Shown: one piece after another, positions 1 to 64,000 of the stretch
How positions within the stretch are numbered: position 1 is the first letter of the stretch
Layout: each line of letters begins with the position of its first letter
Source of the DNA: Massilia mucilaginosa
Lineage (GTDB): Bacteria > Pseudomonadota > Gammaproteobacteria > Burkholderiales > Burkholderiaceae_D
Assembly (NCBI RefSeq): GCF_011682145.1
Contig: NZ_WHJH01000012.1
Location: forward strand, 1-64,000
Direction of reading: 5' to 3'
Length of the DNA: 64,000 bases
Position numbers and translations under genes: made by a program
The notes under the pieces: generated by a model
The model's database searches: none
The model's input: only the letters and a program-made list of their open reading frames with translations
Told to the model about the DNA's origin: nothing

Positions 1-121
1 GCTGCTCTGAGGTAGAATTCATGTCGGGCAAGGTGGCGTTTTTGTTGATAGCTGTGTTTCTAGATAACTCACATTTTATCAATCACTTACGGCATTCTTG
101 CCCTTTTTTATGCAAAATTCA

Positions 122-290
122 GGCTAGCAGTCTGTCGGACTTGGGATCGTCGGCTGCAAAAATACCTGGGATGGTCCATATTTCGCCTCTTTCTCGGCCA
201 ATAGCTCGCTATTGGCACTGCGAAATCGTCAAAATCTGGCCTCGCCCAGCTATTTTCTCGCTTCGACTCCCCAAGTCCGACAGGCTAGAC
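122..290. repeat. Intergenic imperfect inverted-repeat element
   Basis: A 14-base arm CTGTCGGACTTGGG at 132-145 is repeated inverted at 270-283, and both arms are followed outward by a CTAGC motif. Between them lies a perfect hairpin, GCCAATAGC at 197-205 and GCTATTGGC at 208-216 with a two-base loop. The structure fills the gap just downstream of the TauE gene, so it could also act as a terminator. No transposase is visible. I read it as a small palindromic repeat of the kind scattered in these genomes; that it is dispersed is an inference, since only one copy lies in this window. Confidence 0.55.
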
Positions 291-1082
291 AATGGCGCGC
301 ACCAGGAGCGCGACCGCCACCAGCGCCGACACCAGCGCAAAACCCTGTTGCAGGCGGGCACCCGGCAGACGCGCCGCCACCAGCCGCCCGGCGCTCATGC
401 CGGCCAGCGCGCCCAGCGCGAACGGCCAGGCCACCGCCCATTGCAGATGCCCAGTGGCGGCGCTGGCGGCCACGCCCGACATCGAGACCAGTGCGATGAC
501 CGCCAGCGAGGTCGCCAGCACCGATTGCGTGCCCAGGTCGGTGAAGCGCTGCAGCGCAGGCACCATGACGAAGCCGCCGCCCACGCCCAGCAAGCCGGAC
601 AAGCCCCCCGCCACCAGCCCGGAACAGCACAGCGCCCGTGCGCACGGCGCCGTCCAATTCAGTTTGCCGCGCGCGAGGTCGAGCCGGCACGGCGGCGGCT
701 TGCGGCGTGGCGCCGGCGCGTCAAGCGTGCAGCGCGAGCGGCGCCAGGTGCGCACCGCCACGTACAGCAGCACGATGGCGAAGACGGCCGTCAGCGGCCG
801 GTTCGGCATGCGCTGCGCCAGCCACAGCCCGAGCGGCGAACATACCACCCCGGCGGCGGCCACCAGCAGCGCCGCCTTGTAGCGCACGGTGCCGCTGCGC
901 AGGCCCATGCCCGCCCCGAGGCTGGCCGCCAGGCCGACCGCCACCAAACCGATCGGCCCCGCCTCGGCCATCGACAATCCGGCGCCGAACACCAGCAGCG
1001 GCACGGCCAGGATGCCGCCGCCGGCGCCGGTCAGCGCCAGCACGATGCCGACCGCGAAACCGAGCAGCGCGACGAGCGTCAC
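285..1082 (-). CDS. Sulfite exporter TauE/SafE family permease
   Basis: A 265-residue polytopic inner membrane protein of the TauE/SafE family, which exports sulfite or related sulfur anions. Both halves carry the family glycine-rich loop: LTGAGGGILAVPLL near the N-terminus and LLGVGGGFVMVPAL in the second half, each inside a hydrophobic segment, with a basic loop between the halves. I chose a GTG start at 1080-1082, 10 bases after the stop of the upstream oxidoreductase, because the protein becomes hydrophobic at once from there; a longer reading adds an arginine-rich stretch unlike this family. It is the last gene of the persulfide dioxygenase-SQR operon, so it probably exports sulfite or thiosulfate made by those enzymes. 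Confidence 0.85.
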   Translation of the reverse strand: MTLVALLGFAVGIVLALTGAGGGILAVPLLVFGAGLSMAEAGPIGLVAVGLAASLGAGMGLRSGTVRYKAALLVAAAGVVCSPLGLWLAQRMPNRPLTAVFAIVLLYVAVRTWRRSRCTLDAPAPRRKPPPCRLDLARGKLNWTAPCARALCCSGLVAGGLSGLLGVGGGFVMVPALQRFTDLGTQSVLATSLAVIALVSMSGVAASAATGHLQWAVAWPFALGALAGMSAGRLVAARLPGARLQQGFALVSALVAVALLVRAIV

Positions 1083-1092
1083 CGCGCAGGCC

Positions 1093-2343
1093 TCACGCGT
1101 CCGCCAGGGCCGGCCTGGCCAGCCATTCGCGTCCCTTGAGCATGCCGCGCCAGTACAGCGGCGGCAAAATCCGCTCCTTGAGCAGCCACGCCAGCCGCGA
1201 TGGGCGCGTGCCATCGATCAGCCAGGACGGAAAACTCGGCGCCAGCTTGCCGCCGTAATTGAACTCGGCCAGCACGACCTTGCCCCGCTCCACCGTCAGC
1301 GGGCAAGCCCCGTAGCCGTCGTAACGGGCCACGCCGGCCGCCTTGCCCAGCGCCGCCAGCACATTGTGCGCCACCACCGGCGCCTGCTTGCGCGCCGCCG
1401 CCGCCGTCTTGGCGTTGCCGGCATTGATGGCGTCGCCCAGCGCATGGATGTTGCTCCAATGCTTGTGGCGCAGGGTGGCCGGATCCACATCGATCCAGCC
1501 GGCGCCATCGGCCAGGGGACTGACCCGCACGAAGTCCGGCACCACCTGGGGCGGCACCACATGCAGCAGGTCGAAGGAGCGCGTGACCGACTCCTTCGAC
1601 CCGTCCGCATGCAGGCGCGTAAACGTGGCGCGCCGCGCCGGGCCATCGACTGCGCTCAAGGTGTGACCCAGATGCAGGCCGATGCCATAGCCGTTCACAT
1701 ACCGCATCAGCGCCGGCACATACTCGGGCACGCCGAACAGGGCCGGCGCGGCGCTGCAAAAGTCGACCCGCACCTGCCCGAGCAAGCCGCTGCGCTTCCA
1801 GTGGTCGGCCGACAGGTACAGCGCCTTTTGCGGCGCGCCCGCGCATTTGATGGGCGCCGGCGGCTGCGTAAAAATGGCCTGGCCGGCGCGCAGGCTGCGC
1901 ACCAGTTGCCAGGTATAGGGCGCCAGGTGGACCAGGTAGTTCGAGGTCACGCCATTGCTGCCGAGCGTCTGCGGCAGCCCGGCGATGGCATTCCAGTCGA
2001 GTTTGAGGCCGGGGCACAGCACCAGCTGCCCGTAGCACACCATGCGAAAGCCGTCGAGGATGACCGCATTGCGCTCCGGCTCGAACGCCGCCACCGCCGC
2101 CTTGATCCACTTGACCCCGCGCGGAATCACCGACGCCATGGCGCGCGCCGTCTGCGCGGCATCGAACACGCCGGCGCCCACCAGGGTCCAGCCGGGCTGG
2201 TAGTAATGCACGTCGGCCGGGTCGACGATGGCGATGTCGAGGCCCGGGTCGCGCGCCAGCAGGCTGGCCGCCGCCGCAATGCCCGCCGCGCCGCCGCCGA
2301 TGATGAGCACTTCGTGCCGGTCCATGGTGCCGTTCACGCTCAC
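1093..2343 (-). CDS. sqr: Sulfide:quinone oxidoreductase (FAD-dependent)
   Basis: A 416-residue flavoprotein that would oxidise sulfide at the membrane and pass electrons to quinone, releasing persulfide. The N-terminus has the dinucleotide-binding loop IIGGGAAGIAAA (residues 14-25) and the family DPADVHYYQPGW segment. Two cysteines sit where the redox pair of this class is expected: C167 in IKCAGAPQK and C347 in GYGACPLT. The C-terminal ALGDAINAG flavin motif is present. The first codon is GTG at 2341-2343 overlapping the stop of the dioxygenase gene by four bases (GTGA), which implies translational coupling; an ATG six codons later is an alternative. The pairing with a persulfide dioxygenase and FisR supports the function. 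Confidence 0.88.
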   Translation of the reverse strand: MSVNGTMDRHEVLIIGGGAAGIAAAASLLARDPGLDIAIVDPADVHYYQPGWTLVGAGVFDAAQTARAMASVIPRGVKWIKAAVAAFEPERNAVILDGFRMVCYGQLVLCPGLKLDWNAIAGLPQTLGSNGVTSNYLVHLAPYTWQLVRSLRAGQAIFTQPPAPIKCAGAPQKALYLSADHWKRSGLLGQVRVDFCSAAPALFGVPEYVPALMRYVNGYGIGLHLGHTLSAVDGPARRATFTRLHADGSKESVTRSFDLLHVVPPQVVPDFVRVSPLADGAGWIDVDPATLRHKHWSNIHALGDAINAGNAKTAAAARKQAPVVAHNVLAALGKAAGVARYDGYGACPLTVERGKVVLAEFNYGGKLAPSFPSWLIDGTRPSRLAWLLKERILPPLYWRGMLKGREWLARPALADA

Positions 2344-3221
2344 AGCGCGTTGAGCGGAATTTTCAGGTAGCGCTGGCCGTTCGCTTCCGGTTCCGGAAAC
2401 TGCCCCGCGCGCATATTGATCTGCACCGACGGCAGGATCAGCGCCGGCATCGCCAGGGTGGCGTCGCGCCGGGTGCGCATGGCCACAAAATCATCTTCCC
2501 CGATGCCGCCGCCGACGTGGACGTTGTGGGCGCGTTCCTCGGCCACGCTGCTGACAAAGCGCACTTCCCGTCCGCCGGGCTGGTAGTCGTGGCACATGTA
2601 GAGCAAGGTATCGTCGGGCAAGGCGAGCACCTTGCCGATCGAGCGGTACAGGGTGCCCGCGTCGCCGCCCGGAAAATCGCAGCGCGCGGTGCCGTAGTCG
2701 GGCATGAACAAGGTGTCGCCGACGAACGCGGCAAGGCGTCCGCCGTAGCCCACCACGTAGCTCAGGCAGGCCGGCGTGTGGCCGGGCGTGTGCATGGCGC
2801 TGCATTCCACGCTGCCGATGTGGAACGTCTCGCCGTCGGCGAACAGGTGGTCGAACTGGCTGCCGTCGCGCGCCATGCCGGCCCCGGTATTGAGCAAGGT
2901 GCCGAACACTTCCTGCACGGCGGCGATGTGGCGGCCGATGGCGGTCTTGCCGCCGAGACGGCGTTGCAGGTAGGGTGCGGCGGTCAGGTGGTCGGCGTGG
3001 ACGTGGGTTTCCAGTATCCACTCGACGCTGGCCCCCAGTTCGCCCACGCGCGCGATCAGCCGGTCGGCCGAGGTGGTGCCGGTGCGGCCCGATTTCTGGT
3101 CGAAGTCGAGCACGCTGTCGATCAGGGCGCAACTGTTCGTCGCGGGATCGAGCACCAGGTAACTGACGGTGCTGGTGGCGGCGTCGAAGAAACCTTCGAC
3201 CTGGAATGCGGCTGTGCTCAT
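2340..3221 (-). CDS. pdo: Persulfide dioxygenase, MBL-fold (ETHE1/PDO type)
   Basis: A 293-residue metallo-beta-lactamase-fold enzyme predicted to oxidise glutathione persulfide to sulfite using non-heme iron. The metal motif HVHADH is at residues 73-78, with further ligands in the GHTPACL and MCHDY segments. It has no rhodanese domain and its length fits stand-alone PDO. A GGAG ribosome site precedes the ATG at 3221. It is the first gene of the operon pdo-sqr-tauE and is read away from fisR; a sigma54 promoter lies about 35-50 bases upstream. The three products form a route: sulfide to persulfide (SQR), persulfide to sulfite (PDO), sulfite out (TauE). Confidence 0.9.
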   Translation of the reverse strand: MSTAAFQVEGFFDAATSTVSYLVLDPATNSCALIDSVLDFDQKSGRTGTTSADRLIARVGELGASVEWILETHVHADHLTAAPYLQRRLGGKTAIGRHIAAVQEVFGTLLNTGAGMARDGSQFDHLFADGETFHIGSVECSAMHTPGHTPACLSYVVGYGGRLAAFVGDTLFMPDYGTARCDFPGGDAGTLYRSIGKVLALPDDTLLYMCHDYQPGGREVRFVSSVAEERAHNVHVGGGIGEDDFVAMRTRRDATLAMPALILPSVQINMRAGQFPEPEANGQRYLKIPLNAL

Positions 3222-3256
3222 GCGTGGGTACTCTCCTGTGGATACCCGGTAGACAA

Positions 3257-3272
3257 CGCAAAACGCATGCCA
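3257..3272 (-). promoter_or_regulatory. Sigma54 (-24/-12) promoter of pdo-sqr-tauE
   Basis: On the minus strand the sequence reads TGGCATGCGTTTTGCG. GG and GC are separated by exactly 10 bases, the spacing required for a sigma54 promoter, and TGGCA and TTGC match the consensus boxes. The predicted transcript start is near 3246, about 25 bases before the pdo start codon. A sigma54-dependent activator gene (fisR) is the next gene on the other side. Confidence 0.8.
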
Positions 3273-3303
3273 GAGCGTCCACGTGCCGAAACCATGATCC
3301 AGG

Positions 3304-3321
3304 TCCTTGATTTATCAAGGA
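3304..3321. promoter_or_regulatory. Palindrome TCCTTGA-N4-TCAAGGA
   Basis: Perfect seven-base inverted repeat with a TTTA loop between the FisR-type repeats and the sigma54 promoter. It could bind a regulator or an architectural protein, but no protein is assigned to it. Confidence 0.35.
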
Positions 3322-3346
3322 ATTGACATGCCGCCCGGCGCCCGAC

Positions 3347-3399
3347 GCACTGCCATGCGACTGCCACCTGGCAGTGCCACTTGACAGTCATGGCAGTGC
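3347..3399. promoter_or_regulatory. Likely FisR upstream activating sites
   Basis: Four copies of the heptamer ACTGCCA or its complement TGGCAGT lie in 53 bases. The inner pair, 3360-3366 and 3369-3375, is separated by two bases. The outer pair GCACTGCCATG (3347-3357) and CATGGCAGTGC (3389-3399) is an exact 11-base inverted repeat. They sit about 100-150 bases upstream of the predicted pdo transcript start, a normal position for a sigma54 activator, and directly before fisR, so autoregulation is possible. Assignment to FisR is an inference from position. Confidence 0.65.
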
Positions 3400-3434
3400 T
3401 GCGCCACCATGCGCCCCTGACCAGGAGCCGCCCC

Positions 3435-4733
3435 ATGCCCACCGACCCGACCAAAGCAGCGCCAATCGCCACGCCCTCCGCGCAGGTGCAGTCGCTGGTA
3501 TCGTTCCTCGAACACGAGGCGCAGCCAATGATCGTGCTCGACCCCGACTACAACATCCTGGCCGCCAACGGCGCTTACCGGCGCCAGTTCGGCGGCACCG
3601 GCAAGCCCTTCATCGGCCAGAAGTGCTATCGCGTCTCGCATCACTACGATCTGCCGTGCGACCAGGCGGGGGAGCACTGCCCGATGAAGAAAGCGCAGGA
3701 GCTGCGCGGTCCGGACCGCGTGCTGCACATTCACCACACGCCGCGCGGGCCAGAACACGTGGATGTGGAGTTGCGCCCGATCTTCGATGAACACGGGGCG
3801 ATTAACGCCTACGTCGAGCGCTTGTCGACCGTGCGCAGCGCGTCGGCGCAGCCCAGCGGCGACGGTCTGGTCGGCCGTTCGCCCGCCTTCAACCAGGCGC
3901 TGGCCGCGCTGCAGCGGGTGGCGCCGTCGATGCTGCCGGTGCTGCTGCTGGGAGAATCCGGGACCGGCAAGGAACTGTTCGCGCGCGCCGTGCACGCCAC
4001 CAGCGCCCGCGCGGGCGGCCCGCTGGTCGTGGTCGACTGCTCGGGCCTGAGCGAAACCCTGTTCGAGAGCGAATTGTTCGGCCATGAAAAAGGCGCGTTC
4101 ACCGGCGCGGCGGTCCGCAAACCGGGGCTGGTGGACACGGCGCAGGACGGCACCATCTTCCTCGATGAAATCGGCGACGTGCCGCTGGCGATGCAGGTCA
4201 AGCTGCTGCGCCTGATCGAAACCGGCACCTACCGCCGCGTGGGCGGGGTGGAAACCCTGCACGCCAATTTTCGCCTGGTGGCGGCCACCCACAAACCGCT
4301 CGCGGAGATGGTCGCGCGCGGCGAGTTTCGGCAGGACCTGTACTACCGCATCAACGCCTTTCCGATCCGCCTGCCGCCGCTGCGCGAACGCGCCGACGAT
4401 ATCGCCCTGCTGGCCAATTCCTTCCTGGCGCGCCCAAGCGCCATGCGCACGGTGAGCATCGACGCGGACGCGCTGGCGCAGTTGCAGCGGCGCCCATGGC
4501 CGGGCAATATCCGCGAACTGCGCAACGTGCTCGAACGCGCCAGCCTGTTCGCCGACGATGGCGTGATCCGCGTCGCGCATCTGCCGCCGGCGCCGGCGCA
4601 GCCCGCCCCGGCCGCGCCGGCCGGCAGCGCCGTGCCGGTCCACTTCGACGGCACCCGCAGCGAACTGGCAGCGCACCTGGGCATCAGCGAGCGTACGCTG
4701 TACCGGCGCCTCAAGCAGCAGGGAGAATTCTGA
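3435..4733 (+). CDS. fisR: Sigma54-dependent sulfide-responsive activator FisR
   Basis: A 432-residue bacterial enhancer-binding protein. The N-terminal PAS-like sensor holds three cysteines C64, C75 and C82 with spacing C-x10-C-x6-C, the pattern of FisR proteins that sense sulfane sulfur. The AAA+ domain has Walker A GESGTGKE, the sigma54 contact loop GAFTGA and Walker B IFLDEIGD. The C-terminus is a Fis-type helix-turn-helix ([15 protein letters not shown]). I start at the ATG at 3435, which follows an AGGAG site by seven bases, rather than at upstream codons. It is divergent from pdo-sqr-tauE, whose sigma54 promoter and palindromic sites lie between. It probably switches that operon on when sulfide or polysulfide accumulates. 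Confidence 0.93.
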
Positions 4734-4809
4734 TCGCGCAACGCCATTTGGCAGAGATACTCCCACCTTGGCAGCATACATTCAACGGTTTATGACCGCG
4801 TTCGCGAAG

Positions 4810-4925
4810 ATATCGGCGTGTCCGACATCGCCTGGTGCCAGCGCCATGGCGGCACGGTGCGCCTGCAGCGACGGCCCCGGCCACGGCAGCCGCTTCGAGA
4901 TCGCGCTCCCGGTGGTGGTGGCCGC
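4810..4925 (+). pseudogene. Remnant of a histidine kinase C-terminus
   Basis: A short plus-strand stretch reads as the end of an HATPase domain if one frameshift is allowed: RHGGTVRLQ in one frame, then SDGPGHGSRFEIALP in another. This matches the usual G2-box region (HGGTV...GxGSxFxxxLP) of sensor kinases. There is no start codon, no upstream kinase sequence, and it runs into the 3-prime end of the opposite-strand kinase gene. I interpret it as a relic of a lost kinase gene downstream of fisR. Confidence 0.5.
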
Positions 4926-6848
4926 TCAGGCGACGTCGGCCAGCACGTCCATCAGGCGGCCGGTGTCGACCGGCTTGACCATGTGCTGGTCGAACCCGGC
5001 GGCCTCGCTGCGCTGGCGGTCGCTCTCCTGGCCGTAGCCGGTAATGGCCACCAGCAGCGCGCCGCGCGTGTGCGGATGGCCGCGCAGGCGCGCCGCCAGG
5101 GCGTTGCCGTCCATTTCGGGCAGGCCGATATCGAGCAGGCAGACGTCGAAACGGGCCGTTTCGATGCGTGCCAGCGCGTCCCTGGCCGAATGCTCGACCG
5201 TCATGCGGTGCCCCGCGGCTTCGAGCAGCATGGCCAGCATGGCGGCGGCGTCGACGTTATCGTCCACCACCAGAATATCGAGCGTGCGCGGCTGGCCGGC
5301 CAGGCGCTCGGGAGCGCGCGCGGCCAGTGGCGCCTCGCGCCCGTCGCGCAGGCGCGGCAGCGAGACGCTGAAGGTGCTGCCGGCGCCGGTCCCCGCGCTG
5401 AAACACGCCACCGTGCCGCCATGCATCTCGACCAGGCTTTTGACCAGCGCCAGCCCCAGGCCGAGGCCGCCGGCGGTGCGGTCGGACGTATGCTCGGCCT
5501 GGCTGAACAGGTCGAACACGCGGCACGCCAGCTGGTGCTCGATGCCGATGCCGTTGTCGGCCACGCTCAGCGTCACGCGCTCGTCCTCCATGGCGATGCG
5601 CAGGTCGATCTTGCCGCCGTCCGGCGTGTACTTGGCGGCGTTGTTGAGCAGGTTGCCAACGATTTGCACCAGCCGCTTGGCGTCGCCCAGCACCGTGCTG
5701 GCCTCGGGCGGCACATGGATGCACAGTTTGTGGCCGCGGCCGCGGATCAGCGGCGCGCTTTGTTCGACGGCGTCGGCGACGATGTCGCGCAGGTCGAGCG
5801 GCGCCGTGTCGAGCTTGACCACGCCGCCGGTCACGCGCGAGACGTCCAGCAGGTCGTTGACCAGATGCGTCATGTGGCTCACCTGGCGGCTGATGATTTC
5901 GCTGGTCTTGCGCACCCGCGCCTCGTCGAACTTGCCCAGCTTGAGCAGTTCGGCGGCGGCGCCGATAGGGGCCAGCGGATTACGCAGCTCGTGCGCCAGC
6001 ATGGCCAGGAATTCGTCCTTGCGGCGGTCGGCGTCGCGCAGCTTGTCTTCGGCCAGCTTGCGCGCGGTGATATCGGCGATGGTGCCCACCAGTTGCGTGC
6101 GCGGCTGGCCGTCGCCGTCCTGGGGCCGTCCATACAGCTCGATCCAGCGCACCGCGCCGTTCTTGTCGCGCATGCGGCCCTCGAACTGGAAGCGCAGGTC
6201 GCCCGCCACGCTGGCGGCAACCGCCTGCGCAAAGCGCGCGACGTCGTCGGGATGCAGAAACTCGGCGGCAAAGCGCGTCGCGTTGACCGGCAGGGCTGAA
6301 GGCGCCACGCCGAGGATGGCACAGGTGCGCTCGTTATCCCAGGTGACCTGGTCGGACAGCGGGTCCCAGGTCCACAGGCCCAGTTCAGCCGCCTCGGTGG
6401 CCAGTTCCAGGCGTTCGGCGCTGTGCTGCAGCGCTTCGCCGGCCTGGCGCTCGCCGCTGACGTCGCGCGAGATGGCCAGGATGCGCTCGAGCTGGTGATC
6501 GGCGCCGAAGATCGGGGCGACGATCACCGCCCACCATTTCGGCGTGCCTTTGGCGGTCGGACAGAACGCGTCGAAGCGGCTGGTGGCGCCGCTGCGCGCG
6601 GCCGCGAGCGCCGTCAAGACCGTGGCCGCCATCTCGTGCGGCCACAGGCTGGCCCAGGGCAGGCCGACCAGTGGCGCAAAGTCGTCGATCTCCATCGCGC
6701 ACTGGCCGTTCCTGTTCATCGAGAGAATATGGCCGCCGTTGTCGAGCACTTTCACGCAATCGGGGCTGCTTTCGTACATGGCCGGGCCAATGTCCGGGAC
6801 GATGGAGGCAGGCCGGACAACACTGCTGGCGGATGGGAAATCGGACAT
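4926..6848 (-). CDS. PAS-PAS hybrid sensor histidine kinase with receiver
   Basis: A 640-residue soluble hybrid kinase. Two PAS domains (about 24-130 and 150-265, the second with a PAC motif) are followed by a HisKA domain with phospho-acceptor H286 in AHELRNPLAP. The HATPase domain has the N box NNAAKYTPDGG and G boxes DNGIGI and GLGLGLALVK. A C-terminal receiver starts at ILVVDD (525) with phospho-acceptor D573 in LLDIGLPEMDG. No transmembrane segment is visible, so it senses something in the cytoplasm, perhaps redox or a ligand through PAS. No cognate regulator is adjacent. Its partner and signal cannot be read from the sequence. Confidence 0.9.
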   Translation of the reverse strand: MSDFPSASSVVRPASIVPDIGPAMYESSPDCVKVLDNGGHILSMNRNGQCAMEIDDFAPLVGLPWASLWPHEMAATVLTALAAARSGATSRFDAFCPTAKGTPKWWAVIVAPIFGADHQLERILAISRDVSGERQAGEALQHSAERLELATEAAELGLWTWDPLSDQVTWDNERTCAILGVAPSALPVNATRFAAEFLHPDDVARFAQAVAASVAGDLRFQFEGRMRDKNGAVRWIELYGRPQDGDGQPRTQLVGTIADITARKLAEDKLRDADRRKDEFLAMLAHELRNPLAPIGAAAELLKLGKFDEARVRKTSEIISRQVSHMTHLVNDLLDVSRVTGGVVKLDTAPLDLRDIVADAVEQSAPLIRGRGHKLCIHVPPEASTVLGDAKRLVQIVGNLLNNAAKYTPDGGKIDLRIAMEDERVTLSVADNGIGIEHQLACRVFDLFSQAEHTSDRTAGGLGLGLALVKSLVEMHGGTVACFSAGTGAGSTFSVSLPRLRDGREAPLAARAPERLAGQPRTLDILVVDDNVDAAAMLAMLLEAAGHRMTVEHSARDALARIETARFDVCLLDIGLPEMDGNALAARLRGHPHTRGALLVAITGYGQESDRQRSEAAGFDQHMVKPVDTGRLMDVLADVA

Positions 6849-6978
6849 GGTGAATCAGTTCTTTTCGACGAGCATGCCCAAAGCGGCTATGCCTCGATTC
6901 TACTGACTTGATACCGAAATTCGGTACGGTAGCAAACATAACCGTCAGCAAACGCGGCGCTACGGCAAAATCGGCGCC

Positions 6979-7228
6979 ATGCCCAACCTCCGCCAGCTGG
7001 ACCCGAATCTGCGCAAGGCGCTCGATGCCCTGCTCGACGAGCGCAACGTGACGCGCGCGGCGGCGCGCCTGAAGCTGACGCAACCTGCCATGAGCGGCAT
7101 GCTCACGCGCCTGCGCGAGAGTGTCGACGATCCGCTGCTGGTGCGCGCGCGCCAGCGACTTGGTGGCGGTGGTGCCGCGCCGGCTGGTCGAGCAACTCGA
7201 CGGCCTGGTGCTGCGTGAAACGCCGCTC
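6979..7228 (+). pseudogene. LysR-type regulator with large internal deletion
   Basis: The first 58 codons are an intact LysR helix-turn-helix ([20 protein letters not shown], then [10 protein letters not shown] and DDPLLVRAR). The sequence then jumps, out of frame, to a stretch that reads [20 protein letters not shown], the normal C-terminal end of a LysR effector domain. About 200 codons in between are missing. The remnant then abuts the truncated SRPBCC gene on the other strand, so the final codons are also lost. It cannot make a working regulator. Confidence 0.8.
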
Positions 7229-7625
7229 TTTCCTGGCTGCGGATGCGCACGCGGCCACCGGGCAGGTCTTCGAGCAGCCAGGCGTGGTGCGCATCGAGGC
7301 GCGTGGCGGCGTCACCCTCGACCCAGCCGTCCCAGGCAACGCGGGCCGGCACACCCGGCGCCGGCGGCTGGTATTCGGTCACTTTGGCGTGCCCGGCGAA
7401 GCCGAAGGTGGTGAAGCGGAAGCGCGCGCCCTGGCTCAAGCGGGGGCCGCTGCCGTCGTCAAAGCTGATGTCGGAGACGTTGCCGTAGCAAGTTGGCCAG
7501 GCCAGCGTATTGTCGAGGCGGGGCCAGACCTCGGCCGCGCCCAGGCCGGCCACGATGATGTCGTTGGAAACGTAGTTGTCGGTGGTGCCGGGCAGATAGC
7601 CTGAGGGCCAGAGGATGTCGCTCAT
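7229..7625 (-). pseudogene. 3-prime truncated SRPBCC (polyketide cyclase-like) gene
   Basis: From an ATG at 7625 the protein begins MSDILWPSGYLPGTTDNYVS and continues through FRFTTFGFAGHAKVTEYQ to EDLPGGRVRI, a typical SRPBCC/START-fold small protein of the kind found beside LysR genes. After about residue 130 the family similarity stops and the frame runs into the antisense of the LysR remnant. The C-terminal helix that closes the ligand pocket is therefore missing. The break coincides with the LysR break at about 7229, so one deletion probably removed the ends of both genes. Confidence 0.7.
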
Positions 7626-7795
7626 TGGGTGAAACCTTTCGATGAAGTGAATTGAAAGGGGAAACACGTGACCGGAGGATCTTGTTTTTCCCGCTATTCG
7701 AAGCACTTCATGATGCGTTTACCGCTGATATACGTCCAATCCTCGTTCATTATTGCGGCCATCAGGATTGGCGATACCGGAACGCACCAAAAGCG

Positions 7796-8137
7796 TCACC
7801 CTATCACCACATTGCCAGCGTCGCCGTACGGCATGGCCAGTGCAATCGCCTCCAGGATGTTCCCCAAACGACATTACCAATAATCTCTTTCCTCCTCCTC
7901 GACCAGGTCCCACATGATGAGCACCTCACGTTTCAGGTCGGCCAGTTCGGCACCGGAGACGTCAACCGTATTTTCATCGAGAAGGCGCGGAAGAAGAACC
8001 AAGCCGGCCCCGATGGCGACGTCGCTACCGTAGAAAGACTGACGGGTGGTCTCCACGCCAGCCACCCAGGAGGTCAAGGGCAGGTCGTTCCACTTGCCGT
8101 CTTGATCGATATACTGCGCAGTAACGCTGAGTGTCAT
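7796..8137 (-). pseudogene. Small acidic protein gene interrupted by an in-frame stop
   Basis: From an ATG at 8137, preceded by AAGGA, the frame encodes MTLSVTAQYIDQDGKW and continues to EEEERDYW, where a TAA occurs at 7874-7876. After it the same frame stays open and reads CRLGNILEAIALAMPY up to VVIG and a TGA near 7796. The second part looks like the natural C-terminal helix of the same small protein, so the TAA is probably a nonsense mutation. If it is a true end, the product is an 87-residue protein. Function unknown; the composition recalls small immunity proteins, but I cannot name a family. Confidence 0.5.
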
Positions 8138-8219
8138 GTCTAGTCCTTGTTCAAGTCGCTCTTGGACACGCGCCAGGGACAAGTTGGTATCTCCCGGGCA
8201 GCGCGCTACCGAGTAAAGT

Positions 8220-8627
8220 TCAGCGATGCAATTCGCCCGCGCGCTCGGGCTGGTACAGCACGTCGAGCACGGTGAGCTGAAAGCTGGCGCCGTCCGGCCG
8301 TTGCCAGTCGATGCTGTCGCCCACCGCCAGGCCGATCAGGGCGTTGCCGACCGGCGAGAGGATGGAAATGCGCTCGTCGTCGAGCTGCATGTCTTTCGGA
8401 TAGGCCAGGGTCAGGTTGAATTCTTCCGCCGGCGCGTCGAGGGCGAAGCGCACGCGCGAATTCATGGTCACGACATTCGGCGGCATTTCGCCCGGCTCGA
8501 CCAGTTCGGCGCGCGCCAGTTCGTCGAGCAGCAGGTTGCGGACGTCGGCCTGCGCGGCCGGAAGCGAGTCGAGCAGGGTTTCAAGGCGTTGCATGTCGAC
8601 GGACGACACAATGATGTTGGGTCTCAT
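8220..8627 (-). CDS. rnk: Nucleoside diphosphate kinase regulator Rnk
   Basis: A 135-residue protein with an N-terminal Rnk helical region (residues 1-45) and a GreA/GreB-type C-terminal domain (FNLTLAYP, SPVGNALIGLAVGDSIDW). Rnk-type proteins bind RNA polymerase through this FKBP-like domain and affect nucleoside diphosphate kinase levels. GGAG precedes the ATG. It is a single gene; neighbours give no functional link. The length and the conserved SPVGxALxGLxxGD segment make the family call firm, while the physiological role is inferred from other species. Confidence 0.88.
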   Translation of the reverse strand: MRPNIIVSSVDMQRLETLLDSLPAAQADVRNLLLDELARAELVEPGEMPPNVVTMNSRVRFALDAPAEEFNLTLAYPKDMQLDDERISILSPVGNALIGLAVGDSIDWQRPDGASFQLTVLDVLYQPERAGELHR

Positions 8628-8935
8628 GATGGTACTCCACGGGTGTTAATGAAGGGATACTGCGGATGGAGGGTGGCTCGGGAGGACGGGAAACGGCTTG
8701 TTTTCAGATTGTCCTCACCGAGCTCATGAGAGCCGGGCGAGATGGCGCGCGAGCGAGCGCATGCCGTCGCCACAAGGGGACGGAAACGCGAACATCGGAT
8801 GGGAGCGCAGTGGGTTCATTGGCGGTGCGTTGACAGAATAGCCCGAGTATAGCGCTACTTGGACCAAGGCGGCGATTTCGGCGATCAATCCGGGCGCGCC
8901 AGCGATCCGATCTGCGCCGCCAGCGGCGCGCCGCG
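8628..8935. other. Intergenic region, no gene seen
   Basis: About 310 bases between rnk and the SDR gene. It should contain the rnk promoter on the minus strand. No convincing coding frame, hairpin terminator or known riboswitch was recognised. Confidence 0.5.
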
Positions 8936-9688
8936 TTACCAGGCAACCGGGCCGGCATCGTCCGAAAAGGTAGCGCTCGGGCCGTCCGCGCCGATCAGCG
9001 CCAGGCGGATCGCTTCGCGCGCGCCCTGCTCGACCGTGCGCGCGCCGCTGAAGTTGTTGAGCGCGGTGGCGGTGTGGCCGGGGCAGGCAATATTGACCTT
9101 GATGCCCTCCTGTTCAAGCGCGAAGGCAAACGCCAGCGACACCGCGTGCGCGGCCGATTTGGAGGTGGAATAGTTGCCGAACATGGCGCGGTGCGGGTTG
9201 GCCGGATCCGCATTCCACGCCAGCGAACCGCCGGTGCTGCCCATGTTGACGATGCGCGCCGCCGGCGCTGCGCGCAGCAGCGGCAGCATGGCCTGGGTCA
9301 CGGCGATGAGGCCGAAGACATTGGTTTCCCACACAGCGCGCACATCGTCGAGCGAGGCGCTGGTGAGCGCGTTGGCGCGCATGACGTCGTGCGGAAAGCC
9401 GCCGCCCGGCTGGGCCGCATGCGAGATGCCCGCGTTATTGACCAGCACATCGAGACGGCCGAATTCGCCCCCGATCCGATCGGCCGCGGCGGCGATGGAG
9501 GCCGCGTCCGTCACATCGAGCTGCACGGCGTGGGCATGCGGGCCGATGGTGCGCGCAGCTGCTTTGCCGCGTTCCAGCTCGCGCGAACCGACCAGCACGG
9601 TCAAGCCGTGCGCGGCGAGGCCGCGGGCGATTTCGAGGCCAATGCCCTTGTTGGCGCCCGTAACGAGTGCGACAGGTTTATCATGCAT
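8936..9688 (-). CDS. SDR family NAD(P)-dependent oxidoreductase
   Basis: A 250-residue classical short-chain dehydrogenase. It has the cofactor loop TGANKGIG at residues 10-17, the NNAG motif near 88, and the catalytic YSTSK motif. An insertion after the NNAG region (SHAAQPGGGFPHDVMRANAL) resembles carbonyl reductase-like SDRs of plants and bacteria. GAGGA precedes the ATG. It is divergent from a TetR regulator across a symmetric operator, so it is almost certainly the regulated target of that repressor. The substrate is unknown, likely a carbonyl compound or quinone. Confidence 0.85.
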   Translation of the reverse strand: MHDKPVALVTGANKGIGLEIARGLAAHGLTVLVGSRELERGKAAARTIGPHAHAVQLDVTDAASIAAAADRIGGEFGRLDVLVNNAGISHAAQPGGGFPHDVMRANALTSASLDDVRAVWETNVFGLIAVTQAMLPLLRAAPAARIVNMGSTGGSLAWNADPANPHRAMFGNYSTSKSAAHAVSLAFAFALEQEGIKVNIACPGHTATALNNFSGARTVEQGAREAIRLALIGADGPSATFSDDAGPVAW

Positions 9689-9751
9689 GCTGTTTTCTCC
9701 TCTGAAAGAAAATGAACGGCGCTTGCCGCGACCACGGCGCCGGCGTAAAAT

Positions 9752-9786
9752 GGAACGACGTTCCGCATAATGCGGAACACGGTTCC
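9752..9786. promoter_or_regulatory. TetR-type operator between SDR and regulator genes
   Basis: Two pentamer palindromes GGAAC-N3-GTTCC (9752-9764 and 9774-9786) flank a perfect 17-base palindrome TTCCGCATAATGCGGAA (9761-9777). The whole 35-base block is symmetric and lies between the divergent starts. It is the natural binding site for the neighbouring TetR protein, covering both promoters. Confidence 0.8.
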
Positions 9787-9825
9787 GCTTGTCAAGCGGG
9801 AATGCACAGCGACGTGGATAGAAAA

Positions 9826-10476
9826 ATGACGAAGGAAATCATGACCGGGGGCGATGAGGAGCTTAAGGAGGCGCCCAAGCCGCGTCCGATGCGCGCCGAC
9901 GCGCGCCGTAGCGAGGAAGCCCTGCTGGAAGCGGCGCTGGCGGTATTTACCGCCTTGGGGGTGGACGCGCCCGTGCGCGACATCGCCGAGCGGGCGGGCG
10001 TGGGCATCGGTACCTTGTACCGGCGCTTTCCGCAACGCGCCGACCTGATCGTGGCGGTGTTTTGCCGGCAGGTGGACGACTGCGCCGACGCCGCGCCGCT
10101 GCTGGCGCGCGAGCATGATCCGGGCGAGGCCGTGTCGCGCTGGATGCTGCGCTACGCCGACTTCCTCATGGCCAAGCGCGGCCTGGCCAGCGCCCTGCAC
10201 TCGGGCGACCCGGCCTACCATGCCCTGCCGGCCTACTTCGACCAGCGCCTCGAACCCGCGCTGCGCTCCTTGATTGACGCCGCCGCCGCCGCCGGCCAAG
10301 TGCGCGCCGACATCGCGCCGCGCGAGCTGCTGCGGGCAGTGGGCAATCTGTGCTGCGCACCGGCCAGCGGCGACGGCGCCGCTGGCGCGCGCCGCATGGT
10401 GACCTTGCTGGTGGACGGCTTGCGCTACGGTGCCTGCGGCGCTGGCGCAGGCCAGCGTCCAGTTTTTTCAATTTGA
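9826..10476 (+). CDS. TetR/AcrR family transcriptional regulator
   Basis: A 216-residue repressor. The N-terminal helix-turn-helix is clear: ALLEAALAVFTALGVDAPVR then DIAERAGVGIGTLYRRFPQR. The rest is a helical ligand-binding domain of the AcrR C-terminal type (YADFLMAKRGLASALHSG, IDAAAAAGQVRADIAPREL). I start at 9826; an ATG at 9841 with AAGGA four bases upstream is nearly as good, and any start before 9786 would run through the operator. It is divergent from the SDR gene and likely represses both. The ligand is unknown. Confidence 0.87.
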   Translation: MTKEIMTGGDEELKEAPKPRPMRADARRSEEALLEAALAVFTALGVDAPVRDIAERAGVGIGTLYRRFPQRADLIVAVFCRQVDDCADAAPLLAREHDPGEAVSRWMLRYADFLMAKRGLASALHSGDPAYHALPAYFDQRLEPALRSLIDAAAAAGQVRADIAPRELLRAVGNLCCAPASGDGAAGARRMVTLLVDGLRYGACGAGAGQRPVFSI

Positions 10477-10498
10477 ACCACTACACACGAAAGCACAC

Positions 10499-11029
10499 AT
10501 GAACGTTCCAGGACTCGGTGACATGACCCTCGACGAAGGTACCGACTGGCTTTGCAGCGAGCCGATGCCGGTGAAAATGCTCGACGACACAATGTGCGAG
10601 ATCGTCCTCGAAGGCTATGAGGACGATCCGCATCAAGAGGATTTTCATGCCGCCATCGCGGCGTTTCTGTCCAACGGCCCGGAAGTGCTCAAGGCGGCGC
10701 AAGCGCATATCTTCCAGTACTACCGCGATGTGAGCAGCCGCCAGGCGGCGTCGGACGAGGAGTTCGTATCGATCGCATCGCCCGCCGACGTCTGGCGCCA
10801 TATCGAATTCGGCTACGAGCCGATGGTGGAACGGGGCGACCCCGATGAACGCGATGTCTACATTTCGCTCACCTGCAACTGCGATTGGGAACGCGAACAC
10901 GGACTGCAGATCGTCCTGCGCAACGGCAACACGGTCTGCAAGATCGGCCCTTTCGATGGGCACGTGACCAATGCCGATGCATACGACGATGACAGCCTGA
11001 AAGACGTCATCTATCGCAGTCTGACCTGA
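10499..11029 (+). CDS. DUF6985-like cytosolic protein
   Basis: A 176-residue acidic protein. It resembles the DUF6985 family: an N-terminal DMTLDEGTDWLCSEPMPV segment, a central helix where Tyr-Tyr is conserved (AAQAHIFQYYRDV), then a region describing a beta structure (RDVYISLTCNCDWEREHGLQ) and a terminal LRNGNTVCKIGPFDGH. Proteins of this type are often found among polymorphic toxin immunity genes, but no toxin is adjacent here. The family call is from memory of the pattern and should be checked. It is 18 bases ahead of the next gene and probably cotranscribed. Confidence 0.65.
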   Translation: MNVPGLGDMTLDEGTDWLCSEPMPVKMLDDTMCEIVLEGYEDDPHQEDFHAAIAAFLSNGPEVLKAAQAHIFQYYRDVSSRQAASDEEFVSIASPADVWRHIEFGYEPMVERGDPDERDVYISLTCNCDWEREHGLQIVLRNGNTVCKIGPFDGHVTNADAYDDDSLKDVIYRSLT

Positions 11030-11046
11030 AGCCGGAGGAGTCGCAG

Positions 11047-11358
11047 ATGATCATCGCCATGACCGCGTTTGCTTTGCCCAAGCCAATCACCCGCGAGGAA
11101 GCGCGCGCCATCTTCCTCAGCACGGCGCCGACCTACCAGGATGTGCCGGGCCTGCTGCAAAAGCACTACCTTCTCTCGGAAGACGGCGCCACGGCCGGCG
11201 GCGTGTATGTGTGGGCGTCGCGGGAGCAGGCCGAAGCGATGTACACCGAGGCGTGGCGCGCATTCGTGCGCGGGAAATACGGCACCGAGCCATCGGTCAC
11301 CTATTTCGACAGCCCGGTGATGGTCGACAACGTGGCTCAGAAGGTCTTTACTTACTAG
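11047..11358 (+). CDS. YdhR-like putative monooxygenase (dimeric alpha-beta barrel)
   Basis: A 103-residue protein with the ABM/YdhR ferredoxin-like fold pattern: MIIAMTAFALPKPITREEAR, then a helix, PTYQDVPGLLQKHYLLSED and GGVYVWASREQAEAMY. Family members are small dimeric proteins of poorly defined oxygenase or binding function. GGAGG sits eight bases before the ATG and the gene lies 17 bases after the DUF6985-like gene. The GGxYxWxS motif and length support the fold; the substrate is unknown. Confidence 0.75.
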   Translation: MIIAMTAFALPKPITREEARAIFLSTAPTYQDVPGLLQKHYLLSEDGATAGGVYVWASREQAEAMYTEAWRAFVRGKYGTEPSVTYFDSPVMVDNVAQKVFTY

Positions 11359-11496
11359 CGGCGTACACTGAATGAGGCGATAAATGCGGGGAATCCACTC
11401 GCTTCAATGTGTACGCTTTCAAGCAAAGAATGAGGGAGACGTACGGCTCAATACAAGCCCGCACGCCAAATCTGGACATAAGCCCGCAGTACCAGC

Positions 11497-14400
11497 CTAT
11501 GAACCCAGCATCCTGCTCGCCAGCGCGTCGCGCACATGCTGCGCCAGTTGCGCGCGGCGGTATGGCTTGCCGAGCAGCCGCACGCCGTCATCGAGCCTGC
11601 CGCCGGTGGTCAGCGCGTCGCGCGTATAGCCGGACGTGTACAGCACCGCCACGCCAGGCAGCTCGCGCTGCGCCAGCATCGCCAGCTCGATGCTCGACAC
11701 CGGCCCCGGCATCACCACGTCGGTAAACAACAGGTCGACCCACGCCCCCTTGCGCAGCATGGCCAGGGCACTGGCGCCGTCGTGCGCTTCCAGCACGCAG
11801 TAGCCAAGCTCGTTCAGGGTTGCCACCGTGGTCGCGCGCACTTCCGCATCGTCTTCCACCACCAGCACCGTTTCGCCGCCGCCCACCACGTCCTGCTCGG
11901 CCGCGCCAAGCTTGCTGATGGCGCGCTGGGCCGAACGCGGCAGGTAGATTGTCACCGTGGTGCCCTTGCCGATCTCGCTATCGAGCACGATGTGGCCGCC
12001 GCTCTGCTTCACAAAACCATACGCCATGCTCAGCCCCAGGCCGGTCCCCTGCCCCACCGGCTTGGTGGTGAAGAACGGTTCGAAGGCGTGCGCGATCACC
12101 TCGGCGCTCATGCCCTGGCCGCTGTCGGCAAAGCTGAAGCGGATATAGTCGCCAGGCACCAGGTCGAGCGCGCCGGCATGCCCGGCGTCGACCGTCTCGT
12201 TACCCAGCCCGATGCTCAGAACGCCGCCGCCGGGCATGGCGTCGCGCGCGTTAATCGCCAGGTTCATGACCACGTTTTCCCACTGGCCGGGGTCGACCAG
12301 GGTGTTCCACAGCCCGTCGTCGGCGTCGATGCGGATGCGCACCGATTCGCCCAGCGCGCGCTGCAGCAGGTCGTCCATCGCCTGCAAGGTCTGCAAGGGA
12401 TTGAGCACCACCGGCTGCAGCGGCTGGCGCCGCGCGAACGCGAGCAGCTGCGAGGCCAGCTTGGCGCCGCGGTCGACCGCCGACTGGATGCTGTTCAGGC
12501 GCTTGTGCAGGCGCGCGTCGTCGCGGTTGGTGAGCTGGAGCAGTTGCACATTCCCGCCGATGACATGCAGCACGTTGTTGAAGTCGTGCGCCACACCGCC
12601 GGTCAGCTTGCCGACCGCTTCGAGCTTTTGCGAATGCTGCAGCGCGTGGCGCGCCTCTTCCAGCGCCAGGCTGCGTTCGACTTCGAGCTGTTCGGCGAGC
12701 TTGCGTTCGGAGATGTCGCGCATGAAGGCGCTGACCACGAAGCCGGATGCCTGCGGAAAGCCGGCAATGGCCAGTTCGACCGGCACGCGGCGCCCGTCGC
12801 GGTGCAGCGCGCTCACTTCGAACACGTTGCGGATCATGGTGCCGGCGCCGCTGGCGACCAGGCGCGCGATGCCGGCGTTGTGGGCGGCGCGCAGTTCTTC
12901 CGGAATGATCAGGGTGGCCAGGTCGTGGCCGATGGCGCTGTTTGCCGGCCAGCCGAACATCGCTTCGGCCTTGGCGTTCCAGTCGGTGATGCGCCCGTCC
13001 GCGCTGACGGCGACAAAGGCATCGTGCGAATGGTCGAGGATGACGCTGACCCGGTGCTGTTCGGCCGCCAGGCGCGTGTTCGCCTCCAACAGGGTTTGTT
13101 CGTCGGCCTTGGCGCGCGTGATGTCGGTGTGGGTACCGATGGTGCGCAGCGGATGGCCGCCGGCGTCGCGCGTGACCGCCATGCCGCGCGAGCGGATCCA
13201 GCGCCAGCTGCCGTTCTTGCAGCGCAGGCGGAACTGGCATTCGTAGGTTTGGTCGGTGCTGTCGACGTAGGCGTTCAGGGTGGCCAGCACGCGCGCGCGG
13301 TCCTCCTCGTGAATCAGCGCCTCGAAGGCGGCGTTGGTGGGCGCGATGTCGTCGGCGCCGTAGCCGAGCATTTCTTTCCAGCGGCGCGAATGGACGATGT
13401 CGCCGCTGCCGCGGTTCCAGTCCCAGACGCCGTCGCCGGCGCCCTCGAGCGCATACTTCCAGCGAAATTCGCTTGCGCTGAGCTGGCGCGTCATGTCGGC
13501 GGCCAGCGCCATGGCGCGTCCGCGGCCGGAGGCGAGCGTCCACACCAGCAGCGCCAGCAAGGCGCCGGCGGCGACGCCGGCGATGGCGATGAACTGCGGC
13601 CGGTCCGAGCCCTGGCGCGTCTCGAACTGCGCCGCCGAGCGCACGTGCAGGGTCCATGGACGCCCGGCGACGACCACCCGCACCACGGCGGAAAAACGCG
13701 CCGGACGCAGCATCTCGGCCGGCGTTTCGCGGGCGGAGCGGTACAGCCGCGCGCTGTCGTCGATGGCGTTGCCGTCGTAGATCGACAGCATGATGTCGCC
13801 CGAGCGCTCGCCGCCCAGGCCGTCCATCAGGTCGTCCATCCGAAACGGCGCGCCGACCCAGCCGATGATGTTGGCGCGCCGCTCGGCCACGCTGGCGGCC
13901 GGCGCATCGCGGCGGTACACGGGCAGGTACATGACCAGCCCGGCCTGTTCGTTGCGGCCATTTTCCTGGATCAGGCGCACCTTGCCCGAGGCGGCCGGCT
14001 GGCCGGTATCGCGCGCCCGCTCCATGGCGGCGCGCCGGGTCGGGTCGCTCAGCATGTCGAATCCGAGCGCGCGCAAGTTCAGGCCGGAGAAAGGTTCGAT
14101 GTGGGTAATGGCCGACAACATCGGCCGCTCGCCCAGCGGATGGACCGTGTAGCCCGGGATCTCGCGGCGGCGCGCGGCGGTATGCGCGTCAAGTTCGTGT
14201 GGAGCGACCAGTTCGACCAGCGCGATGCCCTGGATGCCGGGATAGGTTTCTTCCAGACGCAGCGCGGCGATGTAGTCGCGGAAGTCCTTGCTGTCGGCCT
14301 TCATCGAGCCGAGCAAAAAGGCCCGGGTGCCGCGCTGGACCTGCTCGTAATTACCCATGCGCTGTTCGATGCGGCGTTCCACCTGACGCGCCTGGAAGGC

Positions 14401-14589
14401 GAATTCGGCGTGCTGGCTATCTTCGAGCTCGGCATGGGCGAATTGCCAGGCGAAAGCCGTTGCAATGATGGCAATCAGAAAGATCGTCAACGCCAGCACG
14501 GAGGGAGCGTATTTACCGCGCACAGCGGCGACAAACGCGCCCGTGCGGCGCTTTTCTTCAGGCTGGGCAATGCTGGGCGGCATAGGCAT
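11497..14589 (-). CDS. CHASE-PAS-PAS hybrid sensor histidine kinase
   Basis: A membrane hybrid kinase of about 1030 residues. A transmembrane helix (about 30-52) and another near 335-355 enclose a periplasmic CHASE domain (YPGIQGIALVELV, LSAITHIEPFSGLNLRALG). Two PAS domains follow (WKYALEGAGDGVWDWN; DHSHDAFVAVSADGRITDWN). The kinase core has H near residue 668 in GGVAHDFNNVLHVI, typical of the hybrid class with receiver output, then an HATPase domain (NLAINARDAMP, TGLGLSMAYG). A C-terminal receiver (VLVVEDDAEVR, phospho-Asp in LLFTDVVMPG) completes it. I use the ATG at 14589; a TTG five codons upstream is possible. CHASE domains sense small extracellular ligands. No regulator gene is adjacent. 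Confidence 0.9.
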   Translation of the reverse strand: MPMPPSIAQPEEKRRTGAFVAAVRGKYAPSVLALTIFLIAIIATAFAWQFAHAELEDSQHAEFAFQARQVERRIEQRMGNYEQVQRGTRAFLLGSMKADSKDFRDYIAALRLEETYPGIQGIALVELVAPHELDAHTAARRREIPGYTVHPLGERPMLSAITHIEPFSGLNLRALGFDMLSDPTRRAAMERARDTGQPAASGKVRLIQENGRNEQAGLVMYLPVYRRDAPAASVAERRANIIGWVGAPFRMDDLMDGLGGERSGDIMLSIYDGNAIDDSARLYRSARETPAEMLRPARFSAVVRVVVAGRPWTLHVRSAAQFETRQGSDRPQFIAIAGVAAGALLALLVWTLASGRGRAMALAADMTRQLSASEFRWKYALEGAGDGVWDWNRGSGDIVHSRRWKEMLGYGADDIAPTNAAFEALIHEEDRARVLATLNAYVDSTDQTYECQFRLRCKNGSWRWIRSRGMAVTRDAGGHPLRTIGTHTDITRAKADEQTLLEANTRLAAEQHRVSVILDHSHDAFVAVSADGRITDWNAKAEAMFGWPANSAIGHDLATLIIPEELRAAHNAGIARLVASGAGTMIRNVFEVSALHRDGRRVPVELAIAGFPQASGFVVSAFMRDISERKLAEQLEVERSLALEEARHALQHSQKLEAVGKLTGGVAHDFNNVLHVIGGNVQLLQLTNRDDARLHKRLNSIQSAVDRGAKLASQLLAFARRQPLQPVVLNPLQTLQAMDDLLQRALGESVRIRIDADDGLWNTLVDPGQWENVVMNLAINARDAMPGGGVLSIGLGNETVDAGHAGALDLVPGDYIRFSFADSGQGMSAEVIAHAFEPFFTTKPVGQGTGLGLSMAYGFVKQSGGHIVLDSEIGKGTTVTIYLPRSAQRAISKLGAAEQDVVGGGETVLVVEDDAEVRATTVATLNELGYCVLEAHDGASALAMLRKGAWVDLLFTDVVMPGPVSSIELAMLAQRELPGVAVLYTSGYTRDALTTGGRLDDGVRLLGKPYRRAQLAQHVRDALASRMLGS

Positions 14590-14702
14590 CTTTGAAAAGG
14601 ACAACTCGCATTATCAACCAAATGTGAGATTCCCCATGGCAAAGTGTTGCAGTACGCCTACTTTGCGCGCCATGCGCGCTTGTGCTTGCGCTGGCGTGGC
14701 GA

Positions 14703-15452
14703 TTATGCGGGCCGGGTGCCGATCAGGATCGGCTGGTAAAAGGCGTCGTCGATGCGGCGCACGTTCTCGAAGCCCGCTTCGCGCATCAGCGCGCCCATCT
14801 TGTCGGTCGATATGGCGTAGTAGCGCGAGCGCATCGCGTGCGTCTGGACCGCCTGGGTCGCTAGATCTTCTTCGATGAAGTAAAAGGTCAGGTCATAGTG
14901 TTCGCCGGCGAAATCCCAGACCTGGAACAGCACGTAGCGCTTGCCGTCTTCGGTGCGCGCGCCGTACGGCTTGACCAGGTTGACGCCGCGTTCTTCGCGC
15001 GCGTAGTCGCGCATCGACATCAGAAAGCCGCCGCCGGGCGCCAGGCAGGCGAACATCTGGCGCAGCGCGATGAGCAGGTCGGCATCGGTGAGCAAGTGCG
15101 GCAGCGAGTTGTCGCAGGAGAGGACGATATCGAAACCGGCGCCATGATGATCGTGGGCGCGGCGCATGTCGCACACCGAAAAGTCCACGGCGGCGCCGGC
15201 CAGGCCGGCTTCGCGCCGGGCGCGTTCGATTTCCTTCTCCGACAGATCGGAGGCGGTGACGGAAAAGCCGCGCCGGGCCAGGCCGATGGCCTGGGTGCCG
15301 ATGCCGCAGGACACGTCCAGCAGCTTGCGCTTGCCCGGCCATTCGGCGTCGATCAGCGTGCCGAGCTGCTCGCCTTGCAAGGCGACGCTGGCGTGCCAGT
15401 CCTGGTGGATCAGGTGGTAGAACGGCGTCAGGCGGTCGTAAAAATCGGACAT
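14703..15452 (-). CDS. Class I SAM-dependent methyltransferase
   Basis: A 249-residue methyltransferase with motif I LLDVSCGIGTQAIGLA, the acidic end of strand two (VTASDLSEKEIERA), motif II FDIVLSCDNSLPHLL and post-motif LAPGGGFLMSMRDY. The start at 15452 follows GAGGAAC; an upstream in-frame ATG would add 21 residues without a ribosome site. The closest types are glycine/sarcosine-like or small-molecule methyltransferases, but the substrate cannot be read. Single gene, with a repeat element upstream. Confidence 0.85.
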   Translation of the reverse strand: MSDFYDRLTPFYHLIHQDWHASVALQGEQLGTLIDAEWPGKRKLLDVSCGIGTQAIGLARRGFSVTASDLSEKEIERARREAGLAGAAVDFSVCDMRRAHDHHGAGFDIVLSCDNSLPHLLTDADLLIALRQMFACLAPGGGFLMSMRDYAREERGVNLVKPYGARTEDGKRYVLFQVWDFAGEHYDLTFYFIEEDLATQAVQTHAMRSRYYAISTDKMGALMREAGFENVRRIDDAFYQPILIGTRPA

Positions 15453-15555
15453 GGGTTCCTCGTCAATGGCGGAGCGCAAGCTCGTGGATAGACGGGAATA
15501 ATAGCATTCAGGCAAACTTGGTGTGCGACATCATTTGTCCGACGCCAGAAAAGAA

Positions 15556-15694
15556 CCCCGGTGTCAGGTCTGACATTCGGACACGAGCCCAACTCTAATG
15601 TGATGTGAAATCAGCCACAGGCCGTGGCGCGAGAATATCATTTTTGCAACCCCATTGTTCAGGTCGTGTCCGAATGTCAGACCTGACACCGGGG
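15556..15694. repeat. Hairpin repeat with 31-base perfect inverted arms
   Basis: The arms at 15556-15586 and 15664-15694 are exact reverse complements over 31 bases. They contain GGTGTCAGGTCTGACATTCG and end in GACACGA toward the centre. Inside each arm TGTCAG-GT-CTGACA is itself a small palindrome. The 77-base middle is AT-richer and not repeated. The same arm sequence recurs at 60428-60610. It looks like a REP/MITE-like family mobilised in trans; no transposase is present here. Confidence 0.85.
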
Positions 15695-15753
15695 GTGGTT
15701 GATTGTCACAAGGGTAAGGTCGGCGAAAGTTTCCTCGCCAGGGATCTCTTTTG

Positions 15754-16710
15754 CTAATCCTGCGCGCGCCGCAAGGACGCTTCGCCGTTCAAGGCAAACG
15801 GCATCGCCCGCGCCCACCGGTTGGCCGAGAGCGAAAACGTCAGCGCGCGCACCTGGTGATACCACCCTGCCGGCACGTAGAGCATGTCGCCCGGATTGAC
15901 GATGCACTCGATCATGTTGGCCTGGCGCGCGAGCGGGAATTTCTCGAAATCGGGCGCTTCGGGGTCGACCGGCGAACCGAACAGAATGGCATTGGCCTGG
16001 CTGGGGTACAGGAATTCGTCATGGTGCGGCGGCACCAGGAAAATCCGCTTGGTGCCCCACACCTGGGCGAAGATGTTGTCGTCGTAGTCGCAGTGCAGCG
16101 GCGTGACCGTGCCCGCAGGCCCGAGCCAGAAGCGCGGCGGCCCCATTTTGCTGAAATACGCGGGCCAGTAACACATGCTGTTCAATTCGCGCAGTTCCAG
16201 ATTGCCCAGGTACGGCGGCAATCCCGGCGTGCCGGCGCCAACCAGGTCCAGATACTCCAGCATCGACATATCCCGCATGGCGCGGTCGGGCGCGAACGCG
16301 GTGTTGATATAGTCGCCCACGCGGGCGCGCACCGGCAGGTGGCTGAAGCGCTCGCGCAGCGTTTGCGGGGTAAGGGACGACAGCGGCCAGCGCCTGGCCA
16401 CACCGGTGATCACGAATGGCAGCCCTTGTGCGGCGCGCGCGCGAAACGCCGCCGCAACGAGCATCCCGATGCGCGGCACGTCGTCGATGACAGGCAGTTC
16501 GCGTGCGACCCGCTTGATCGCCTCGCGCATCGCATCGATGGAAGTGACCCCGCGCACCAGCGCATCGCGCTCTTCACGCGCCCGCTGTTTGGCGGCGGCG
16601 TCGCCGGACCATGCCGTTTCCGTCGCCAGCCGCGTTGGCGGCATCCGTGGCGCCACGCGCGCCTGTGGTGGTTCCTGGTCGGGAACCACCGTTTTCTTCT
16701 CACTTGACAT
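15754..16710 (-). CDS. JmjC/cupin-8 domain protein (Fe(II)/2-oxoglutarate type)
   Basis: A 318-residue protein. After a basic, proline-rich N-terminal tail and a helical region, residues 90-310 form a cupin-8/JmjC-like barrel. The iron facial triad is visible: H and D in TPLHCDYDDN and a distal H in PAGWYHQVRAL, with LVPP and DMLYVP strands around it. Such proteins hydroxylate proteins or small molecules. The start ATG at 16710 is preceded by AGAGG. It is flanked by unrelated genes, so the substrate is unknown. The N-terminal tail beyond the catalytic domain may serve binding. Confidence 0.83.
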   Translation of the reverse strand: MSSEKKTVVPDQEPPQARVAPRMPPTRLATETAWSGDAAAKQRAREERDALVRGVTSIDAMREAIKRVARELPVIDDVPRIGMLVAAAFRARAAQGLPFVITGVARRWPLSSLTPQTLRERFSHLPVRARVGDYINTAFAPDRAMRDMSMLEYLDLVGAGTPGLPPYLGNLELRELNSMCYWPAYFSKMGPPRFWLGPAGTVTPLHCDYDDNIFAQVWGTKRIFLVPPHHDEFLYPSQANAILFGSPVDPEAPDFEKFPLARQANMIECIVNPGDMLYVPAGWYHQVRALTFSLSANRWARAMPFALNGEASLRRAQD

Positions 16711-17007
16711 AAACCTCTACCATCTTCCCGTTATTGCCTGACGCGGCGACAAACCGCAAACCTCCGGTTCGCGCCTTGGGACGACAGCATAACGCATGCG
16801 ATGGCGCTGTTCCATCTCTTTGCGGCGCAGTCAGCCATCCGACAGGTCGGGACGCTGGCATACTCCAGATATCCAGTAGTTGCGAAAACGGTTCGCGCCC
16901 CGACTTCGCATCATCGATCCGATTGCCCGGCTTGTGCGCAGCCGATACGAACGCGCCCGCGGCTCGAAAGGCGCGGGCGCGATCTGGACAACACTGCGCC
17001 AGCGCTG
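16711..17007. other. Intergenic region, no gene seen
   Basis: About 300 bases downstream of the molybdenum hydroxylase operon and upstream of the cupin gene. No credible small gene was found. It probably holds the operon terminator and the cupin promoter, but no strong hairpin with a T-run was identified. Confidence 0.4.
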
Positions 17008-19209
17008 TCAGCTCATGGCCGGCATCTTGTCGAGCAGCTTGTCGAGCGTGACCGGATAGTCGCGCACGCGCACGCCGGTGGCGTTGTAGACCGCGTTCGC
17101 AATCGCCGCCGCCACTCCGCAAATACCCAGTTCGCCGACGCCCTTGGCTTTCATCGGCGACGACATCGGGTCGGTCTCGTCGAGGAACACCACGTCCTGG
17201 TGCGGCACGTCGGCGTGCACCGGCACTTCATACCCGGCCAGGTCGTGATTGACGAAAAACCCGGTGCGCGTATCTACCACCAGTTCTTCCATCAGCGCCG
17301 CGCCCAGGCCCATCGTCATCGCGCCAATCACCTGGCTGCGCGCCGACTTCGGATTGAGGATGCGCCCCGCCGCGCACACGGCCAGCATGCGCCGCACCCG
17401 CGTTTCGCCGGTGGCGCTGTCGACCGCGACTTCGACAAAGTGCGCACCGAAGGTCGATTGCTGGAATTTCTTGTCCAGGTCGCCGTACTCCATCGCATCT
17501 TCGGCCACCAGTTCCCCGCCCTGCGCGGCCTGCGCCAGCGCCACGCTCTTGCCGCCCGCGCTGACGGCGCCGTCCGAAAACCGGGCCTCGGCCGGATTCA
17601 TGCCCAGCTTCCGCGCCACCGCCTCGCGCATCTTCATGCACGCCGCGTACACGCCGGCGGTGGAGCTGTTGGCGCCCCACTGCCCGCCCGAGCCGGCCGA
17701 TACCGGAAAGCTGGAGTCGCCCAGCTTGACCACCACCTTGTCGATCCCGACGCCCATCATCTCCGCCGCGGTCTGGGCGATGATGGTGTAGCTGCCGGTG
17801 CCAATGTCGGTCATGTCGGTTTCCACCGTGACCACGCCCTTGCTGTCGAGACGGATGCGGGCGCCCGACTTCATCACCATATTGTTGCGGAAGGCGCTGG
17901 CCACGCCCATGCCGATCAGCCAGCGCCCTTCGCGCTTCTTGCCCGGTTCGGCGCTGCGTTCCTTCCAGCCGAAGCGCTCGGCGCCGCTGCGCAGGCAGTC
18001 GACCAGGCGGCGCTGCGAAAACGGACGGCTCGGTTTTTCCGGATCGACCTTGGTGTCGTTAAGGATGCGGAAGGTGACCGGGTCGATCTTGAGTTTGTCG
18101 GCCATTTCGTCCATCGCGATTTCGAGCGCCATCAAGCCCGGCGCTTCACCCGGCGCGCGCATCGCGTTCCCTTCCGGCAGATCGAGCACCGCCAGGCGCA
18201 TCCTGGTCATGCGGTGCGCGCCGGCGTACAGCAGGCGCGTTTGCATCACCGCGGTCTCCGGCTGCCCCCCCGGCAGGTCGCCCGACCAGCTTTCGTGGCC
18301 GATGGCGCTGATCTTGCCGTCGCGCGTGGCGCCGATGCGGATGCGCTGGATGGTGGCCGGACGGTGCGTGGTGTTGTTGATCATCAGCGGGCGGCTCAGC
18401 GCCACCTTGACCGGGCGCTTGGCCGCGCGCGCGCCCAGCGCCGCCAGCAGCGCTTCCGAACGCAGGAACAGCTTGCCGCCGAAGCCGCCGCCGATAAACG
18501 GCGAAATCAGGCGCACATTCTCTTTCGGGATGCCGAGCGTCTTGGCCAGGTCGCCGCGGGTCCAGTCGATCATCTGGTTCGCGGTCCACACGGTCAGCTT
18601 GTCGCCTTCCCACGTGGCGATCGAGGCGTGCGGCTCCATCATCGCGTGCGACTGATCGGGCGTGTGATAGGTGGCGTCGAGCCTCACCGGCGCGCCGGCG
18701 TAGGCGCGCTCGAAGTCGCCGACCTTGGTGTCGGCGTTGTCGTCCCCCTTGGGCTGTTTGGCCGCGCCCTTGACCTTGTCGAGTTCATACGCGCCCTTTT
18801 CTTTTGCGTACGTCACCTTGACCAGGCCGGCGGCGGCGCGCGCCTGCTCGAACGTCCCGGCCACGACCAGGGCGATGGCCTGGTGGTAGTGCTCGATCTC
18901 GGGTCCGCCCAGCAACCTGGCGGTATTGAACTTGCCCTTGCCGAGGGCGCCGGCATTCTCGGCGCTGATGACGGCGATGACGCCCGGCGCGCGCCGCGCT
19001 TCATCGAGCTTGATCGAAGTGATGCGGCCCTTGGCGATGCCGGCGCCCACCACGTAGCCGTAGGCGGCGTTCGGTGCTGCGTCGTTCTGCTCGTAGGCGT
19101 ATGGCGCGCTGCCGGTGGTCTTGGCCGGGCCGTCGATGCGGTCCAGCGGACGGCCGACCACCTTGAGCTGGTCGATCGGGTTGGTGGTGGCGGGTGTGGT
19201 GAACTTCAT
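17008..19209 (-). CDS. paoC: Aldehyde oxidoreductase molybdenum-binding subunit PaoC-like
   Basis: A 733-residue xanthine dehydrogenase family large subunit that carries the molybdenum cytosine-dinucleotide cofactor and oxidises aldehydes. It has the GRPLDRIDGPAKTTGSAPYA opening, the FIGGGFGGKL cofactor loop and the catalytic glutamate E693 in KGVGELG, close to the position in E. coli PaoC. I start at ATG 19209, two bases after the paoB stop. It is the last gene of paoABC. PaoC lacks its own signal peptide and would be exported with PaoA through the Tat pathway. Insertion of the cofactor needs a PaoD chaperone, which is not in this window. Confidence 0.9.
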   Translation of the reverse strand: MKFTTPATTNPIDQLKVVGRPLDRIDGPAKTTGSAPYAYEQNDAAPNAAYGYVVGAGIAKGRITSIKLDEARRAPGVIAVISAENAGALGKGKFNTARLLGGPEIEHYHQAIALVVAGTFEQARAAAGLVKVTYAKEKGAYELDKVKGAAKQPKGDDNADTKVGDFERAYAGAPVRLDATYHTPDQSHAMMEPHASIATWEGDKLTVWTANQMIDWTRGDLAKTLGIPKENVRLISPFIGGGFGGKLFLRSEALLAALGARAAKRPVKVALSRPLMINNTTHRPATIQRIRIGATRDGKISAIGHESWSGDLPGGQPETAVMQTRLLYAGAHRMTRMRLAVLDLPEGNAMRAPGEAPGLMALEIAMDEMADKLKIDPVTFRILNDTKVDPEKPSRPFSQRRLVDCLRSGAERFGWKERSAEPGKKREGRWLIGMGVASAFRNNMVMKSGARIRLDSKGVVTVETDMTDIGTGSYTIIAQTAAEMMGVGIDKVVVKLGDSSFPVSAGSGGQWGANSSTAGVYAACMKMREAVARKLGMNPAEARFSDGAVSAGGKSVALAQAAQGGELVAEDAMEYGDLDKKFQQSTFGAHFVEVAVDSATGETRVRRMLAVCAAGRILNPKSARSQVIGAMTMGLGAALMEELVVDTRTGFFVNHDLAGYEVPVHADVPHQDVVFLDETDPMSSPMKAKGVGELGICGVAAAIANAVYNATGVRVRDYPVTLDKLLDKMPAMS

Positions 19210-19211
19210 GG

Positions 19212-20165
19212 TCAGCCTTTCTTCGCATCCGCCAGCACCGCGTGAAGCGTGCGCTGGACCAGCGTGATTTTGAATGCGTTGTCGTGCGTCGTTTTGGCGC
19301 CTGCCAGCAGTTGGTCGACGACGGCCCTGGCGCCGGCCGCCATCTTTTGCTCGGCCGCTTCGATGCGCCACGGCTTGTGGGCCACGCCGCCGAGCGCCAC
19401 CCGGCCGCCGGCGTCCGGCAGGATCACCGCCGCCACCGACACCAGCGCGAATGCGTACGAGGAGCGGTCGCGCACCTTGCGGTACACGTGCGTGCCGCCG
19501 AGCGGCTTGGGCAAGGTGACGCTGGTGATCAGTTCACCCGCTTCGAGCAGCGTTTCGATGTGCGGCGTGCTGCCCGGCAGGCGGTGCAAGTCGGCGATCG
19601 GGATCATGCGCGCGGCACCGTTGGCGCGCACCGTTTCCACTTGCGCGTCGAGCAGGCGCATGGCCACCGCCATATCGCTCGGATGGGTGGCGATGCAGGC
19701 GTCGCTGGCGCCGACAATGGCGTGCTGGCGGCTGAAGCCACCGATGGCCGAACAGCCGCTGCCCGGCTGGCGCTTGTTGCACGGCTGGTTGGTATCGTAA
19801 AAGTACGGGCAGCGGGTGCGCTGCAGCAGGTTGCCGGCGGTGGTCGCCTTGTTACGCAACTGCATGGAGGCGCCCGACAGCAAAGCGCGCGCGAGCACGC
19901 CGTAGTCGCGCCGCACCCGCTCGTCGGAGGCCAGGTCGGTATTGCGCACCAGGGCGCCGATGCGCAGGCCGCCGTCCGCTGTGGCTTCGATCTTGTCGAG
20001 ACCGAAGCCGTTGACGTCGATCAGATGGCCCGGGGTTTCGATGTCGAGCTTCATCAGGTCGAGCAGGTTGGTGCCGCCGGCGATGAATTTGGCGCCCGGG
20101 GCGCGCATGGCGGCGGCGGCTGCGTCGGCGGCGCTGGTGGCGCGCTGGTAGGTGAAGACCTTCAT
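19212..20165 (-). CDS. paoB: Aldehyde oxidoreductase FAD-binding subunit PaoB-like
   Basis: A 317-residue FAD subunit. It has the flavin-binding [14 protein letters not shown] segment and the [13 protein letters not shown] and [16 protein letters not shown] motifs. Four cysteines C119, C129, C138 and C157 ([21 protein letters not shown]) match the extra [4Fe-4S] cluster of the PaoB type. That cluster separates it from ordinary xanthine dehydrogenase medium subunits. The ATG at 20165 overlaps the paoA stop by four bases. It passes electrons between the molybdenum subunit and the [2Fe-2S] subunit. Confidence 0.9.
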
Positions 20166-20809
20166 GCGCGGCTCCCGGCGACGTCGGTAATCGCATCGAC
20201 GATGTTCGAATAGGCCCCGCAGCGACAGATATTGCCGCTCATGCGCTCGCGGATTTCTTCCGCCGACAGCAGCGGCCTGGCCATCAGGTCGGCGCTGACG
20301 TGGCTCGGGATACCCTGGCCGATCTCGTCGATGACCGAGACGGCCGAACAGATCTGCCCCGGCGTACAGTAGCCGCACTGGTAGCCGTCATGCTTGACGA
20401 AGGCGGCCTGCATCGGGTGCAGCTTGTCCTTGTTGCCGAGGCCTTCGATGGTGGTGATCTTCGACCCTTCGTGCATCACGGCCAGGCTCAGGCAGGAATT
20501 GATGCGGCGGCCGTCGACGATGACGGTGCAGGCGCCGCACTGGCCATGGTCGCAACCCTTCTTGGTGCCGGTCAGGTGCAGGTTTTCGCGCAGCACATCG
20601 AGCAAGGTGGTGCGGGTGTCGACATCGAGCGCGTGGCGCTTGCCGTTGACCTCGAAGGCGACCTTGTTGGTGACCGGCGCGGCGGGCGCGGCGCCGGCAA
20701 CCGCGTCGGCGGCGCCGGCCGCACCCGGCACGCTGGCCGCTGTGACGCTGATGGCGCCTGCGATTAACAGTTCCCGCCTCGATAGTGTGATGTCGCTGAA
20801 CTCGTCCAT
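20162..20809 (-). CDS. paoA: Aldehyde oxidoreductase [2Fe-2S] subunit PaoA-like, Tat-exported
   Basis: A 215-residue iron-sulfur subunit. The N-terminus has a twin-arginine motif ([10 protein letters not shown]) followed by a hydrophobic stretch and an Ala-rich cleavage region, so the complex should be periplasmic. Two [2Fe-2S] domains follow: the plant-ferredoxin type [12 protein letters not shown] and the helical type CGYCTPGQI with NICRCGAY. I start at ATG 20809, which has AAGGA upstream. It is first in the operon and carries the only export signal for the PaoABC complex, which detoxifies aromatic aldehydes in E. coli. Confidence 0.9.
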
Positions 20810-20914
20810 GTGTTGGCATCCTTTGAAGGCGTTGAGTGGTGGCTTGTGCATACGCAAAATGCGCAATGTATCAAGCGTGCCCGGGATGCATGGATCAGTC
20901 TGTTAAAAGACGCA

Positions 20915-20934
20915 CACTCGTGCGATAAACCGCG
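20915..20934. repeat. Direct repeat, copy 1 (CACTCGTGCGATAAACCGCG)
   Basis: A 20-base sequence that recurs at 21731-21750 with one mismatch. It includes a short inverted unit CGCAC/GTGCG in the second copy. The two copies bracket the small antitoxin and membrane protein genes. Confidence 0.5.
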
Positions 20935-21080
20935 TGCCGGGCACAAGTGGGCGTAAGGTAAGGCGGAAAAGTATCGGCGAATAGATGGGATATACTACTT
21001 GGGCTTATCAGCGTGGGGAATGAATGCGGCAGTCACGGTCCGCGCCTTGCCGCCGCCGCACTATTTGAAGGAGTCATGCG

Positions 21081-21338
21081 ATGGAAGAAGACCAGCCGGC
21101 GAGCCGGGACGAGGCGGATGCGCACTCGCCCGACACCGCAAGCACGGGCAAGGGCATTTCCGCCAGCGAGCGCGATAGACGGAAGAAGGCCGTGGCGTTT
21201 GCCGTGGCCAACGCGGGCTTGAGCGGCTTCAACGTCCCACTGGAGACAGACCCGCAGTTGCAGCGTTTCATCGACGGCGACATCGACCTGGCCGAACTCC
21301 TCGATGGGAACCTCAGCGTCGATCAGCTCGGCAAGTAA
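21081..21338 (+). CDS. VbhA-like antitoxin family protein, orphan
   Basis: An 85-residue acidic protein. After a disordered first 25 residues, ERDRRKKAVAFAVANAGLSG and then a ...RFIDGDIDLAELL segment match the three-helix pattern of VbhA-type antitoxins that inhibit Fic AMP-transferases. The pattern of charged helix, LSGF and GDIDL is the main evidence. No Fic gene lies next to it, so it is an orphan or acts on a distant Fic protein. AGGAG precedes the ATG by seven bases. Direct repeats lie on both sides of this small region, which hints at past mobility. Confidence 0.55.
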   Translation: MEEDQPASRDEADAHSPDTASTGKGISASERDRRKKAVAFAVANAGLSGFNVPLETDPQLQRFIDGDIDLAELLDGNLSVDQLGK

Positions 21339-21395
21339 CAGCGCACGTGAATCGTCAGGCGCGTTTCGCCGGGCGCGCCAACCGAGTGCGGCGGA

Positions 21396-21608
21396 TCAGG
21401 CGCTGCGCACCCTGATCTCCATGGCCCTGGAATGCCACCACATGCCAACACCAACGCCGAGCAGCACCAGTGCGATCCCATAAGGACCGGTGAACGGCGG
21501 GATGGCAATCGCCAGGCCGACCGCCAGCACGGCGGAAGCGATCAGCACCGTGGTCATGCGCCAGCTCGTCACCATGAACGACACCAGATTGACGATCAAT
21601 TCTTCCAT
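21396..21608 (-). CDS. Small two-helix membrane protein
   Basis: A 70-residue protein with a short amphipathic start (MEELIVNLVSFM) and two hydrophobic segments (TTVLIASAVLAVGLAIAI; GIALVLLGVGVGMWW) with a cytosolic basic tail. No family is recognised. The ribosome site is weak and the upstream frame is open for another 35 codons, so the start is uncertain. It lies between the orphan antitoxin and a broken gene. Confidence 0.55.
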   Translation of the reverse strand: MEELIVNLVSFMVTSWRMTTVLIASAVLAVGLAIAIPPFTGPYGIALVLLGVGVGMWWHSRAMEIRVRSA

Positions 21609-21730
21609 ATGCCAGCTTGTTAGTTTCCGAAAGATAATTCTGCGCCCGGCAGTTGGCGCCGTCAAGACCTCGGACGCCGGAATCAGCTGACGGCGGTAGC
21701 GCCGGCGATGCACGGCTGCGTCCAGATGCG

Positions 21731-21750
21731 CACTCGTGCGATCAACCGCG
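21731..21750. repeat. Direct repeat, copy 2 (CACTCGTGCGATCAACCGCG)
   Basis: Second copy of the 20-base repeat at 20915-20934, one mismatch. Spacing between copies is about 0.8 kb. Confidence 0.5.
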
Positions 21751-21831
21751 CATACCGATCAAGCGTCGCCGAAGGCAAGGGAGAAAGCGCTGGCGCATCG
21801 ACGAGAAGCACTAAGGCAAGCGCCATGCGCG

Positions 21832-22472
21832 TCAGGAATCAGGCTCGTCCCGCTCGCTCGCGCTGTACCGCATGAAGTCCAGATCGGCAAGAAGACGGCA
21901 AGCCGTCCCAATGGATCGCCCCCTTCCTGGAACCAGTGAAGATGGACGTAATGTCGCAGACATGAATTCCAGTCGGTGTCGGTAACGACCTTCGCGCACC
22001 AGCTTTCATTCGGTGCCCACACCTCGCAGTCACGCTTGAGTTCGGCGATCTCGCGTTCCAGCACATCAAGGCCGTCGACGTAGATGCCCGGACTTTCCAT
22101 GCGCGTGCGGCCCTGGATCAGCCGAAAGCGCCGCTCCAGATACGGGGTCCCTTCGAGCATTCCCTCCCGCGCATAATCGCCACTGATCCTGCCGATCTTG
22201 AGCGGCAAGCCCTGCTTGTCGTTCATCGGCCGCATGCCGAATGACACTTGTTTTGGCAGTTCGCGGAACAAGCTCGCGATCTCGGGTAGGCTGTAGAGCA
22301 TGAAGTCCAGCGTGGAAAAGATCTCCACAAGGCGCAGAAAAGGATCGCCGCCGTCCTGGTACCAGCTCAGTTCCAGGCAATCGCGCTGGCCGCTGGGAAA
22401 ATGGGCCGGCGTGACCAGCCTCGCGGTCCAGGCATCGTTCGCGGGTTTGATTCGGCTGCATTTTACAAACAC
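21832..22472 (-). pseudogene. Two-half hypothetical protein with a C-terminal frameshift
   Basis: The frame encodes two similar modules. Module 1: AWTARLVTPAHFPSG, then LELSWYQDGGDPFLRL and TLDFMLYSLPE. Module 2: SWCAKVVTDTDWNSC, then VHLHWFQEGGDPLGRLAVFL, after which the frame loses similarity. One base shift restores LADLDFMRYSASE, matching module 1, and then a stop at 21832-21834. Without the shift the frame runs on to 21759 with unrelated, arginine/serine-rich residues. I infer a single-base frameshift near 21880. The N-terminus is unclear; GTG at 22472 is one option. Family unknown; the internal duplication suggests a pseudo-dimeric protein, possibly an immunity protein. Confidence 0.55.
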
Positions 22473-22569
22473 AGCGCAGCAGGCGGCGTGACGCTTTTTG
22501 GCCACGATGCATTGCCGCGCGCGATTGCGGTCTTTGGTACGCGGAAATTCCCTTTCCAGCCAATAGCCA

Positions 22570-22944
22570 GGTCCGCAATCGACAACGGTTCGCTGACGGG
22601 CGCCAACACCTCGCTGCCGATCCTGGCCGGCGCGCAGAGCAACACCAGTGCCCAGGGCTGCAAGACGCACTGCCGCTTCAAAGGAAGATCAGCGTCGGCG
22701 CGACATTTGCAATCCTGTTGGAAACATTTGACACGGGAACCGCTATGACGGCGACCTGGCGGCCGCCACGGCAACGACCGATGTGGTCGCTTTTGAGGAC
22801 GATGCGATTGCTGCGATGATGAGGCTGCCGCCGCCGCGCGGCGGGCCCGATCGGGCCGGGGAGGCGCCGTTCGCGCCGCACGACGCGCCCGTCGTCGAAC
22901 TGACGGTGGCCGGCAACAGCGCGGACGCGCTCAAGTTGGCCTGA
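22570..22944 (+). pseudogene. Decayed coding region, fragments only
   Basis: Plus-strand frames show protein-like fragments separated by frameshifts: GANTSLPILAGAQSNTSAQG, then KISVGATFAILLETFDTG, then GDLAAATATTDVVAFEDDAI and a C-terminal ELTVAGNSADALKLA followed by a stop. None has a start codon with a ribosome site, and they are not in one frame. The composition (Ala, Thr, Asp) fits a real gene that has degraded. No family is recognised. Confidence 0.35.
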
Positions 22945-23008
22945 GCACGCCCGCGCGCCAGAGCCGGTGCGCAGCGTTTCTTGCGAATCGCCGCGCACTG
23001 GCCTGGTC

Positions 23009-23914
23009 TTACTTGGCCTTGGATTTTTTCGTCGCGCCTGCTTTTGCCGGGCGTGCTTTTACCGGCTCTGTCTTGACCTGTTCCGGCTTTGCCTGTTCCG
23101 GCTTGGTGGACGCCTCATACAGCGGCAACACGCGCGGCTGCATCGCGGTCAGCGAAGCGATCCGGGTCGAGTCGGCCGGGTGGGTCGACAAGAACTCGGC
23201 ATTGCCGGCACCGCCCCCTTCGGCCGCCATCTTTTCCCACACCGACATCGCCGCTTTCGGATTGTAGCCGGCGCGTGCCGCCAGTTCCAGGCCGATGGTG
23301 TCCGCTTCCGTTTCGTTCTGGCGCGAGTTCGGCAAGGTGAACAGGTAGTGCGACGCTTCGCTGGCAACGGCGACCTGCAAGCCCTTGGTCGGCGCCAGCA
23401 CGCTGGCCAGCGCGGCCAGGCCGCCGGTGGCCTTGGCCTGCGACATGCGCTCACGGCCGTGCTCGCGCAAAGCGTGGGCGATCTCGTGGCCCATGATCAT
23501 CGCGATTTCATCGTCGGTCAGTTTCAGCTTGCGAATCAAGCCCGTGTAAAAGGTGATCTTGCCGCCCGGAGCGCAGGTGGCGTTGAGGATCGGCGCGTCG
23601 ATCAGCGCCAGTTCCCATTTCCAGTCCTTGGTATCGTCGCGGAACACCGGTACCTGCACCTGCAAAGCCTTGGCGATGCGCGCAACGCGCGTGTATTCAG
23701 GCCCGCTGGTCAGCAGGCGTCCCGCACTTTTTGCCTTCTGGTTCTGGTTGCTGAAATCGCTCAGCGCCATCGCGTCCACTTCCGACGCCGGCACGATCAT
23801 CAGCTGGGTACGGGTGACGCCGACGGCGCCCGGCTTGGTGCTGGTGGCGCAACCGGCCAGGGCCGCGACCGCGATAACGGCCAGGCACAGCCTGGTTTGC
23901 ATGGTGTTCAACAT
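23009..23914 (-). CDS. M48 family metallopeptidase, outer-membrane lipoprotein
   Basis: A 301-residue zinc protease of the LoiP/YggG type. A signal peptide ends in the lipobox LAGC (Cys22). The active site HEIAHALREH has H143, E144 and H147. The third zinc ligand is in the NETEADTIGLELAARAGYNP segment. A short helix and STHPADSTRI close the domain. The last 30 residues are a Lys/Pro/Ala/Glu-rich tail (KPEQAKPEQVKTEPVK), longer than in most homologues, which may bind cell wall or a partner. GGAG precedes the ATG. It probably cuts misfolded envelope proteins. Confidence 0.9.
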   Translation of the reverse strand: MLNTMQTRLCLAVIAVAALAGCATSTKPGAVGVTRTQLMIVPASEVDAMALSDFSNQNQKAKSAGRLLTSGPEYTRVARIAKALQVQVPVFRDDTKDWKWELALIDAPILNATCAPGGKITFYTGLIRKLKLTDDEIAMIMGHEIAHALREHGRERMSQAKATGGLAALASVLAPTKGLQVAVASEASHYLFTLPNSRQNETEADTIGLELAARAGYNPKAAMSVWEKMAAEGGGAGNAEFLSTHPADSTRIASLTAMQPRVLPLYEASTKPEQAKPEQVKTEPVKARPAKAGATKKSKAK

Positions 23915-24229
23915 ATGTGTTACTCCGAGTTACATAAAGAATTGCCTATGATAATAGTTTCTTATGCGGATGTCATGATTTTTATCAATATCAATGATAT
24001 ATTTTATACTAATGTCGTTTTTATCAACACGCTTGTCCGCGTACAGACTACCCATCACGAAATCGGCCGCCGGACATGCAGGCTTACCAGTGCTTACAAC
24101 TGCTAACAGCCCATTAACAAGAAAGACATATTTCTATCTAGAAATTGAACGGCACTCGTGGAATACTGAACCCATGCGAGCGGCTTGTCAGGCATGCCGC
24201 TTCCCCAGACGAACGACAAGGACCCCATC
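23915..24229. other. AT-rich divergent promoter region
   Basis: About 315 bases between the M48 gene and the DUF4214 gene. It is much richer in A and T than its surroundings, especially 23930-24050, which suggests a regulatory or H-NS-bound region. It must hold promoters for both genes. No small gene with a good ribosome site was found. Confidence 0.5.
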
Positions 24230-25594
24230 ATGGCCTACCCCACAATCGATTACCTGCCCTCCTTGACAGCGCAACAACTTGCTCTAGCCCATCCGCTGGT
24301 GCTCGACAAACCGTCTGGGCTCAGCCCCGGCTCGGGGTGGGACCTGTCGGTCGATGCGAACACCAACAGCGCTTACGCGGCCCTGGACGATCTGTACTCG
24401 TTCACGATGATCGAGAACGCCACCTACGATATTTTCAGCCACAGCTTTTTCGATCCCTACATGATCACGCTGTACGATCAAGCCGGCAGAGTGATCGCGA
24501 TCGACAAGGAAAGCGATTCCGGCTACGGCATGGACTACCTGTCCAACTTCGTCGCGCCGTATTCGGGCAAGGCGTACGTCGAAGCCGGCTGGCACCAGGG
24601 CTCGGCCGCTGTACACCTCAGTGCGGCGCTGTCGATCTACGCCGACCTCGACACCATCCCGAAACCGACCAACACCATGATCGGCAACGACGGCGTCGAC
24701 ATCTTCATGGCCACCAAGAGCAGCGACCTGGTCGATGGTGCGGGCGGGGTCGACACCATGGTCTACACAGGCAAGCGCGGCGATTACGACATCGTCAAGA
24801 GCGGCGCCGAACTGAAGATTTACTCGCTGGTCAGCAACGATGGCGTCGACAGCCTGCGCAATGTGGAAAAACTGCGCTTCAGCGACAGCGTGAGCGACAT
24901 CCGCCACAGCGACCTGGCCCAGGCGCTGTACGTCAGCTACTTCGGACGCGCGGCCGACACGGGCGGCCTGAAGGGTTTCCAGGCGCGCCTGAGCGAGCTC
25001 AATGCACCGTCGAGCGCGGCCGAACTGAGTGCCCGCTACAACACCGACGCCAGCGTCAAAGGCCTGATCGACTCGTTCGGCTCGAGCGCCGAGTCGAACG
25101 CCCTGTACTCGGGCGACAACAAGGCCTTCGTACGGGCGATCTACAGCAACTTGCTCGGCCGTGAGCCGGACCAGGGCGGCCTCGATTTCTGGACCGGCGC
25201 CATCAACACCGGCGCGCTCACGCGCGCCAACGCCTCGCTGTCGATCATGGCCGGCGCGCAGGGCAACAGCAGCACCCAGGGCAAGCTCGACGCCCTTCTG
25301 ATCGGCAACAAGATCAGCGTGGCCTCGAATTTTACCTACGGCCTGGAAACCGAAGGCAAGACCGGCGCCTATAACGGCCTGGGCGCAGCCGCCGTGTCGC
25401 GCGACCTGCTCAAACAGGTGACCGCCAATACCGATGCGTTCACCTTCCAGACCCAGGTGATCAAAGCGGTCGCTTCTCTGCCGACCTCGGCCGGCGGCCT
25501 GTCCCCCATCGGCGACGCACCGCCGCACGCGGACGCCCCGCTCATCCTGCTCAGCGGCGTGGACAGCCAGCCGCCCTCCCTCCTGTATGCCTGA
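24230..25594 (+). CDS. Secreted DUF4214 domain protein
   Basis: A 454-residue protein without a classical signal peptide. Residues about 35-135 look like a bacterial pre-peptidase C-terminal (PPC-like) beta domain (LYSFTMIENATYDIFSHSFF, DPYMITLYDQAGRVIAID). Then come RTX-like phrases (GNDGVDIFMATKSSDLVDGA; LRNVEKLRFSDS) and a DUF4214 repeat region (ALYVSYFGRAADTGGL; AIYSNLLGREPDQGGLDFW). This combination is typical of type I secreted surface proteins of this family group. ATG at 24230 has AAGGA upstream; longer starts lack one. No secretion genes are adjacent. Confidence 0.8.
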   Translation: MAYPTIDYLPSLTAQQLALAHPLVLDKPSGLSPGSGWDLSVDANTNSAYAALDDLYSFTMIENATYDIFSHSFFDPYMITLYDQAGRVIAIDKESDSGYGMDYLSNFVAPYSGKAYVEAGWHQGSAAVHLSAALSIYADLDTIPKPTNTMIGNDGVDIFMATKSSDLVDGAGGVDTMVYTGKRGDYDIVKSGAELKIYSLVSNDGVDSLRNVEKLRFSDSVSDIRHSDLAQALYVSYFGRAADTGGLKGFQARLSELNAPSSAAELSARYNTDASVKGLIDSFGSSAESNALYSGDNKAFVRAIYSNLLGREPDQGGLDFWTGAINTGALTRANASLSIMAGAQGNSSTQGKLDALLIGNKISVASNFTYGLETEGKTGAYNGLGAAAVSRDLLKQVTANTDAFTFQTQVIKAVASLPTSAGGLSPIGDAPPHADAPLILLSGVDSQPPSLLYA

Positions 25595-25802
25595 TTGAAG
25601 CGCGTGTGCGCCGGCAGCGCCCGGCGCGCGCGCCCTTTCCGCTCCCCGCTTTTGTTTTCTTTTCGCCATCTTTTCTCCCGCAACTCGTCAATGCCCGCGC
25701 CCGGTAAGTTACAATCCCGGGCGCAGTAGTCGTACACCTCTGCCGTAAAGAAGCTGCCGGGGTGGCATCTTAAAAACATAAGACTTTAAGCGAGACAATT
25801 GA

Positions 25803-27200
25803 ATGAGCCTTTTCCGAACCAAAAACCTGGACGCCATGGTGGCGCAAAGCCGCGCCGCCGGCGGGTTGAAGAAAGTGCTGGGGCCGCTTGACCTGGTCCT
25901 GATGGGCATCGGTGCCATCGTCGGCACCGGCATTTTCGTGCTGACCGGCACCGGCGCCGTGACGGCCGGACCGGCCCTGACCCTGTCTTTCATCATCGCC
26001 GCGATGGCCTGCGGTTTCGCCGCCCTGTGCTACGCCGAATTTGCCTCCACCATTCCCGTGGCCGGCTCGATCTACACCTACAGCTACGCCACCATGGGCG
26101 AAGTGGTGGCGTGGATGATCGGCTGGGATTTGCTGCTCGAATACGGATTGGCCACCTCGGCCGTGTCGGTCGGCTGGTCCGGCTACTTCCAGTCGCTGAT
26201 CGGCGGTTTCGGCATCAAGCTGCCGGTCGCGCTCACGGCCGCGCCCGGTTCGATTCCCGGCGTCGACACCCTGTTCAACCTGCCGGCCATGATCATCATG
26301 CTGCTGCTCACCGCCATGCTCTCGTTCGGCGTGCGTGAATCGGCCCGCATCAACAGCGTGATGGTGGTGATCAAGGTCGGCGTGGTGCTGCTGTTTATCG
26401 TCGTCGGCGCGCGCTACGTCGAGCCGTCCAACTGGCAGCCCTTCATGCCGTTCGGGATGAACGGCACGATGAGTGCGGCGGCGCTGGTGTTCTTCGCCTT
26501 CATCGGCTTCGATGCGGTGACCTCGGCGGCGGAAGAAGTCAAGCGCCCCGAGCGCGACCTGCCGATCGGCATCATCGGCTCGCTGGTGGTGTGCACCATC
26601 CTGTACGTGATCGTCTCGGCCATCATGACCGGCATCGTGCCTTACCAGCAGTTTGCCGGGGTCGATCACCCGGTCTCGCTGGCCCTGCAGTACGCCAAGC
26701 AGAACTGGGTCGCCGGCTTCGTCGACCTGGGCGCCATCCTGGGCATGACCACCGTGATCCTGGTAATGACCTACGGCCAGACCCGCGTGATTTTCGCCAT
26801 GTCGCGCGACGGCCTGCTGCCGCAGCGCCTGGCCAAGGTGCACCCGAAATACGGCACGCCCTTCCTGGCCACCTGGATCGTCGGCATCGTGTTCGGCCTG
26901 ATCGCCGCCGTGGTGCCGCTCGGCGTACTGGCCGAGCTGATCAACATCGGCACCCTGGCCGCGTTCTGCCTGGTGTCGGTGGCGGTGATCGTGCTGCGCA
27001 AGACCCGTCCGGACCTGCCGCGCGCCTTCCGCTGCCCTGGCGTGCCGGTGGTGCCGGGACTGGCCATCATCTTTTGCGTCGCCCTGATGACCTTCCTGAG
27101 CAAAACCACCTGGATCGCCTTCGGCATCTGGCTGGCGATCGGCCTGCTGGTGTACTTTGCGTATTCGCGCCGTCACTCGCTGCTGAACAACCCCAAGTAA
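25803..27200 (+). CDS. APC superfamily amino acid permease (CAT/YfnA type)
   Basis: A 465-residue transporter with about 12 hydrophobic segments. The first helix has the APC signature GIGAIVGTGIFVLTG, and the family motif FFAFIGFDAVTSAAEEVKRP lies in the middle, which is typical of cationic amino acid transporter-like permeases. It would import amino acids across the inner membrane with protons. A strong terminator follows 35 bases after the stop, so it is a single-gene unit. The exact substrate cannot be read. Confidence 0.9.
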   Translation: MSLFRTKNLDAMVAQSRAAGGLKKVLGPLDLVLMGIGAIVGTGIFVLTGTGAVTAGPALTLSFIIAAMACGFAALCYAEFASTIPVAGSIYTYSYATMGEVVAWMIGWDLLLEYGLATSAVSVGWSGYFQSLIGGFGIKLPVALTAAPGSIPGVDTLFNLPAMIIMLLLTAMLSFGVRESARINSVMVVIKVGVVLLFIVVGARYVEPSNWQPFMPFGMNGTMSAAALVFFAFIGFDAVTSAAEEVKRPERDLPIGIIGSLVVCTILYVIVSAIMTGIVPYQQFAGVDHPVSLALQYAKQNWVAGFVDLGAILGMTTVILVMTYGQTRVIFAMSRDGLLPQRLAKVHPKYGTPFLATWIVGIVFGLIAAVVPLGVLAELINIGTLAAFCLVSVAVIVLRKTRPDLPRAFRCPGVPVVPGLAIIFCVALMTFLSKTTWIAFGIWLAIGLLVYFAYSRRHSLLNNPK

Positions 27201-27234
27201 GCGAGCCCGGCGCGCGAGCGCCATCGCACCAAGC

Positions 27235-27263
27235 AAAAAGCCCCTGGATTCCAGGGGCTTTTT
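27235..27263 (+). terminator. Intrinsic terminator after the permease
   Basis: Perfect 13-base arms AAAAAGCCCCTGG and CCAGGGGCTTTTT with an ATT loop. The T-run makes it a good rho-independent terminator, and the A-run on the left makes it usable from the other strand too. Confidence 0.92.
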
Positions 27264-27358
27264 CGTTAGAGAGGCCAGTGCGCGCAACGGCCGGAGTGGC
27301 ATTGCATATTTGCCAAAGTTTGAATTGCTGATACGATACTGCCGGACCCGGCAGCGCC

Positions 27359-27817
27359 TTACTTGCCTGGTAGAAGCTTACCTGGCGGCAGAAGCTTGCA
27401 GATCGCCGGCGGCAGCGGCACCGATTTTTCGGCCGGAAAATTGACCCAGACGATCTTGGCGCCGCCCTCGGCGTGCAAGGTGCCCGGATTGCCGTCCGCG
27501 CCGACCATGCGGATCTGGTGGAACATCTCGAAGCTGGAGCGCCCCGGCGGGCCGACGAAGGTGCTGATCTCGATCTCGCCCGGGTACTTGAGCTGTTTCA
27601 GGAACGAACAGTGGGCGTTGACGATGACCGGTCCCTCGCCGACCGGATCGGGGGTGCAGGCGATGTCGTCGAACCAGGAAATGCGCGCCTGTTCGATATA
27701 GCGAAAGTACACGGTATTGTTGACGTGGCCCATGGCATCCATGTCGCCCCAGCGAATCGGCATGCGCAGGGTATGGACCAGGGTCGGCTGAAGCGTGGTG
27801 GAAAGTGTATTTGTCAT
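27359..27817 (-). CDS. Acyl-CoA thioesterase, hotdog fold (4HBT/YbgC type)
   Basis: A 152-residue hotdog-fold thioesterase. The catalytic motif RWGDMDAMGHVNNTVYFRYI contains the Asp and the HVNN signature of the YbgC/FadM group. It hydrolyses acyl-CoA esters; chain preference is unknown. It is divergent from the WGR-ligase gene with under 100 bases between them. Confidence 0.88.
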   Translation of the reverse strand: MTNTLSTTLQPTLVHTLRMPIRWGDMDAMGHVNNTVYFRYIEQARISWFDDIACTPDPVGEGPVIVNAHCSFLKQLKYPGEIEISTFVGPPGRSSFEMFHQIRMVGADGNPGTLHAEGGAKIVWVNFPAEKSVPLPPAICKLLPPGKLLPGK

Positions 27818-27910
27818 GCCGCGATCTTACCACCGGCGCCGCCAGGCGTGCCAGCATGGCTGACGCCGGCGCAACGTGGATCTTCTCATTTAATTTGTCA
27901 GGACAATCGC

Positions 27911-29029
27911 ATGGAAAAAGAATCAGTCTCGCTGTACCAGACCAAGGGCTCGACCGACAAGGAATACCATTGCCACCTCGACCCGGTCGAGGGCGGCTGG
28001 ATGGTGTACGGGCGCAACGGCCGGCGCGGCAGCGCCCTGACCCACCAGGCCAAGACCGCCACGCCGCTGCCCTACGCCGAAGCGAAGGAGATCTACGACA
28101 CCCTCGTCCGCAGCAAGCTGAAAGGCGGCTACAGCCCCGACGACGCCGGCGTGCCCTATCAGGGCACCGAACTGGCATCGGCCTTCACCGGCGTGCTGCC
28201 GCAGTTGCTCAATCCCATCCCCGAAGAGCGCGCCCTCAAACTGCTGCGGGACGACGCCTGGGTCATGCAGGAAAAGGATGACGGCCATCGGCGCATGGTG
28301 TCGGTCAAGGCGCCGGGCGAACTGGTCGGCAGCAAGCGCAATGGCTTTCCGGTCCCGCTGCCGCTGGGCGTGGTACAGGACCTGTCCAGCCTGCCTGCGG
28401 GCACCATCCTCGATGGCGAAGCGCTGCCCGGTCCGCGCCTGTCCCTCTTCGATATCCTCGAACTGGGCGGGCGCAAGCTGCACGAGCTCGGCTTCGAGGA
28501 ACGCCACGCGCTGCTCAGCGGGGCCGTGGGGGCGACTGCCAACGTGGCGGTCTCACCGCTGTACCGGGGCACGGCGGCCAAGACCGAGGCCTTCGAGCGA
28601 ATCCGGCAAAAACGCGGCGAAGGCGTGGTGTTCCGCAAGTCGGACGCCACCTACGCCCACGGCCGGCCGGCCTCGGGCGGCGACGCCCTCAAGCACGTGT
28701 TCTATGAAACCAGCACCTTCCTGGTCGAGCAGGTCGCCAAGGGCAAGCGCAGCGTGCACCTGGCGGTGTTCGACGCCGCCGGCGCCAAGGTCGACATGGG
28801 CAAGGTCACCATTTCGTCGAACTTCGAGATTCCCCCGGTCGGCGCCCTGGTCGACGTGCGCTACCTGTACGCCCATCCCGACGGCAAACTGCATATCTCG
28901 ACCTACAAGGGCGTGCGCGACGATCTGGACATCTCGGCCTGCAGCGCCGCTCAGCTCAAATACAAGGCGGACCAGGCCCTGGAAGAAGGCGAAGGCGACG
29001 ATGAAAAGAGCGACGCCGCAGCCGCCTGA
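27911..29029 (+). CDS. WGR domain plus ATP-dependent DNA ligase-like protein
   Basis: A 372-residue protein. Residues 1-80 are a WGR domain (KEYHCHLDPVEGGWMVYGRN, GRRGSA), a fold that binds nucleic acids in PARPs. Residues 115-260 carry the nucleotidyltransferase motifs of ATP-dependent ligases: motif I EKDDG with the adenylated Lys K122, motif III ILDGEA near 166 and motif IV EGVVFRK. The C-terminal part (KRSVHLAVFDAAGAKVDMGK to VRYLYAHPDGKLHISTYKG) could be an OB-like domain. No ligase partner genes (Ku, LigD) are adjacent. The start ATG at 27911 has CAGGA upstream. Likely a nucleic acid or nucleotide-modifying enzyme; the substrate is unknown. Confidence 0.8.
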   Translation: MEKESVSLYQTKGSTDKEYHCHLDPVEGGWMVYGRNGRRGSALTHQAKTATPLPYAEAKEIYDTLVRSKLKGGYSPDDAGVPYQGTELASAFTGVLPQLLNPIPEERALKLLRDDAWVMQEKDDGHRRMVSVKAPGELVGSKRNGFPVPLPLGVVQDLSSLPAGTILDGEALPGPRLSLFDILELGGRKLHELGFEERHALLSGAVGATANVAVSPLYRGTAAKTEAFERIRQKRGEGVVFRKSDATYAHGRPASGGDALKHVFYETSTFLVEQVAKGKRSVHLAVFDAAGAKVDMGKVTISSNFEIPPVGALVDVRYLYAHPDGKLHISTYKGVRDDLDISACSAAQLKYKADQALEEGEGDDEKSDAAAA

Positions 29030-29048
29030 GGCGCGCGCCAGGGCAAAC

Positions 29049-29070
29049 AGCCACCGCCCGGGCGGTGGCT
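29049..29070. terminator. Perfect 22-base palindrome, probable terminator
   Basis: AGCCACCGCCC and GGGCGGTGGCT are exact complements and are followed by TTGTT. The site lies 20 bases after the WGR-ligase stop. The T-run is short, so termination strength is uncertain. Confidence 0.65.
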
Positions 29071-29524
29071 TGTTAAGCTGCGCACCCAGCCGCGCGTTAC
29101 CGATCGGGCCGCGACATAGCATTTAGCCAATCAAGTCGGCACTTTACGTGGCAAGGATGGCAAGTTTGTGTATTTACAATCGCCACCCATCCGCAAGTTG
29201 TTTTTCTTAATAGCGCTAACAGCGCGCAATTCCGAGCATTTACTCTAAAGACTGCTGTGCGGGCCTCGCGCAACATATTTCCGTGTAGAATGATTGTTCG
29301 TAAAAAGTTATCTATCAACAGGTCGCTGGCAGCTTAGCCGGCGACACTGCCAGCGTTCCAGCCTGCCGTGGCATTGTGCCGCGTTACAGGCCTGCAAACT
29401 TGCCGCGCCAAGCCCGGCATAGCCTGAGATACGCGACACTCCCGCTCACGTTTCCGCCCGCCATGGCGCCGGAGCCGCGCGGTCGCCACACCCTGAACCA
29501 CCTATCGAACACGGAAATACCGCT
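29071..29524. other. Long intergenic region upstream of pstS-like gene
   Basis: About 450 bases. The middle part (29130-29320) is AT-rich and contains runs such as TTTTTCTTAATAGCGC. I found no convincing gene, but the length leaves room for a promoter with distant sites or a small RNA. No clear Pho box was identified. Confidence 0.4.
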
Positions 29525-30589
29525 ATGTCCTATACTAAAAAGATCATCTTTGCCGCCATCCTCGCGGCCTCGCCCGCTGTCCATGCACAAACGGCATTGA
29601 CCGGCGCCGGCTCGTCGGCCGCCGAAATCCTGTACACCTCGATGGCGAGCGCCTACAGCAAGTCGTCGAACGTGAGCCTGAGCTATCAATCCAGCAGTTC
29701 CACCGAAGGCATTGCGCAGGTCAAGAACCGCAAGGTCGACTTCGGCGCGACCGACGTCGCCCTGTCCGCCGACGAACGCAAGGCCGGCAAACTGCTGTGT
29801 TTCCCGACGGCGGTCTCGGGCATCGTGCCGGTCTTCAATCTGCCGGGCGTGAGCAGCGGCCAGCTCAAATTGACCGGCGAACTGCTGGCCGACATTTTCA
29901 GCCGAAAAATCACGAAATGGAATGATCCGAAGGTGCAGGCCGTCAATCCCGAACTGGCCCTGCCCAGCCTGGCGATCACGGTCGTGACGCGCCAGGACGG
30001 CTCCGGCACCACCTACAACTTCTCCGACTACCTGAGCAAGAGCAGCGCCCAGTGGAAAGCCAGCTACGGCAGCAATTACAGCATCGCCTGGGCTGCCGGC
30101 ACCACGCCCGTGAAAGGCAGTTCCGGCGCGGTGGCCGCGGTCAAGCAGACGGCGGGGGCGATTGCCTACGTCGACTTCCAGTATGTCGCGAAGAACAAGC
30201 TCAGCTTCGCCAGCCTGAAAAACCGCGACGGCAAATTCGTCTCGCCGACAGGCGCGGGTTTCTCGTCGGCGATGAACAACAGCGGCTGGGCCAGCAAAGG
30301 TGCGTATGAAGAAATGCTGACCGACAAACCGGGCGCGGCCAGCTGGCCGATCACCGCCAGCACCTACGCCATCGTGCCGCAGGTCAGCACCACGCCCGAC
30401 AAGACGGTCGCGGCGATCAAGTTCTTTACCTGGGGCTTCGTGCACGGCGACGATGCGGTCGGCAATACGGCCTTCGTGCGCCTGCCGGACAACGTGCAGG
30501 GGCGCATCTTCGGCGAACTGACCACCATCACCGACAGCGCCGGCGCACCGCTCAAGTGGTCCCTCACCGACGCACTCAAGATGCGCTGA
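29525..30589 (+). CDS. pstS: Periplasmic phosphate-binding protein, PstS family
   Basis: A 354-residue secreted protein with a signal peptide cut near AVHAQ. It has the PstS features LTGAGSSAAEILY at the N-terminus, the QSSSSTEGIAQVKNRKVDFG phosphate-loop region, FGATDVALS and the RQDGSGTTYNFSDYLSK hinge motif. It binds periplasmic phosphate. There are no pstCAB genes nearby, so it may be an extra or exported binding protein rather than part of the main transporter. The long upstream region suggests it has its own control. Confidence 0.83.
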   Translation: MSYTKKIIFAAILAASPAVHAQTALTGAGSSAAEILYTSMASAYSKSSNVSLSYQSSSSTEGIAQVKNRKVDFGATDVALSADERKAGKLLCFPTAVSGIVPVFNLPGVSSGQLKLTGELLADIFSRKITKWNDPKVQAVNPELALPSLAITVVTRQDGSGTTYNFSDYLSKSSAQWKASYGSNYSIAWAAGTTPVKGSSGAVAAVKQTAGAIAYVDFQYVAKNKLSFASLKNRDGKFVSPTGAGFSSAMNNSGWASKGAYEEMLTDKPGAASWPITASTYAIVPQVSTTPDKTVAAIKFFTWGFVHGDDAVGNTAFVRLPDNVQGRIFGELTTITDSAGAPLKWSLTDALKMR

Positions 30590-30600
30590 CCCGGCGCGGT

Positions 30601-31005
30601 TCAGTTACCGCGGTAGGTCGAAAACCCGAACGGGCTGATCAGCAAGGGAATGTGGTAATGCGCAAGCTTGCCATCGACCACGAACACGACCGGTACTTCC
30701 GGGAAGAAGCTGTCGGTCTTCCTGGCGGCGAACCAGGCGCCGGTCTTGAAGGTCACCCGGTAAATCCCCTTGTCGAAGCGCTCGCCCTCGGGAAACAGCG
30801 CGGGGATGCGGCCATCGGCATTGGTCGTGCCCGAAGCGAGCGCAACCCACTGCTTGCCAGCCTGCCTTTCCAGGGTCACGTCGACCTGGGCCGACGGCAA
30901 ACCATCCTGCAAATTGAGCACGTGCACGCTGAGCGGATTGGCGGCGGCGGCCAGTTGCGCGCTGCCCGACAGGATCAGGGCGGCGGCGAGTGATGTCAGT
31001 TTCAT
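30601..31005 (-). CDS. uraH: 5-hydroxyisourate hydrolase, secreted
   Basis: A 134-residue transthyretin-like hydrolase that opens 5-hydroxyisourate in urate breakdown. The N-terminus has a signal peptide (ALILSGSAQLAAA), so it acts in the periplasm. The first active-site histidine is in SVHVLNLQDG, others are in AHYHIPLLIS, and the C-terminus is FSTYRGN where the family usually has YRGS. The ATG overlaps the stop of the GlcG-like gene by four bases. In E. coli the periplasmic hiuH lies next to the H2O2/HOCl-sensing HprRS system, and the same layout is seen here. Confidence 0.85.
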   Translation of the reverse strand: MKLTSLAAALILSGSAQLAAAANPLSVHVLNLQDGLPSAQVDVTLERQAGKQWVALASGTTNADGRIPALFPEGERFDKGIYRVTFKTGAWFAARKTDSFFPEVPVVFVVDGKLAHYHIPLLISPFGFSTYRGN

Positions 31006-31517
31006 GGTGATACTCCTCTAGTTGATTGAATCGACAGCTTCGCTGCCAGCGCTGCGATGGCGCGCGCGGCGCAGGTCTCGTCCATCGCCGCGCCACCGGC
31101 TCCGGCCACGCCGATAGCGCCGATGACCTCGTTCCCGGACATCAGCGGCAAGCCGCCGCCCAGCAACAGCAATTCCGGCACGGTGCTCAGGTTGGCGCTG
31201 TCGGGGTCGGTGCGCGCCCGTTCGGCCAGCACCCGGGTCGGCGTCTTGGCCGACAAGGCGGTGTACGCCTTGCGCCGGGCCGCCAGCGTGTTGTGCGGAC
31301 CGACCCCGTCGGCGCGCTTGAGCGCCACCAGGTTGCCGCCGCGGTCGACCACGGCCACCGCCGCGCCGCGCCCCTGCGCCTGGCAGGCGGCCAGGGTGGC
31401 GTCGACCAGTTCGCCGGCCAGCGGCAGCGTGATGTCGGGCCGCAGCACCGCTGCGGCGGCCGCGCCGCCGCCAGCGAGCAGCAGCGACAATGTCAGTGAA
31501 GCGAGGCGCACAGCCAT
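31002..31517 (-). CDS. Secreted GlcG/HbpS family heme-binding-like protein
   Basis: A 171-residue protein with an N-terminal signal peptide (ASLTLSLLLAGGGAAAAA) and a GlcG/HbpS domain: GAAVAVVDRGGNLVALKR, AARRKAYTALSAKTPTRVLA and the GGLPLMSGNEVIGAIGVAGA loop. Family members bind heme or act as redox-responsive proteins in the envelope. The start ATG at 31517 follows AAGGA. It is first in a two-gene unit with uraH and divergent from the two-component system, so it may be regulated by it. Confidence 0.8.
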   Translation of the reverse strand: MAVRLASLTLSLLLAGGGAAAAAVLRPDITLPLAGELVDATLAACQAQGRGAAVAVVDRGGNLVALKRADGVGPHNTLAARRKAYTALSAKTPTRVLAERARTDPDSANLSTVPELLLLGGGLPLMSGNEVIGAIGVAGAGGAAMDETCAARAIAALAAKLSIQSTRGVSP

Positions 31518-31656
31518 GTCGGTCCTTCGGGTTGGCAGCAAAGACCCCCATGCTAGCGCCCCCTCCCCCACGCCACGATGACAGCCGCATGACGAATTTG
31601 TAACCCAGGCGCATGCCGGGCTGGGGCATAATCGGGCCAGTGGCAAAGGAGCGGGC

Positions 31657-32328
31657 ATGCGCATATTGTTGGTGGAAGATGAAAGCAAGACGGCGGACTA
31701 CCTGCGCAAGGGCCTGGGCGAGTCCGGCTACATGGTGTCGGTCGCGAGCGACGGCCACGACGGCCGCCATCTGATCGAGGAAGAAACATTCGACCTGATC
31801 ATCCTCGACGTCATGCTGCCCGGCCTGGACGGCTGGCAGCTGCTGAACATCGTGCGCCAGCGCGGCGCCACGCCGGTGCTGTTCCTGACCGCGCGCGACG
31901 CCGTCGAAGACCGCGTCAAGGGGCTCGAACTGGGCGCCGACGATTATCTGGTCAAGCCTTTTTCCTACGCCGAACTGCTGGCGCGCGTGCGCACCCTGCT
32001 GCGGCGCGGTCCGCCGCGCGAACTCGACACCCTGCAAGTGGCCGACCTGCACCTGGACCTGCTGCGCCGCAAGGTAACCCGCAACGGCGAGCGCATCGTT
32101 CTCACCAACAAGGAATTCGCGCTGCTGCACCTGCTGCTCAGCCGCGAAGGCGAAGCGCTCTCGCGCAGCTTCATTGCCTCCCAGGTGTGGCAGATGAATT
32201 TCGACAGCGACACCAACGTCGTCGACGTCGCCATTCGCCGCCTGCGCGCCAAGGTCGACGACCCCTACCCCGTCAAGCTGATCCACACGCTGCGCGGCAC
32301 CGGCTACCTGCTGGAAGCGCCGCCCTGA
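31657..32328 (+). CDS. OmpR/PhoB family response regulator (HprR/CusR-like)
   Basis: A 223-residue regulator. The receiver has [20 protein letters not shown] and the phospho-Asp in [14 protein letters not shown], followed by the [12 protein letters not shown] switch region. The C-terminal winged helix has [20 protein letters not shown] and [20 protein letters not shown], the pattern of the heavy-metal/oxidant subfamily. AAGGAG precedes the ATG. It is coupled to the kinase by a one-base overlap (TGATG). The divergent neighbours are the secreted GlcG and HIU hydrolase genes, as with HprR in E. coli. Confidence 0.9.
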
Positions 32329-33698
32329 TGCCCGCCGTACGCTCGCTGAGCCTGCGCCTGGCGCTGCAATTCGCGCTGGCCGGCGCTGTGCTGACCGGCG
32401 CCATGGGCCTGTACCTGTACCAATCGCTGGCGCGCGAACTGGCCGGGCGCGACGACCAGGCGCTGGCCGGCAGGGTCGAGCGCATGGGCGCGCTGATCGA
32501 CGACAGCGCCAGCATCGACGCCCTGCAACGCCGGCCCCAGCTCTACGGGAACATGATGGGCAACCGCGACAGCATGCTGTGGATCGTCGACGACCAGGGC
32601 GCCGCGCGCATCTCGGTCAATCCGGCGCACTTGCCCGTCCCACGCTTGCCGGGCCGCTCCGACATCCAGTTCGGCGACCTGCCGGGCCCCACGCCGGCGC
32701 GCTTGGCCTGGCGCCGCCTGGAACACCGTGGCGCGGGCCTGACCCTGGTGGCCGGCAAGCTGCTGGCCGAGCGCGACCAGATGATGGCATCCTACCGCGC
32801 CAAGGTCCTGCTGGCGCTGGCCGCCAGCGCCCTGCTCATGTTCGCGCTGGGCTGGCAGGTGAGCCGGCACGGGCTGGCCCCGGTGCGGCGGCTGGCGGCG
32901 CGCGCGGCGGCCATCGACAGCGCGCACCTGCACCTGCGCCTGGCCGGACCCGACGACGTCAGCGAGCTGGCCGAGCTGAGCGCGGCGCTGGACACCATGC
33001 TGGCGCGGCTGGAACACGGCTTTGCCCAACTGTCGCGCTTCTCCGAAGACCTGGCGCACGAACTGCGCACCCCGCTCAATAATCTGATGGGCCACACCCA
33101 GCAGACCCTGTCGCGCGTGCGCAGCAGCGGCGAATACCAGGAACTGCTGGCCTCGAACCAGGAAGAATACGAGCGTCTGGCGCGCATGATCGACAGCATG
33201 CTGTTCCTGGCCCGCAACGAGCAGCCGGATGCGCTGGTGCGGCGCAGCGAGGTCGATCTGGCGCCGCTGGTGGCGCAGCTGTGCGAGTATTTCGAGGGCA
33301 TGGCCGACGAGCGGCGGATGACCTTCGACAGCCGCGTGCACGGCACGGTGCTGGCCGACCCGGCCCTGTTGCGGCGCGCGCTGGCCAATCTGCTGGCCAA
33401 TGCGCTGCGTTATGGCACGCCGGGCAGCACGATCGGCATCGCCAGTGCCGTCGTCGACGGGATGCTGGAAGTGAGCGTGCACAACGCCGGCCCGGAGATC
33501 GGCGCGGCGCATTTGCCGCACCTGTTCGAGCGCTTTTACCGGGCCGATGCCGCGCGCAGCGGGCTTGGCGACACCGGTGGACTGGGCCTGGCCATCGTGC
33601 GCTCGATCATGCAGCTGCATGGCGGGTCCGCGCGGGTTGAAAGCGGCGCCGACGGCAACCGCTTTACGCTCGGTTTTCCGCGCAATTTTCCGCTGTGA
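32328..33698 (+). CDS. Membrane sensor histidine kinase (HprS/CusS-like)
   Basis: A 456-residue kinase with two transmembrane helices (about 10-30 and 160-178) around a periplasmic sensor region, then HAMP, HisKA with H244 in EDLAHELRTPLNNL and an HATPase domain (NLLANALRYG, ERFYRADAARSG, GGLGLAIVRSIMQLHGG). This matches the heavy-metal sensor kinase subfamily (CusS/HprS). The stop and start overlap shows it forms an operon with the response regulator. The periplasmic region is the likely sensor of oxidant or metal. Confidence 0.88.
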   Translation: MPAVRSLSLRLALQFALAGAVLTGAMGLYLYQSLARELAGRDDQALAGRVERMGALIDDSASIDALQRRPQLYGNMMGNRDSMLWIVDDQGAARISVNPAHLPVPRLPGRSDIQFGDLPGPTPARLAWRRLEHRGAGLTLVAGKLLAERDQMMASYRAKVLLALAASALLMFALGWQVSRHGLAPVRRLAARAAAIDSAHLHLRLAGPDDVSELAELSAALDTMLARLEHGFAQLSRFSEDLAHELRTPLNNLMGHTQQTLSRVRSSGEYQELLASNQEEYERLARMIDSMLFLARNEQPDALVRRSEVDLAPLVAQLCEYFEGMADERRMTFDSRVHGTVLADPALLRRALANLLANALRYGTPGSTIGIASAVVDGMLEVSVHNAGPEIGAAHLPHLFERFYRADAARSGLGDTGGLGLAIVRSIMQLHGGSARVESGADGNRFTLGFPRNFPL

Positions 33699-33717
33699 GG
33701 TTCAATGCCGCCGCGCC

Positions 33718-34518
33718 TTACGAAAAATCGATCAGCTCCGCCTCGGTGAACCCGGCCCGCCGGCGCGCGTCGATATTGAACGGCCCCTTCAGCACCGGCG
33801 CTTCGTAGCGCAGCGCCAGCTCGGCGTACGCCATCTGCGGATCGAGCCCGCGCTGTTGGCACAGATAGCGGTACCAGCGGTTGCCGATCTCCACATGCCC
33901 GACTTCGTCGCGCAGGATGATATCGAGGATGGCGGCTGCCGCCATGTCGCCCGCCTGCGCGATTTTTGCGCGCAGCGGCGGAATCGCATCGAGCCCGCGT
34001 GCCTCTAACGTGCGCGGCACCAGCGCCATGCGCGCCACCACGTCGGCTTTGGTTTTCTCGACCATCTCCCACAGGCTGTCGTGTGCCGGGAAGTCGCCAT
34101 AGCCGTACCCCAGCACCCCGAGGTGCGCGGCCAGCATCGAAAAATGAAGCGCCTCTTCCTTGGCCACGCGCAGCCAGTCGGTGTAGTAGCCGTCCGGCAG
34201 ATCCGGAAAGCGCCACAGCGCATCGAGCGCCAGGTTCATTGCGTTGAATTCGATATGGGCCAGCGAATGCACCAGCATCGCGCGCCCTTCCACCGTCACC
34301 ATCGAACGCCGCCCCACCAGGCGCGGAGGCACCAGTTGCGGGCGCTCCGGCCGGCCCGGTATCGGTCGCGCCGCGTCGAACACGGCGCCATTATCAACAC
34401 GCCAGTCGCCGGTCAAGTGCGCTTGCGCCAGCACGGCAATCGCCGCCGTCTTGGTGGCCGGATCGGGTTCGAGTAAGCACTGCAACGCGTGCGCGCGCAG
34501 TTCCAGCGGTTGGGCCAT
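33718..34518 (-). CDS. DUF455 ferritin-like protein
   Basis: A 266-residue protein of the DUF455 family, with a ferritin-like diiron fold. The di-iron ligands are readable in LAHIEFNAMNLALDAL, AKEEALHFSMLAAHLG and ILRDEVGHVEIGNRWY, which give paired Glu/His motifs on the expected helices. I start at ATG 34518 with AAGGTGAT upstream; an earlier reading adds 36 residues without support. Function in the family is not firmly known; some members are linked to RNA modification or to oxygen chemistry. Convergent with the kinase gene. Confidence 0.8.
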   Translation of the reverse strand: MAQPLELRAHALQCLLEPDPATKTAAIAVLAQAHLTGDWRVDNGAVFDAARPIPGRPERPQLVPPRLVGRRSMVTVEGRAMLVHSLAHIEFNAMNLALDALWRFPDLPDGYYTDWLRVAKEEALHFSMLAAHLGVLGYGYGDFPAHDSLWEMVEKTKADVVARMALVPRTLEARGLDAIPPLRAKIAQAGDMAAAAILDIILRDEVGHVEIGNRWYRYLCQQRGLDPQMAYAELALRYEAPVLKGPFNIDARRRAGFTEAELIDFS

Positions 34519-34758
34519 CGGATCACCTTGTGCGTGAAAATGCGCGCAGTATACCAAGCCGGCCGGACCCTGACCGATCCTCCCGGAAACAATATTGTTG
34601 CTTCGACAAATTTTGTACAAAATCAAGGTTCAGCTATTGCAATGCCAATACAGTTTCCAGACTGCTCAGCCGACAGACATCGTCCGACGAGCAGGGTCGT
34701 TGAAAGCCATCTCCCGTGCATTTAACGTTGACGTTTCAATTTGAGACCTGGAGTAATA

Positions 34759-35532
34759 ATGAATAAGCAATGCACCTACCGTATTCATGTGAAAACCGCA
34801 GCAATCTGCGTCGGCCTGCTGGCCGCACTGACCGGCACAAGTGCCTCGGCGCAGTCGACGCCATCGGCAAAGGCGACGTTTGCGTACACGTCGCTCACCG
34901 TTTTACCGCCCTGCAATAGCACCGATGCCGCAGGCTGCGCCGGCAGTGGCAGCGATGGCTGGACCAGCATTCTCAAGCAGCAGCTCAAGACCGCGAACCA
35001 GAAAGACTTGTTCATCAATGCATCCCTGCAATGCGGCATCGTGACCGATACCACCGTCAAAAGCGTCAACGGGTCGCTCGATACGGCCGAAGCGCGCGCC
35101 ACCATCCGCGTGAAAGTCAAAATCACCAGCCCCACCGGCGTGGTGAGCTACGCCCAGCCCTCGACCGGGAACGATGCCATGAACACAAGGGGCGACGGGA
35201 TCGTCTTTTGCGACCGCTCGCAAACCCTCAAGGCCAGATTCTCGGGCCTGAACTGCAAGGCCGATGCCTACGGCGTGGTGACCTGCGCCGACCCCGAAGA
35301 ACTGCAACTGATCCTCAAAACGCTGAACGCCAACGCCTTCAACTTTGTGGCGCCGGGCATGGGCAGCGGCGTCAATACCATCGAGGTGCTGGCCCGCTCG
35401 TCAGCCTCCGCTTCCGCGACCGGCACCAACGGCTCGCTCGGCAGCGCCAACGCCTTTATCGGGGCGGGCTCGGTGGCCGTTGAAGAGGTGCGCATGATCA
35501 AAGGAAATACCGGCGAAACCATCAGCTTCTGA
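34759..35532 (+). CDS. Secreted hypothetical protein
   Basis: A 257-residue protein with a signal peptide (AAICVGLLAALTGTSASAQ). The mature part has scattered cysteines (PPCNSTDAAGCAGSG, QCGIV, FCDRS, LNCKADAYGVVTCAD), a LSTAEARATIRVKVKITSP-like stretch, and ends with a Ser/Ala/Gly-rich run and VEEVRMIKGNTGETISF. The cysteines are consistent with disulfides in the periplasm or outside. I do not recognise the family. GGAG precedes the ATG. It is a single gene, with a hairpin after the stop. Confidence 0.7.
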   Translation: MNKQCTYRIHVKTAAICVGLLAALTGTSASAQSTPSAKATFAYTSLTVLPPCNSTDAAGCAGSGSDGWTSILKQQLKTANQKDLFINASLQCGIVTDTTVKSVNGSLDTAEARATIRVKVKITSPTGVVSYAQPSTGNDAMNTRGDGIVFCDRSQTLKARFSGLNCKADAYGVVTCADPEELQLILKTLNANAFNFVAPGMGSGVNTIEVLARSSASASATGTNGSLGSANAFIGAGSVAVEEVRMIKGNTGETISF

Positions 35533-35554
35533 CCATCGGCGCAATGCCGACCGA

Positions 35555-35587
35555 TGCCCCGGGCCGCGCGCAGCGCCGCCCGGGGCA
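35555..35587. terminator. GC-rich hairpin after the secreted protein gene
   Basis: Ten-base arms TGCCCCGGGC and GCCCGGGGCA with a 13-base loop, 22 bases after the stop. There is no T-run, so it could also serve as a transcript-stabilising hairpin. Confidence 0.5.
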
Positions 35588-35770
35588 CGCGCACAAGTGC
35601 CGCCGGACACGCATCAGGATTGTTAATTGACTTAGTTGTTATTTAATAACTCAATTTTGTTTTGTTAGTTATAATGCATTTTCTACTATGCTTTGGCGGG
35701 CCGCATTTGACGCCTTCAAGGTGGGTATCTTGCCCACCTCAAAATAACTCTGACAGAAAGAGGTGACCTG

Positions 35771-36352
35771 ATGCTTATTGTGGACAATCAAGGGTACATT
35801 ATCAGTGACCGTGTAACGCGGACACCACGCCCTATGATCGAGCACGGCGTTTTACACCGGATTCGCGGAATCATCGTTCACCAGACTGGCGGCTCGACTG
35901 GCGCTTCGAGCTTGAGTAGCTACTTGCTGCAAAATGCAAACGGCGCGCATTTTTTGATCGACAAGGACGGCACGATTTATCAGGTCGCGTCCTTGCGCAA
36001 ACAGACCAGGCACGTGGGTAAACTGAAGGCGCGCTGCCTGGTTGAGAACCGCTGCACCCCGACCGAGATCACGGCGCTGAGAACTTTCAGTCCAACGGCC
36101 GAACACCGCAGGGAATCAGCCAAGCAGGTGCCTCAGCGTTATCCCTCGAACGAGGACAGCGTCGGGATCGAGATTGTCGGCGCCCTGACCAGCCAGGGAA
36201 TCTATGAAACGGTCAATGAGGCCCAGAATGCGTCGCTGCATTGGCTGGTTGCCGAGCTGACGTCGACATTGGGAGTACCGATGAGCGAGATATTCAGGCA
36301 CCCGGAGGTTTCCCGCAAAACCCCGTCCGAAGCCCAGAGCGCATCATGGTAG
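35771..36352 (+). CDS. Peptidoglycan amidase (amidase-2 fold), likely T6SS effector
   Basis: A 193-residue N-acetylmuramoyl-L-alanine amidase. Zinc ligands are at H37 (IIVHQTGG) and H177 (FRHPEVSRKTPSEAQSA); the NSVGIEIVG-type segment (DSVGIEIVGALT) is present. The protein has no signal peptide, so it must be delivered to the periplasm of another cell or exported by a special route. The next gene overlaps its stop by seven bases and carries a signal peptide, the typical order for an amidase effector with its periplasmic immunity protein. The upstream 170 bases are very AT-rich (TATAAT at 35670-35675), unlike the region around. Confidence 0.78.
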   Translation: MLIVDNQGYIISDRVTRTPRPMIEHGVLHRIRGIIVHQTGGSTGASSLSSYLLQNANGAHFLIDKDGTIYQVASLRKQTRHVGKLKARCLVENRCTPTEITALRTFSPTAEHRRESAKQVPQRYPSNEDSVGIEIVGALTSQGIYETVNEAQNASLHWLVAELTSTLGVPMSEIFRHPEVSRKTPSEAQSASW

Positions 36353-36777
36353 TCGCGCCATTCCTCTTCGCGATAATGGCAAGCGCGTCCGAAGCGATGA
36401 CCGCTGGTTCGGATACCGAACCAGCAATGCGCAATGCGCAACTTCCTCCGATTAGCGCGGTCACTATCCAAAACAGCGGTGCGACGTCGCCGGCGGCCCG
36501 CGAGCCGGCCGAGCAGTGCGCAAAGTTCAAACTGAGCAACAAGGAAATCCGTCAGTACCTCGGCAAAGCTGGCGAAGTCGCCGAACACGATTACCTGCAT
36601 ATGCTCGACTGGTCGCCCTGCTACTCGAGCGGCGAGGTCACCTTCAAGGACGGCGTCAAGGGTGTCTGGGAGATCCAGCAGTATCGCGCCGGATCGCTCA
36701 AGCTGAACAATGGGCGAACCGTCTATCTGTATTGCCCGCAATGCAAAGCGAAAGCATTCCCGCCTGCGGAGAAATGA
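36346..36777 (+). CDS. Small secreted protein, probable immunity to the amidase
   Basis: A 143-residue protein with a short signal peptide (MVVAPFLFAIMASASEA) and a mature domain with a central basic-hydrophobic fold (NKEIRQYLGKAGEVAEHDYL, LDWSPCYSSGEVTFKDGVKG, LNNGRTVYLYCPQCKAKAFP). Four cysteines (QCAKF, SPCYS, YCPQC) could form disulfides. Its start lies within the last codons of the amidase gene. By position and export signal it should neutralise the amidase in the periplasm. No named family is recognised. Confidence 0.68.
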   Translation: MVVAPFLFAIMASASEAMTAGSDTEPAMRNAQLPPISAVTIQNSGATSPAAREPAEQCAKFKLSNKEIRQYLGKAGEVAEHDYLHMLDWSPCYSSGEVTFKDGVKGVWEIQQYRAGSLKLNNGRTVYLYCPQCKAKAFPPAEK

Positions 36778-37006
36778 CGCCAGGCGTCGCCGTCAGTGAC
36801 GTGCGCGGTCATCCGGCCGCGTGCGTAATTCTCCCCCCCAGCATTTCCGCTAAGCGCTCCTTCAGCCACTCGCCACTGTCGACAAGCGCCGGCATTGCCG
36901 CCTGCCTGTGCCCGGCCAGCTTCCCCTGATCGTCGATCGCACGTCCGCTCGATGCCCATTTCGCATAAAATATTCGCCCTTCGCATCAGCTCTTGAAAGT
37001 TTTACC

Positions 37007-39121
37007 ATGACCGCATCACGCCGGGCGCGCCTGCGCCCTCTCTGCTTCGCCGTTTCCTTCGCCTGCATCGAGGCCCACGCAGCCGCCCAAACCGGGGACG
37101 GCGGCGCGGTCGACGCGGTCACCATCACGGCCGTGCGCGCCCAGGGCTTCGTGCCCCATTCCGTCTCTGCCGGGAGTTTCCGCGGGGCCGATGTGATGGA
37201 CGTGCCCTCCACCGTCAACGTCATCACGCGCGAAGTACTGGAACTGCAGGCCGCCGCCGGCCTGTACGACGCGCTGCGCAATACCGCCGGCGTGACGCGC
37301 CAGCAGAACGGCGGCGAGACCTGGGACCAGCTGGTCATCCGCGGCATCGCGGTCGAAAACCGCACCAACTACCGCCTCAACGGCTCGGTGCCGGTCATGA
37401 ACTTCTCGCAAGTGCCGATGGAGAACAAGGAGCGCGTCGAAGTGCTCAAGGGTGCCTCGGCGCTGTACTACGGCTTTACCTCGCCGGCGGGCGTGGTCAA
37501 CTTCGTCACCAGGCGCGCCGGCACGGCTCCTGTGACCAGCGCCGGCATCAGGCTCGACGACCAGGGCACGGCGCTCGCCAACCTCGACATCGGTCGCCGC
37601 CTCGGCGCGCGGCAGCAGTTCGGCGTGCGCCTGAACGCCGCCGGCGGATCGCTGGGCAGCTACCTCGACAAGGTCGGCGACGGCAGCCGCCGTTTCGCCT
37701 CCGCCGCGCTGGACTGGCGCGTCGACAGCCGCCTGCTGCTCAAGGCCGACCTGGAATACGACCGCCGCAACATCACCGAACAAGCCGGCGTGGCGCTGCC
37801 CACCGCCGTCAACGGCGCCATCGCCCTGCCGCGCGCGGTCGATCCGGCGCGCCTGGTTGGCCCGGATAGCGCCCGCTTCGACGCCACCAGTAAAATCGTC
37901 GCCCTGCGCGCCGACTACGCCCTGGCCGACGGCTGGGCGCTCACGCTCGAAGCCGGCCGCTCGCAAGTGGCGCGCGAACGCAAGCTGGCGATTTTCCGCT
38001 TCACCAATGCGGCCGCCGTGGCCAGCGGCGCCGGCCGCATCGCCGGCAATGCGCAAGAGAGCGTGGTCGGGTCGAGCATCGTGCGCGCGGAGCTGTTCGG
38101 CAGCGCCAGCACCGGCGCCATCAAGCACGAGATCACGCTCGGCGCAAGCCGCACCGACAAGACCCAGGACCCGATCTACCAGAGCACCTACACGGTCGCC
38201 GCGCAGAACCTGTACGAGCCGGTCGCCATCACCAGCATCGCGTACGCGCCGCGCCCGACCGCCCCGACCACTGCCGCCCTCGACACGCGCGACGACGGCC
38301 TGTACGCCATCGACCGCATGCAACTGGCGCCGCAATGGCAGCTGATCGCCGGTGCGCGCAAGGTGCGCTACCGCAGCGCGCAGGGCGCGCACGACTACAC
38401 GGCCGGCAAGACCACGCCGATGGTCGCCGTGGTCTACAAGCCGCTGGCCGATCTGTCCTTGTACGCCTCCGCCGCGCAGGGGCTGGAAGAAGGCGAAGCG
38501 GGTCCGGCCGGCACCGTCAACCAGGGCGAGCGCATGGCGCCGGGCGTGAGCCGCCAGAAGGAACTGGGCATGCGCTGGCGCGCGCCGGGCGGCACCCTGC
38601 TCTCGGCCGCGCTGTTCGACATCGACCGTCCCGGCTACTACACCAACGCGGCCAACGTGTTCGTGGCCGACGGCGAACAGCACTACCGCGGCATCGAACT
38701 GGCGACCCAGGGCCAGCTCACGCGCCAGCTGGCGTGGCAAACCTCGGCCCAGTTCCTGCAACCGGAATTTGCCGGCATCAATGCCAGCTACAACGGCAAG
38801 CTGCCGGAGAACGCGTCCAGGAAGACCGCCAGCGCCTTTCTCTCGTACGCCCTGGACGACGCCGCGCCCGGCCTGTCGGTCAACAGCGGCATGGTGTACA
38901 CCGGCCGCCGTCCCGTCAATGACCTGAACCAGGCGTGGCTCGGCGGCGCCACCCTGTGGACGGCGGGCGCGCGCTACATCAACCGGACCATGGGCAAACG
39001 CAGCACCTGGCAAGCCAACCTCGAGAACCTCGGCGACAAGCGCTACTGGGCCGGCGCCGGCGGACGCCTGGCCGCCGGTGCGCCACGCACGATCAAACTG
39101 AGCGTGAAGATCGATCTGTAG
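37007..39121 (+). CDS. TonB-dependent siderophore receptor
   Basis: A 704-residue outer membrane receptor. After the signal peptide, a TonB box region (DAVTITAVRAQ) and the plug follow: DVPSTVNVITREVLELQ, LYDALRNTAGVTRQQNGGET, IRGIAVENRTNYRLNGSVP and RVEVLKGASALYYGFTSPAG. The C-terminus is the barrel, ending with a K-V-K-I-D-L strand. The plug resembles catecholate/hydroxamate siderophore receptors of the FhuA-like group. I start at ATG 37007. The next gene is another receptor of the same class, 138 bases downstream. Confidence 0.88.
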   Translation: MTASRRARLRPLCFAVSFACIEAHAAAQTGDGGAVDAVTITAVRAQGFVPHSVSAGSFRGADVMDVPSTVNVITREVLELQAAAGLYDALRNTAGVTRQQNGGETWDQLVIRGIAVENRTNYRLNGSVPVMNFSQVPMENKERVEVLKGASALYYGFTSPAGVVNFVTRRAGTAPVTSAGIRLDDQGTALANLDIGRRLGARQQFGVRLNAAGGSLGSYLDKVGDGSRRFASAALDWRVDSRLLLKADLEYDRRNITEQAGVALPTAVNGAIALPRAVDPARLVGPDSARFDATSKIVALRADYALADGWALTLEAGRSQVARERKLAIFRFTNAAAVASGAGRIAGNAQESVVGSSIVRAELFGSASTGAIKHEITLGASRTDKTQDPIYQSTYTVAAQNLYEPVAITSIAYAPRPTAPTTAALDTRDDGLYAIDRMQLAPQWQLIAGARKVRYRSAQGAHDYTAGKTTPMVAVVYKPLADLSLYASAAQGLEEGEAGPAGTVNQGERMAPGVSRQKELGMRWRAPGGTLLSAALFDIDRPGYYTNAANVFVADGEQHYRGIELATQGQLTRQLAWQTSAQFLQPEFAGINASYNGKLPENASRKTASAFLSYALDDAAPGLSVNSGMVYTGRRPVNDLNQAWLGGATLWTAGARYINRTMGKRSTWQANLENLGDKRYWAGAGGRLAAGAPRTIKLSVKIDL

Positions 39122-39145
39122 CCATACGGAAAATTATTTCCACAT

Positions 39146-39164
39146 AATAATGATTCTCATTTAC
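39146..39164. promoter_or_regulatory. Fur box upstream of the second receptor
   Basis: AATAATGATTCTCATTTAC matches the 19-base Fur consensus GATAATGATAATCATTATC at 14 of 19 positions, including the central ATGATnnTCATT core. It lies about 100 bases upstream of the receptor ATG in an AT-rich gap. Iron-repressed expression of the downstream receptor is expected. Confidence 0.7.
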
Positions 39165-39259
39165 AATTGCATGAATTGAATCATTACTGTGTGCGCTAGA
39201 GATTTGCCTGATGTCCATTTCTCCGCACGGCCAAGCTGTTCGACCACCGGAGAAACACC

Positions 39260-41404
39260 ATGCAAATGACCCCGCGCAAGCGCCTGCTGTCGGCCGCGCT
39301 GAGGACCGCCTTCGGGCTTGGCGCCAGCGCCTGGAGCGGCGCCGCGACGGCGCAAGCGGCCCGGGAACTGACCCCGATCACCGTCACCGCCACGCGCGAG
39401 AGCCTGCCCGGCGAGGCGCCCCTGCCCTACGCCGGCGGCCAGGTCGCGCGCGGTGCCCGCCTGGGCATGCTGGGCAACGCCGACAACATGGCGGTGCCGT
39501 TCAATGTCACCGCCTACACGGCCGAGCTGATGGTCAACCAGCAGGCGCGCAGCCTGGCCGACGTGATGGCCAACGACCCGGCGGTGCAGATGAACGGGCC
39601 TTGGTACTTCGATAATTTCTATATTCGCGGCTTTGCCATCAACCGCCAGGAAATCGGCTTCGACGGCATGTACGGCATCGCCAGCGCCGAAGGCAATGTG
39701 CTGCAGGGCGTGGAACGGGTCGAAGTGCTCAAGGGCCCGAGCACCCTGATCAGCGGCAGCGCCCCGCGCGGGGCCGCCGGCGGCGCCATCAACCTGGTGC
39801 CCAAGCGCGCCGCCGACACCGCGCTGACGCAGCTGACCGCCTCGTACCTGAGCGACGCCAACATCGGCGCCCACCTCGACGTGGGCCGCCGCTTCGGTGC
39901 CGACAACGCCTTCGGCGCGCGCATCAACCTCGCGCACCGTGCCGGCGAGGTGCAGGCCGACCATGAGAAGCAGCGCGCCAGCAGCATCAGCGCGGGCCTG
40001 GACTATCGCGGCGAGCGCCTGCGCGCGAGCGCCGACTTTGGCACCAGCAAGCAGATGCTGGACGGCGCAAAGAGCAATTTCTACGTCCCCGGCGCGCTCC
40101 TGCCGGCGGCGCCCGACGGCAAGAACAACGCGTGGCCCGCGTGGTCCTACCAGGACAAGGAGAACAGCTTCGGCGTCCTGCGCGCCGAAGCCGACGCCAC
40201 CGACACGCTGAGCGTCGGCGCGGCCTACGGCGGCGCGCGCGCCAAACGCCGCATGATTTCGCCGTTCGGCGAACTGCGCGCCAGCGGCGATATCGACTTT
40301 TACGGCAGCGGTTTTGCCGAAGAAACCGACACCAGCAGCGCCGAGGCCAGCATGCGCCTGCGCCTGGCCACCGGCCCGCTCAAGCATCAGCTGGTGGCCA
40401 CCGCGACCCGCTTCAGCTCCGACCTGACGGCCGACAATCCGAACCTGGCCGACTCGCCGCGCTCGAACATCTACCGGCCCGCGACCTTGCCGCAGCCGGC
40501 CGACCTGGGCCTGGACGGGCCGCAGTTGCCGTCGTCGTCGACGCGCATGACCAGCTATGCGCTGGCCGACACCATCTCCCTGCTGGGCGAGCGCCTGCTG
40601 CTGACGGCCGGCGTGCGGCGCCAGCAGATGCGCGTGACCGCCTTCGGCTGGCAGACCGGCGCCTTTGTCTCCGAATACAAAAAGAGCGCGACCACGCCGG
40701 CCGCCGGCGCCGTGTTCAAGGTATCGCCGCGTTGGTCAGTGTACGGGAACTACGTCGAGGCTCTGTCGCAGGGACCGGTGGCGCCGCTGAACGCGGTCAA
40801 CCGCAACGACGTATTTGCGCCGATCGTCTCGCGCCAGGGCGAAGCCGGCGTCAAGCTCGACCTGGGCAGGCTGAGCATGAGCCTGAGCGCGTTCCAGATC
40901 AGGAAGCCGAGCGGCTTTCTCGATGCGGCGAACGTCTACCGGATCGCCGGCCAGCAGCGCAACCGGGGCGTGGAATGGCAGGCCGCCGGCGAAGCGGCTG
41001 GCGGCCTGCGCGTGCTGGGCGGGCTGACCTGGACCGACGGCGTCCTGACCAGGACCCGCAACGCTGAGTTCGACGGCAAGAGCGCGGCCGGCGTGCCCGA
41101 ATGGGTGGCCAAGCTCGGGGCCGAGTGGGACCTGGCGCAGGTGCCCGGCCTGACAGCCACCGCGCGCGTGCAGCACGTATCGGCGCAGGCTTTCAACGCC
41201 AGCAACAGCGTCGAGATGCCGGGATGGACGCGGATCGACCTCGGTGCGCGTTACGCGACCCGGATCGCGGGCCGGCCCGTGGTGCTGCGCGCCAGTGTGG
41301 AAAACCTGGCCGACCGCCGCTACTGGGATACCGTGCCGGCCTACCAGGTGGTCACCTACGCCCCGCCGCGCACCGTTTTGCTGTCGGCCACGGTCGACTT
41401 CTGA
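39260..41404 (+). CDS. TonB-dependent siderophore receptor, Fur-regulated
   Basis: A 714-residue receptor with a signal peptide (ASAWSGAATAQA) and TonB box (ELTPITVTATRE). The plug reads VTAYTAELMVNQQARSLADV, NDPAVQMNGPWYFDNFYIRG and VERVEVLKGPSTLISGSAPR, typical of FhuA/FoxA-type hydroxamate siderophore receptors. The barrel ends with YAPPRTVLLSATVDF, with the C-terminal Phe needed for insertion. GGAG lies eight bases before the ATG and a Fur box 100 bases upstream. It is the second receptor of the tandem pair. Confidence 0.9.
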   Translation: MQMTPRKRLLSAALRTAFGLGASAWSGAATAQAARELTPITVTATRESLPGEAPLPYAGGQVARGARLGMLGNADNMAVPFNVTAYTAELMVNQQARSLADVMANDPAVQMNGPWYFDNFYIRGFAINRQEIGFDGMYGIASAEGNVLQGVERVEVLKGPSTLISGSAPRGAAGGAINLVPKRAADTALTQLTASYLSDANIGAHLDVGRRFGADNAFGARINLAHRAGEVQADHEKQRASSISAGLDYRGERLRASADFGTSKQMLDGAKSNFYVPGALLPAAPDGKNNAWPAWSYQDKENSFGVLRAEADATDTLSVGAAYGGARAKRRMISPFGELRASGDIDFYGSGFAEETDTSSAEASMRLRLATGPLKHQLVATATRFSSDLTADNPNLADSPRSNIYRPATLPQPADLGLDGPQLPSSSTRMTSYALADTISLLGERLLLTAGVRRQQMRVTAFGWQTGAFVSEYKKSATTPAAGAVFKVSPRWSVYGNYVEALSQGPVAPLNAVNRNDVFAPIVSRQGEAGVKLDLGRLSMSLSAFQIRKPSGFLDAANVYRIAGQQRNRGVEWQAAGEAAGGLRVLGGLTWTDGVLTRTRNAEFDGKSAAGVPEWVAKLGAEWDLAQVPGLTATARVQHVSAQAFNASNSVEMPGWTRIDLGARYATRIAGRPVVLRASVENLADRRYWDTVPAYQVVTYAPPRTVLLSATVDF

Positions 41405-41450
41405 TGCGGCGCCTGTGCCGCTGCGCGCCAACATTGCTAACATCGGCAGC

Positions 41451-42831
41451 ATGCACACATTGACGACTCCCGCTATCGGCGCCATCGCCGCCCTGGCCGC
41501 CGGCCTGTTCTGCCTTGCACCGCTTGCGCAGGCGCAGGCGGCCGAACTGCGCTTCAATTTCGTTCCGCTCCGCCTGCAGCGAAGGGCGGCTCAACGACCT
41601 GCTGTTCGCGGGCCATGTGGGCGATGTCGTCCTGATCCAGTTCGGCCACAACGACGAAAGCGAGGATACGACGCGCCGTTTCGGACGCGGCGCGACCGAG
41701 ACGATGTACGAGGCCATGCTCACCCAGGTGTACCTGCCCGCGATCCGCGCGCGCGGCATGCTGCCGGTGCTGGTCACGCCCATGTCGCGCGTCGACGGGC
41801 AGATGAAACCGGGCCAGGCATATGTCAATTCGTTCAGCAAGCGGCGCTTTCCGGACCTGCTGAGAAGAGTCGCCGCCAGGAAGGATGTCACCCTGGTCGA
41901 CCTGAATGCCCTCAGCATCGCCTACTACAAGCACAGCGGCGTGGAGGCGATGACGGCGATCGTGATGTCGATCGAGGCCGGCGAGACGCCTGGCAAGACC
42001 AACGATGGCAGCTTCGCCAACGGCCACCCGTCCAACAAGATCGATGGCACCCATTTCAAGGAAGCGCTGTCCAAGCAATACGCGCGCATGGTCGCCACCG
42101 AACTGGCGCGGCTGGGCGACGCGGGCGACCCGGTCGCCGCCGCCATCGCCGGCAAGTTGAAGCCCGCCGTGCGCGCCGCCATCGCCAGCGGGACCTGGGC
42201 GGCGCTGCAGCCGGAGCTCGCCAGCGACATCGCGGGCGGCGACGCTGCGTACTACCGCAACCAGATCGAAAAGCTGCTGCAACTGGGCGCCCTGCGCAAG
42301 GATGCGCAGGGCAATTTCAAACCCGCCGCCGCCATGCAAACGCACGAATTCATCGGGGCGCTGTGCCGCCTGATGGGCATCCCGGCGGCCGCGCTGGCGG
42401 GGTATGCCGACGGTCCCCTGTCGCGCGCGGCGATGGGCGCCATCCTGGCCGACGCCTACCACGCCCGGTTCAGCGCCAGGCCGCGCTACCTGACCGACTA
42501 CAACGGCAAGACGGTGCTGCCGGGCGCGCCCGGCTACGATCCGAACCTCGACAGCGGTGCGCAAGGGGCCATGTACTATCCGCTGCTGCGCTGGGAGCAG
42601 CTGAGCGACACCGGCGCGGTGCCCGCGCCATACGCCGGCAAGCTCAAGGATGCCTATGAACTCGGCTTGATCCGCTCGGAAGATGGCATTGCGCGCGGAC
42701 GCATGGTCAACGGGCGGATACTGGCGCCCGCGACCCTGGTCACGCGCGCCAAGGCGGCCAAGGCGCTGTACTTCATGTGGGTGCTGGCCCAGCCGCCGAA
42801 GGCGGAAAACGATAGGATCGCGACCGATTAG
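41451..42831 (+). pseudogene. GDSL/SGNH acetylesterase with deleted N-terminal catalytic region
   Basis: The gene opens with a signal peptide (IAALAAGLFCLAPLAQAQA) and AELRFNF, then the frame changes near 41570 and resumes as SEGRLNDLLFAGHVGDVVLI with QFGHNDESEDTT. In rhamnogalacturonan acetylesterase-type proteins about 80-100 residues, including the GDS block with the nucleophile Ser, lie between these parts. They are missing here. The rest is intact: TPMSRVDG, the DGTHF motif with the catalytic Asp and His, and a C-terminal extension that resembles two SLH-like repeats (IEKLLQLGALRKDAQGNFKP; LKDAYELGLIRSEDG). The SLH-like tail would have bound the cell surface. The gene can no longer make an active secreted enzyme. 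Confidence 0.72.
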
Positions 42832-42907
42832 AAGTCTCTGCGTCGCGCTCGATACACTTACGCAATGCCCTATCAGGGCACCGCGCGTCCGCGCAATTAC
42901 CGGAAAA

Positions 42908-43648
42908 TCAGCTCGAAAACTTGTAAAACAACTGCATCACCGCCGCGCGATACGCCTTATCCTTCAGCAGTGCGACCTGGGCCTGGTCGGTGGCCGCGCG
43001 CGAGCCGCGCGAGCTGAAGTCGACATCTTCGAACGGCTCCGGCGAAAACATCTCCCACTGGCCGGTCTTGACATCGACCAGCGCCACTTTCAGACGAATG
43101 CGCATGCGCTGGTTTTCATCGGGTACGAGCGCGCCCAGAATCGGCACCCACGACACCACCTTGGTCGACAGATTTTCACGGCCCGATTCCAGAATGCCCC
43201 AATACACCATGATTTTCCCGGTGCCGCTGCGGGCGGCGGCCAGGCGCAGGTGGCCGGCGTAATTGGCCTTGCTCTCGCTGCCTTCGGGGCGGCCGCTGAA
43301 CGCGATCGGCTGGTAATACTGCGAAAAGGCCTTGACCATCGCCTCGTCGGGAATCATGGCGCCCGATTGCACCAGCATGACCGAGCTGTTGCGGGCGACC
43401 GTCATTTTCTGGCGCGAATCGAGCGCGGCGCGAATCGCCTCTTCCGTCACCGGGACGCTGGTGTCGATTCCCAGCACATTGAATTCGCTCAGCTCGCCCT
43501 GGTAAGCCGTGTGATGACTGCGGCCGTAGCGGCCGGACTCGCCCGGATACCCGGAATCGGAAATGGAACGGATCGCACATCCGCTCACCAGCAACAACAG
43601 ACACAGGCCGGCGGCGGCGCGCACGGCAATCACTTGTGGAAGACGCAT
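42908..43648 (-). CDS. Predicted outer-membrane lipoprotein, unknown family
   Basis: A 246-residue lipoprotein: signal peptide VIAVRAAAGLCLLLLVSGC with a lipobox VSGC. The mature domain has EFNVLGIDTSVPVTEEAIRA, QKMTVARNSSVMLVQSGA, an ESGRENLSTKVVSWVPILGA strand pattern and VALVDVKTGQWEMFSPEPFE. The pattern (a secreted beta-rich domain that binds or reports on a complex) recalls envelope assembly lipoproteins of Burkholderiales, but I cannot name the family. Single gene. Confidence 0.75.
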   Translation of the reverse strand: MRLPQVIAVRAAAGLCLLLLVSGCAIRSISDSGYPGESGRYGRSHHTAYQGELSEFNVLGIDTSVPVTEEAIRAALDSRQKMTVARNSSVMLVQSGAMIPDEAMVKAFSQYYQPIAFSGRPEGSESKANYAGHLRLAAARSGTGKIMVYWGILESGRENLSTKVVSWVPILGALVPDENQRMRIRLKVALVDVKTGQWEMFSPEPFEDVDFSSRGSRAATDQAQVALLKDKAYRAAVMQLFYKFSS

Positions 43649-43917
43649 CTTTAACTCTCTATTAATAGTATGGGCGGATCATACGGGAATCGACTTGCCT
43701 TGCTAAGCACAGAATGCCGCATTTTCCGATTACTTTGTTACGAAAAGTATCACGCTGAAAACGCCAGCGCCGATCTGTTGCGTCTGCGTGCCCATCGCAT
43801 GTCAACCGAACCGCGGCGCCATGCGCTATGGGTGGATATGCCGGCCGCGGCACCAGGCCATCACGATGCATGGCTGCGGCCGCCCGTCTTCTTGTTCGAC
43901 CACTCAAAGGAATTGCC

Positions 43918-44118
43918 ATGCCCGCACGCCGACATCTCGCCCCGCCCGAGGGCACCTTCATCATCATGCAGCAGCGCGGGCACGATCGCATCCTGTTCGA
44001 AGTCAAGGCGGGGAAAATGGTCTCCATCCGGGTCGAACCGGACCCGGATGACACGCTCGACGCCGACGACACGGACCAGGCCGTCTTCCCGCACATGGAC
44101 ACCAAGGGCAACTGCTGA
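43918..44118 (+). CDS. Small hypothetical protein, 66 residues
   Basis: A short protein: a beta-strand-like core (GTFIIMQQRGHDRILFEVKA, GKMVSIRVEPD) followed by a strongly acidic tail (DPDDTLDADDTDQAVF). A good AAAGGA site precedes the ATG. It may be a small regulatory or DNA-mimic-like protein, but no family is recognised. It lies between a lipoprotein and a kinase gene. Confidence 0.55.
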   Translation: MPARRHLAPPEGTFIIMQQRGHDRILFEVKAGKMVSIRVEPDPDDTLDADDTDQAVFPHMDTKGNC

Positions 44119-44259
44119 TCCAGGCAGTAGCGATTCAAGTGTCAAACCCGAATCCCGAAAATACAGTACGCTTGTAAACCTGAAAAACTTGTCATGCCTG
44201 GGCCGCGCATGCAGCGCACCCGGCCGACAATGGCGATGCAAGCAGACTGAGAGGATGAG

Positions 44260-45447
44260 ATGACACTGGCGACCGATCAGAACAGCGGCGCCCGGCCATT
44301 GTCCGGGGTGTCGAAAGCACTTGAGGGTATCCGGGAACTCGTGCTGGACCATTGGGCGATGCTGGTCCGTCATCACATACGCGGCGCCCAGTCGCTGCTC
44401 ACGCCCATCCTGATCAACACCCTGCCCTCCTTCTACGCCAACATTCTGCAAGCGCTCACGCCCGGCTACCCGCGCGACGACGCCACCAGCCACTCCAGCG
44501 CGGCGAGCGCGCACGGCGGCGAGCGCGCCCACATGACCGACTACGGCGCCGAACAGCTGATCCACGAATACCAGTTGCTCCAGGAAGCGATCCGCGAGGT
44601 CAGCGCCGCGCAGGGCGTGGCCATCAGCTGCGCCGAATGGCTCATCATCGAACGCTCCATCAACGCCGCCATCCGCGAATCGGTGCGCGCATTCACGTCC
44701 ATCCATGAACAGCTGCGCCACAAGGTGGCGGCCGCGCTGTCGCACGACATGCGCACCCCGCTGGCGGTGATCGCCAACGGCGCGCAGCTGATCGAGGTGG
44801 CGGAGGACCTGGCGCAGGCCAGGCGCCTCGGCGAGAAAATCGGCGCCAATGCGCTGCGCCTCGAAACCATGGTTGGCGAGGTGCTCGACGCCCTCACCGC
44901 GCACAACGGCGCGCGCCTTCCGCTGCGCCTGACCCGCTTCGACATGCGCGACCTGATCGTCGAGGTGCAGCGCGAGTTCGCCGACCGCTATCCAGCCGCG
45001 CTGGAAGTGGCCGCGCCCGGCATCACCGGCTGGTGGTGCCGCGAAACGCTGCGCCGGGCGCTGGAAAACCTGGTGTCGAACGCGATCAAGTACGGCGACG
45101 GCGGGCCGATTCGCATCGAACTGACCGAGGCGCACGGGAATATCGTGCTCACCGTGCACAACACCGGCACGCCGCTCGGCGCGGAGCAGCGCGGGCGCAT
45201 CTTCGATTATCTGCGGCGCGAGCGGCAGGTGCAGACGCAAGGCTGGGGCATCGGCCTGCCGTTCGTCAAGCAGGCCGCCGAAAGCCACGGCGGCAGCGTG
45301 GCCGTGGACAGCTCGGCGGCCACCGGCACCACCTTCCTGATCGATGTGCCGGTCGACTGCCGTCCGTATGTCGACGCGGGCGGCCGCGCGGCTCCACACG
45401 GTTCGCCGGCGCTGCCAGCAACCGGACGCCAGCCCGCGCTCGAATGA
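44260..45447 (+). CDS. Soluble sensor histidine kinase with RsbRD-like N-terminus
   Basis: A 395-residue kinase. The N-terminal 130 residues (LVLDHWAMLVRHHIRGAQSL, EYQLLQEAIREVSAAQG) are helical and resemble the RsbRD/globin-like sensor domain of stress kinases. HisKA has H162 in ALSHDMRTPLAVI. The HATPase domain shows NLVSNAIKYGDGGP and GWGIGLPFVKQAAESHGG. There are no membrane segments, so it senses an internal signal. No response regulator is nearby. GAGG precedes the ATG. Confidence 0.85.
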   Translation: MTLATDQNSGARPLSGVSKALEGIRELVLDHWAMLVRHHIRGAQSLLTPILINTLPSFYANILQALTPGYPRDDATSHSSAASAHGGERAHMTDYGAEQLIHEYQLLQEAIREVSAAQGVAISCAEWLIIERSINAAIRESVRAFTSIHEQLRHKVAAALSHDMRTPLAVIANGAQLIEVAEDLAQARRLGEKIGANALRLETMVGEVLDALTAHNGARLPLRLTRFDMRDLIVEVQREFADRYPAALEVAAPGITGWWCRETLRRALENLVSNAIKYGDGGPIRIELTEAHGNIVLTVHNTGTPLGAEQRGRIFDYLRRERQVQTQGWGIGLPFVKQAAESHGGSVAVDSSAATGTTFLIDVPVDCRPYVDAGGRAAPHGSPALPATGRQPALE

Positions 45448-45460
45448 ACACGCCGGTGCT

Positions 45461-46318
45461 TCACCCCTGCAGATTGCGGGTGGCCGCGCTGATTTGCTCC
45501 AGCGGCACCTTGGGCGTGCGGTCCGCGCACAGCAGCCCGTTGGTCTCCTGGAAGGTGTCGGCGAACTGGGTGTAGCAAAAACCGCTGAACAGCAGCGTGC
45601 TGCTGACCACTTCCAGCAAGCGCCGGCAATGGTCGATGACAGCGGCGTCCGAGTCGGCGCGCGCATAGCCCCAGGTCGGCTGCGCAGTGACGCGCTTGTC
45701 GTAGGCAATGCCGCCGAATTCGGTCAGCACGATCGGCTGCCCGCGATGCGGAAAACCGTCCAGGGTCAAGATGCGCCCGGCCGGGCGACGCTGGTCGAAC
45801 AGGGTGCGTTGCGGCTCGGTGGTTTCGTAGCGCGCGCGCAGGCGCTCCGGGTCGGCGTCGTAATCGTGGATGCCGAGGATGTCGGTGGCCGAGGCTTCCC
45901 AGCCATCGTTGCCGATCACCGGGCGCGTGCCGTCCAGGGTGCGGGTCAGGTGATACAGCGCTTCGGCCGCATTCCGGTGCGCCTGGGTCGAGGTCAGGTT
46001 CGGCACGCCCCACGACTCGTTGAACGGCACCCAGGTCTGAGGGCCTGGTCGGACGGCGCGGTCATCAGGGTGTCGGGCCAGTAGCCCTGGTCGAGCACCA
46101 TGCGCAAGAGGTACGGGCGGCCGTTGAGCATGAAGCGGTCGCGCGTGAGGGCGACCGAACGCAATGCCGTGTAAGAGCGCACGGTGTCGAGCACCTGGCC
46201 GACCAGATCGAGTGCGGCTCCAGCAGCCAGTCCTGCTTGCCGCGCGGCTTGGCCAGGTCGTGCGGGTCGTCGAGCGCGTGCACCACCACCGTCTGCGGCC
46301 CCTGCCCGGCCGACCGGC
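45461..46318 (-). pseudogene. Glycoside hydrolase family 2 gene, decayed by deletions
   Basis: Three fragments of one GH2 beta-galactosidase-like protein lie in order on the minus strand but in different frames. First [20 protein letters not shown] to EPHSIW (jelly-roll end). Then [19 protein letters not shown] to [17 protein letters not shown], where the frame breaks again. Then [43 protein letters not shown] and the C-terminal part. The N-terminal sugar-binding domain and the segment between the second and third parts are missing. The acid/base glutamate in FNESW and the nucleophile in TEFGG remain. The gene is not functional. Confidence 0.78.
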
Positions 46319-46601
46319 TGCGTTCAAAGGGAAAGAAAATGCTAGCATGCGACTAATCAATGATTTCTTTGCCTTTGTGGAAACTTTGCCTGAATGAAGG
46401 CAAAAAGATGACTTCCGGTTGTGTGTGAATTTGTACATTTTTCGAAGGGATATTCGGGCTCGCATGCACATTGGGTGACCATGCCTCACAAAATCTGTTC
46501 AATATGTAAGATGATTCCTACATCGAGATCCGAATTGCTCTTACACGCTCGATTCGCACGATAAGATCGACGCTGTTCCAACCATGAAGCTCGGAGAATG
46601 C

Positions 46602-49600
46602 ATGCTGCACACATCGGCGCCCGTACCACCCTGGCTGTCTGCCGGCCCGGTCATCGAACTGTCCCCGAGCCTGGCCAGCGCCGCGCTGCCCTCGCGCCGA
46701 TTTCCGGGAGCGCCGCCGTCGCGGGATGCCGACGCCGCCTGGAACACGTACCTCGCACACGCGCGCCGCAATTGCAACTTCATCGGCAGCGAGGCCGGCC
46801 ACCGCGAAGCGGGCAAACGGGTAGCCAACAGCCTGCGCGACGGCTCGCTGGCGTCCGACGCGGTCCTGCTGGCCGCGCAGGGCATGTTCGAGGAAGACCT
46901 CAAGCGCGCCGACGGCTCCCCCTATCTCGATTTCCTGGTGGCGCACAAGGGCTTGCCGCACGCGCTGCACGCGCTGCTGGCGATGGAAAAATTCTCGCTG
47001 TATCACGTGAACGGCGACCTGTATCTGCACGATTGCGACGGCGACGGCCGGCCGTTCGCTGTTGGCTACAGCGCCTTCGGCCCGATGGAGCTGCACCTGC
47101 GCGCGCATCTGGCCATCGCCGACAGCGCCGTCTATGCCCAGTGCGTCGACACCATCCGGCGCGCGCTGCCGACCCTGCACCCCTGCCGCCGGCCGCTGCT
47201 CGGCGTGCTGCTGCCGGACGAACCGGCGCTGTCGGACCAACTGGCCCTGCTGCCGGAGATTCTGGCGCACAACGGGCCCGCCTCATGGCTGCGCCTGACC
47301 GCGACCGCGCCGGCCAGCCTGGCGGCCTTGAGCCGCCTGAAGCCTCCCACCAGCCAATGGTGCCAGGAATATCACCGCAGCCCGGCCGCCGTGGCCAGCG
47401 CGGTGCGCGAACGCGGCGTGGACGCGGTGGCGCTGCTGGAAGACGGCGCGGCGATCACGGCGGCCGGACGCGCGCTGGCTTGCATCGGCACCCCGGCGTC
47501 GATGCGCGCCATGGCGCTCGCCAGCGGCGCCAACAAGGACGCGGCGGTGCGCTTCTCGAAAGCGGCGCAGCGATGGCCGCTGGCCGCCATCGCAGCGCTC
47601 AGTGAACTGCTGGCGGACGACGGTGCCATCCCGGCATCGGCGCGCACGGTGCTCGGCGCGCTGGCGCAAACGCATGCGCAGTCGCTGCCCGGCTTCACGC
47701 CCTGGATATCGCCCCGCGCGGCGCGCGTGCTGGCGCAGATCGCTGTCGGTGCAAGCGCCAGCGTCGACAGCGCCAATATGGCGGACCTGCCGCCGGTGCT
47801 GGCCTGCCCTCCCTGGACGGCGCCCCCCAAAAAACCGGCAGCCGCGCTGGCACTCGCTCCGCTCGCACTGGCGCCGGTGGAACGCTGGAGCGCGGCCGAA
47901 CGCGCAGCCATGCTGTACACACCGGCGCCCGGCTACACCCCGGCCGACATCCTGAAGGACCCGGTCATGGCGGCCAGATGCCTGGGTATCCACAAGGCGC
48001 CTTTCACCAGCCAGGCCGCAGAGGCGATCACGAACGCCGACACAGCCGCCTTCATGGTAGCGTGGTACGCCGCGCACGGCGCTGGCGGGCGCATTCATAG
48101 CTGGTCGCTGGCCAGCTTGCCCGAGCCGATGAACGAACAGGTGTGGAATGCGCTGAGAAGCGTGGAGATACTCGACGCAGGCCATGTGGTCGCCACGCTG
48201 GGCGTGCGCGGCCTGCCCGGTCTGACCGGCTTGTGCGAAACGGCTCCCGCGCAAAATCTCCAGCATGCCAGCTACATCGGCGCGGTGGAACTGGCCGCTC
48301 CCATGGCACGCGCCTGCGCCACGCTCAAACCCGGCGCGCCGCGCACGGCCGCGCGCGACTGGCTGCTGGCCCATCCCGAGCACGCCGCCTGCGCCCTGAT
48401 CGCGCCGGCGCTGGGCAAACCCGGCGGCGCGCGCGACCAGGCGCGCGCCGCCCTGCTGCTGATCGCGGGCGCCGGCCACGCGGACCTGCTGATGGCCGTG
48501 GCCGCGCGCTACCGGCAAAAACCGGTGGACGCAGCCTTGCGCGCCCTGCTCGAACAGGACCCGCTCGAACGCCATCCGCCAAAAATCGCAAAGCTGCCCG
48601 ACTTCTGGCAGCCGCAGGGCTGGACCCGGCCGTGCCTCGCCGCCAGCGGCCAGCCGCTCCCCGCCGCGAGCCTGGAGCATATCGGCGTCATGCTGCGCTT
48701 CCCGCACGCCGACGGCGTGTATGCCGGCGTGGACCAGCTGCGCCAGGCCTGTACCGGCGAATCGCTGGCCGCCTTTGCATGGGACGCCTTCCGCGCCTGG
48801 ACCGAGGCCGGCTCCGAACCGCGCGAGAACTGGGTCGTGAGCGCGCTCGGCCTGGTCGGCAACGACGACAGCGCGCGCAAACTGGCCCCGCTGATCCGCG
48901 CCTGGCCGGGCGAAGGGCAGCACGCGCGCGCCGTCATCGGCCTCGATGTGCTGGCCAGGATCGGCAGCGACACCGCGCTGATTCTCCTCAACGGCATCGC
49001 CCGCAAGGTCAAGTTCAAGGCCCTGCAGGACCGTGCGCGCGAAAAAATCGCCGAGGTGGCCGCCGCGCGCGGCTTCACCGGCGAGGAGCTGGAAGACCGC
49101 CTGGCGCCCGACCTCGGCCTCGACGCGCAAGGCACGCTGCTGCTCGACTTCGGCGCGCGCGCGTTCATGGTCGGCTTCGACGAAGCGCTCAAGCCGTGCG
49201 TGCGCGACGCCAACGGCAAGCGTCTGCCGGACCTGCCCAAGCCGAACAAGCGTGACGACGCGGCGCTGGCCGACGCCGCAGTAAACCGCTTCAAGCTCCT
49301 GAAAAAGGACGCCCGCAGCATCGCCGCGCAGCAGGTGCAGCGCCTGGAAGTGGCGATGTGCACGCGGCGGCGCTGGAGCGCGCAGGTGTTCCACACCTTC
49401 CTGGCCGGCCATCCGCTGCTGCGCCACCTGGTGCAACGCATCGTCTGGGGCGCGTGGGAGGCCGATGGCGGCCGCCCGCTCGGGTGCTTCCGCGTGGCCC
49501 CCGACGGCGCCCTGACCGACGCCGCCGACGACGCGTATGCGCTGCCGCCCGGCGCGCTCATCGGCATACCGCACGCGCTCGACCTGGCGCCGGCCGACGC

Positions 49601-50030
49601 TGCGGCCTTCGGCGCCCTGCTGGCCGACTATGAACTGACCCAGCCCTTCGCCCAGATCGGGCGCGACACCTACACCTTGAGCGACGCTGAACAAGCCGCC
49701 GAGCGCCTGCTGCGCTGGAACGGCATGGCGGTGCCGACCGGACGGGTGCTCGGCCTGGCCGGCAAAGGCTGGCGGCGCGGCACGCCGGAAGGCGGCGGCG
49801 TCATCGCCAGCGTCTTCAAGGCCGTCGCGCCCGGGCGCATCGCGGTACTGTGGCTCGAACCGGGCATCCATGCCGACGCCAGCGGCAGCGTCGCCGAACA
49901 GCGGCTGTGCGAGCTCGTCACCGGCGCCGGCGACCACTGGGGCTCGGTCGGCAAGGCCGAAGCGCTGTCCACGCTCGATCCGATCGCCGCGAGCGAACTG
50001 ATTCGCGATATGCAGGCCTTGTGCGCATGA
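46602..50030 (+). CDS. Giant DUF4132 (MolR/YehI-like) protein
   Basis: A protein of about 1142 residues without signal peptide or membrane segment. Much of it is alpha-helical, HEAT-like (repeats such as RDQARAALLLIAGAGHADLL, DSARKLAPLIRAWPG). The C-terminal 250 residues contain the DUF4132 domain: DDAALADAAVNRFKLLKKDA, QRLEVAMCTRRRWSAQVFHT, FLAGHPLLRHLVQRIVWGAW, IGIPHALDLAPADAAAFGAL, YELTQPFAQIGRDTY and RLCELVTGAGDHWGS. Its function is unknown in bacteria; the E. coli member was named MolR. The ATG at 46602 has GGAG five bases upstream; a longer start at 46584 has none. Confidence 0.82.
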   Translation: MLHTSAPVPPWLSAGPVIELSPSLASAALPSRRFPGAPPSRDADAAWNTYLAHARRNCNFIGSEAGHREAGKRVANSLRDGSLASDAVLLAAQGMFEEDLKRADGSPYLDFLVAHKGLPHALHALLAMEKFSLYHVNGDLYLHDCDGDGRPFAVGYSAFGPMELHLRAHLAIADSAVYAQCVDTIRRALPTLHPCRRPLLGVLLPDEPALSDQLALLPEILAHNGPASWLRLTATAPASLAALSRLKPPTSQWCQEYHRSPAAVASAVRERGVDAVALLEDGAAITAAGRALACIGTPASMRAMALASGANKDAAVRFSKAAQRWPLAAIAALSELLADDGAIPASARTVLGALAQTHAQSLPGFTPWISPRAARVLAQIAVGASASVDSANMADLPPVLACPPWTAPPKKPAAALALAPLALAPVERWSAAERAAMLYTPAPGYTPADILKDPVMAARCLGIHKAPFTSQAAEAITNADTAAFMVAWYAAHGAGGRIHSWSLASLPEPMNEQVWNALRSVEILDAGHVVATLGVRGLPGLTGLCETAPAQNLQHASYIGAVELAAPMARACATLKPGAPRTAARDWLLAHPEHAACALIAPALGKPGGARDQARAALLLIAGAGHADLLMAVAARYRQKPVDAALRALLEQDPLERHPPKIAKLPDFWQPQGWTRPCLAASGQPLPAASLEHIGVMLRFPHADGVYAGVDQLRQACTGESLAAFAWDAFRAWTEAGSEPRENWVVSALGLVGNDDSARKLAPLIRAWPGEGQHARAVIGLDVLARIGSDTALILLNGIARKVKFKALQDRAREKIAEVAAARGFTGEELEDRLAPDLGLDAQGTLLLDFGARAFMVGFDEALKPCVRDANGKRLPDLPKPNKRDDAALADAAVNRFKLLKKDARSIAAQQVQRLEVAMCTRRRWSAQVFHTFLAGHPLLRHLVQRIVWGAWEADGGRPLGCFRVAPDGALTDAADDAYALPPGALIGIPHALDLAPADAAAFGALLADYELTQPFAQIGRDTYTLSDAEQAAERLLRWNGMAVPTGRVLGLAGKGWRRGTPEGGGVIASVFKAVAPGRIAVLWLEPGIHADASGSVAEQRLCELVTGAGDHWGSVGKAEALSTLDPIAASELIRDMQALCA

Positions 50031-50058
50031 ACGCCGCCACCATGCCTGGTAAACCAGC

Positions 50059-50355
50059 ATGCTGATCCACGCCAGCAGACTGGCCCTGATCGGCATTGCC
50101 ATTGCGCTGCTCACGTTCCTGGCATTCATGCTGATCGGGTCCGACACGCTCGGGCTGCGCTGCGGCACCTTCGGCCTCGATTGCCTCGGCTACGCGGCCA
50201 CGACCTTGGTCATCGGCTGCGGCATCGGCATGTACTTTGCAATGGCCTCGTTCGACGAGCCCGATACCCAGCCGGGCCTGAAATGGGTCAGCCTGGCGCT
50301 CAACGGCGTGCCAATGTTGCTCGGCGCCGCATTCTGGGTGATGATTCTCGGATGA
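50059..50355 (+). CDS. Small membrane protein
   Basis: A 98-residue protein with three hydrophobic segments (LALIGIAIALLTFLAFMLI; YAATTLVIGCGIGMYFAMAS; SLALNGVPMLLGAAFWVMIL). No family is recognised. It lies 28 bases after the DUF4132 gene and is probably cotranscribed with it. Confidence 0.65.
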   Translation: MLIHASRLALIGIAIALLTFLAFMLIGSDTLGLRCGTFGLDCLGYAATTLVIGCGIGMYFAMASFDEPDTQPGLKWVSLALNGVPMLLGAAFWVMILG

Positions 50356-50492
50356 GCCGGGTGCCGCCACGATGACATCGGAAACCTTGCGGTTCAAGCT
50401 GCTCGAACGCCGCGCAGCCGGTGGCGCTTGTTTGCACACCCGCGTCCCCCGCCTGTAAAATTGAATTTTTGCAACTTTATCGTTCAGACCAG

Positions 50493-51653
50493 ATGACCGC
50501 CCCTGCCCCATCCATGCTCCACTTCCGCCCGCGCCGGTCGCGCGCACTGGCGTCCCTGGCGGCATCGCTTGCCATGCTCGGCGCGAGCGCGTATGCCCAA
50601 CAAGACGACAGCCAGGGCGCGGCCCCTCCCAGCGCCGCCCCGGCGCCGCACAGCGCCACGCCCGTCAAGCCCGGCCCCAATTTCGCCACCTGCGCCAAGC
50701 CGCTGTATCCGCCGGAGGCGCTGCGCCAGGAGCAGCAAGGCACGGTGACGCTGTCGTTCCTGATCGGCACCGACGGCGCGGTCAAGGCATCGAAGATCGT
50801 CAAATCGAGCGGCTTCGCCTTGCTCGACAAGGCGGCCAGTGACGGCATCGGCCGCTGCAAGTTCACAGCGACCCGGGTAGACGGCCAGCCGGTGCAATCC
50901 TGGATGCAAATGCAATACGTCTGGACGCTCGGCGGCCCCGACCCGGCACGGGCGGCAGCCGATCTGGCCCTCGCCGTGGCCGGCGCCGAACGCGGCGACC
51001 CGGCGTATCAGCATCAGCTCGGACTCATCCACATCAATGCGAGCGGCCTTGAGCGCAAACCGCGCGAAGCCATGACCTTGTGGCGCAAGGCTGCCGAGCA
51101 AGGCTACATGCCTGCGCAGCTGTCGCTGGCCATGGGCCTGCGCATCGGCCTGGCCGGACAGCCCGACGAGGCGCTGGCCATGGACTGGTACCGCAAGGCG
51201 GCCGATCTGGGCTCGGCGCAAGGCCAGCATGACCTGGCGACCATGCTCCTGCGGCGCGATGGCGCCGGCGACAGGGCGGCAGCGCGCGACTGGCTGCGCA
51301 AGGCGGCGGCGCGGGGCTACGCGCACAGCCAGGCTTCCTACGGCAGCATGCTGATGCAGGAGCGCACCCCGGAATCGATCGAGGAAGGATTGGCGCTGGT
51401 GCGCAAGGCGGTGGCGCAACAGCATGCGGGTGGCCAGCTGGCCCTCGCGCGCGCCTACCAGGCCGGACACGGCGTGGAGCGCGACGAGGCCCAGGCGGCG
51501 GACCTGTATGAAAAGGCCGCGCTCAATGGCAGCAAGGCGGCGCAGAAGGCCCTGGCCGAGCTGTACGAACACGGCACCGGCGTGGCGGCCGATCCGGTCA
51601 AGGCGGCCCAGTGGCGCCAGATTGCCGCGTCCCCGCCAGCGTGGGCGCGCTGA
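50493..51653 (+). CDS. Secreted TonB C-terminal domain plus Sel1 repeats protein
   Basis: A 386-residue protein. A signal peptide (ALASLAASLAMLGASAYAQQ) is followed by a TonB-type C-terminal domain (CAKPLYPPEALRQEQQGTVT, SFLIGTDGAVKASKIVKSSG, PVQSWMQMQYVW), and then six or more Sel1/TPR-like repeats (AYQHQLGLIHINASGLERKP, EAMTLWRKAAEQGYMPAQLS, WYRKAADLGSAQGQHDLATM and others). The TonB fold stands at the N-terminal side instead of the usual C-terminal end, and no transmembrane anchor other than the signal peptide is present. It therefore is not a classical TonB; it may be a periplasmic scaffold. Confidence 0.8.
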   Translation: MTAPAPSMLHFRPRRSRALASLAASLAMLGASAYAQQDDSQGAAPPSAAPAPHSATPVKPGPNFATCAKPLYPPEALRQEQQGTVTLSFLIGTDGAVKASKIVKSSGFALLDKAASDGIGRCKFTATRVDGQPVQSWMQMQYVWTLGGPDPARAAADLALAVAGAERGDPAYQHQLGLIHINASGLERKPREAMTLWRKAAEQGYMPAQLSLAMGLRIGLAGQPDEALAMDWYRKAADLGSAQGQHDLATMLLRRDGAGDRAAARDWLRKAAARGYAHSQASYGSMLMQERTPESIEEGLALVRKAVAQQHAGGQLALARAYQAGHGVERDEAQAADLYEKAALNGSKAAQKALAELYEHGTGVAADPVKAAQWRQIAASPPAWAR

Positions 51654-51734
51654 CGCGGCCCCTTGCCCGCCCCAGCCGCGCACGTCGTTGCCGCCAAACA
51701 CCATTCGGCGGATGGCCGGGCTGGCCAGGTCACA

Positions 51735-51821
51735 TTACCCAATTCGCCAAACAGGACATGCGACGACCTGCGCCTGCGCGGCGGATGACAGAACAAACGC
51801 TGCCAGGACCAGTGCTTGCAT
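51735..51821 (-). pseudogene. Truncated second STY0301-like immunity gene
   Basis: A short frame from the ATG at 51821 encodes MQALVLAAFVLSSAAQAQVV and ACPV, which is a signal peptide plus the start of the mature protein, almost the same design as the intact neighbour (signal peptide then V-x-CP). Then it ends in an unrelated WRIG and stop. I read it as the 5-prime remnant of an extra immunity gene of the same family. Confidence 0.62.
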
Positions 51822-51862
51822 TGGACCACAATGGCGAACTATTCCACTGCATGCTTGACCGA

Positions 51863-52294
51863 TCACTTGCAAACGGCCCACGCGTTCCAGATGTACGGGT
51901 TCTGCCGCACCCTGGTCTGCTTGACGTGCAGCATGCACGAGGTCAATTTGCTGTCGAGCCGTTGCCAACGCTCGAGGCGTCCACCCCCCCATGTTTCGCC
52001 GCCGTACACGCACACCAGCCAGTTGTCCTTCTCCGGAAAGACGCCGAACTCGGTTTTCCATCCACCTTTCATCTTGATGGGGGCAGGCGGAACCAGCGTC
52101 TGCTCGCTGTAGAGCTCACCATCGTGAATGTAGGTATAGCTCAGATGCGCCGGTTTCATCAGACCGTGCCCTTCCGGATCGGTCGCATCCGGCGAGAGCG
52201 TGAGCGTCTTGGGCGGATAGACAGCGGGACAGCTCACCTCGACCGCCTGCGCCGTCGAGGCCACGATCATCGCAGTAAGCAGAATCGCTTTCAA
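51863..52294 (-). CDS. STY0301 family periplasmic immunity-type protein
   Basis: A 143-residue secreted protein of the STY0301 family. A TTG start at 52292-52294 overlaps the stop of the amidase gene by four bases (TTGA); then a signal peptide (KAILLTAMIVASTAQA) and the mature domain VEVSCPAVYPPKTLTL, GGWKTEFGVFPEKDNWLVCV and YGGETWGGGRLERWQRLDSK. Four cysteines are conserved in the family. The overlap and order Hcp, amidase, STY0301 make it the probable immunity partner of the BPSL0067 protein. Confidence 0.78.
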   Translation of the reverse strand: MKAILLTAMIVASTAQAVEVSCPAVYPPKTLTLSPDATDPEGHGLMKPAHLSYTYIHDGELYSEQTLVPPAPIKMKGGWKTEFGVFPEKDNWLVCVYGGETWGGGRLERWQRLDSKLTSCMLHVKQTRVRQNPYIWNAWAVCK

Positions 52295-52746
52295 TCGACC
52301 ACCACCACGTAGAATTCCGAGGCCTCGTTCGCTCCATCGCGCAGCCTGGGGTCGCGCCGCCGGTCCGCTTCCGACCACGATCTGACATTGCGTTTGCCCG
52401 GTGCCTTGTTGACCCACTGGTCAACCATATTAATCTGGGTAGGCTTCCCTTTGGCATCCCTGCCGGCTTCGCCAAAACTGTGAAAGAGCGCAGCGTGCCA
52501 TCCGCTTTGATTGGGATAGCGCCACCTGTTTTCAACGAGTTTGAAGTTGGCGATGACCGTGCCGGGAGCCAGGTCGGCCGTATCGAGCACCCTGGCCCCG
52601 CGTTTCCACCGGCTGGTATGTCCCACATCGGTATACTCTTGAGGCAAGCGTGCGCACTGCCCATTTGCAACCTGGGTCGTTTCGAGGCGCTTCCATTCCG
52701 CGATCAAATCATCCAGGTTGCCACGATAAACAACGGGGTGAGGCAT
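52291..52746 (-). CDS. BPSL0067 family T6SS peptidoglycan amidase effector
   Basis: A 151-residue papain-like (NlpC/P60-type) protein of the BPSL0067 family. The catalytic cysteine C31 lies in NGQCARLPQ and the histidine H84 in SGWHAALF; PGTVIANFKLVENRWRYPNQ is the family strand between them. There is no signal peptide. It is 12 bases downstream of hcp, the usual arrangement for an effector carried by the Hcp ring, and is followed by its STY0301-type partner. It should cut peptide cross-links of target cell walls. Confidence 0.83.
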   Translation of the reverse strand: MPHPVVYRGNLDDLIAEWKRLETTQVANGQCARLPQEYTDVGHTSRWKRGARVLDTADLAPGTVIANFKLVENRWRYPNQSGWHAALFHSFGEAGRDAKGKPTQINMVDQWVNKAPGKRNVRSWSEADRRRDPRLRDGANEASEFYVVVVD

Positions 52747-52758
52747 TCAGACCTCCCC

Positions 52759-53250
52759 TTACGCGCATCGGTTCGATGCGCAATCCCAGCCGCCGGCGGA
52801 GTTGCCTTCTGGTCCGCCTTTGATGCCCTGGCGGGTGTATTTCCATTTCATCTTGGAATACGCCAGATGCACGTATTCGGTCACGATGCCACTGTCGCCG
52901 CTATCGGGCGTCACGCTCGAGACGATCACGTTTTCCAGATCCACGGTGTAGTAATTGACCGGCTTGCCATCGCCATCGGCGCGCATGAACTGGAACGAGG
53001 CTTTGGCAATGGTCTTGCCCATGGCGCAATGCTGTTGCAGGATCGGGGACGCCATGTCGGCCAGCTTTTTGAAGGACAGGTCGGACAGTTCCGCCCTGCC
53101 GGTGGTCAGCCCGCCGGAAGTCGAGGCCGTCGATGCGCCCGGTTGGTACACGCTCCAGGTCACGCGCGATACTTCGATCCAGTCCTTGTGGCCGGCATCC
53201 GTGGATTCGCCCTTGATACCGTCGAGTTGCAGGTAGACATCTGTTGCCAT
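52759..53250 (-). CDS. hcp: Hcp family type VI secretion tube protein
   Basis: A 163-residue Hcp-family protein: VYLQLDGIKGESTDAGHKDW at the start, SVYQPGASTASTSGGLTTGR, LADMASPILQQHCAMGKTIA and YYTVDLENVIVSSVTPDSGD in the body, and a C-terminal Gly/Ser/Cys tail. Hcp forms the inner tube of the T6SS and carries small effectors. GGAG precedes the ATG. There are no other T6SS structural genes in the window, so this is an orphan Hcp island served by a main T6SS cluster elsewhere. Confidence 0.9.
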   Translation of the reverse strand: MATDVYLQLDGIKGESTDAGHKDWIEVSRVTWSVYQPGASTASTSGGLTTGRAELSDLSFKKLADMASPILQQHCAMGKTIAKASFQFMRADGDGKPVNYYTVDLENVIVSSVTPDSGDSGIVTEYVHLAYSKMKWKYTRQGIKGGPEGNSAGGWDCASNRCA

Positions 53251-53433
53251 GTTGACTCCAAAAATATTAACTAATCAGTATTATCGCTGCAACCCGGCAG
53301 TATTGCCATTAAATTAATGTTAAATCGCTGGCTTCAATTTTCTACAATTCGGGCGCTAGCGTTTTGCTGCGCCTCCTTGCTGAGGTAACATCGTCAGCCT
53401 GCGCAAGACCAACGTTATTTCTGAGGTGACAGC

Positions 53434-53841
53434 ATGAGCGTTTTTTCGGACTATCTGGCGAAGATGAACGACCCGGCCCAGCGCGCGCGAACGAGCGCGG
53501 TACTCGACTGGGTCGGCGACACATTCCCCGCGCTCGAGCGCAGGATTGCCTGGAACCAGCCCATGTTCAGCGATCACGGCACCTTCATCATTGGTTTCAG
53601 CACGGCCCGGCATCATCTGGCGGTCGCCCCCGAAGCGGCCGCCATCGCGCACTTCGCCAGCCAGATCAGGCAGGCCGGTTACGAGCACACCACACTGTTG
53701 ATCCGCATTGCCTGGAGCGCCGACGTCGACTTCGCGCTGCTCAAGACAATCGTCGGCTTCAATATCGCCGACAAAGCCGGCTGCGCCACCTTCTGGCGCA
53801 AGCAGGCCAAGCCAGGCGCCGCCGCCCGGAACCAGCACTAG
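53434..53841 (+). CDS. DUF1801 (YdhG/YdeI-like) protein
   Basis: A 135-residue protein of the DUF1801 family, which has an alpha-beta fold similar to frataxin-like proteins. Typical phrases: RTSAVLDWVGDTFPALERRI, AWNQPMFSDHGTFIIGFSTA and HHLAVAPEAAAIAHFASQIR. Members have been proposed as intracellular iron chaperones, but this is not firm. GAGGTGA precedes the ATG. It is convergent with a LysR gene, overlapping its end by four bases. Confidence 0.85.
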   Translation: MSVFSDYLAKMNDPAQRARTSAVLDWVGDTFPALERRIAWNQPMFSDHGTFIIGFSTARHHLAVAPEAAAIAHFASQIRQAGYEHTTLLIRIAWSADVDFALLKTIVGFNIADKAGCATFWRKQAKPGAAARNQH

Positions 53842-54752
53842 CGCCCGAGCGTGGCGCGGATCCGCGCGATCTTGTCCAGCACCGGCGCCCGCGTTTCGTG
53901 CGCGCGCGCCACCACCTGCACCTCGATCGACAACATGCGCGCCACGGCGGGCGGCAGCGCGCGGTAAGCCACGCCCAGGCGCGATGTCGCCCGCATCGAT
54001 TGCGGGCACAGCGCCACGCCCTCGCCCGCCGCCACCGCGGCCAGCAGCAGCGTAAAGTCTTTCGGTTCCGGCCGGCGCGGGGCCGCGTAGCCGAGGCGCC
54101 TGAAAGCGCGCTCGCACTTGTCGTAAAAGGCTGGATTGTCGGCGCGCGCAAACCAGAACAGCGGCAAGTCGCTGACGTCGGCCAGCTCGACCTGTTCGCT
54201 TGCCGCCGCCGCATGCGTAGCGGGCAGGGCCAGGATCATCGGTTCGCAGCCGAGCGCCTGCATCGCCAGGTCGGCCCCGGGCGCGACGATATCGCCGACG
54301 ATCGCCAGATCGAGCGCGCCGCTGCTGACGCGCTCGACCAGCTGGCGCGACCAGGCCCGTTCCAGCGCCCGCCCGCCGGTGAAGGCGGCATCGGCGACGA
54401 GCGCATGCAGGGCCGGCATGAGGGAGTGGTTGATCACGCTGGTCAAGCCCATGCGCACGCTGCCGTCATCGGCATTTTCCCTGGCTGCGCCAACGGCGCC
54501 GTCGAGCGCCAGCAGGATGGCGGCGGCCTGCTCCTTGAACGCGAGGCCGGCCGGGGTCAGGCTGACGCGCTGCGTGTCGCGCTCGATCAGGCGCACCCTG
54601 AGCATCTCTTCCAGGCCCTGGATCTGGCGCGACAGCGGCGGCTGCGACATGTTCAGCATCTCGGCGGCACGGCGGAAATTGAGTTCCCGCGCCACCGCCA
54701 GGAAGCACTGCAAGGCCCTGGTGCTGGGTAAGTGTTTCGACAGCATGCGCAT
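53838..54752 (-). CDS. LysR family transcriptional regulator
   Basis: A 304-residue regulator. The N-terminal winged helix-turn-helix is typical (LQCFLAVARELNFRRAAEML, NMSQPPLSRQIQGLEEMLRV). The effector domain (residues 90-300) carries the LysR fold: GSVRMGLTSVINHSLMPALH-type start, ALDLAIVGDIVAPGADLAMQ and RATSRLGVAYRALPPAVARM. GGAG precedes the ATG by eight bases. Its target is unclear; the divergent neighbour is the ankyrin gene 129 bases away. Ligand unknown. Confidence 0.88.
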   Translation of the reverse strand: MRMLSKHLPSTRALQCFLAVARELNFRRAAEMLNMSQPPLSRQIQGLEEMLRVRLIERDTQRVSLTPAGLAFKEQAAAILLALDGAVGAARENADDGSVRMGLTSVINHSLMPALHALVADAAFTGGRALERAWSRQLVERVSSGALDLAIVGDIVAPGADLAMQALGCEPMILALPATHAAAASEQVELADVSDLPLFWFARADNPAFYDKCERAFRRLGYAAPRRPEPKDFTLLLAAVAAGEGVALCPQSMRATSRLGVAYRALPPAVARMLSIEVQVVARAHETRAPVLDKIARIRATLGR

Positions 54753-54881
54753 GACAGGATCTCCGGAGGGTGCGCCGCGCCAGCGGCGGCGGCAGCTTCC
54801 ATTATCCCATCCTTGCGTTGCGCCTGCCGCGCCGGTATAGAATGCGCCAACCGATCACGTTGAGATGTACAAGGACACCGC

Positions 54882-55934
54882 ATGGCCAAGCCCAAAAGAA
54901 AACTGCTGCCGAAAGATTTCGAGGCGATGCTCGAGAACGGCAATCTCGATGAACTCAAGGCGGTGTTCGACACGCGCCTGATCGACGCCCGCGGCGACTA
55001 CGACAAGCGCCCTGCGCTGGCCTTCGACCTGTGCCCTGACCCGCTGGCGCGCTGGCTCGTTGCGCAGGGAGCCGATCTGTATGCGGCCAACACTTACGGC
55101 GACACGCCGCTGCACCTGCGCGCGTGCAGCTGGCGCGGCCGCATGGAGGTCTTGCTGGAATTGGGTGCGGACGTCAACCGCCCCAACGCGTCCGGCGCCA
55201 CGCCGCTGCACGAAGCCGTGCGCTGCCACCGGGCCGAGAGCACCCGCGTGCTGCTCGCGCATGGAGCGAAGCTCGACGCCGTCGATGCCAACGGCCTGAC
55301 GCCGCTGGAACTGGCGCTCACGACCTGCCAGAACGCGGACCTGACCGAGATGCTCCTGATCGCCCGCGCCCTGCTGGCGGCCGGCGCCCGAACCACAGGG
55401 TCGATGAAGGACCATGTGCGGTCGATCGGCACGCGCTTCGAAGAATTCCGTGCCGTATTCAGCCCGGAGCATGTCGACGCGTTCAGCGCTGCGCTCGACG
55501 CGCTGTACGCGCTGTTCGAGGTGGCGCCGCTGGCGCGCCGCGTCATGCACAACGGCCGCAGTCCGATCAGTGTCGCAGCGACCGACTGGGAGTCGCAGCA
55601 CCAGGAACTGTGGGATGCGCTGGTGCGCCCGAAGGGCTACGCGGCCACCGTGCAGGGCGAAGTGATCCGCATTTCGGGACGCATCGGACGCGAACTCGAC
55701 GGCAACGGCGGCGCCAACTGGGACAGCGACTACAAGCGCATGGCCGATGCGCTGCTCGGGCACGTGCAAAGCGGACAGCCGCTGCCGGCGCCCACGCTGG
55801 CGGAATTCGCGGCGCTGGTCGGCGCCGCCAAGCGTCAATCGTGCGACACGGCACGCCTGGCCGAGTTGTCAGTGGCCTGGGTGCTGCTCAATCCACAGCC
55901 GGTGGCGATGGAAAAGCCGGCCTACCGCCGCTAA
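54882..55934 (+). CDS. Ankyrin repeat protein
   Basis: A 350-residue protein. Residues about 15-170 form four or five ankyrin repeats (YGDTPLHLRACSWRGRMEVL, ASGATPLHEAVRCHRAESTR, ANGLTPLELALTTCQNADLT, each with TPLH-like turns). The rest is helical with LDALYALFEVAPLARRVMHN and ELWDALVRPKGYAATVQGEV, which is probably a separate effector-like or binding domain. No signal peptide. AAGGA precedes the ATG. Ankyrin proteins bind other proteins; a possible role in toxin-immunity or contact systems is only a guess. Confidence 0.8.
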   Translation: MAKPKRKLLPKDFEAMLENGNLDELKAVFDTRLIDARGDYDKRPALAFDLCPDPLARWLVAQGADLYAANTYGDTPLHLRACSWRGRMEVLLELGADVNRPNASGATPLHEAVRCHRAESTRVLLAHGAKLDAVDANGLTPLELALTTCQNADLTEMLLIARALLAAGARTTGSMKDHVRSIGTRFEEFRAVFSPEHVDAFSAALDALYALFEVAPLARRVMHNGRSPISVAATDWESQHQELWDALVRPKGYAATVQGEVIRISGRIGRELDGNGGANWDSDYKRMADALLGHVQSGQPLPAPTLAEFAALVGAAKRQSCDTARLAELSVAWVLLNPQPVAMEKPAYRR

Positions 55935-56830
55935 CGCGCGGCCGTCAGCGCGCCGATCAGGGCGCGCGCCGCCGCCGACGGGCGCCGGTGCCCGGCATAC
56001 ATCGCCGAAAACACGCGCGTGCGCCCGCCCATCTGCGGCAGCAGCTCCACCAGTTCGCCCCGCTCGATCCGTTCGCGCACGATAAAGTCGTAGCTCTGGC
56101 ACACACCCAGCCCATGGGCGGCCAGCGACACCACGCCGAGCACATCGTCCGAGACGGTGAAGCGCGCTTGCGGCGACCAGTCCACATCGGCGCCCGCATC
56201 GCGCAGCAGCCAGGGCGAGACGCGCCCGGTGCTGGGCATGACGAAGCAGATGCAGGCGTGCCGCCGCAGCTCGTCAAAGGAAGCCGGCGTGCCCGCCCGA
56301 TGCAGGTAAGCGGGGGAGGCCACCAGGCGCAGCGGCGCGTCTTCCAGCTTGCGCGCCACCATGCCGCTGTCGGGCAGCTCGCCCAGGCGCACCGCCACAT
56401 CGAACCCTTCGGCCACCAGGTCCACATTGCGGTTGGCAATGTTGAGCTCCACCCGCACCAGCGGATATTGGCGCGCAAAAGCGTCGAGCAGCGTCGGCAG
56501 GCGGTAATGGCCGTAGGTGGTCGGCACGCTCAGCCGCACCCGCCCGGCCACCTGGTCGGCCTGGCCCTGGATGGCGCGTTCGGCCTCGTCGATCAGCGCG
56601 AACGCGGCCAGCGATTGCTCCAGGTACAACTGGCCGGCATCGGTGATGCTCAGGCTGCGCGTGGTGCGCCGCAACAGCTGGCTGCCCAGACGCTGCTCCA
56701 GCCTGCCCAGCGCGCGGCTGACCACCGACGCCGTGGTGGCCAGGGTCACCGCCGCCGCCGTCAGCGAACCATGCTCGGCCACCGCCAGGAAAATCTCCAC
56801 ATCGCCCAGGTGACCGTAACGCCGCGCCAT
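55931..56830 (-). CDS. LysR family regulator of the DJ-1-like gene
   Basis: A 299-residue LysR protein. The winged helix-turn-helix is GDVEIFLAVAEHGSLTAAAV with ASVVSRALGRLEQRLGSQLL. The effector domain has GRVRLSVPTTYGHYRLPTLL and DLVAEGFDVAVRLGELPDSG, the class that controls oxidoreductases and drug or aldehyde detoxification genes. I start at ATG 56830, six bases after GGAGG; a frame extending upstream is an artefact of open reading through the divergent gene. It is divergent from the DJ-1-like gene 103 bases away, its likely target. The stop overlaps the convergent ankyrin gene by four bases. Confidence 0.9.
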   Translation of the reverse strand: MARRYGHLGDVEIFLAVAEHGSLTAAAVTLATTASVVSRALGRLEQRLGSQLLRRTTRSLSITDAGQLYLEQSLAAFALIDEAERAIQGQADQVAGRVRLSVPTTYGHYRLPTLLDAFARQYPLVRVELNIANRNVDLVAEGFDVAVRLGELPDSGMVARKLEDAPLRLVASPAYLHRAGTPASFDELRRHACICFVMPSTGRVSPWLLRDAGADVDWSPQARFTVSDDVLGVVSLAAHGLGVCQSYDFIVRERIERGELVELLPQMGGRTRVFSAMYAGHRRPSAAARALIGALTAAR

Positions 56831-56932
56831 TTTTGCCTCCAAAGAATTAATCATTGACTCCGCAGGTAGTTTATCTCCTTTCAAGGCGCGAATATAGTCT
56901 TCCCTACGCCAACTACCGAAGGAAACCCGACC

Positions 56933-57784
56933 ATGTACCACCTCAAACCCCTCCTCGCCGCCATGCTGCTCACCCTGGCAGGCGCCAGCGGCGCCGCCAA
57001 CGTGCTGGTCGTGCTGTCCGACGCCGATCAGCTGGAACTGAAAGATGGCAAGACCTATCCGACCGGCTTTTACCTCAACGAACTGGCCCAGCCGCTCAAG
57101 CTCCTGCTCGACGCCGGCCACGCTGTCACCTTCGCCACGCCCATGGGCAAGGCGCCCACGGTCGACCTCAGCTCGCTCGATCCCATGTACTTCGGCGGCG
57201 AGGCGGCCAGCATGTTGCAGCACCAGGACCTGGCCGGGAAGCTCGCCATCACCTCGCCGCAGCGCTCGCCGGTGATCAGCCTGGCGCGGGTCGAGCAGAT
57301 CGGCTATGCGCACTACGACGCGCTGTACATCCCGGGCGGACATGCGCCGATGCAAGACCTGATCCGCAGCGCCGCGCTCGGACGCCTGCTGAGCCACTTC
57401 CATCAGGCCGGCAAGACGACCGCGCTGGTGTGCCACGGGCCGGCGGCGCTGTTGTCGGCCTTGCCGAAGCCGGAGACGAGCATCGCCCGCATGGAACAAG
57501 GCAGCAAGGCCACGCCGCCGGGCTGGATCTACGCCGGTTACCGCATGACCGTGATCAGCAACCAGGAAGAAGGCCTGGCCAAGGCGGCGCTCAAGGGCGG
57601 CACGATGAAGCTGTTGCCGCAGACTGCGCTGCAAACCGCCGGCGCCCGGTACAGCAGCAATGCCACGCCCTGGACCAGCCACATGGTGATCGACCGCGAA
57701 CTGATCACGGGCCAGAATCCCGCGTCCGCCGTGCAGGTCGGGCAAGCCTTGCTGGAACGCCTGGGCAAGTCGCCGCGGCAATGA
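56933..57784 (+). CDS. Secreted DJ-1/PfpI (Hsp31-like) superfamily protein
   Basis: A 283-residue protein. A signal peptide (LLAAMLLTLAGASGAAN) is followed by a DJ-1/PfpI domain: VLVVLSDADQLELKDGKTYP, TGFYLNELAQPLKLLLDAGH, DALYIPGGHAPMQDL and the nucleophile elbow ALVCHGPAALL with the catalytic Cys. It resembles Hsp31-type glyoxalase III/deglycase proteins, normally cytosolic; the signal peptide is unusual. AAGGA precedes the ATG. Paired with a divergent LysR regulator, so probably induced by an electrophile or a related compound. Confidence 0.86.
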   Translation: MYHLKPLLAAMLLTLAGASGAANVLVVLSDADQLELKDGKTYPTGFYLNELAQPLKLLLDAGHAVTFATPMGKAPTVDLSSLDPMYFGGEAASMLQHQDLAGKLAITSPQRSPVISLARVEQIGYAHYDALYIPGGHAPMQDLIRSAALGRLLSHFHQAGKTTALVCHGPAALLSALPKPETSIARMEQGSKATPPGWIYAGYRMTVISNQEEGLAKAALKGGTMKLLPQTALQTAGARYSSNATPWTSHMVIDRELITGQNPASAVQVGQALLERLGKSPRQ

Positions 57785-57896
57785 CACGCTTCTAAGCTTA
57801 TGTGAAATGCGTCGTTCTGTTAACGGCGGGCAGACTCTATAGTGGCTGCCCGCTCGGCCGCAGTGCCGCTGCACCCAACACTCAGGAGTAAATGGA

Positions 57897-60407
57897 ATGA
57901 AGCAACACGGTATTGCCCGCGCACCCAAGGCTTTGCGCCTCAGCATCCTGGCCATGTCGATCGCGTCGCTGTCGGTCCCGGCCATGGCTCAGAGCAGCGA
58001 TGCCGGCGCCAGCGCCGAGGCCGCGCCGCCGGCCGTGGTGGTGACCGGCACGCGCGTGTCGAACCGTTCCGTGCTCGATACGGCCTCGGCGGTCGACGTG
58101 GTGTCGGCCGACCTGATCAACAACAATGGCGTGACCGAAGTCAGCCAGGCGCTGTCGGCCGCCCTGCCCGCCCTGAACTTCCCGCGCCCGGGCTTGACCG
58201 ACGGCACCGATACCGTGCGCCCGGTCACCCTGCGCGGGCTGGCGCCGGACCAGGCGCTGGTGCTGGTCAATTCCAAGCGCCGCCATGCGTCGGCGCTGGT
58301 CAATGTCAACGGCACGGTGGGACGCGGTTCCGCCTCGGCCGACCTGAACACCATCCCGGCCGGCATCATCCAGACGGTGGAAGTGCTGCGCGACGGCGCC
58401 GCCGCCCAGTACGGCTCGGACGCGATTGCCGGCGTCATCAACTTGCGCCTGCGCGAAAACCGCAGCGGTGGTGAATTTTCCGCCAGCACTGGCGCGCGCA
58501 TCACCGAATACGACTACAACACCGGCACCGTACCGGCCGGGCTCGCGCTCGACGTGCCGAACAAGCGCAAGCGCACCGACGGCCAGACCACCACCGTCAG
58601 CGGCTGGAAAGGCTTTACCTTGGGCGAGGACGGCTTCCTGACCGTGGCGGCGGAATACAAAAAACAATCGCATACCGAGCGCAGCGCCTACGACGTGCGC
58701 CAGCAGTATCCGCTCATCAACGGCAAATTCGACCCGCGCGAGCAAACCATCCAGCGCTACAACACCTGGGGCGGCGAGCCGGAACTGACGCAAACGACCT
58801 TGTTCGCCAATGCCGCGATTGCGCTGACGGGCAATGCCACAGTGTACGGTTCGGCCAGCTACCAGAAGCGCGACGCGAGCGCCGCCGGCTTCTTCCGCCG
58901 TCCGCTGCAAGACGAAAACATCGTCACGGTCTATCCGGACGGCTACCTGCCGGTCATCGCCCCGACGGTGGACGATGTCAGCGCCACCGGCGGACTGGCC
59001 TGGAGCGCGCAGGGCTGGGACTTCGACGCCTCGCTCGGTTTCGGCCGCAACAAGATGGCGTTCACGGTCGACAATTCGCTCAACCGCTCGCTCGGCGCGA
59101 CCAGCAAGACCGAGTTCGACGCCGGCGGCTTCGCCTACGACCAGCTGACCCTGAATTTTTCGGCCGTGAAACCGCTCAGCGTGGCCATCCTGCCGGCGCC
59201 GCTGAACGTGGCCGTGGGCGCCGAAGCGCGCCGCGAAAACTACGAACTGTGGGCCGGCGAAGCGGACTCCTACCGCTACGGCGGCGTGCTTCTTCCCGAC
59301 GGCCGTCCGAGCGCGGCCGGCTCGCAAGTGTTCCCCGGCTACACGCCGGCCAACGCCATCGACAGCGGGCGCCATTCGATCGGCGCCTTCCTGGACCTGG
59401 AAACCAAGCTGACGCCGGAGTTGCTGACCTCGCTGGCGGTGCGCGCCGAGCGCTACTCCGACTTCGGCAGCAACGTCACCGGCAAACTGGCCACGCGCTA
59501 CGACTTCACGCCATCGTTCGGCCTGCGCGGCTCGCTGCAGAATGGCTTCCGCGCGCCATCGCCGCAGCAACAGTTCTACACCTCGACCGCGATGACCTTC
59601 ATCGACGGCGCGGCGTTCAACATCGCCACCTTCCGGCCCAACGATCCGGTGGCCGTCGCGCTCGGCGCCAAACCGCTGGAGGCCGAAAAATCGGCCAACG
59701 TCGCGCTCGGCGCGGTGGCACGCATCGGCGCGGTCAGCCTGACGGTCGACGCCTACCGCATCAAGATCCGCGACCGCATCGTGCTCAGTGAAAACCTGAC
59801 CCAAGCCAATGTGCGCCAGTTCCTTGCCGCCAGCGGCTATGCGGGCGTGGGCGGCAGCCGCTTCTTCATCAACGGCGTCGATTCCACCACGACCGGCGTC
59901 GATGTGGTGGCGAACTGGCCGCTGCGCAGCACGGCGGGGGTGATTGACCTGACCCTGGCGGGCAACTTCAACACCACCGAAGTGACGCGCGTGCCGGTCA
60001 CGGCGCAGCTTGCGGCGCTCAATCCGGCGCCATCGCTGTTCGGGCGCGCCAACGTGCTGGGTATCGAAGAAGGCCAGCCGAAGAACAAGATCAGCGCCAG
60101 CGCGCGCTGGAAGCTGGCGCAATGGGGCGCGACCTTCAACGCCACGCGCTACGGCAAGGTACTGTCGGCGGGCAGCACGCAAGCGACCGATTTCTGGCTC
60201 ACGCCCAAGACCGTGGTCAACCTCGAAGCGCGCTACACGCTGGCCGGCGGCGCCACGTTGGCGCTGGGCGCGGACAACTTGTTCGACGCGTATTCCGACC
60301 CGCTGCCGGCCTCGCTCAACACCACGGCGGCGGTACCGTACGCCAACCGCGCCCCCTTCGGCCGCTCGGGCCGCTTCGTATACGCGCGCGCCAGCTACAA
60401 GTTCTGA
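57897..60407 (+). CDS. TonB-dependent receptor
   Basis: An 836-residue outer membrane receptor. A signal peptide (LSVPAMAQSS), then a TonB box-like VVVTGTRVSNRS, then the plug: SAVDVVSADLINNNGVTEVS, LPALNFPRPG, VRPVTLRGLAPDQALVLVNS, VEVLRDGAAAQYGSDAIAGV. The barrel ends in GRFVYARASYKF with a C-terminal Phe. The plug with SAKRRHASALVN-like phrase (VNSKRRHASALVNVNGTVGR) is of the oligosaccharide/other-substrate TonB receptor class, not a siderophore receptor. No Fur box or SusD gene is near. AGGAG precedes the ATG. Confidence 0.88.
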   Translation: MKQHGIARAPKALRLSILAMSIASLSVPAMAQSSDAGASAEAAPPAVVVTGTRVSNRSVLDTASAVDVVSADLINNNGVTEVSQALSAALPALNFPRPGLTDGTDTVRPVTLRGLAPDQALVLVNSKRRHASALVNVNGTVGRGSASADLNTIPAGIIQTVEVLRDGAAAQYGSDAIAGVINLRLRENRSGGEFSASTGARITEYDYNTGTVPAGLALDVPNKRKRTDGQTTTVSGWKGFTLGEDGFLTVAAEYKKQSHTERSAYDVRQQYPLINGKFDPREQTIQRYNTWGGEPELTQTTLFANAAIALTGNATVYGSASYQKRDASAAGFFRRPLQDENIVTVYPDGYLPVIAPTVDDVSATGGLAWSAQGWDFDASLGFGRNKMAFTVDNSLNRSLGATSKTEFDAGGFAYDQLTLNFSAVKPLSVAILPAPLNVAVGAEARRENYELWAGEADSYRYGGVLLPDGRPSAAGSQVFPGYTPANAIDSGRHSIGAFLDLETKLTPELLTSLAVRAERYSDFGSNVTGKLATRYDFTPSFGLRGSLQNGFRAPSPQQQFYTSTAMTFIDGAAFNIATFRPNDPVAVALGAKPLEAEKSANVALGAVARIGAVSLTVDAYRIKIRDRIVLSENLTQANVRQFLAASGYAGVGGSRFFINGVDSTTTGVDVVANWPLRSTAGVIDLTLAGNFNTTEVTRVPVTAQLAALNPAPSLFGRANVLGIEEGQPKNKISASARWKLAQWGATFNATRYGKVLSAGSTQATDFWLTPKTVVNLEARYTLAGGATLALGADNLFDAYSDPLPASLNTTAAVPYANRAPFGRSGRFVYARASYKF

Positions 60408-60427
60408 CCCCACCCCGGTGTCACCCC

Positions 60428-60610
60428 GGTGCCAGGTCTGACATTCGGACACGAACTGAGCAAGCGTGGGCGTTTTGTACGCCTTTACGGTAGGGTTCGT
60501 GTCTGAATGTCAGACCTGGCACCAACTGGGTTGACGGCCCGGGTCGTGTCTGAATGTCAGACCTGACACCGCGCGGCGGACACCGCGCGGCGAATGTCAG
60601 ACCTGACACC
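60428..60610. repeat. Cluster of four copies of the GTCAGGTCTGACATTCGG repeat
   Basis: The arm sequence of the 15556-15694 element recurs as 60428-60454 (plus), then inverted copies at 60497-60523 and 60544-60570, and a partial copy at 60592-60610, separated by GCGCGG-type spacers. The first two make a hairpin like the one at 15.6 kb, with a GCC/GTC variation in the arms. It lies between two convergent genes, where such palindromes often sit and can end transcription from both sides. Confidence 0.85.
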
Positions 60611-60669
60611 GCGCGGCAGGCGGCGTCAATTTTGCAGGCATCGCCGCCCGGCGGCGCCGGTCGGATCAA

Positions 60670-61233
60670 TCAGCCGCGCGCGGCCTGCTGGCGCCGACGC
60701 GCAACGCCCGCCGCCAGCAAGCCGATACCCACCAACAGGAAACTTTCCGGCTCCGGCACCACCTGCACCGAACTGCCATCGGCCACGACGGCAATCTCGT
60801 TCAGGTTGGCATCGAGGAACAGCACGTCGGAAAACGTCAGCGCCGCATTGCCATTACCAAAGGTATCGAAACTGAAGAGCCCCAGCTCGCCGCTACCGGA
60901 AGCCCCGGGCCCCGCCCCGACCAGCGTGTTGAACACGAACGAAATCTTGCCGGTCGCGTTGTCGAGCGTGCCACCGTCGCTGAACGTGGCGCCGGCCGTG
61001 CTCAAAAACGCACCCTCCTTGAAACTGTTCGCCTTGAGCAAAGCCGTATCGAAGCTGAGCGTGAACTGGTAGCCATACAGGTCGGTAATATCCGAAATCG
61101 TCACAGCCAAATCAAGCTTGCCGCCCGACACCACCGGCGCCGGTACGGCGTTCACCGACAGCGTCGGAATGGCAAACGCCTGGGTGCTCGCGGCCAGCAG
61201 CATGGCAGCGAAGTATTTTTTGAAAGTCGTCAT
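60670..61233 (-). CDS. Cohesin domain PEP-CTERM surface protein
   Basis: A 187-residue exported protein. After a signal peptide (YFAAMLLAASTQAFA) comes a cohesin-like beta-sandwich of about 130 residues: GGKLDLAVTISDITDLYGYQ, FTLSFDTALLKANSFKEGAF, SFVFNTLVGAGP and ELGLFSFDTFGNGNAALTFS. It ends in a PEP-CTERM signal: VPEPESFLLVGIGLLAAGVA followed by RRRQQ. The tail is the sorting motif read by exosortase (EpsH/XrtA type), so it should be anchored in or exported by that envelope system. It follows a dockerin-bearing protease by 80 bases on the same strand, so the two are likely cotranscribed. Start ATG 61233. Confidence 0.85.
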   Translation of the reverse strand: MTTFKKYFAAMLLAASTQAFAIPTLSVNAVPAPVVSGGKLDLAVTISDITDLYGYQFTLSFDTALLKANSFKEGAFLSTAGATFSDGGTLDNATGKISFVFNTLVGAGPGASGSGELGLFSFDTFGNGNAALTFSDVLFLDANLNEIAVVADGSSVQVVPEPESFLLVGIGLLAAGVARRRQQAARG

Positions 61234-61313
61234 CTGATTCGTCCTATTGCCCTGTTGGGCGTCTATGCGGTAAGGGCCGGCCTGGTGCGCGTGCATCCGG
61301 CCGGCCACGTCGG

Positions 61314-64000
61314 TCAGTTGCAGGCGGCGCCTTTGGCCAGGCGCTGCGCTACGTAAGTGAGGTCGCGCGCGTTGACGACGCCGTCGGCCAGCACATCGGC
61401 GCGGGCGTCGAAGCCGTCCTGGCCGCTACGCTTGCCGAACGCCGCCTTAACCAGCGCCAGGTCGGCACAGTCGACCTTACCGTCAATGTTCTGGTCGCCC
61501 GCCAGGTGGATGCCGATGTCCGCGTTGGAGATGTCGAAGAACACATTGCCCACCGCTTCCACCTTGATCCGCGCCGCCGACACTGGCGTCGCCGGCAAGG
61601 TCACCTTGGCGCTGCCGTTGTTGGGCACGCCTTCGGCCAGCAGCACCGGCCAGGTCTTGCCGCCGTCGGTCGAGAGCGCAATGTTCACGCTGGCCGCGCC
61701 GACCGGTGCGACGTCGGTGTTGGCGACGTTCCAGGTGACGGTCTGCAGCGAGCCCGGATCGAGTGTCACCGCGCTGTTCGGCGAGGTCACCAGGAACGGG
61801 CCGGCCTCGGGCGCCAGTACCAGGCTGGTGCTGGCGCTGTTGACGCCGCCCCGGCCGTCACGCGCCGTCAGCTTGAAGGTGAGCGAGGCCGGGGCCGCGT
61901 TGGTGCCGGCCAGGCCGACGTAGGCGGCGGTCGGCAGGAATTCCGAGTAGCACTCGATATCGGCCAGGCTCGGCGGCGTGGCCGCGGCCGCGCACGCGCC
62001 CGTCACCGCGTTGGTGTTGTTCGACAGGATCTGCGCCAGGTCGGGGAATACCCGCGTCGGGTCGACCGTCGTGTGGTTCTCGCCCGGCGAGTTGTACTCG
62101 AGCGTGTCGGCGGCGCTGACGGTGGCGCGGGTGCCGAACTGGCGGAACAGCGGGCCGTTGAGCTTGACGTTGCTGGTCAGCCCGGTGCCGCTGGAAGCGC
62201 CCCGGTCGTTCTGCTCCCACATGTAGGTGATCGGGTCGCCATCGGCATCGGCCGCGCTGCCGCTCAGGGCGAACGGCGTGCGCACCGGTATCGTGTAGCT
62301 GGCCGGCACGGTGACCACGGGCGCGTTGTTGCCGGTCGCGGCGACAGTGCCGCCGCGCCTGGTCGGGCCGCCCACGGCGACTTCGCCCACAAAACCGCTC
62401 GCACCCGGCGTGAAGTCGACCACTTGCAGTGGCGCGACATTGACGCCGGCCAGCGCGCCGTTGAAGGTCACCGTAAACGCCGTGTCGCTCAGGGCGCTGA
62501 CCGTCACCGTGCCGCCCGCCGGCCAGCCCGGACTGTTTTCCAGCGCGGCCTTGACCCCGGCGCTGGTGTAGTTGGTGCCGCGCACGATCGGCGCCGACAG
62601 ATTGCCGTTCACGTTGATGCGGAATTGCTGCCCGGGAGTATTGAAACCGCGCAGCGCCGCGACCTGCACTTCGTTCAGGATCGACTCGGCGCTCGAGGTG
62701 TAGGCGACGATTTCGTCGAAGCTGCGCTGCGACCAGTACGGATCGCTGTGCGGCTGCAGGTTGTCGGTGCTGCAAATGCCGGCATACGCCATGATCGACG
62801 AGCCGCTGCCGACTTCGACCGAGGTGCCCGGATTGCGGTTGCCGCCGCTGCAATTGGAGGTGATGCCGTTGAAGGTGTGGTTGCCGGCGAACTGGTGCCC
62901 CAGTTCGTGCGCCACGTAGTCGACCGCGAAGGCGTCGCCGATCGGCTTGGGCAGGCCGGTGCAGCCTTGCGCCTTGGCGTTGGCGCCAACCACGCCCAGG
63001 CTGGCGACGCCGCCGCCGTTCAGGCCCAGCGCGATGTGGCCGACGTCGAAGTTGCCGGCCCCGGCCAGCAAGCCGGTCACGATGCGGTTGCGCGACAGGG
63101 TGCCGCTGCCGCAGCCGGAGGCCTGGGTCGGGGTAAAGCACGCCGCCGCGCCGCACGGGCCGTTCGCTTCGGTCATCTGGGCCGGGGTGTCGAGATTGAG
63201 GGCGTCGGTGGCGTCGATCAGCACCATGCGGATCGAGGTTTCATCTTCATACACCTGGCTGACCCGGTTCATCAGGGTGACCTTGGCCGCCGTGACGTTG
63301 GCCGAACCGCCGAAATAGGTGGCGTAGGTCGGGTCGGTGACCAGCGCCAGCCGGTAGGTGCGCAGCTGGTCGCTGACGGCCACGTTCGGCGTCATGCCGG
63401 CATCCATCACGCGGAACGGCGCGGCGCTGGCGTGCTGGCCGTCGGTGGCGGACAGTTCGAAGGCACCGGCCCGGCCGGCCGGCAGCACGACGCTGATCGT
63501 GCCTTTGGCGTCGGCCGTGGCTGTGGCGCTGTGCAGCGCGGCCGTCTCGCCTTCGCCGCGCACGGTCAGGTTGACGCTGGCGCCGGGCACGAAACCGGTG
63601 CCGCGCACCTCGACCGGGACGCCTTCTTTATAGAACGAATGCGACAGCGCCAGCTGCGCTTCGGGCAGCGCGCCTTCGACCAGCGGGCCGTGCTGGTTGA
63701 TCAGGTCGCTACGGCTGTAGCTGGCATACAGGCTGGTATCGAGGTGATAGTACGGGTCCACATACCAGCCGCCATTGGCCGAGCGCACCGAGGCGTGCAG
63801 GCCGAGCGGGGTGATATCCATGCGCAAGGTGGCGCTGGGGTCGTCGATGCCGCGGCCCTTGTACGTCTTGATGCCGGGATGTTTGGCGGCCAGGCCGGCT
63901 TCCATGATGGGCGACTCGACCAGGGTGAAGCGCTGATAGCCGCCGTCCGGATGCGGGAGCGAAATGGTCTGGCTGCTGGCCATCGTGCCGCTGCCGCGTT
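61314..64000 (-). CDS. Secreted reprolysin-like zinc metalloprotease with C-terminal dockerin (partial)
   Basis: At least 889 residues; the frame stays open to the window edge, so the start and signal peptide may lie beyond it. Domains: a pro-region-like part (1-190), a reprolysin-type protease (about 200-480) with zinc motif HELGHQFAGNHTFNG (H359, E360, H363, H369) and the Met-turn SIMAYAG, then beta-sandwich repeats (NAPVVTVPASYTIPVRTPFA, DADGDPITYMWEQNDRGASS, GSLQTVTWNVANTDV), and finally a type I dockerin: DQNIDGKVDCADLALVKAAF followed by DVLADGVVNARDLTYVAQRL. The two calcium-loop repeats D-x-N-x-D-G-x-V are complete. The downstream gene encodes a cohesin-like protein. Confidence 0.88.
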   Translation of the reverse strand, partial: RGSGTMASSQTISLPHPDGGYQRFTLVESPIMEAGLAAKHPGIKTYKGRGIDDPSATLRMDITPLGLHASVRSANGGWYVDPYYHLDTSLYASYSRSDLINQHGPLVEGALPEAQLALSHSFYKEGVPVEVRGTGFVPGASVNLTVRGEGETAALHSATATADAKGTISVVLPAGRAGAFELSATDGQHASAAPFRVMDAGMTPNVAVSDQLRTYRLALVTDPTYATYFGGSANVTAAKVTLMNRVSQVYEDETSIRMVLIDATDALNLDTPAQMTEANGPCGAAACFTPTQASGCGSGTLSRNRIVTGLLAGAGNFDVGHIALGLNGGGVASLGVVGANAKAQGCTGLPKPIGDAFAVDYVAHELGHQFAGNHTFNGITSNCSGGNRNPGTSVEVGSGSSIMAYAGICSTDNLQPHSDPYWSQRSFDEIVAYTSSAESILNEVQVAALRGFNTPGQQFRINVNGNLSAPIVRGTNYTSAGVKAALENSPGWPAGGTVTVSALSDTAFTVTFNGALAGVNVAPLQVVDFTPGASGFVGEVAVGGPTRRGGTVAATGNNAPVVTVPASYTIPVRTPFALSGSAADADGDPITYMWEQNDRGASSGTGLTSNVKLNGPLFRQFGTRATVSAADTLEYNSPGENHTTVDPTRVFPDLAQILSNNTNAVTGACAAAATPPSLADIECYSEFLPTAAYVGLAGTNAAPASLTFKLTARDGRGGVNSASTSLVLAPEAGPFLVTSPNSAVTLDPGSLQTVTWNVANTDVAPVGAASVNIALSTDGGKTWPVLLAEGVPNNGSAKVTLPATPVSAARIKVEAVGNVFFDISNADIGIHLAGDQNIDGKVDCADLALVKAAFGKRSGQDGFDARADVLADGVVNARDLTYVAQRLAKGAACN

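Follow-up and report, generated by a model that had tools for sequence, protein, structure and literature searches.

Why does a zinc protease of Massilia mucilaginosa end in a dockerin, and why is the next gene on the same strand a cohesin joined to a PEP-CTERM sorting tail? Cohesin-dockerin binding is best known from the cellulosomes of anaerobes, and Massilia is aerobic. In the window (the whole stretch of 64,000 nucleotides analysed here), open reading frames and Pfam matches place the two genes in tandem on the (-) strand, with the protease-dockerin gene followed, after 80 bases, by the cohesin-PEP-CTERM gene (Table 1). The sequence-only reading of the window had described this neighbour as a small exported protein with a cohesin and a PEP-CTERM signal, and the coordinates and Pfam scores agree with that description. 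The length of the gap follows from placing the start of the small gene at the ATG at 61233 (MTTFKK...), its likely start, and the protease gene extends past the window to contig base 64322, giving a full product of 1002 aa. The answer that we consider probable is that the protease is held, through cohesin-dockerin binding, to an exosortase-processed anchor, and that the two genes form an enzyme-tethering unit.

Table 1. Positions in the window of the two genes, their domains and selected residues.
Feature	Position	Strand	Basis
Gene of exported cohesin protein, 187 aa, candidate anchor	60670..61233	-	ORF, Pfam, start choice; kept in 20 pair-bearing genomes
PEP-CTERM sorting tail, VPEPESFLLVGIGLLAAGVARRR...	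60673..60759	-	PF07589, TIGR02595
Cohesin domain	60760..61167	-	PF00963, AlphaFold2 model, PDB matches
Signal-peptide-like N-terminus, MTTFKKYFAAMLLAASTQAFA	61171..61233	-	By-eye reading
G+C-rich hairpin, no T run, inside the 80-base gap	61274..61308	-	ViennaRNA fold
Gene of reprolysin-like zinc protease with C-terminal dockerin	61314..64000	-	ORF, Pfam
Dockerin module, two Ca loops	61317..61505	-	PF00404; PDB match 2y3n_B
Second dockerin Cys codon, close to the C-terminus	61320-61322	-	Present in 20/20 orthologs
Dockerin Ca loop 2, DVLADGVVNARD	61362-61397	-	Sequence
Arg codon, Ca loop 2 position 11	61365..61367	-	Invariant in 20/20 orthologs
Dockerin Ca loop 1, DQNIDGKVDCAD, canonical	61461-61496	-	Sequence
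Cys codon, Ca loop 1 position 10	61467..61469	-	Invariant in 20/20 orthologs
Reprolysin-like (M12B) catalytic domain	62745..63302	-	PF13574, frame residues 233-418
Met-turn, SIMAYAG	62778-62798	-	Sequence motif
Zinc-binding motif, HELGHQFAGNH	62877..62909	-	Sequence motif

The small protein matches PF00963 at 42.2 bits, above the curated cut-off of 24.1. The AlphaFold2 model of its domain (mean pLDDT 71.5) finds 2xdh as its best PDB match (E 5.1e-9), and the titles of its best 50 matches all name cohesins or cellulosome complexes that contain one, which points to a cohesin fold for the modelled domain. The C-terminus scores 28.0 bits with PF07589 (cut-off 20.7) and 22.3 bits with TIGR02595 (cut-off 16), and it presents the PEP motif, hydrophobic helix and terminal basic end that the profile describes; no sortase-signal (LPXTG) family appears among the Pfam or NCBIfam matches of the protein.

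The protease matches Reprolysin_2 (PF13574) at 104.2 bits and Dockerin_1 (PF00404) at 37.4 bits (cut-off 22.9), and the N-terminus of its 1002-aa product looks signal-like by eye. The best PDB match of the dockerin is 2y3n_B (E 1.4e-8), the dockerin chain in a cohesin-dockerin complex of solved structure; the cohesin half of that complex appears among the weak matches of the window's cohesin. The module had initially been read as a complete duplicated dockerin: the dockerin and its canonical first loop hold, but the second loop, which keeps D1, D5, N9 and D12, has Leu at position 3, a position occupied by Asn in 11 of 20 orthologs and lacking it in nine, the window's own among them. The invariant Arg of this second loop lines up with the one in the second NGRD repeat of CaDoc0917; PDB titles name the CaDoc0917 mutants R16D and R49D, and the order of the repeats suggests that the loop-2 Arg corresponds to R49. 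AlphaFold2 modelling of the Ig-dockerin stretch with six sequences yielded a mean pLDDT of 52, below 50 across the dockerin, and the model was discarded.

The conservation of the pair supports a functional link, its absence from relatives having been named beforehand as grounds for abandoning the idea. In a survey of 294 genomes of the family, near-full-length protease orthologs were found in 23. A dockerin terminates 20 of them, and in all 20 (the window's pair counted) the cohesin-PEP-CTERM gene comes next, at a spacing of 21-147 bases; the remaining three end at the dockerin border, and the cohesin-PEP-CTERM neighbour is absent from all three. M. aquatica and M. rubra are among the species with both genes. 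The three orthologs lacking the dockerin form a single clade (support 1.0), nested within the dockerin-bearing ones under midpoint rooting, and the 20 pairs share ancestry and are hence not independent observations. The flanks differ between loci, with the most widespread flank families present in just 7 of 23. Folding of the orthologous intergenic gaps with ViennaRNA gave z <= -2 against shuffles in 14 of 20, and a simple consensus for RpoN -24/-12 sites found none upstream of or between the genes in the 20 loci.

This joint presence and joint absence amid varying flanking genes, together with the reappearance of the two domains as neighbours where the cargo is unrelated (see below), makes it improbable that the two domains do not bind each other and merely share an operon, the cohesin acting as an EPS matrix protein and the dockerin as a Ca-stabilised module or as the binder of a third partner. 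Such an account would accommodate an orphan cohesin-PEP-CTERM gene and the dockerin matches in family genomes without a short cohesin, as well as the lack of interface support from the dockerin model and from correlated divergence. The distance matrices of cohesin and dockerin show a partial r of 0.56 (Mantel p 0.0002), close to the 0.55 obtained for cohesin and catalytic domain, and therefore no interface is singled out.

Dockerins near cohesins were sought with a profile built from the 20 dockerins and seven others, which replaced a regular-expression detector that had missed real ones. Since the family dockerins are in the profile, re-finding them is by construction; what it failed to find at control loci, and what it found beyond the family, are its real tests. 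Across the 31 family loci scanned, a dockerin lies in a neighbouring frame for 14 of 15 short tailed cohesins and for none of 16 long-frame cohesins. The automatic choice of frame and tail took the dockerin frame at L126, where the cohesin tail was judged separately, and chose wrong frames at L113, L114 and L120, loci interrupted by contig ends; long frames with a called tail (L122, L151, L170-L172, L174) were excluded as not short. Among the family cohesin places with an open frame of less than 480 aa, 22 of 24 have a dockerin neighbour. One exception is genome G125, which has the orphan cohesin-PEP-CTERM gene and no dockerin by either PF00404 or profile A4, and the other is G117, where the short cohesin frame is, by eye, a fragment of a secretin region of the long-frame kind. 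The long-frame cohesins of the family (mostly about 750-1085 aa) constitute a separate class, and both long-frame proteins checked by Pfam, L014 in the family and L149 in the order, are secretins carrying a cohesin at the C-terminus. Of the 44 family dockerin places, 24 are in proteins that are not this protease, and 21 of these 24 belong to genomes without a listed short cohesin.

Both halves of the pair resemble cellulosomal domains, and descent from an ordinary cellulosome, as a relic or an import, would explain this likeness, yet we regard such an origin as hardly credible: the unit has a protease as its cargo and a tail of the PEP-CTERM type, and it occurs in three genera of the family. 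The 7.7-Mb Massilia genome has one PF00963 and one PF00404 match at E<=0.001, and these are the adjacent pair described here, so that the pairing is not due to chance. With a single Pfam cohesin match, the genome shows no multi-cohesin scaffoldin, and with its lone dockerin match on the protease it shows no set of dockerin-bearing plant-fibre enzymes; membership in a cellulosome was rejected on these single matches. The genome does encode the exosortases XrtA (346.7 bits, cut-off 208) and XrtB (410.5 bits, cut-off 275), both located with EPS genes.

The arrangement also extends to other enzymes. In two genomes of the family, a GDSL lipase with a dockerin is encoded beside a tailed cohesin, one of them (G210) having a protease pair as well, and in seven genomes of the class outside the family the same cohesin/dockerin plan appears with nuclease, dehydrogenase, oxidase or subtilase cargo. 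Outside the family, where most sorting tails fall below the cut-off, seven of eight short tailed cohesins adjoin a dockerin; some of these dockerins are weak (13.0 bits in G374, 12.8 bits in G357), and that of G331 (18.0 bits) surfaced only in a wider stretch. The exception, genome G392, has a cohesin with a long linker and a membrane tail, and no dockerin was found on its 9-kb contig. Untailed cohesins there often have a dockerin nearby too: of the remaining 23 class loci, 7 show one (a weak match in one case), and the link is consequently not special to tailed cohesins outside the family. The recurrence with non-protease cargo had been missed by the sequence-only reading.

The range of cargo bears on a further alternative, in which the domains bind for the purpose of retention or control: a membrane-held cohesin would act as escort or inhibitor, keeping the protease in the periplasm until the exosortase cut releases it. 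Cohesin-dockerin bonds rank among the tightest known and would be ill-suited to release, and the presence of very different cargo in a similar arrangement favours a general tether over a protease-specific inhibitor; we thus consider retention unlikely, although a single anchor gene accompanying each protease in the same unit would suit an escort as well. Retention would likewise agree with PMC12188702, which describes PEP-CTERM proteins as staying in the cytoplasmic membrane up to their processing and their route after that as unclear.

In the preferred tethering model, the protease would be exported with its dockerin at the C-terminus, where some other secreted enzymes have a sorting tail, and XrtA or XrtB would cut the PEP-CTERM tail of the single exported cohesin, which would then become fixed to the exopolysaccharide matrix or the surface of the cell. 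Once folded and loaded with Ca, the dockerin would plug into the cohesin, chiefly via its second half with the invariant Arg at loop position 11, and this non-covalent bond would keep the protease near the cell and prevent it from diffusing away. We infer the docking onto the neighbouring cohesin, as well as the processing of the tail, the site of the complex and the substrate of the protease. The unit looks like a small snap-on enzyme-holding system, because relatives keep the pair and similar pairs carry other enzymes. We lean slightly towards a broader reading, a general Gram-negative display platform in which an exported cohesin with an exosortase-type tail would be a universal socket, the family dockerin a single-mode, one-Arg plug (possibly disulfide-clasped), and the cargo a zinc protease, subtilase, GDSL lipase, nuclease, oxidase, dehydrogenase or RHS-repeat protein, with the non-covalent snap doing the job of enzyme-fused sorting tails elsewhere. 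If tethering is true, the protease would be a ready activity reporter of the destination of a PEP-CTERM protein, testable in Massilia through its one-to-one pair, and the pair, if confirmed, would also offer Gram-negative cells a modular enzyme-display system that occurs in nature.

The cohesin-PEP-CTERM/dockerin-enzyme arrangement was not found in the literature searched, and what is new here is a variant arrangement of a known cohesin-dockerin attachment. ScaE is the name of a sortase-anchored Ruminococcus scaffoldin with a single cohesin. In ScaE-type systems, as predicted here, a sorting enzyme fixes a cohesin protein to the cell and dockerin proteins are held by it, but these systems are Gram-positive, use LPXTG and sortase, and have many dockerin partners on plant-fibre enzymes, whereas the Massilia pair is Gram-negative, uses PEP-CTERM and exosortase, and has one partner, a protease. 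The anchoring of Ruminococcus scaffoldins by sortase is described in PMC11557425. Cellulosomal pairs (PDB 2y3n, 6kgc-6kgf) share with the Massilia pair the cohesin fold, the dockerin sequence and, as in CaDoc0917, the Arg at loop position 11; the Massilia pair differs in having no scaffoldin, a dockerin with two invariant Cys and Arg in the second loop only, and a sorting tail directly on a single cohesin. A non-cellulosomal cohesin-dockerin pair on enzymes is likewise seen in PDB 2ozn (hyalurononglucosaminidase and the O-GlcNAcase NagJ of Clostridium perfringens), where the cohesin belongs to an enzyme, unlike the small sorted anchor of Massilia. PDB 8x39/8x3a, another non-cellulosomal entry, gives a dockerin-like match (E 0.0016) to a molecule named Serine protease.

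The proposed anchor and enzyme also have separate counterparts. The ExeM nuclease (NCBIfam exonuc_ExeM-GG) and the dockerin-bearing nuclease of G1184 are of one enzyme family, the latter scoring 456.8 bits with the ExeM/NucH model (cut-off 300). We take the tail of ExeM, going by the model name, to be GlyGly-CTERM; that tail is part of the enzyme, whereas the G1184 enzyme has a dockerin and the tail-like end is on its partner. The PepA-like PEP-CTERM matrix proteins of flocculating bacteria, as portrayed in PMC9850573, combine a signal peptide, PEP-CTERM and an exosortase with EPS genes. The Massilia cohesin protein resembles them in its signal-peptide-like start, its PEP-CTERM tail and the exosortase and EPS genes of its genome, but it has a cohesin, is paired with a dockerin enzyme and reaches 26.4 with the PepA model (cut-off 80). 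Lastly, curators already name dockerin-anchored proteins in NCBIfam NF041540 ('GC-type dockerin domain-anchored protein'), a model that covers neither partner nor anchor; the window's protease has no match to it at E<=1, and the two dockerin proteins of G611 score 29.5 and 26.6 bits (cut-off 29).

The sequence-only reading of the window described a dockerin-ended zinc protease followed, 80 bases on, by a small protein carrying a cohesin and a PEP-CTERM signal, and Pfam bears this arrangement out with scores that all lie above cut-off. In the protease it recognizes a reprolysin-like M12B domain at 104.2 bits and, at the C-terminus, a dockerin at 37.4 bits (cut-off 22.9); in the small protein, a cohesin at 42.2 bits (cut-off 24.1) with PEP-CTERM behind it at 28.0 bits (cut-off 20.7). 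Across the 7.7-Mb genome, Pfam returns one cohesin and one dockerin at E<=0.001, both belonging to this pair, and a profile of 20 dockerins, the window's own among them, matches only the window dockerin at E<=0.01. The same genome encodes two exosortases, XrtA with 346.7 bits (cut-off 208) and XrtB with 410.5 bits (cut-off 275), each adjoined by exopolysaccharide genes.

Coordinates of the gene pair and of other features in the window and in extracted loci (L-numbers) of searched genomes (G-numbers)
Feature	Position	Strand	Description
Zinc protease gene (most of it)	window 61314-64000, continuing to contig base 64322	-	1002 aa in full; by eye, N-terminus resembles a signal
Cohesin-PEP-CTERM gene	window, likely start 61233	-	187 codons; 80 bases after protease gene
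Intergenic hairpin	window 61274-61308		window copy
TGTCAGACCTGRCACC repeats	window 60428-60610 and 15560-15690	both	six copies; chance expectation none
Second TonB-type receptor gene	window 57897-60407		opposite side of the pair
Divergent genes upstream of protease	L003 6738-10893	+	FecR-type regulator-like and TonB-dependent receptor-like, by eye
Small dockerin frame	L101 (G006) 2528-2869		113 codons
Oxidase, cohesin and subtilase	L138 (G611) 3454-7315		single tailed cohesin between the two enzymes
Cohesin and dockerin ORF run	L143 (G369) 2223-5232		no sorting tails

With the cohesin protein as query, loci were recovered in M. aquatica (91% identity), M. rubra, M. frigida, M. atriviolacea and Massilia sp. 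Leaf139, a genus placed by NCBI in the Oxalobacteraceae, and in two distant Chloroflexi-type bins. In a family sample of 294 genomes, the window's own counted, the full-length protease matches 24 genomes at E<=1e-20; setting aside a weak, catalytic-only match (G152) leaves 23 orthologs, 20 of which end in a dockerin (eight in the window genus, itself counted, and five and seven in two other genera). The sequence-only reading had pointed to conservation of the gene pair in relatives as a check on docking, and the association proves strict: the next same-strand gene, 21–147 bases on, encodes a cohesin with a PEP-CTERM tail in all 20 dockerin-ended orthologs, and the pair is absent from the three dockerin-less ones. 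The most widely shared flanking families, on either side, occur in 7 of the 23 loci (flanks span a few kb for most of them); the flanking genes thus differ, and it is the pair, not the region, that is kept.

The three remaining orthologs (G177, G067, and G282) stop at the dockerin border, and no cohesin-PEP-CTERM gene adjoins the protease at their loci, a loose tail pattern matching one unrelated-looking 119-aa frame 3 kb from the G282 protease. Searched with the window cohesin, these genomes give weak matches only (best E 3e-5), mostly to its C-terminal part, with two near-full-length matches at 25% identity (G282:C38, E 2.0e-4; G177:C47, E 3.1e-4), and PF00963 detects no short cohesin in them and two long-frame ones in G177. 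In the protease tree the three form a single clade (support 1.0) that midpoint rooting nests among dockerin-bearing orthologs, its exact position having low support (0.551), and because of this placement the simplest reading is that dockerin and cohesin gene would have been lost jointly, once. The tree departs partly from the genera, G222 joining G144 of another genus (0.957).

In the family, linkage to a dockerin distinguishes short tailed cohesins from those in long frames. The family PF00963 search yields 24 places where the cohesin's open frame is shorter than 480 aa. They are 20 pairs with the protease and two with a lipase, an orphan (G125) and a piece of a secretin region (G117), and 22 of the 24 have a dockerin neighbor. 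A dockerin profile was also scanned against 90 cohesin loci, a subset of the places listed by four PF00963 searches, each taken as the match with up to 1.5 kb on either side. At the 31 family loci, a neighboring frame holds a dockerin for 14 of 15 short tailed cohesins versus none of 16 long-frame ones (Fisher p 5.7e-8, a value that ignores relatedness, with tails called by an automatic rule and a profile containing the family's own dockerins); no dockerin lies within 1.5 kb of any of those 16. Outside the family this contrast is weaker: 12 of 29 class loci have a dockerin match of at least 12.7 bits, with a dockerin within 1.5 kb at five of the six tailed loci (in a wider stretch at the sixth, G331) versus a match at 7 of the other 23. 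Two long-frame proteins tested with Pfam, L014 (G130, family) and L149 (G835, order), prove to be secretins that end in a cohesin, an architecture that seems common in family and order and on which dockerin-bearing exoproteins might conceivably dock.

The arrangement recurs with other cargo. In G005, and as a second pair type elsewhere in G210, a dockerin-tailed GDSL lipase-like protein (44.5 and 37.5 bits to the dockerin profile, respectively) adjoins a cohesin (104.4 and 101.3 bits to the cohesin profile) whose tail is seen by eye; by eye, too, the first calcium loop of these dockerins is largely lost, and the second, with its Arg, is kept, as are the Cys residues. Searches of the class (369 genomes, 22 with a cohesin, own counted) and phylum (398 genomes, four with a cohesin, own and G018 counted) reveal, outside the family, seven short cohesins with sorting-like tails adjoining dockerin proteins, all in the window's GTDB class. 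Their cargo is a glucose/sorbosone dehydrogenase (G579), a multicopper oxidase on one side and a subtilase on the other (G611), an ExeM/NucH nuclease (G1184, 456.8 bits), an RHS-repeat/PASTA protein whose dockerin-like stretch is N-terminal (G357), and proteins of no clear enzyme family (G490, G374, and G331). Their dockerins score modestly against the profile (12.8–32.5 bits; G1184, 23.8), and the G357 tail is the sole one above cut-off (PF07589, 22.0 versus 20.7; TIGR02595, 18.7 versus 16), the other six being under cut-off or unrecognized by the models. The G611 locus perhaps represents one anchor serving two enzymes. An eighth tailed cohesin outside the family, that of G392, sits on a 9-kb contig where no dockerin was detected. 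The order search covered 200 genomes, of which 33 carry a cohesin; among the loci read, which leave out two G691 places (316 and 318 aa), the short cohesins that have a tail are those of G000 and G018, both family members, and the G797 (370 aa) and G705 (382 aa) cohesins have none. The G369 run resembles a small scaffold-like cluster, with one ORF holding both a cohesin and a dockerin. In nine genomes, dockerin or cohesin matches fall within giant open frames, the longest reaching about 16,000 codons (G258, G227, G016, G107, and G232 in the family dockerin search; G795, G846, G818, and G688 in the order cohesin search). The small dockerin frame of G006, a family genome for which the PF00963 search lists no cohesin, comprises little beyond a signal-like N-terminus and a dockerin (63.3 bits) that has both calcium loops.

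Twelve module columns are invariant across the 20 dockerins. They include D1, D5, and D12 of both calcium loops, the Cys that stands tenth in loop 1 and the Arg that stands eleventh in loop 2. All 20 also have a further Cys close to the C-terminus, displaced in one of them, and since the mature cohesins of the pairs lack Cys, a disulfide within the dockerin, clasping its two ends, is likely. The closest solved dockerin is 2y3n chain B (E 1.4e-8 with the single sequence, 2.8e-14 with the profile); its partner, chain A, is a weak match to the cohesin (E 0.055 with the single sequence, in a list with non-cohesins at E 0.09 and above; 8.8e-5 with the profile, where cyclooxygenases appear as chance matches at E about 0.3). 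The cohesin structure model (mean pLDDT 71.5) gives 105 matches in the PDB at E<=0.001, and the 50 listed are all, by title, cohesins or cohesin-containing complexes. In CaDoc0917, which PDB titles record in R16D and R49D forms in structures with its cohesin, alignment places the Arg residues at loop position 11 (NGRD in both wild-type repeats; NARD in the second repeat here). Because Arg occurs only in the second loop of these dockerins, a single binding mode through the dockerin second half is predicted.

Given the observed domains, tail, processing enzymes and linkage, the pair is best read as a tether, in which an exosortase would cleave the PEP-CTERM tail of the cohesin protein, the cohesin would hold the enzyme by binding its dockerin, and the complex would reside at the cell surface or in EPS. 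Passages of earlier work give the presumed route of PEP-CTERM proteins as retention in the cytoplasmic membrane, then processing and attachment to the outer membrane or polysaccharide (PMC12188702; PMC9850573), and the literature backs only this general frame of the mechanism. Several observations do not fit the tether: G125 carries a cohesin-PEP-CTERM gene (110.7 bits) and no dockerin by PF00404 or the dockerin profile; 24 of the 44 family dockerin places belong to proteins other than this protease, 21 of these in genomes where the PF00963 search lists no short cohesin; and position 3 of loop 2 is other than Asn in 9 of the 20 dockerins. Distance correlation between the pair domains does not single out the cohesin-dockerin interface.

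In the openly licensed PMC literature searched, cohesin, dockerin, and PEP-CTERM were not found together, nor were dockerin and PEP-CTERM. Massilia and dockerin co-occur in two papers, PMC7052144 and PMC6403190, and the passages of the latter are unrelated. A single paper pairs exosortase with dockerin or cohesin; it deals with methanotrophic archaea, counts domains of both kinds in genomes, and states their function outside cellulosomes as not known (PMC5244752). Archaeal type II cohesins have been proposed, in passages of PMC11452385, as anchors for extracellular enzymes. The words Gram-negative, Proteobacteria, and Pseudomonadota are absent from the available portions of a 2024 survey of cellulosome-displaying bacteria (PMC11557425). 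NCBIfam holds a model for dockerin-anchored proteins (NF041540), and curators have therefore met the general idea of dockerin anchoring.

The gap of most pairs contains a G+C-rich hairpin lacking a T run (folding z <= -2 in 14 of 20 gaps), whose stem sequence varies between lineages among the window and its 19 relatives, and which may set the protease:anchor ratio, perhaps as an RNA processing or stabilizing element. The TGTCAGACCTGRCACC repeat element sits just downstream of the cohesin gene.
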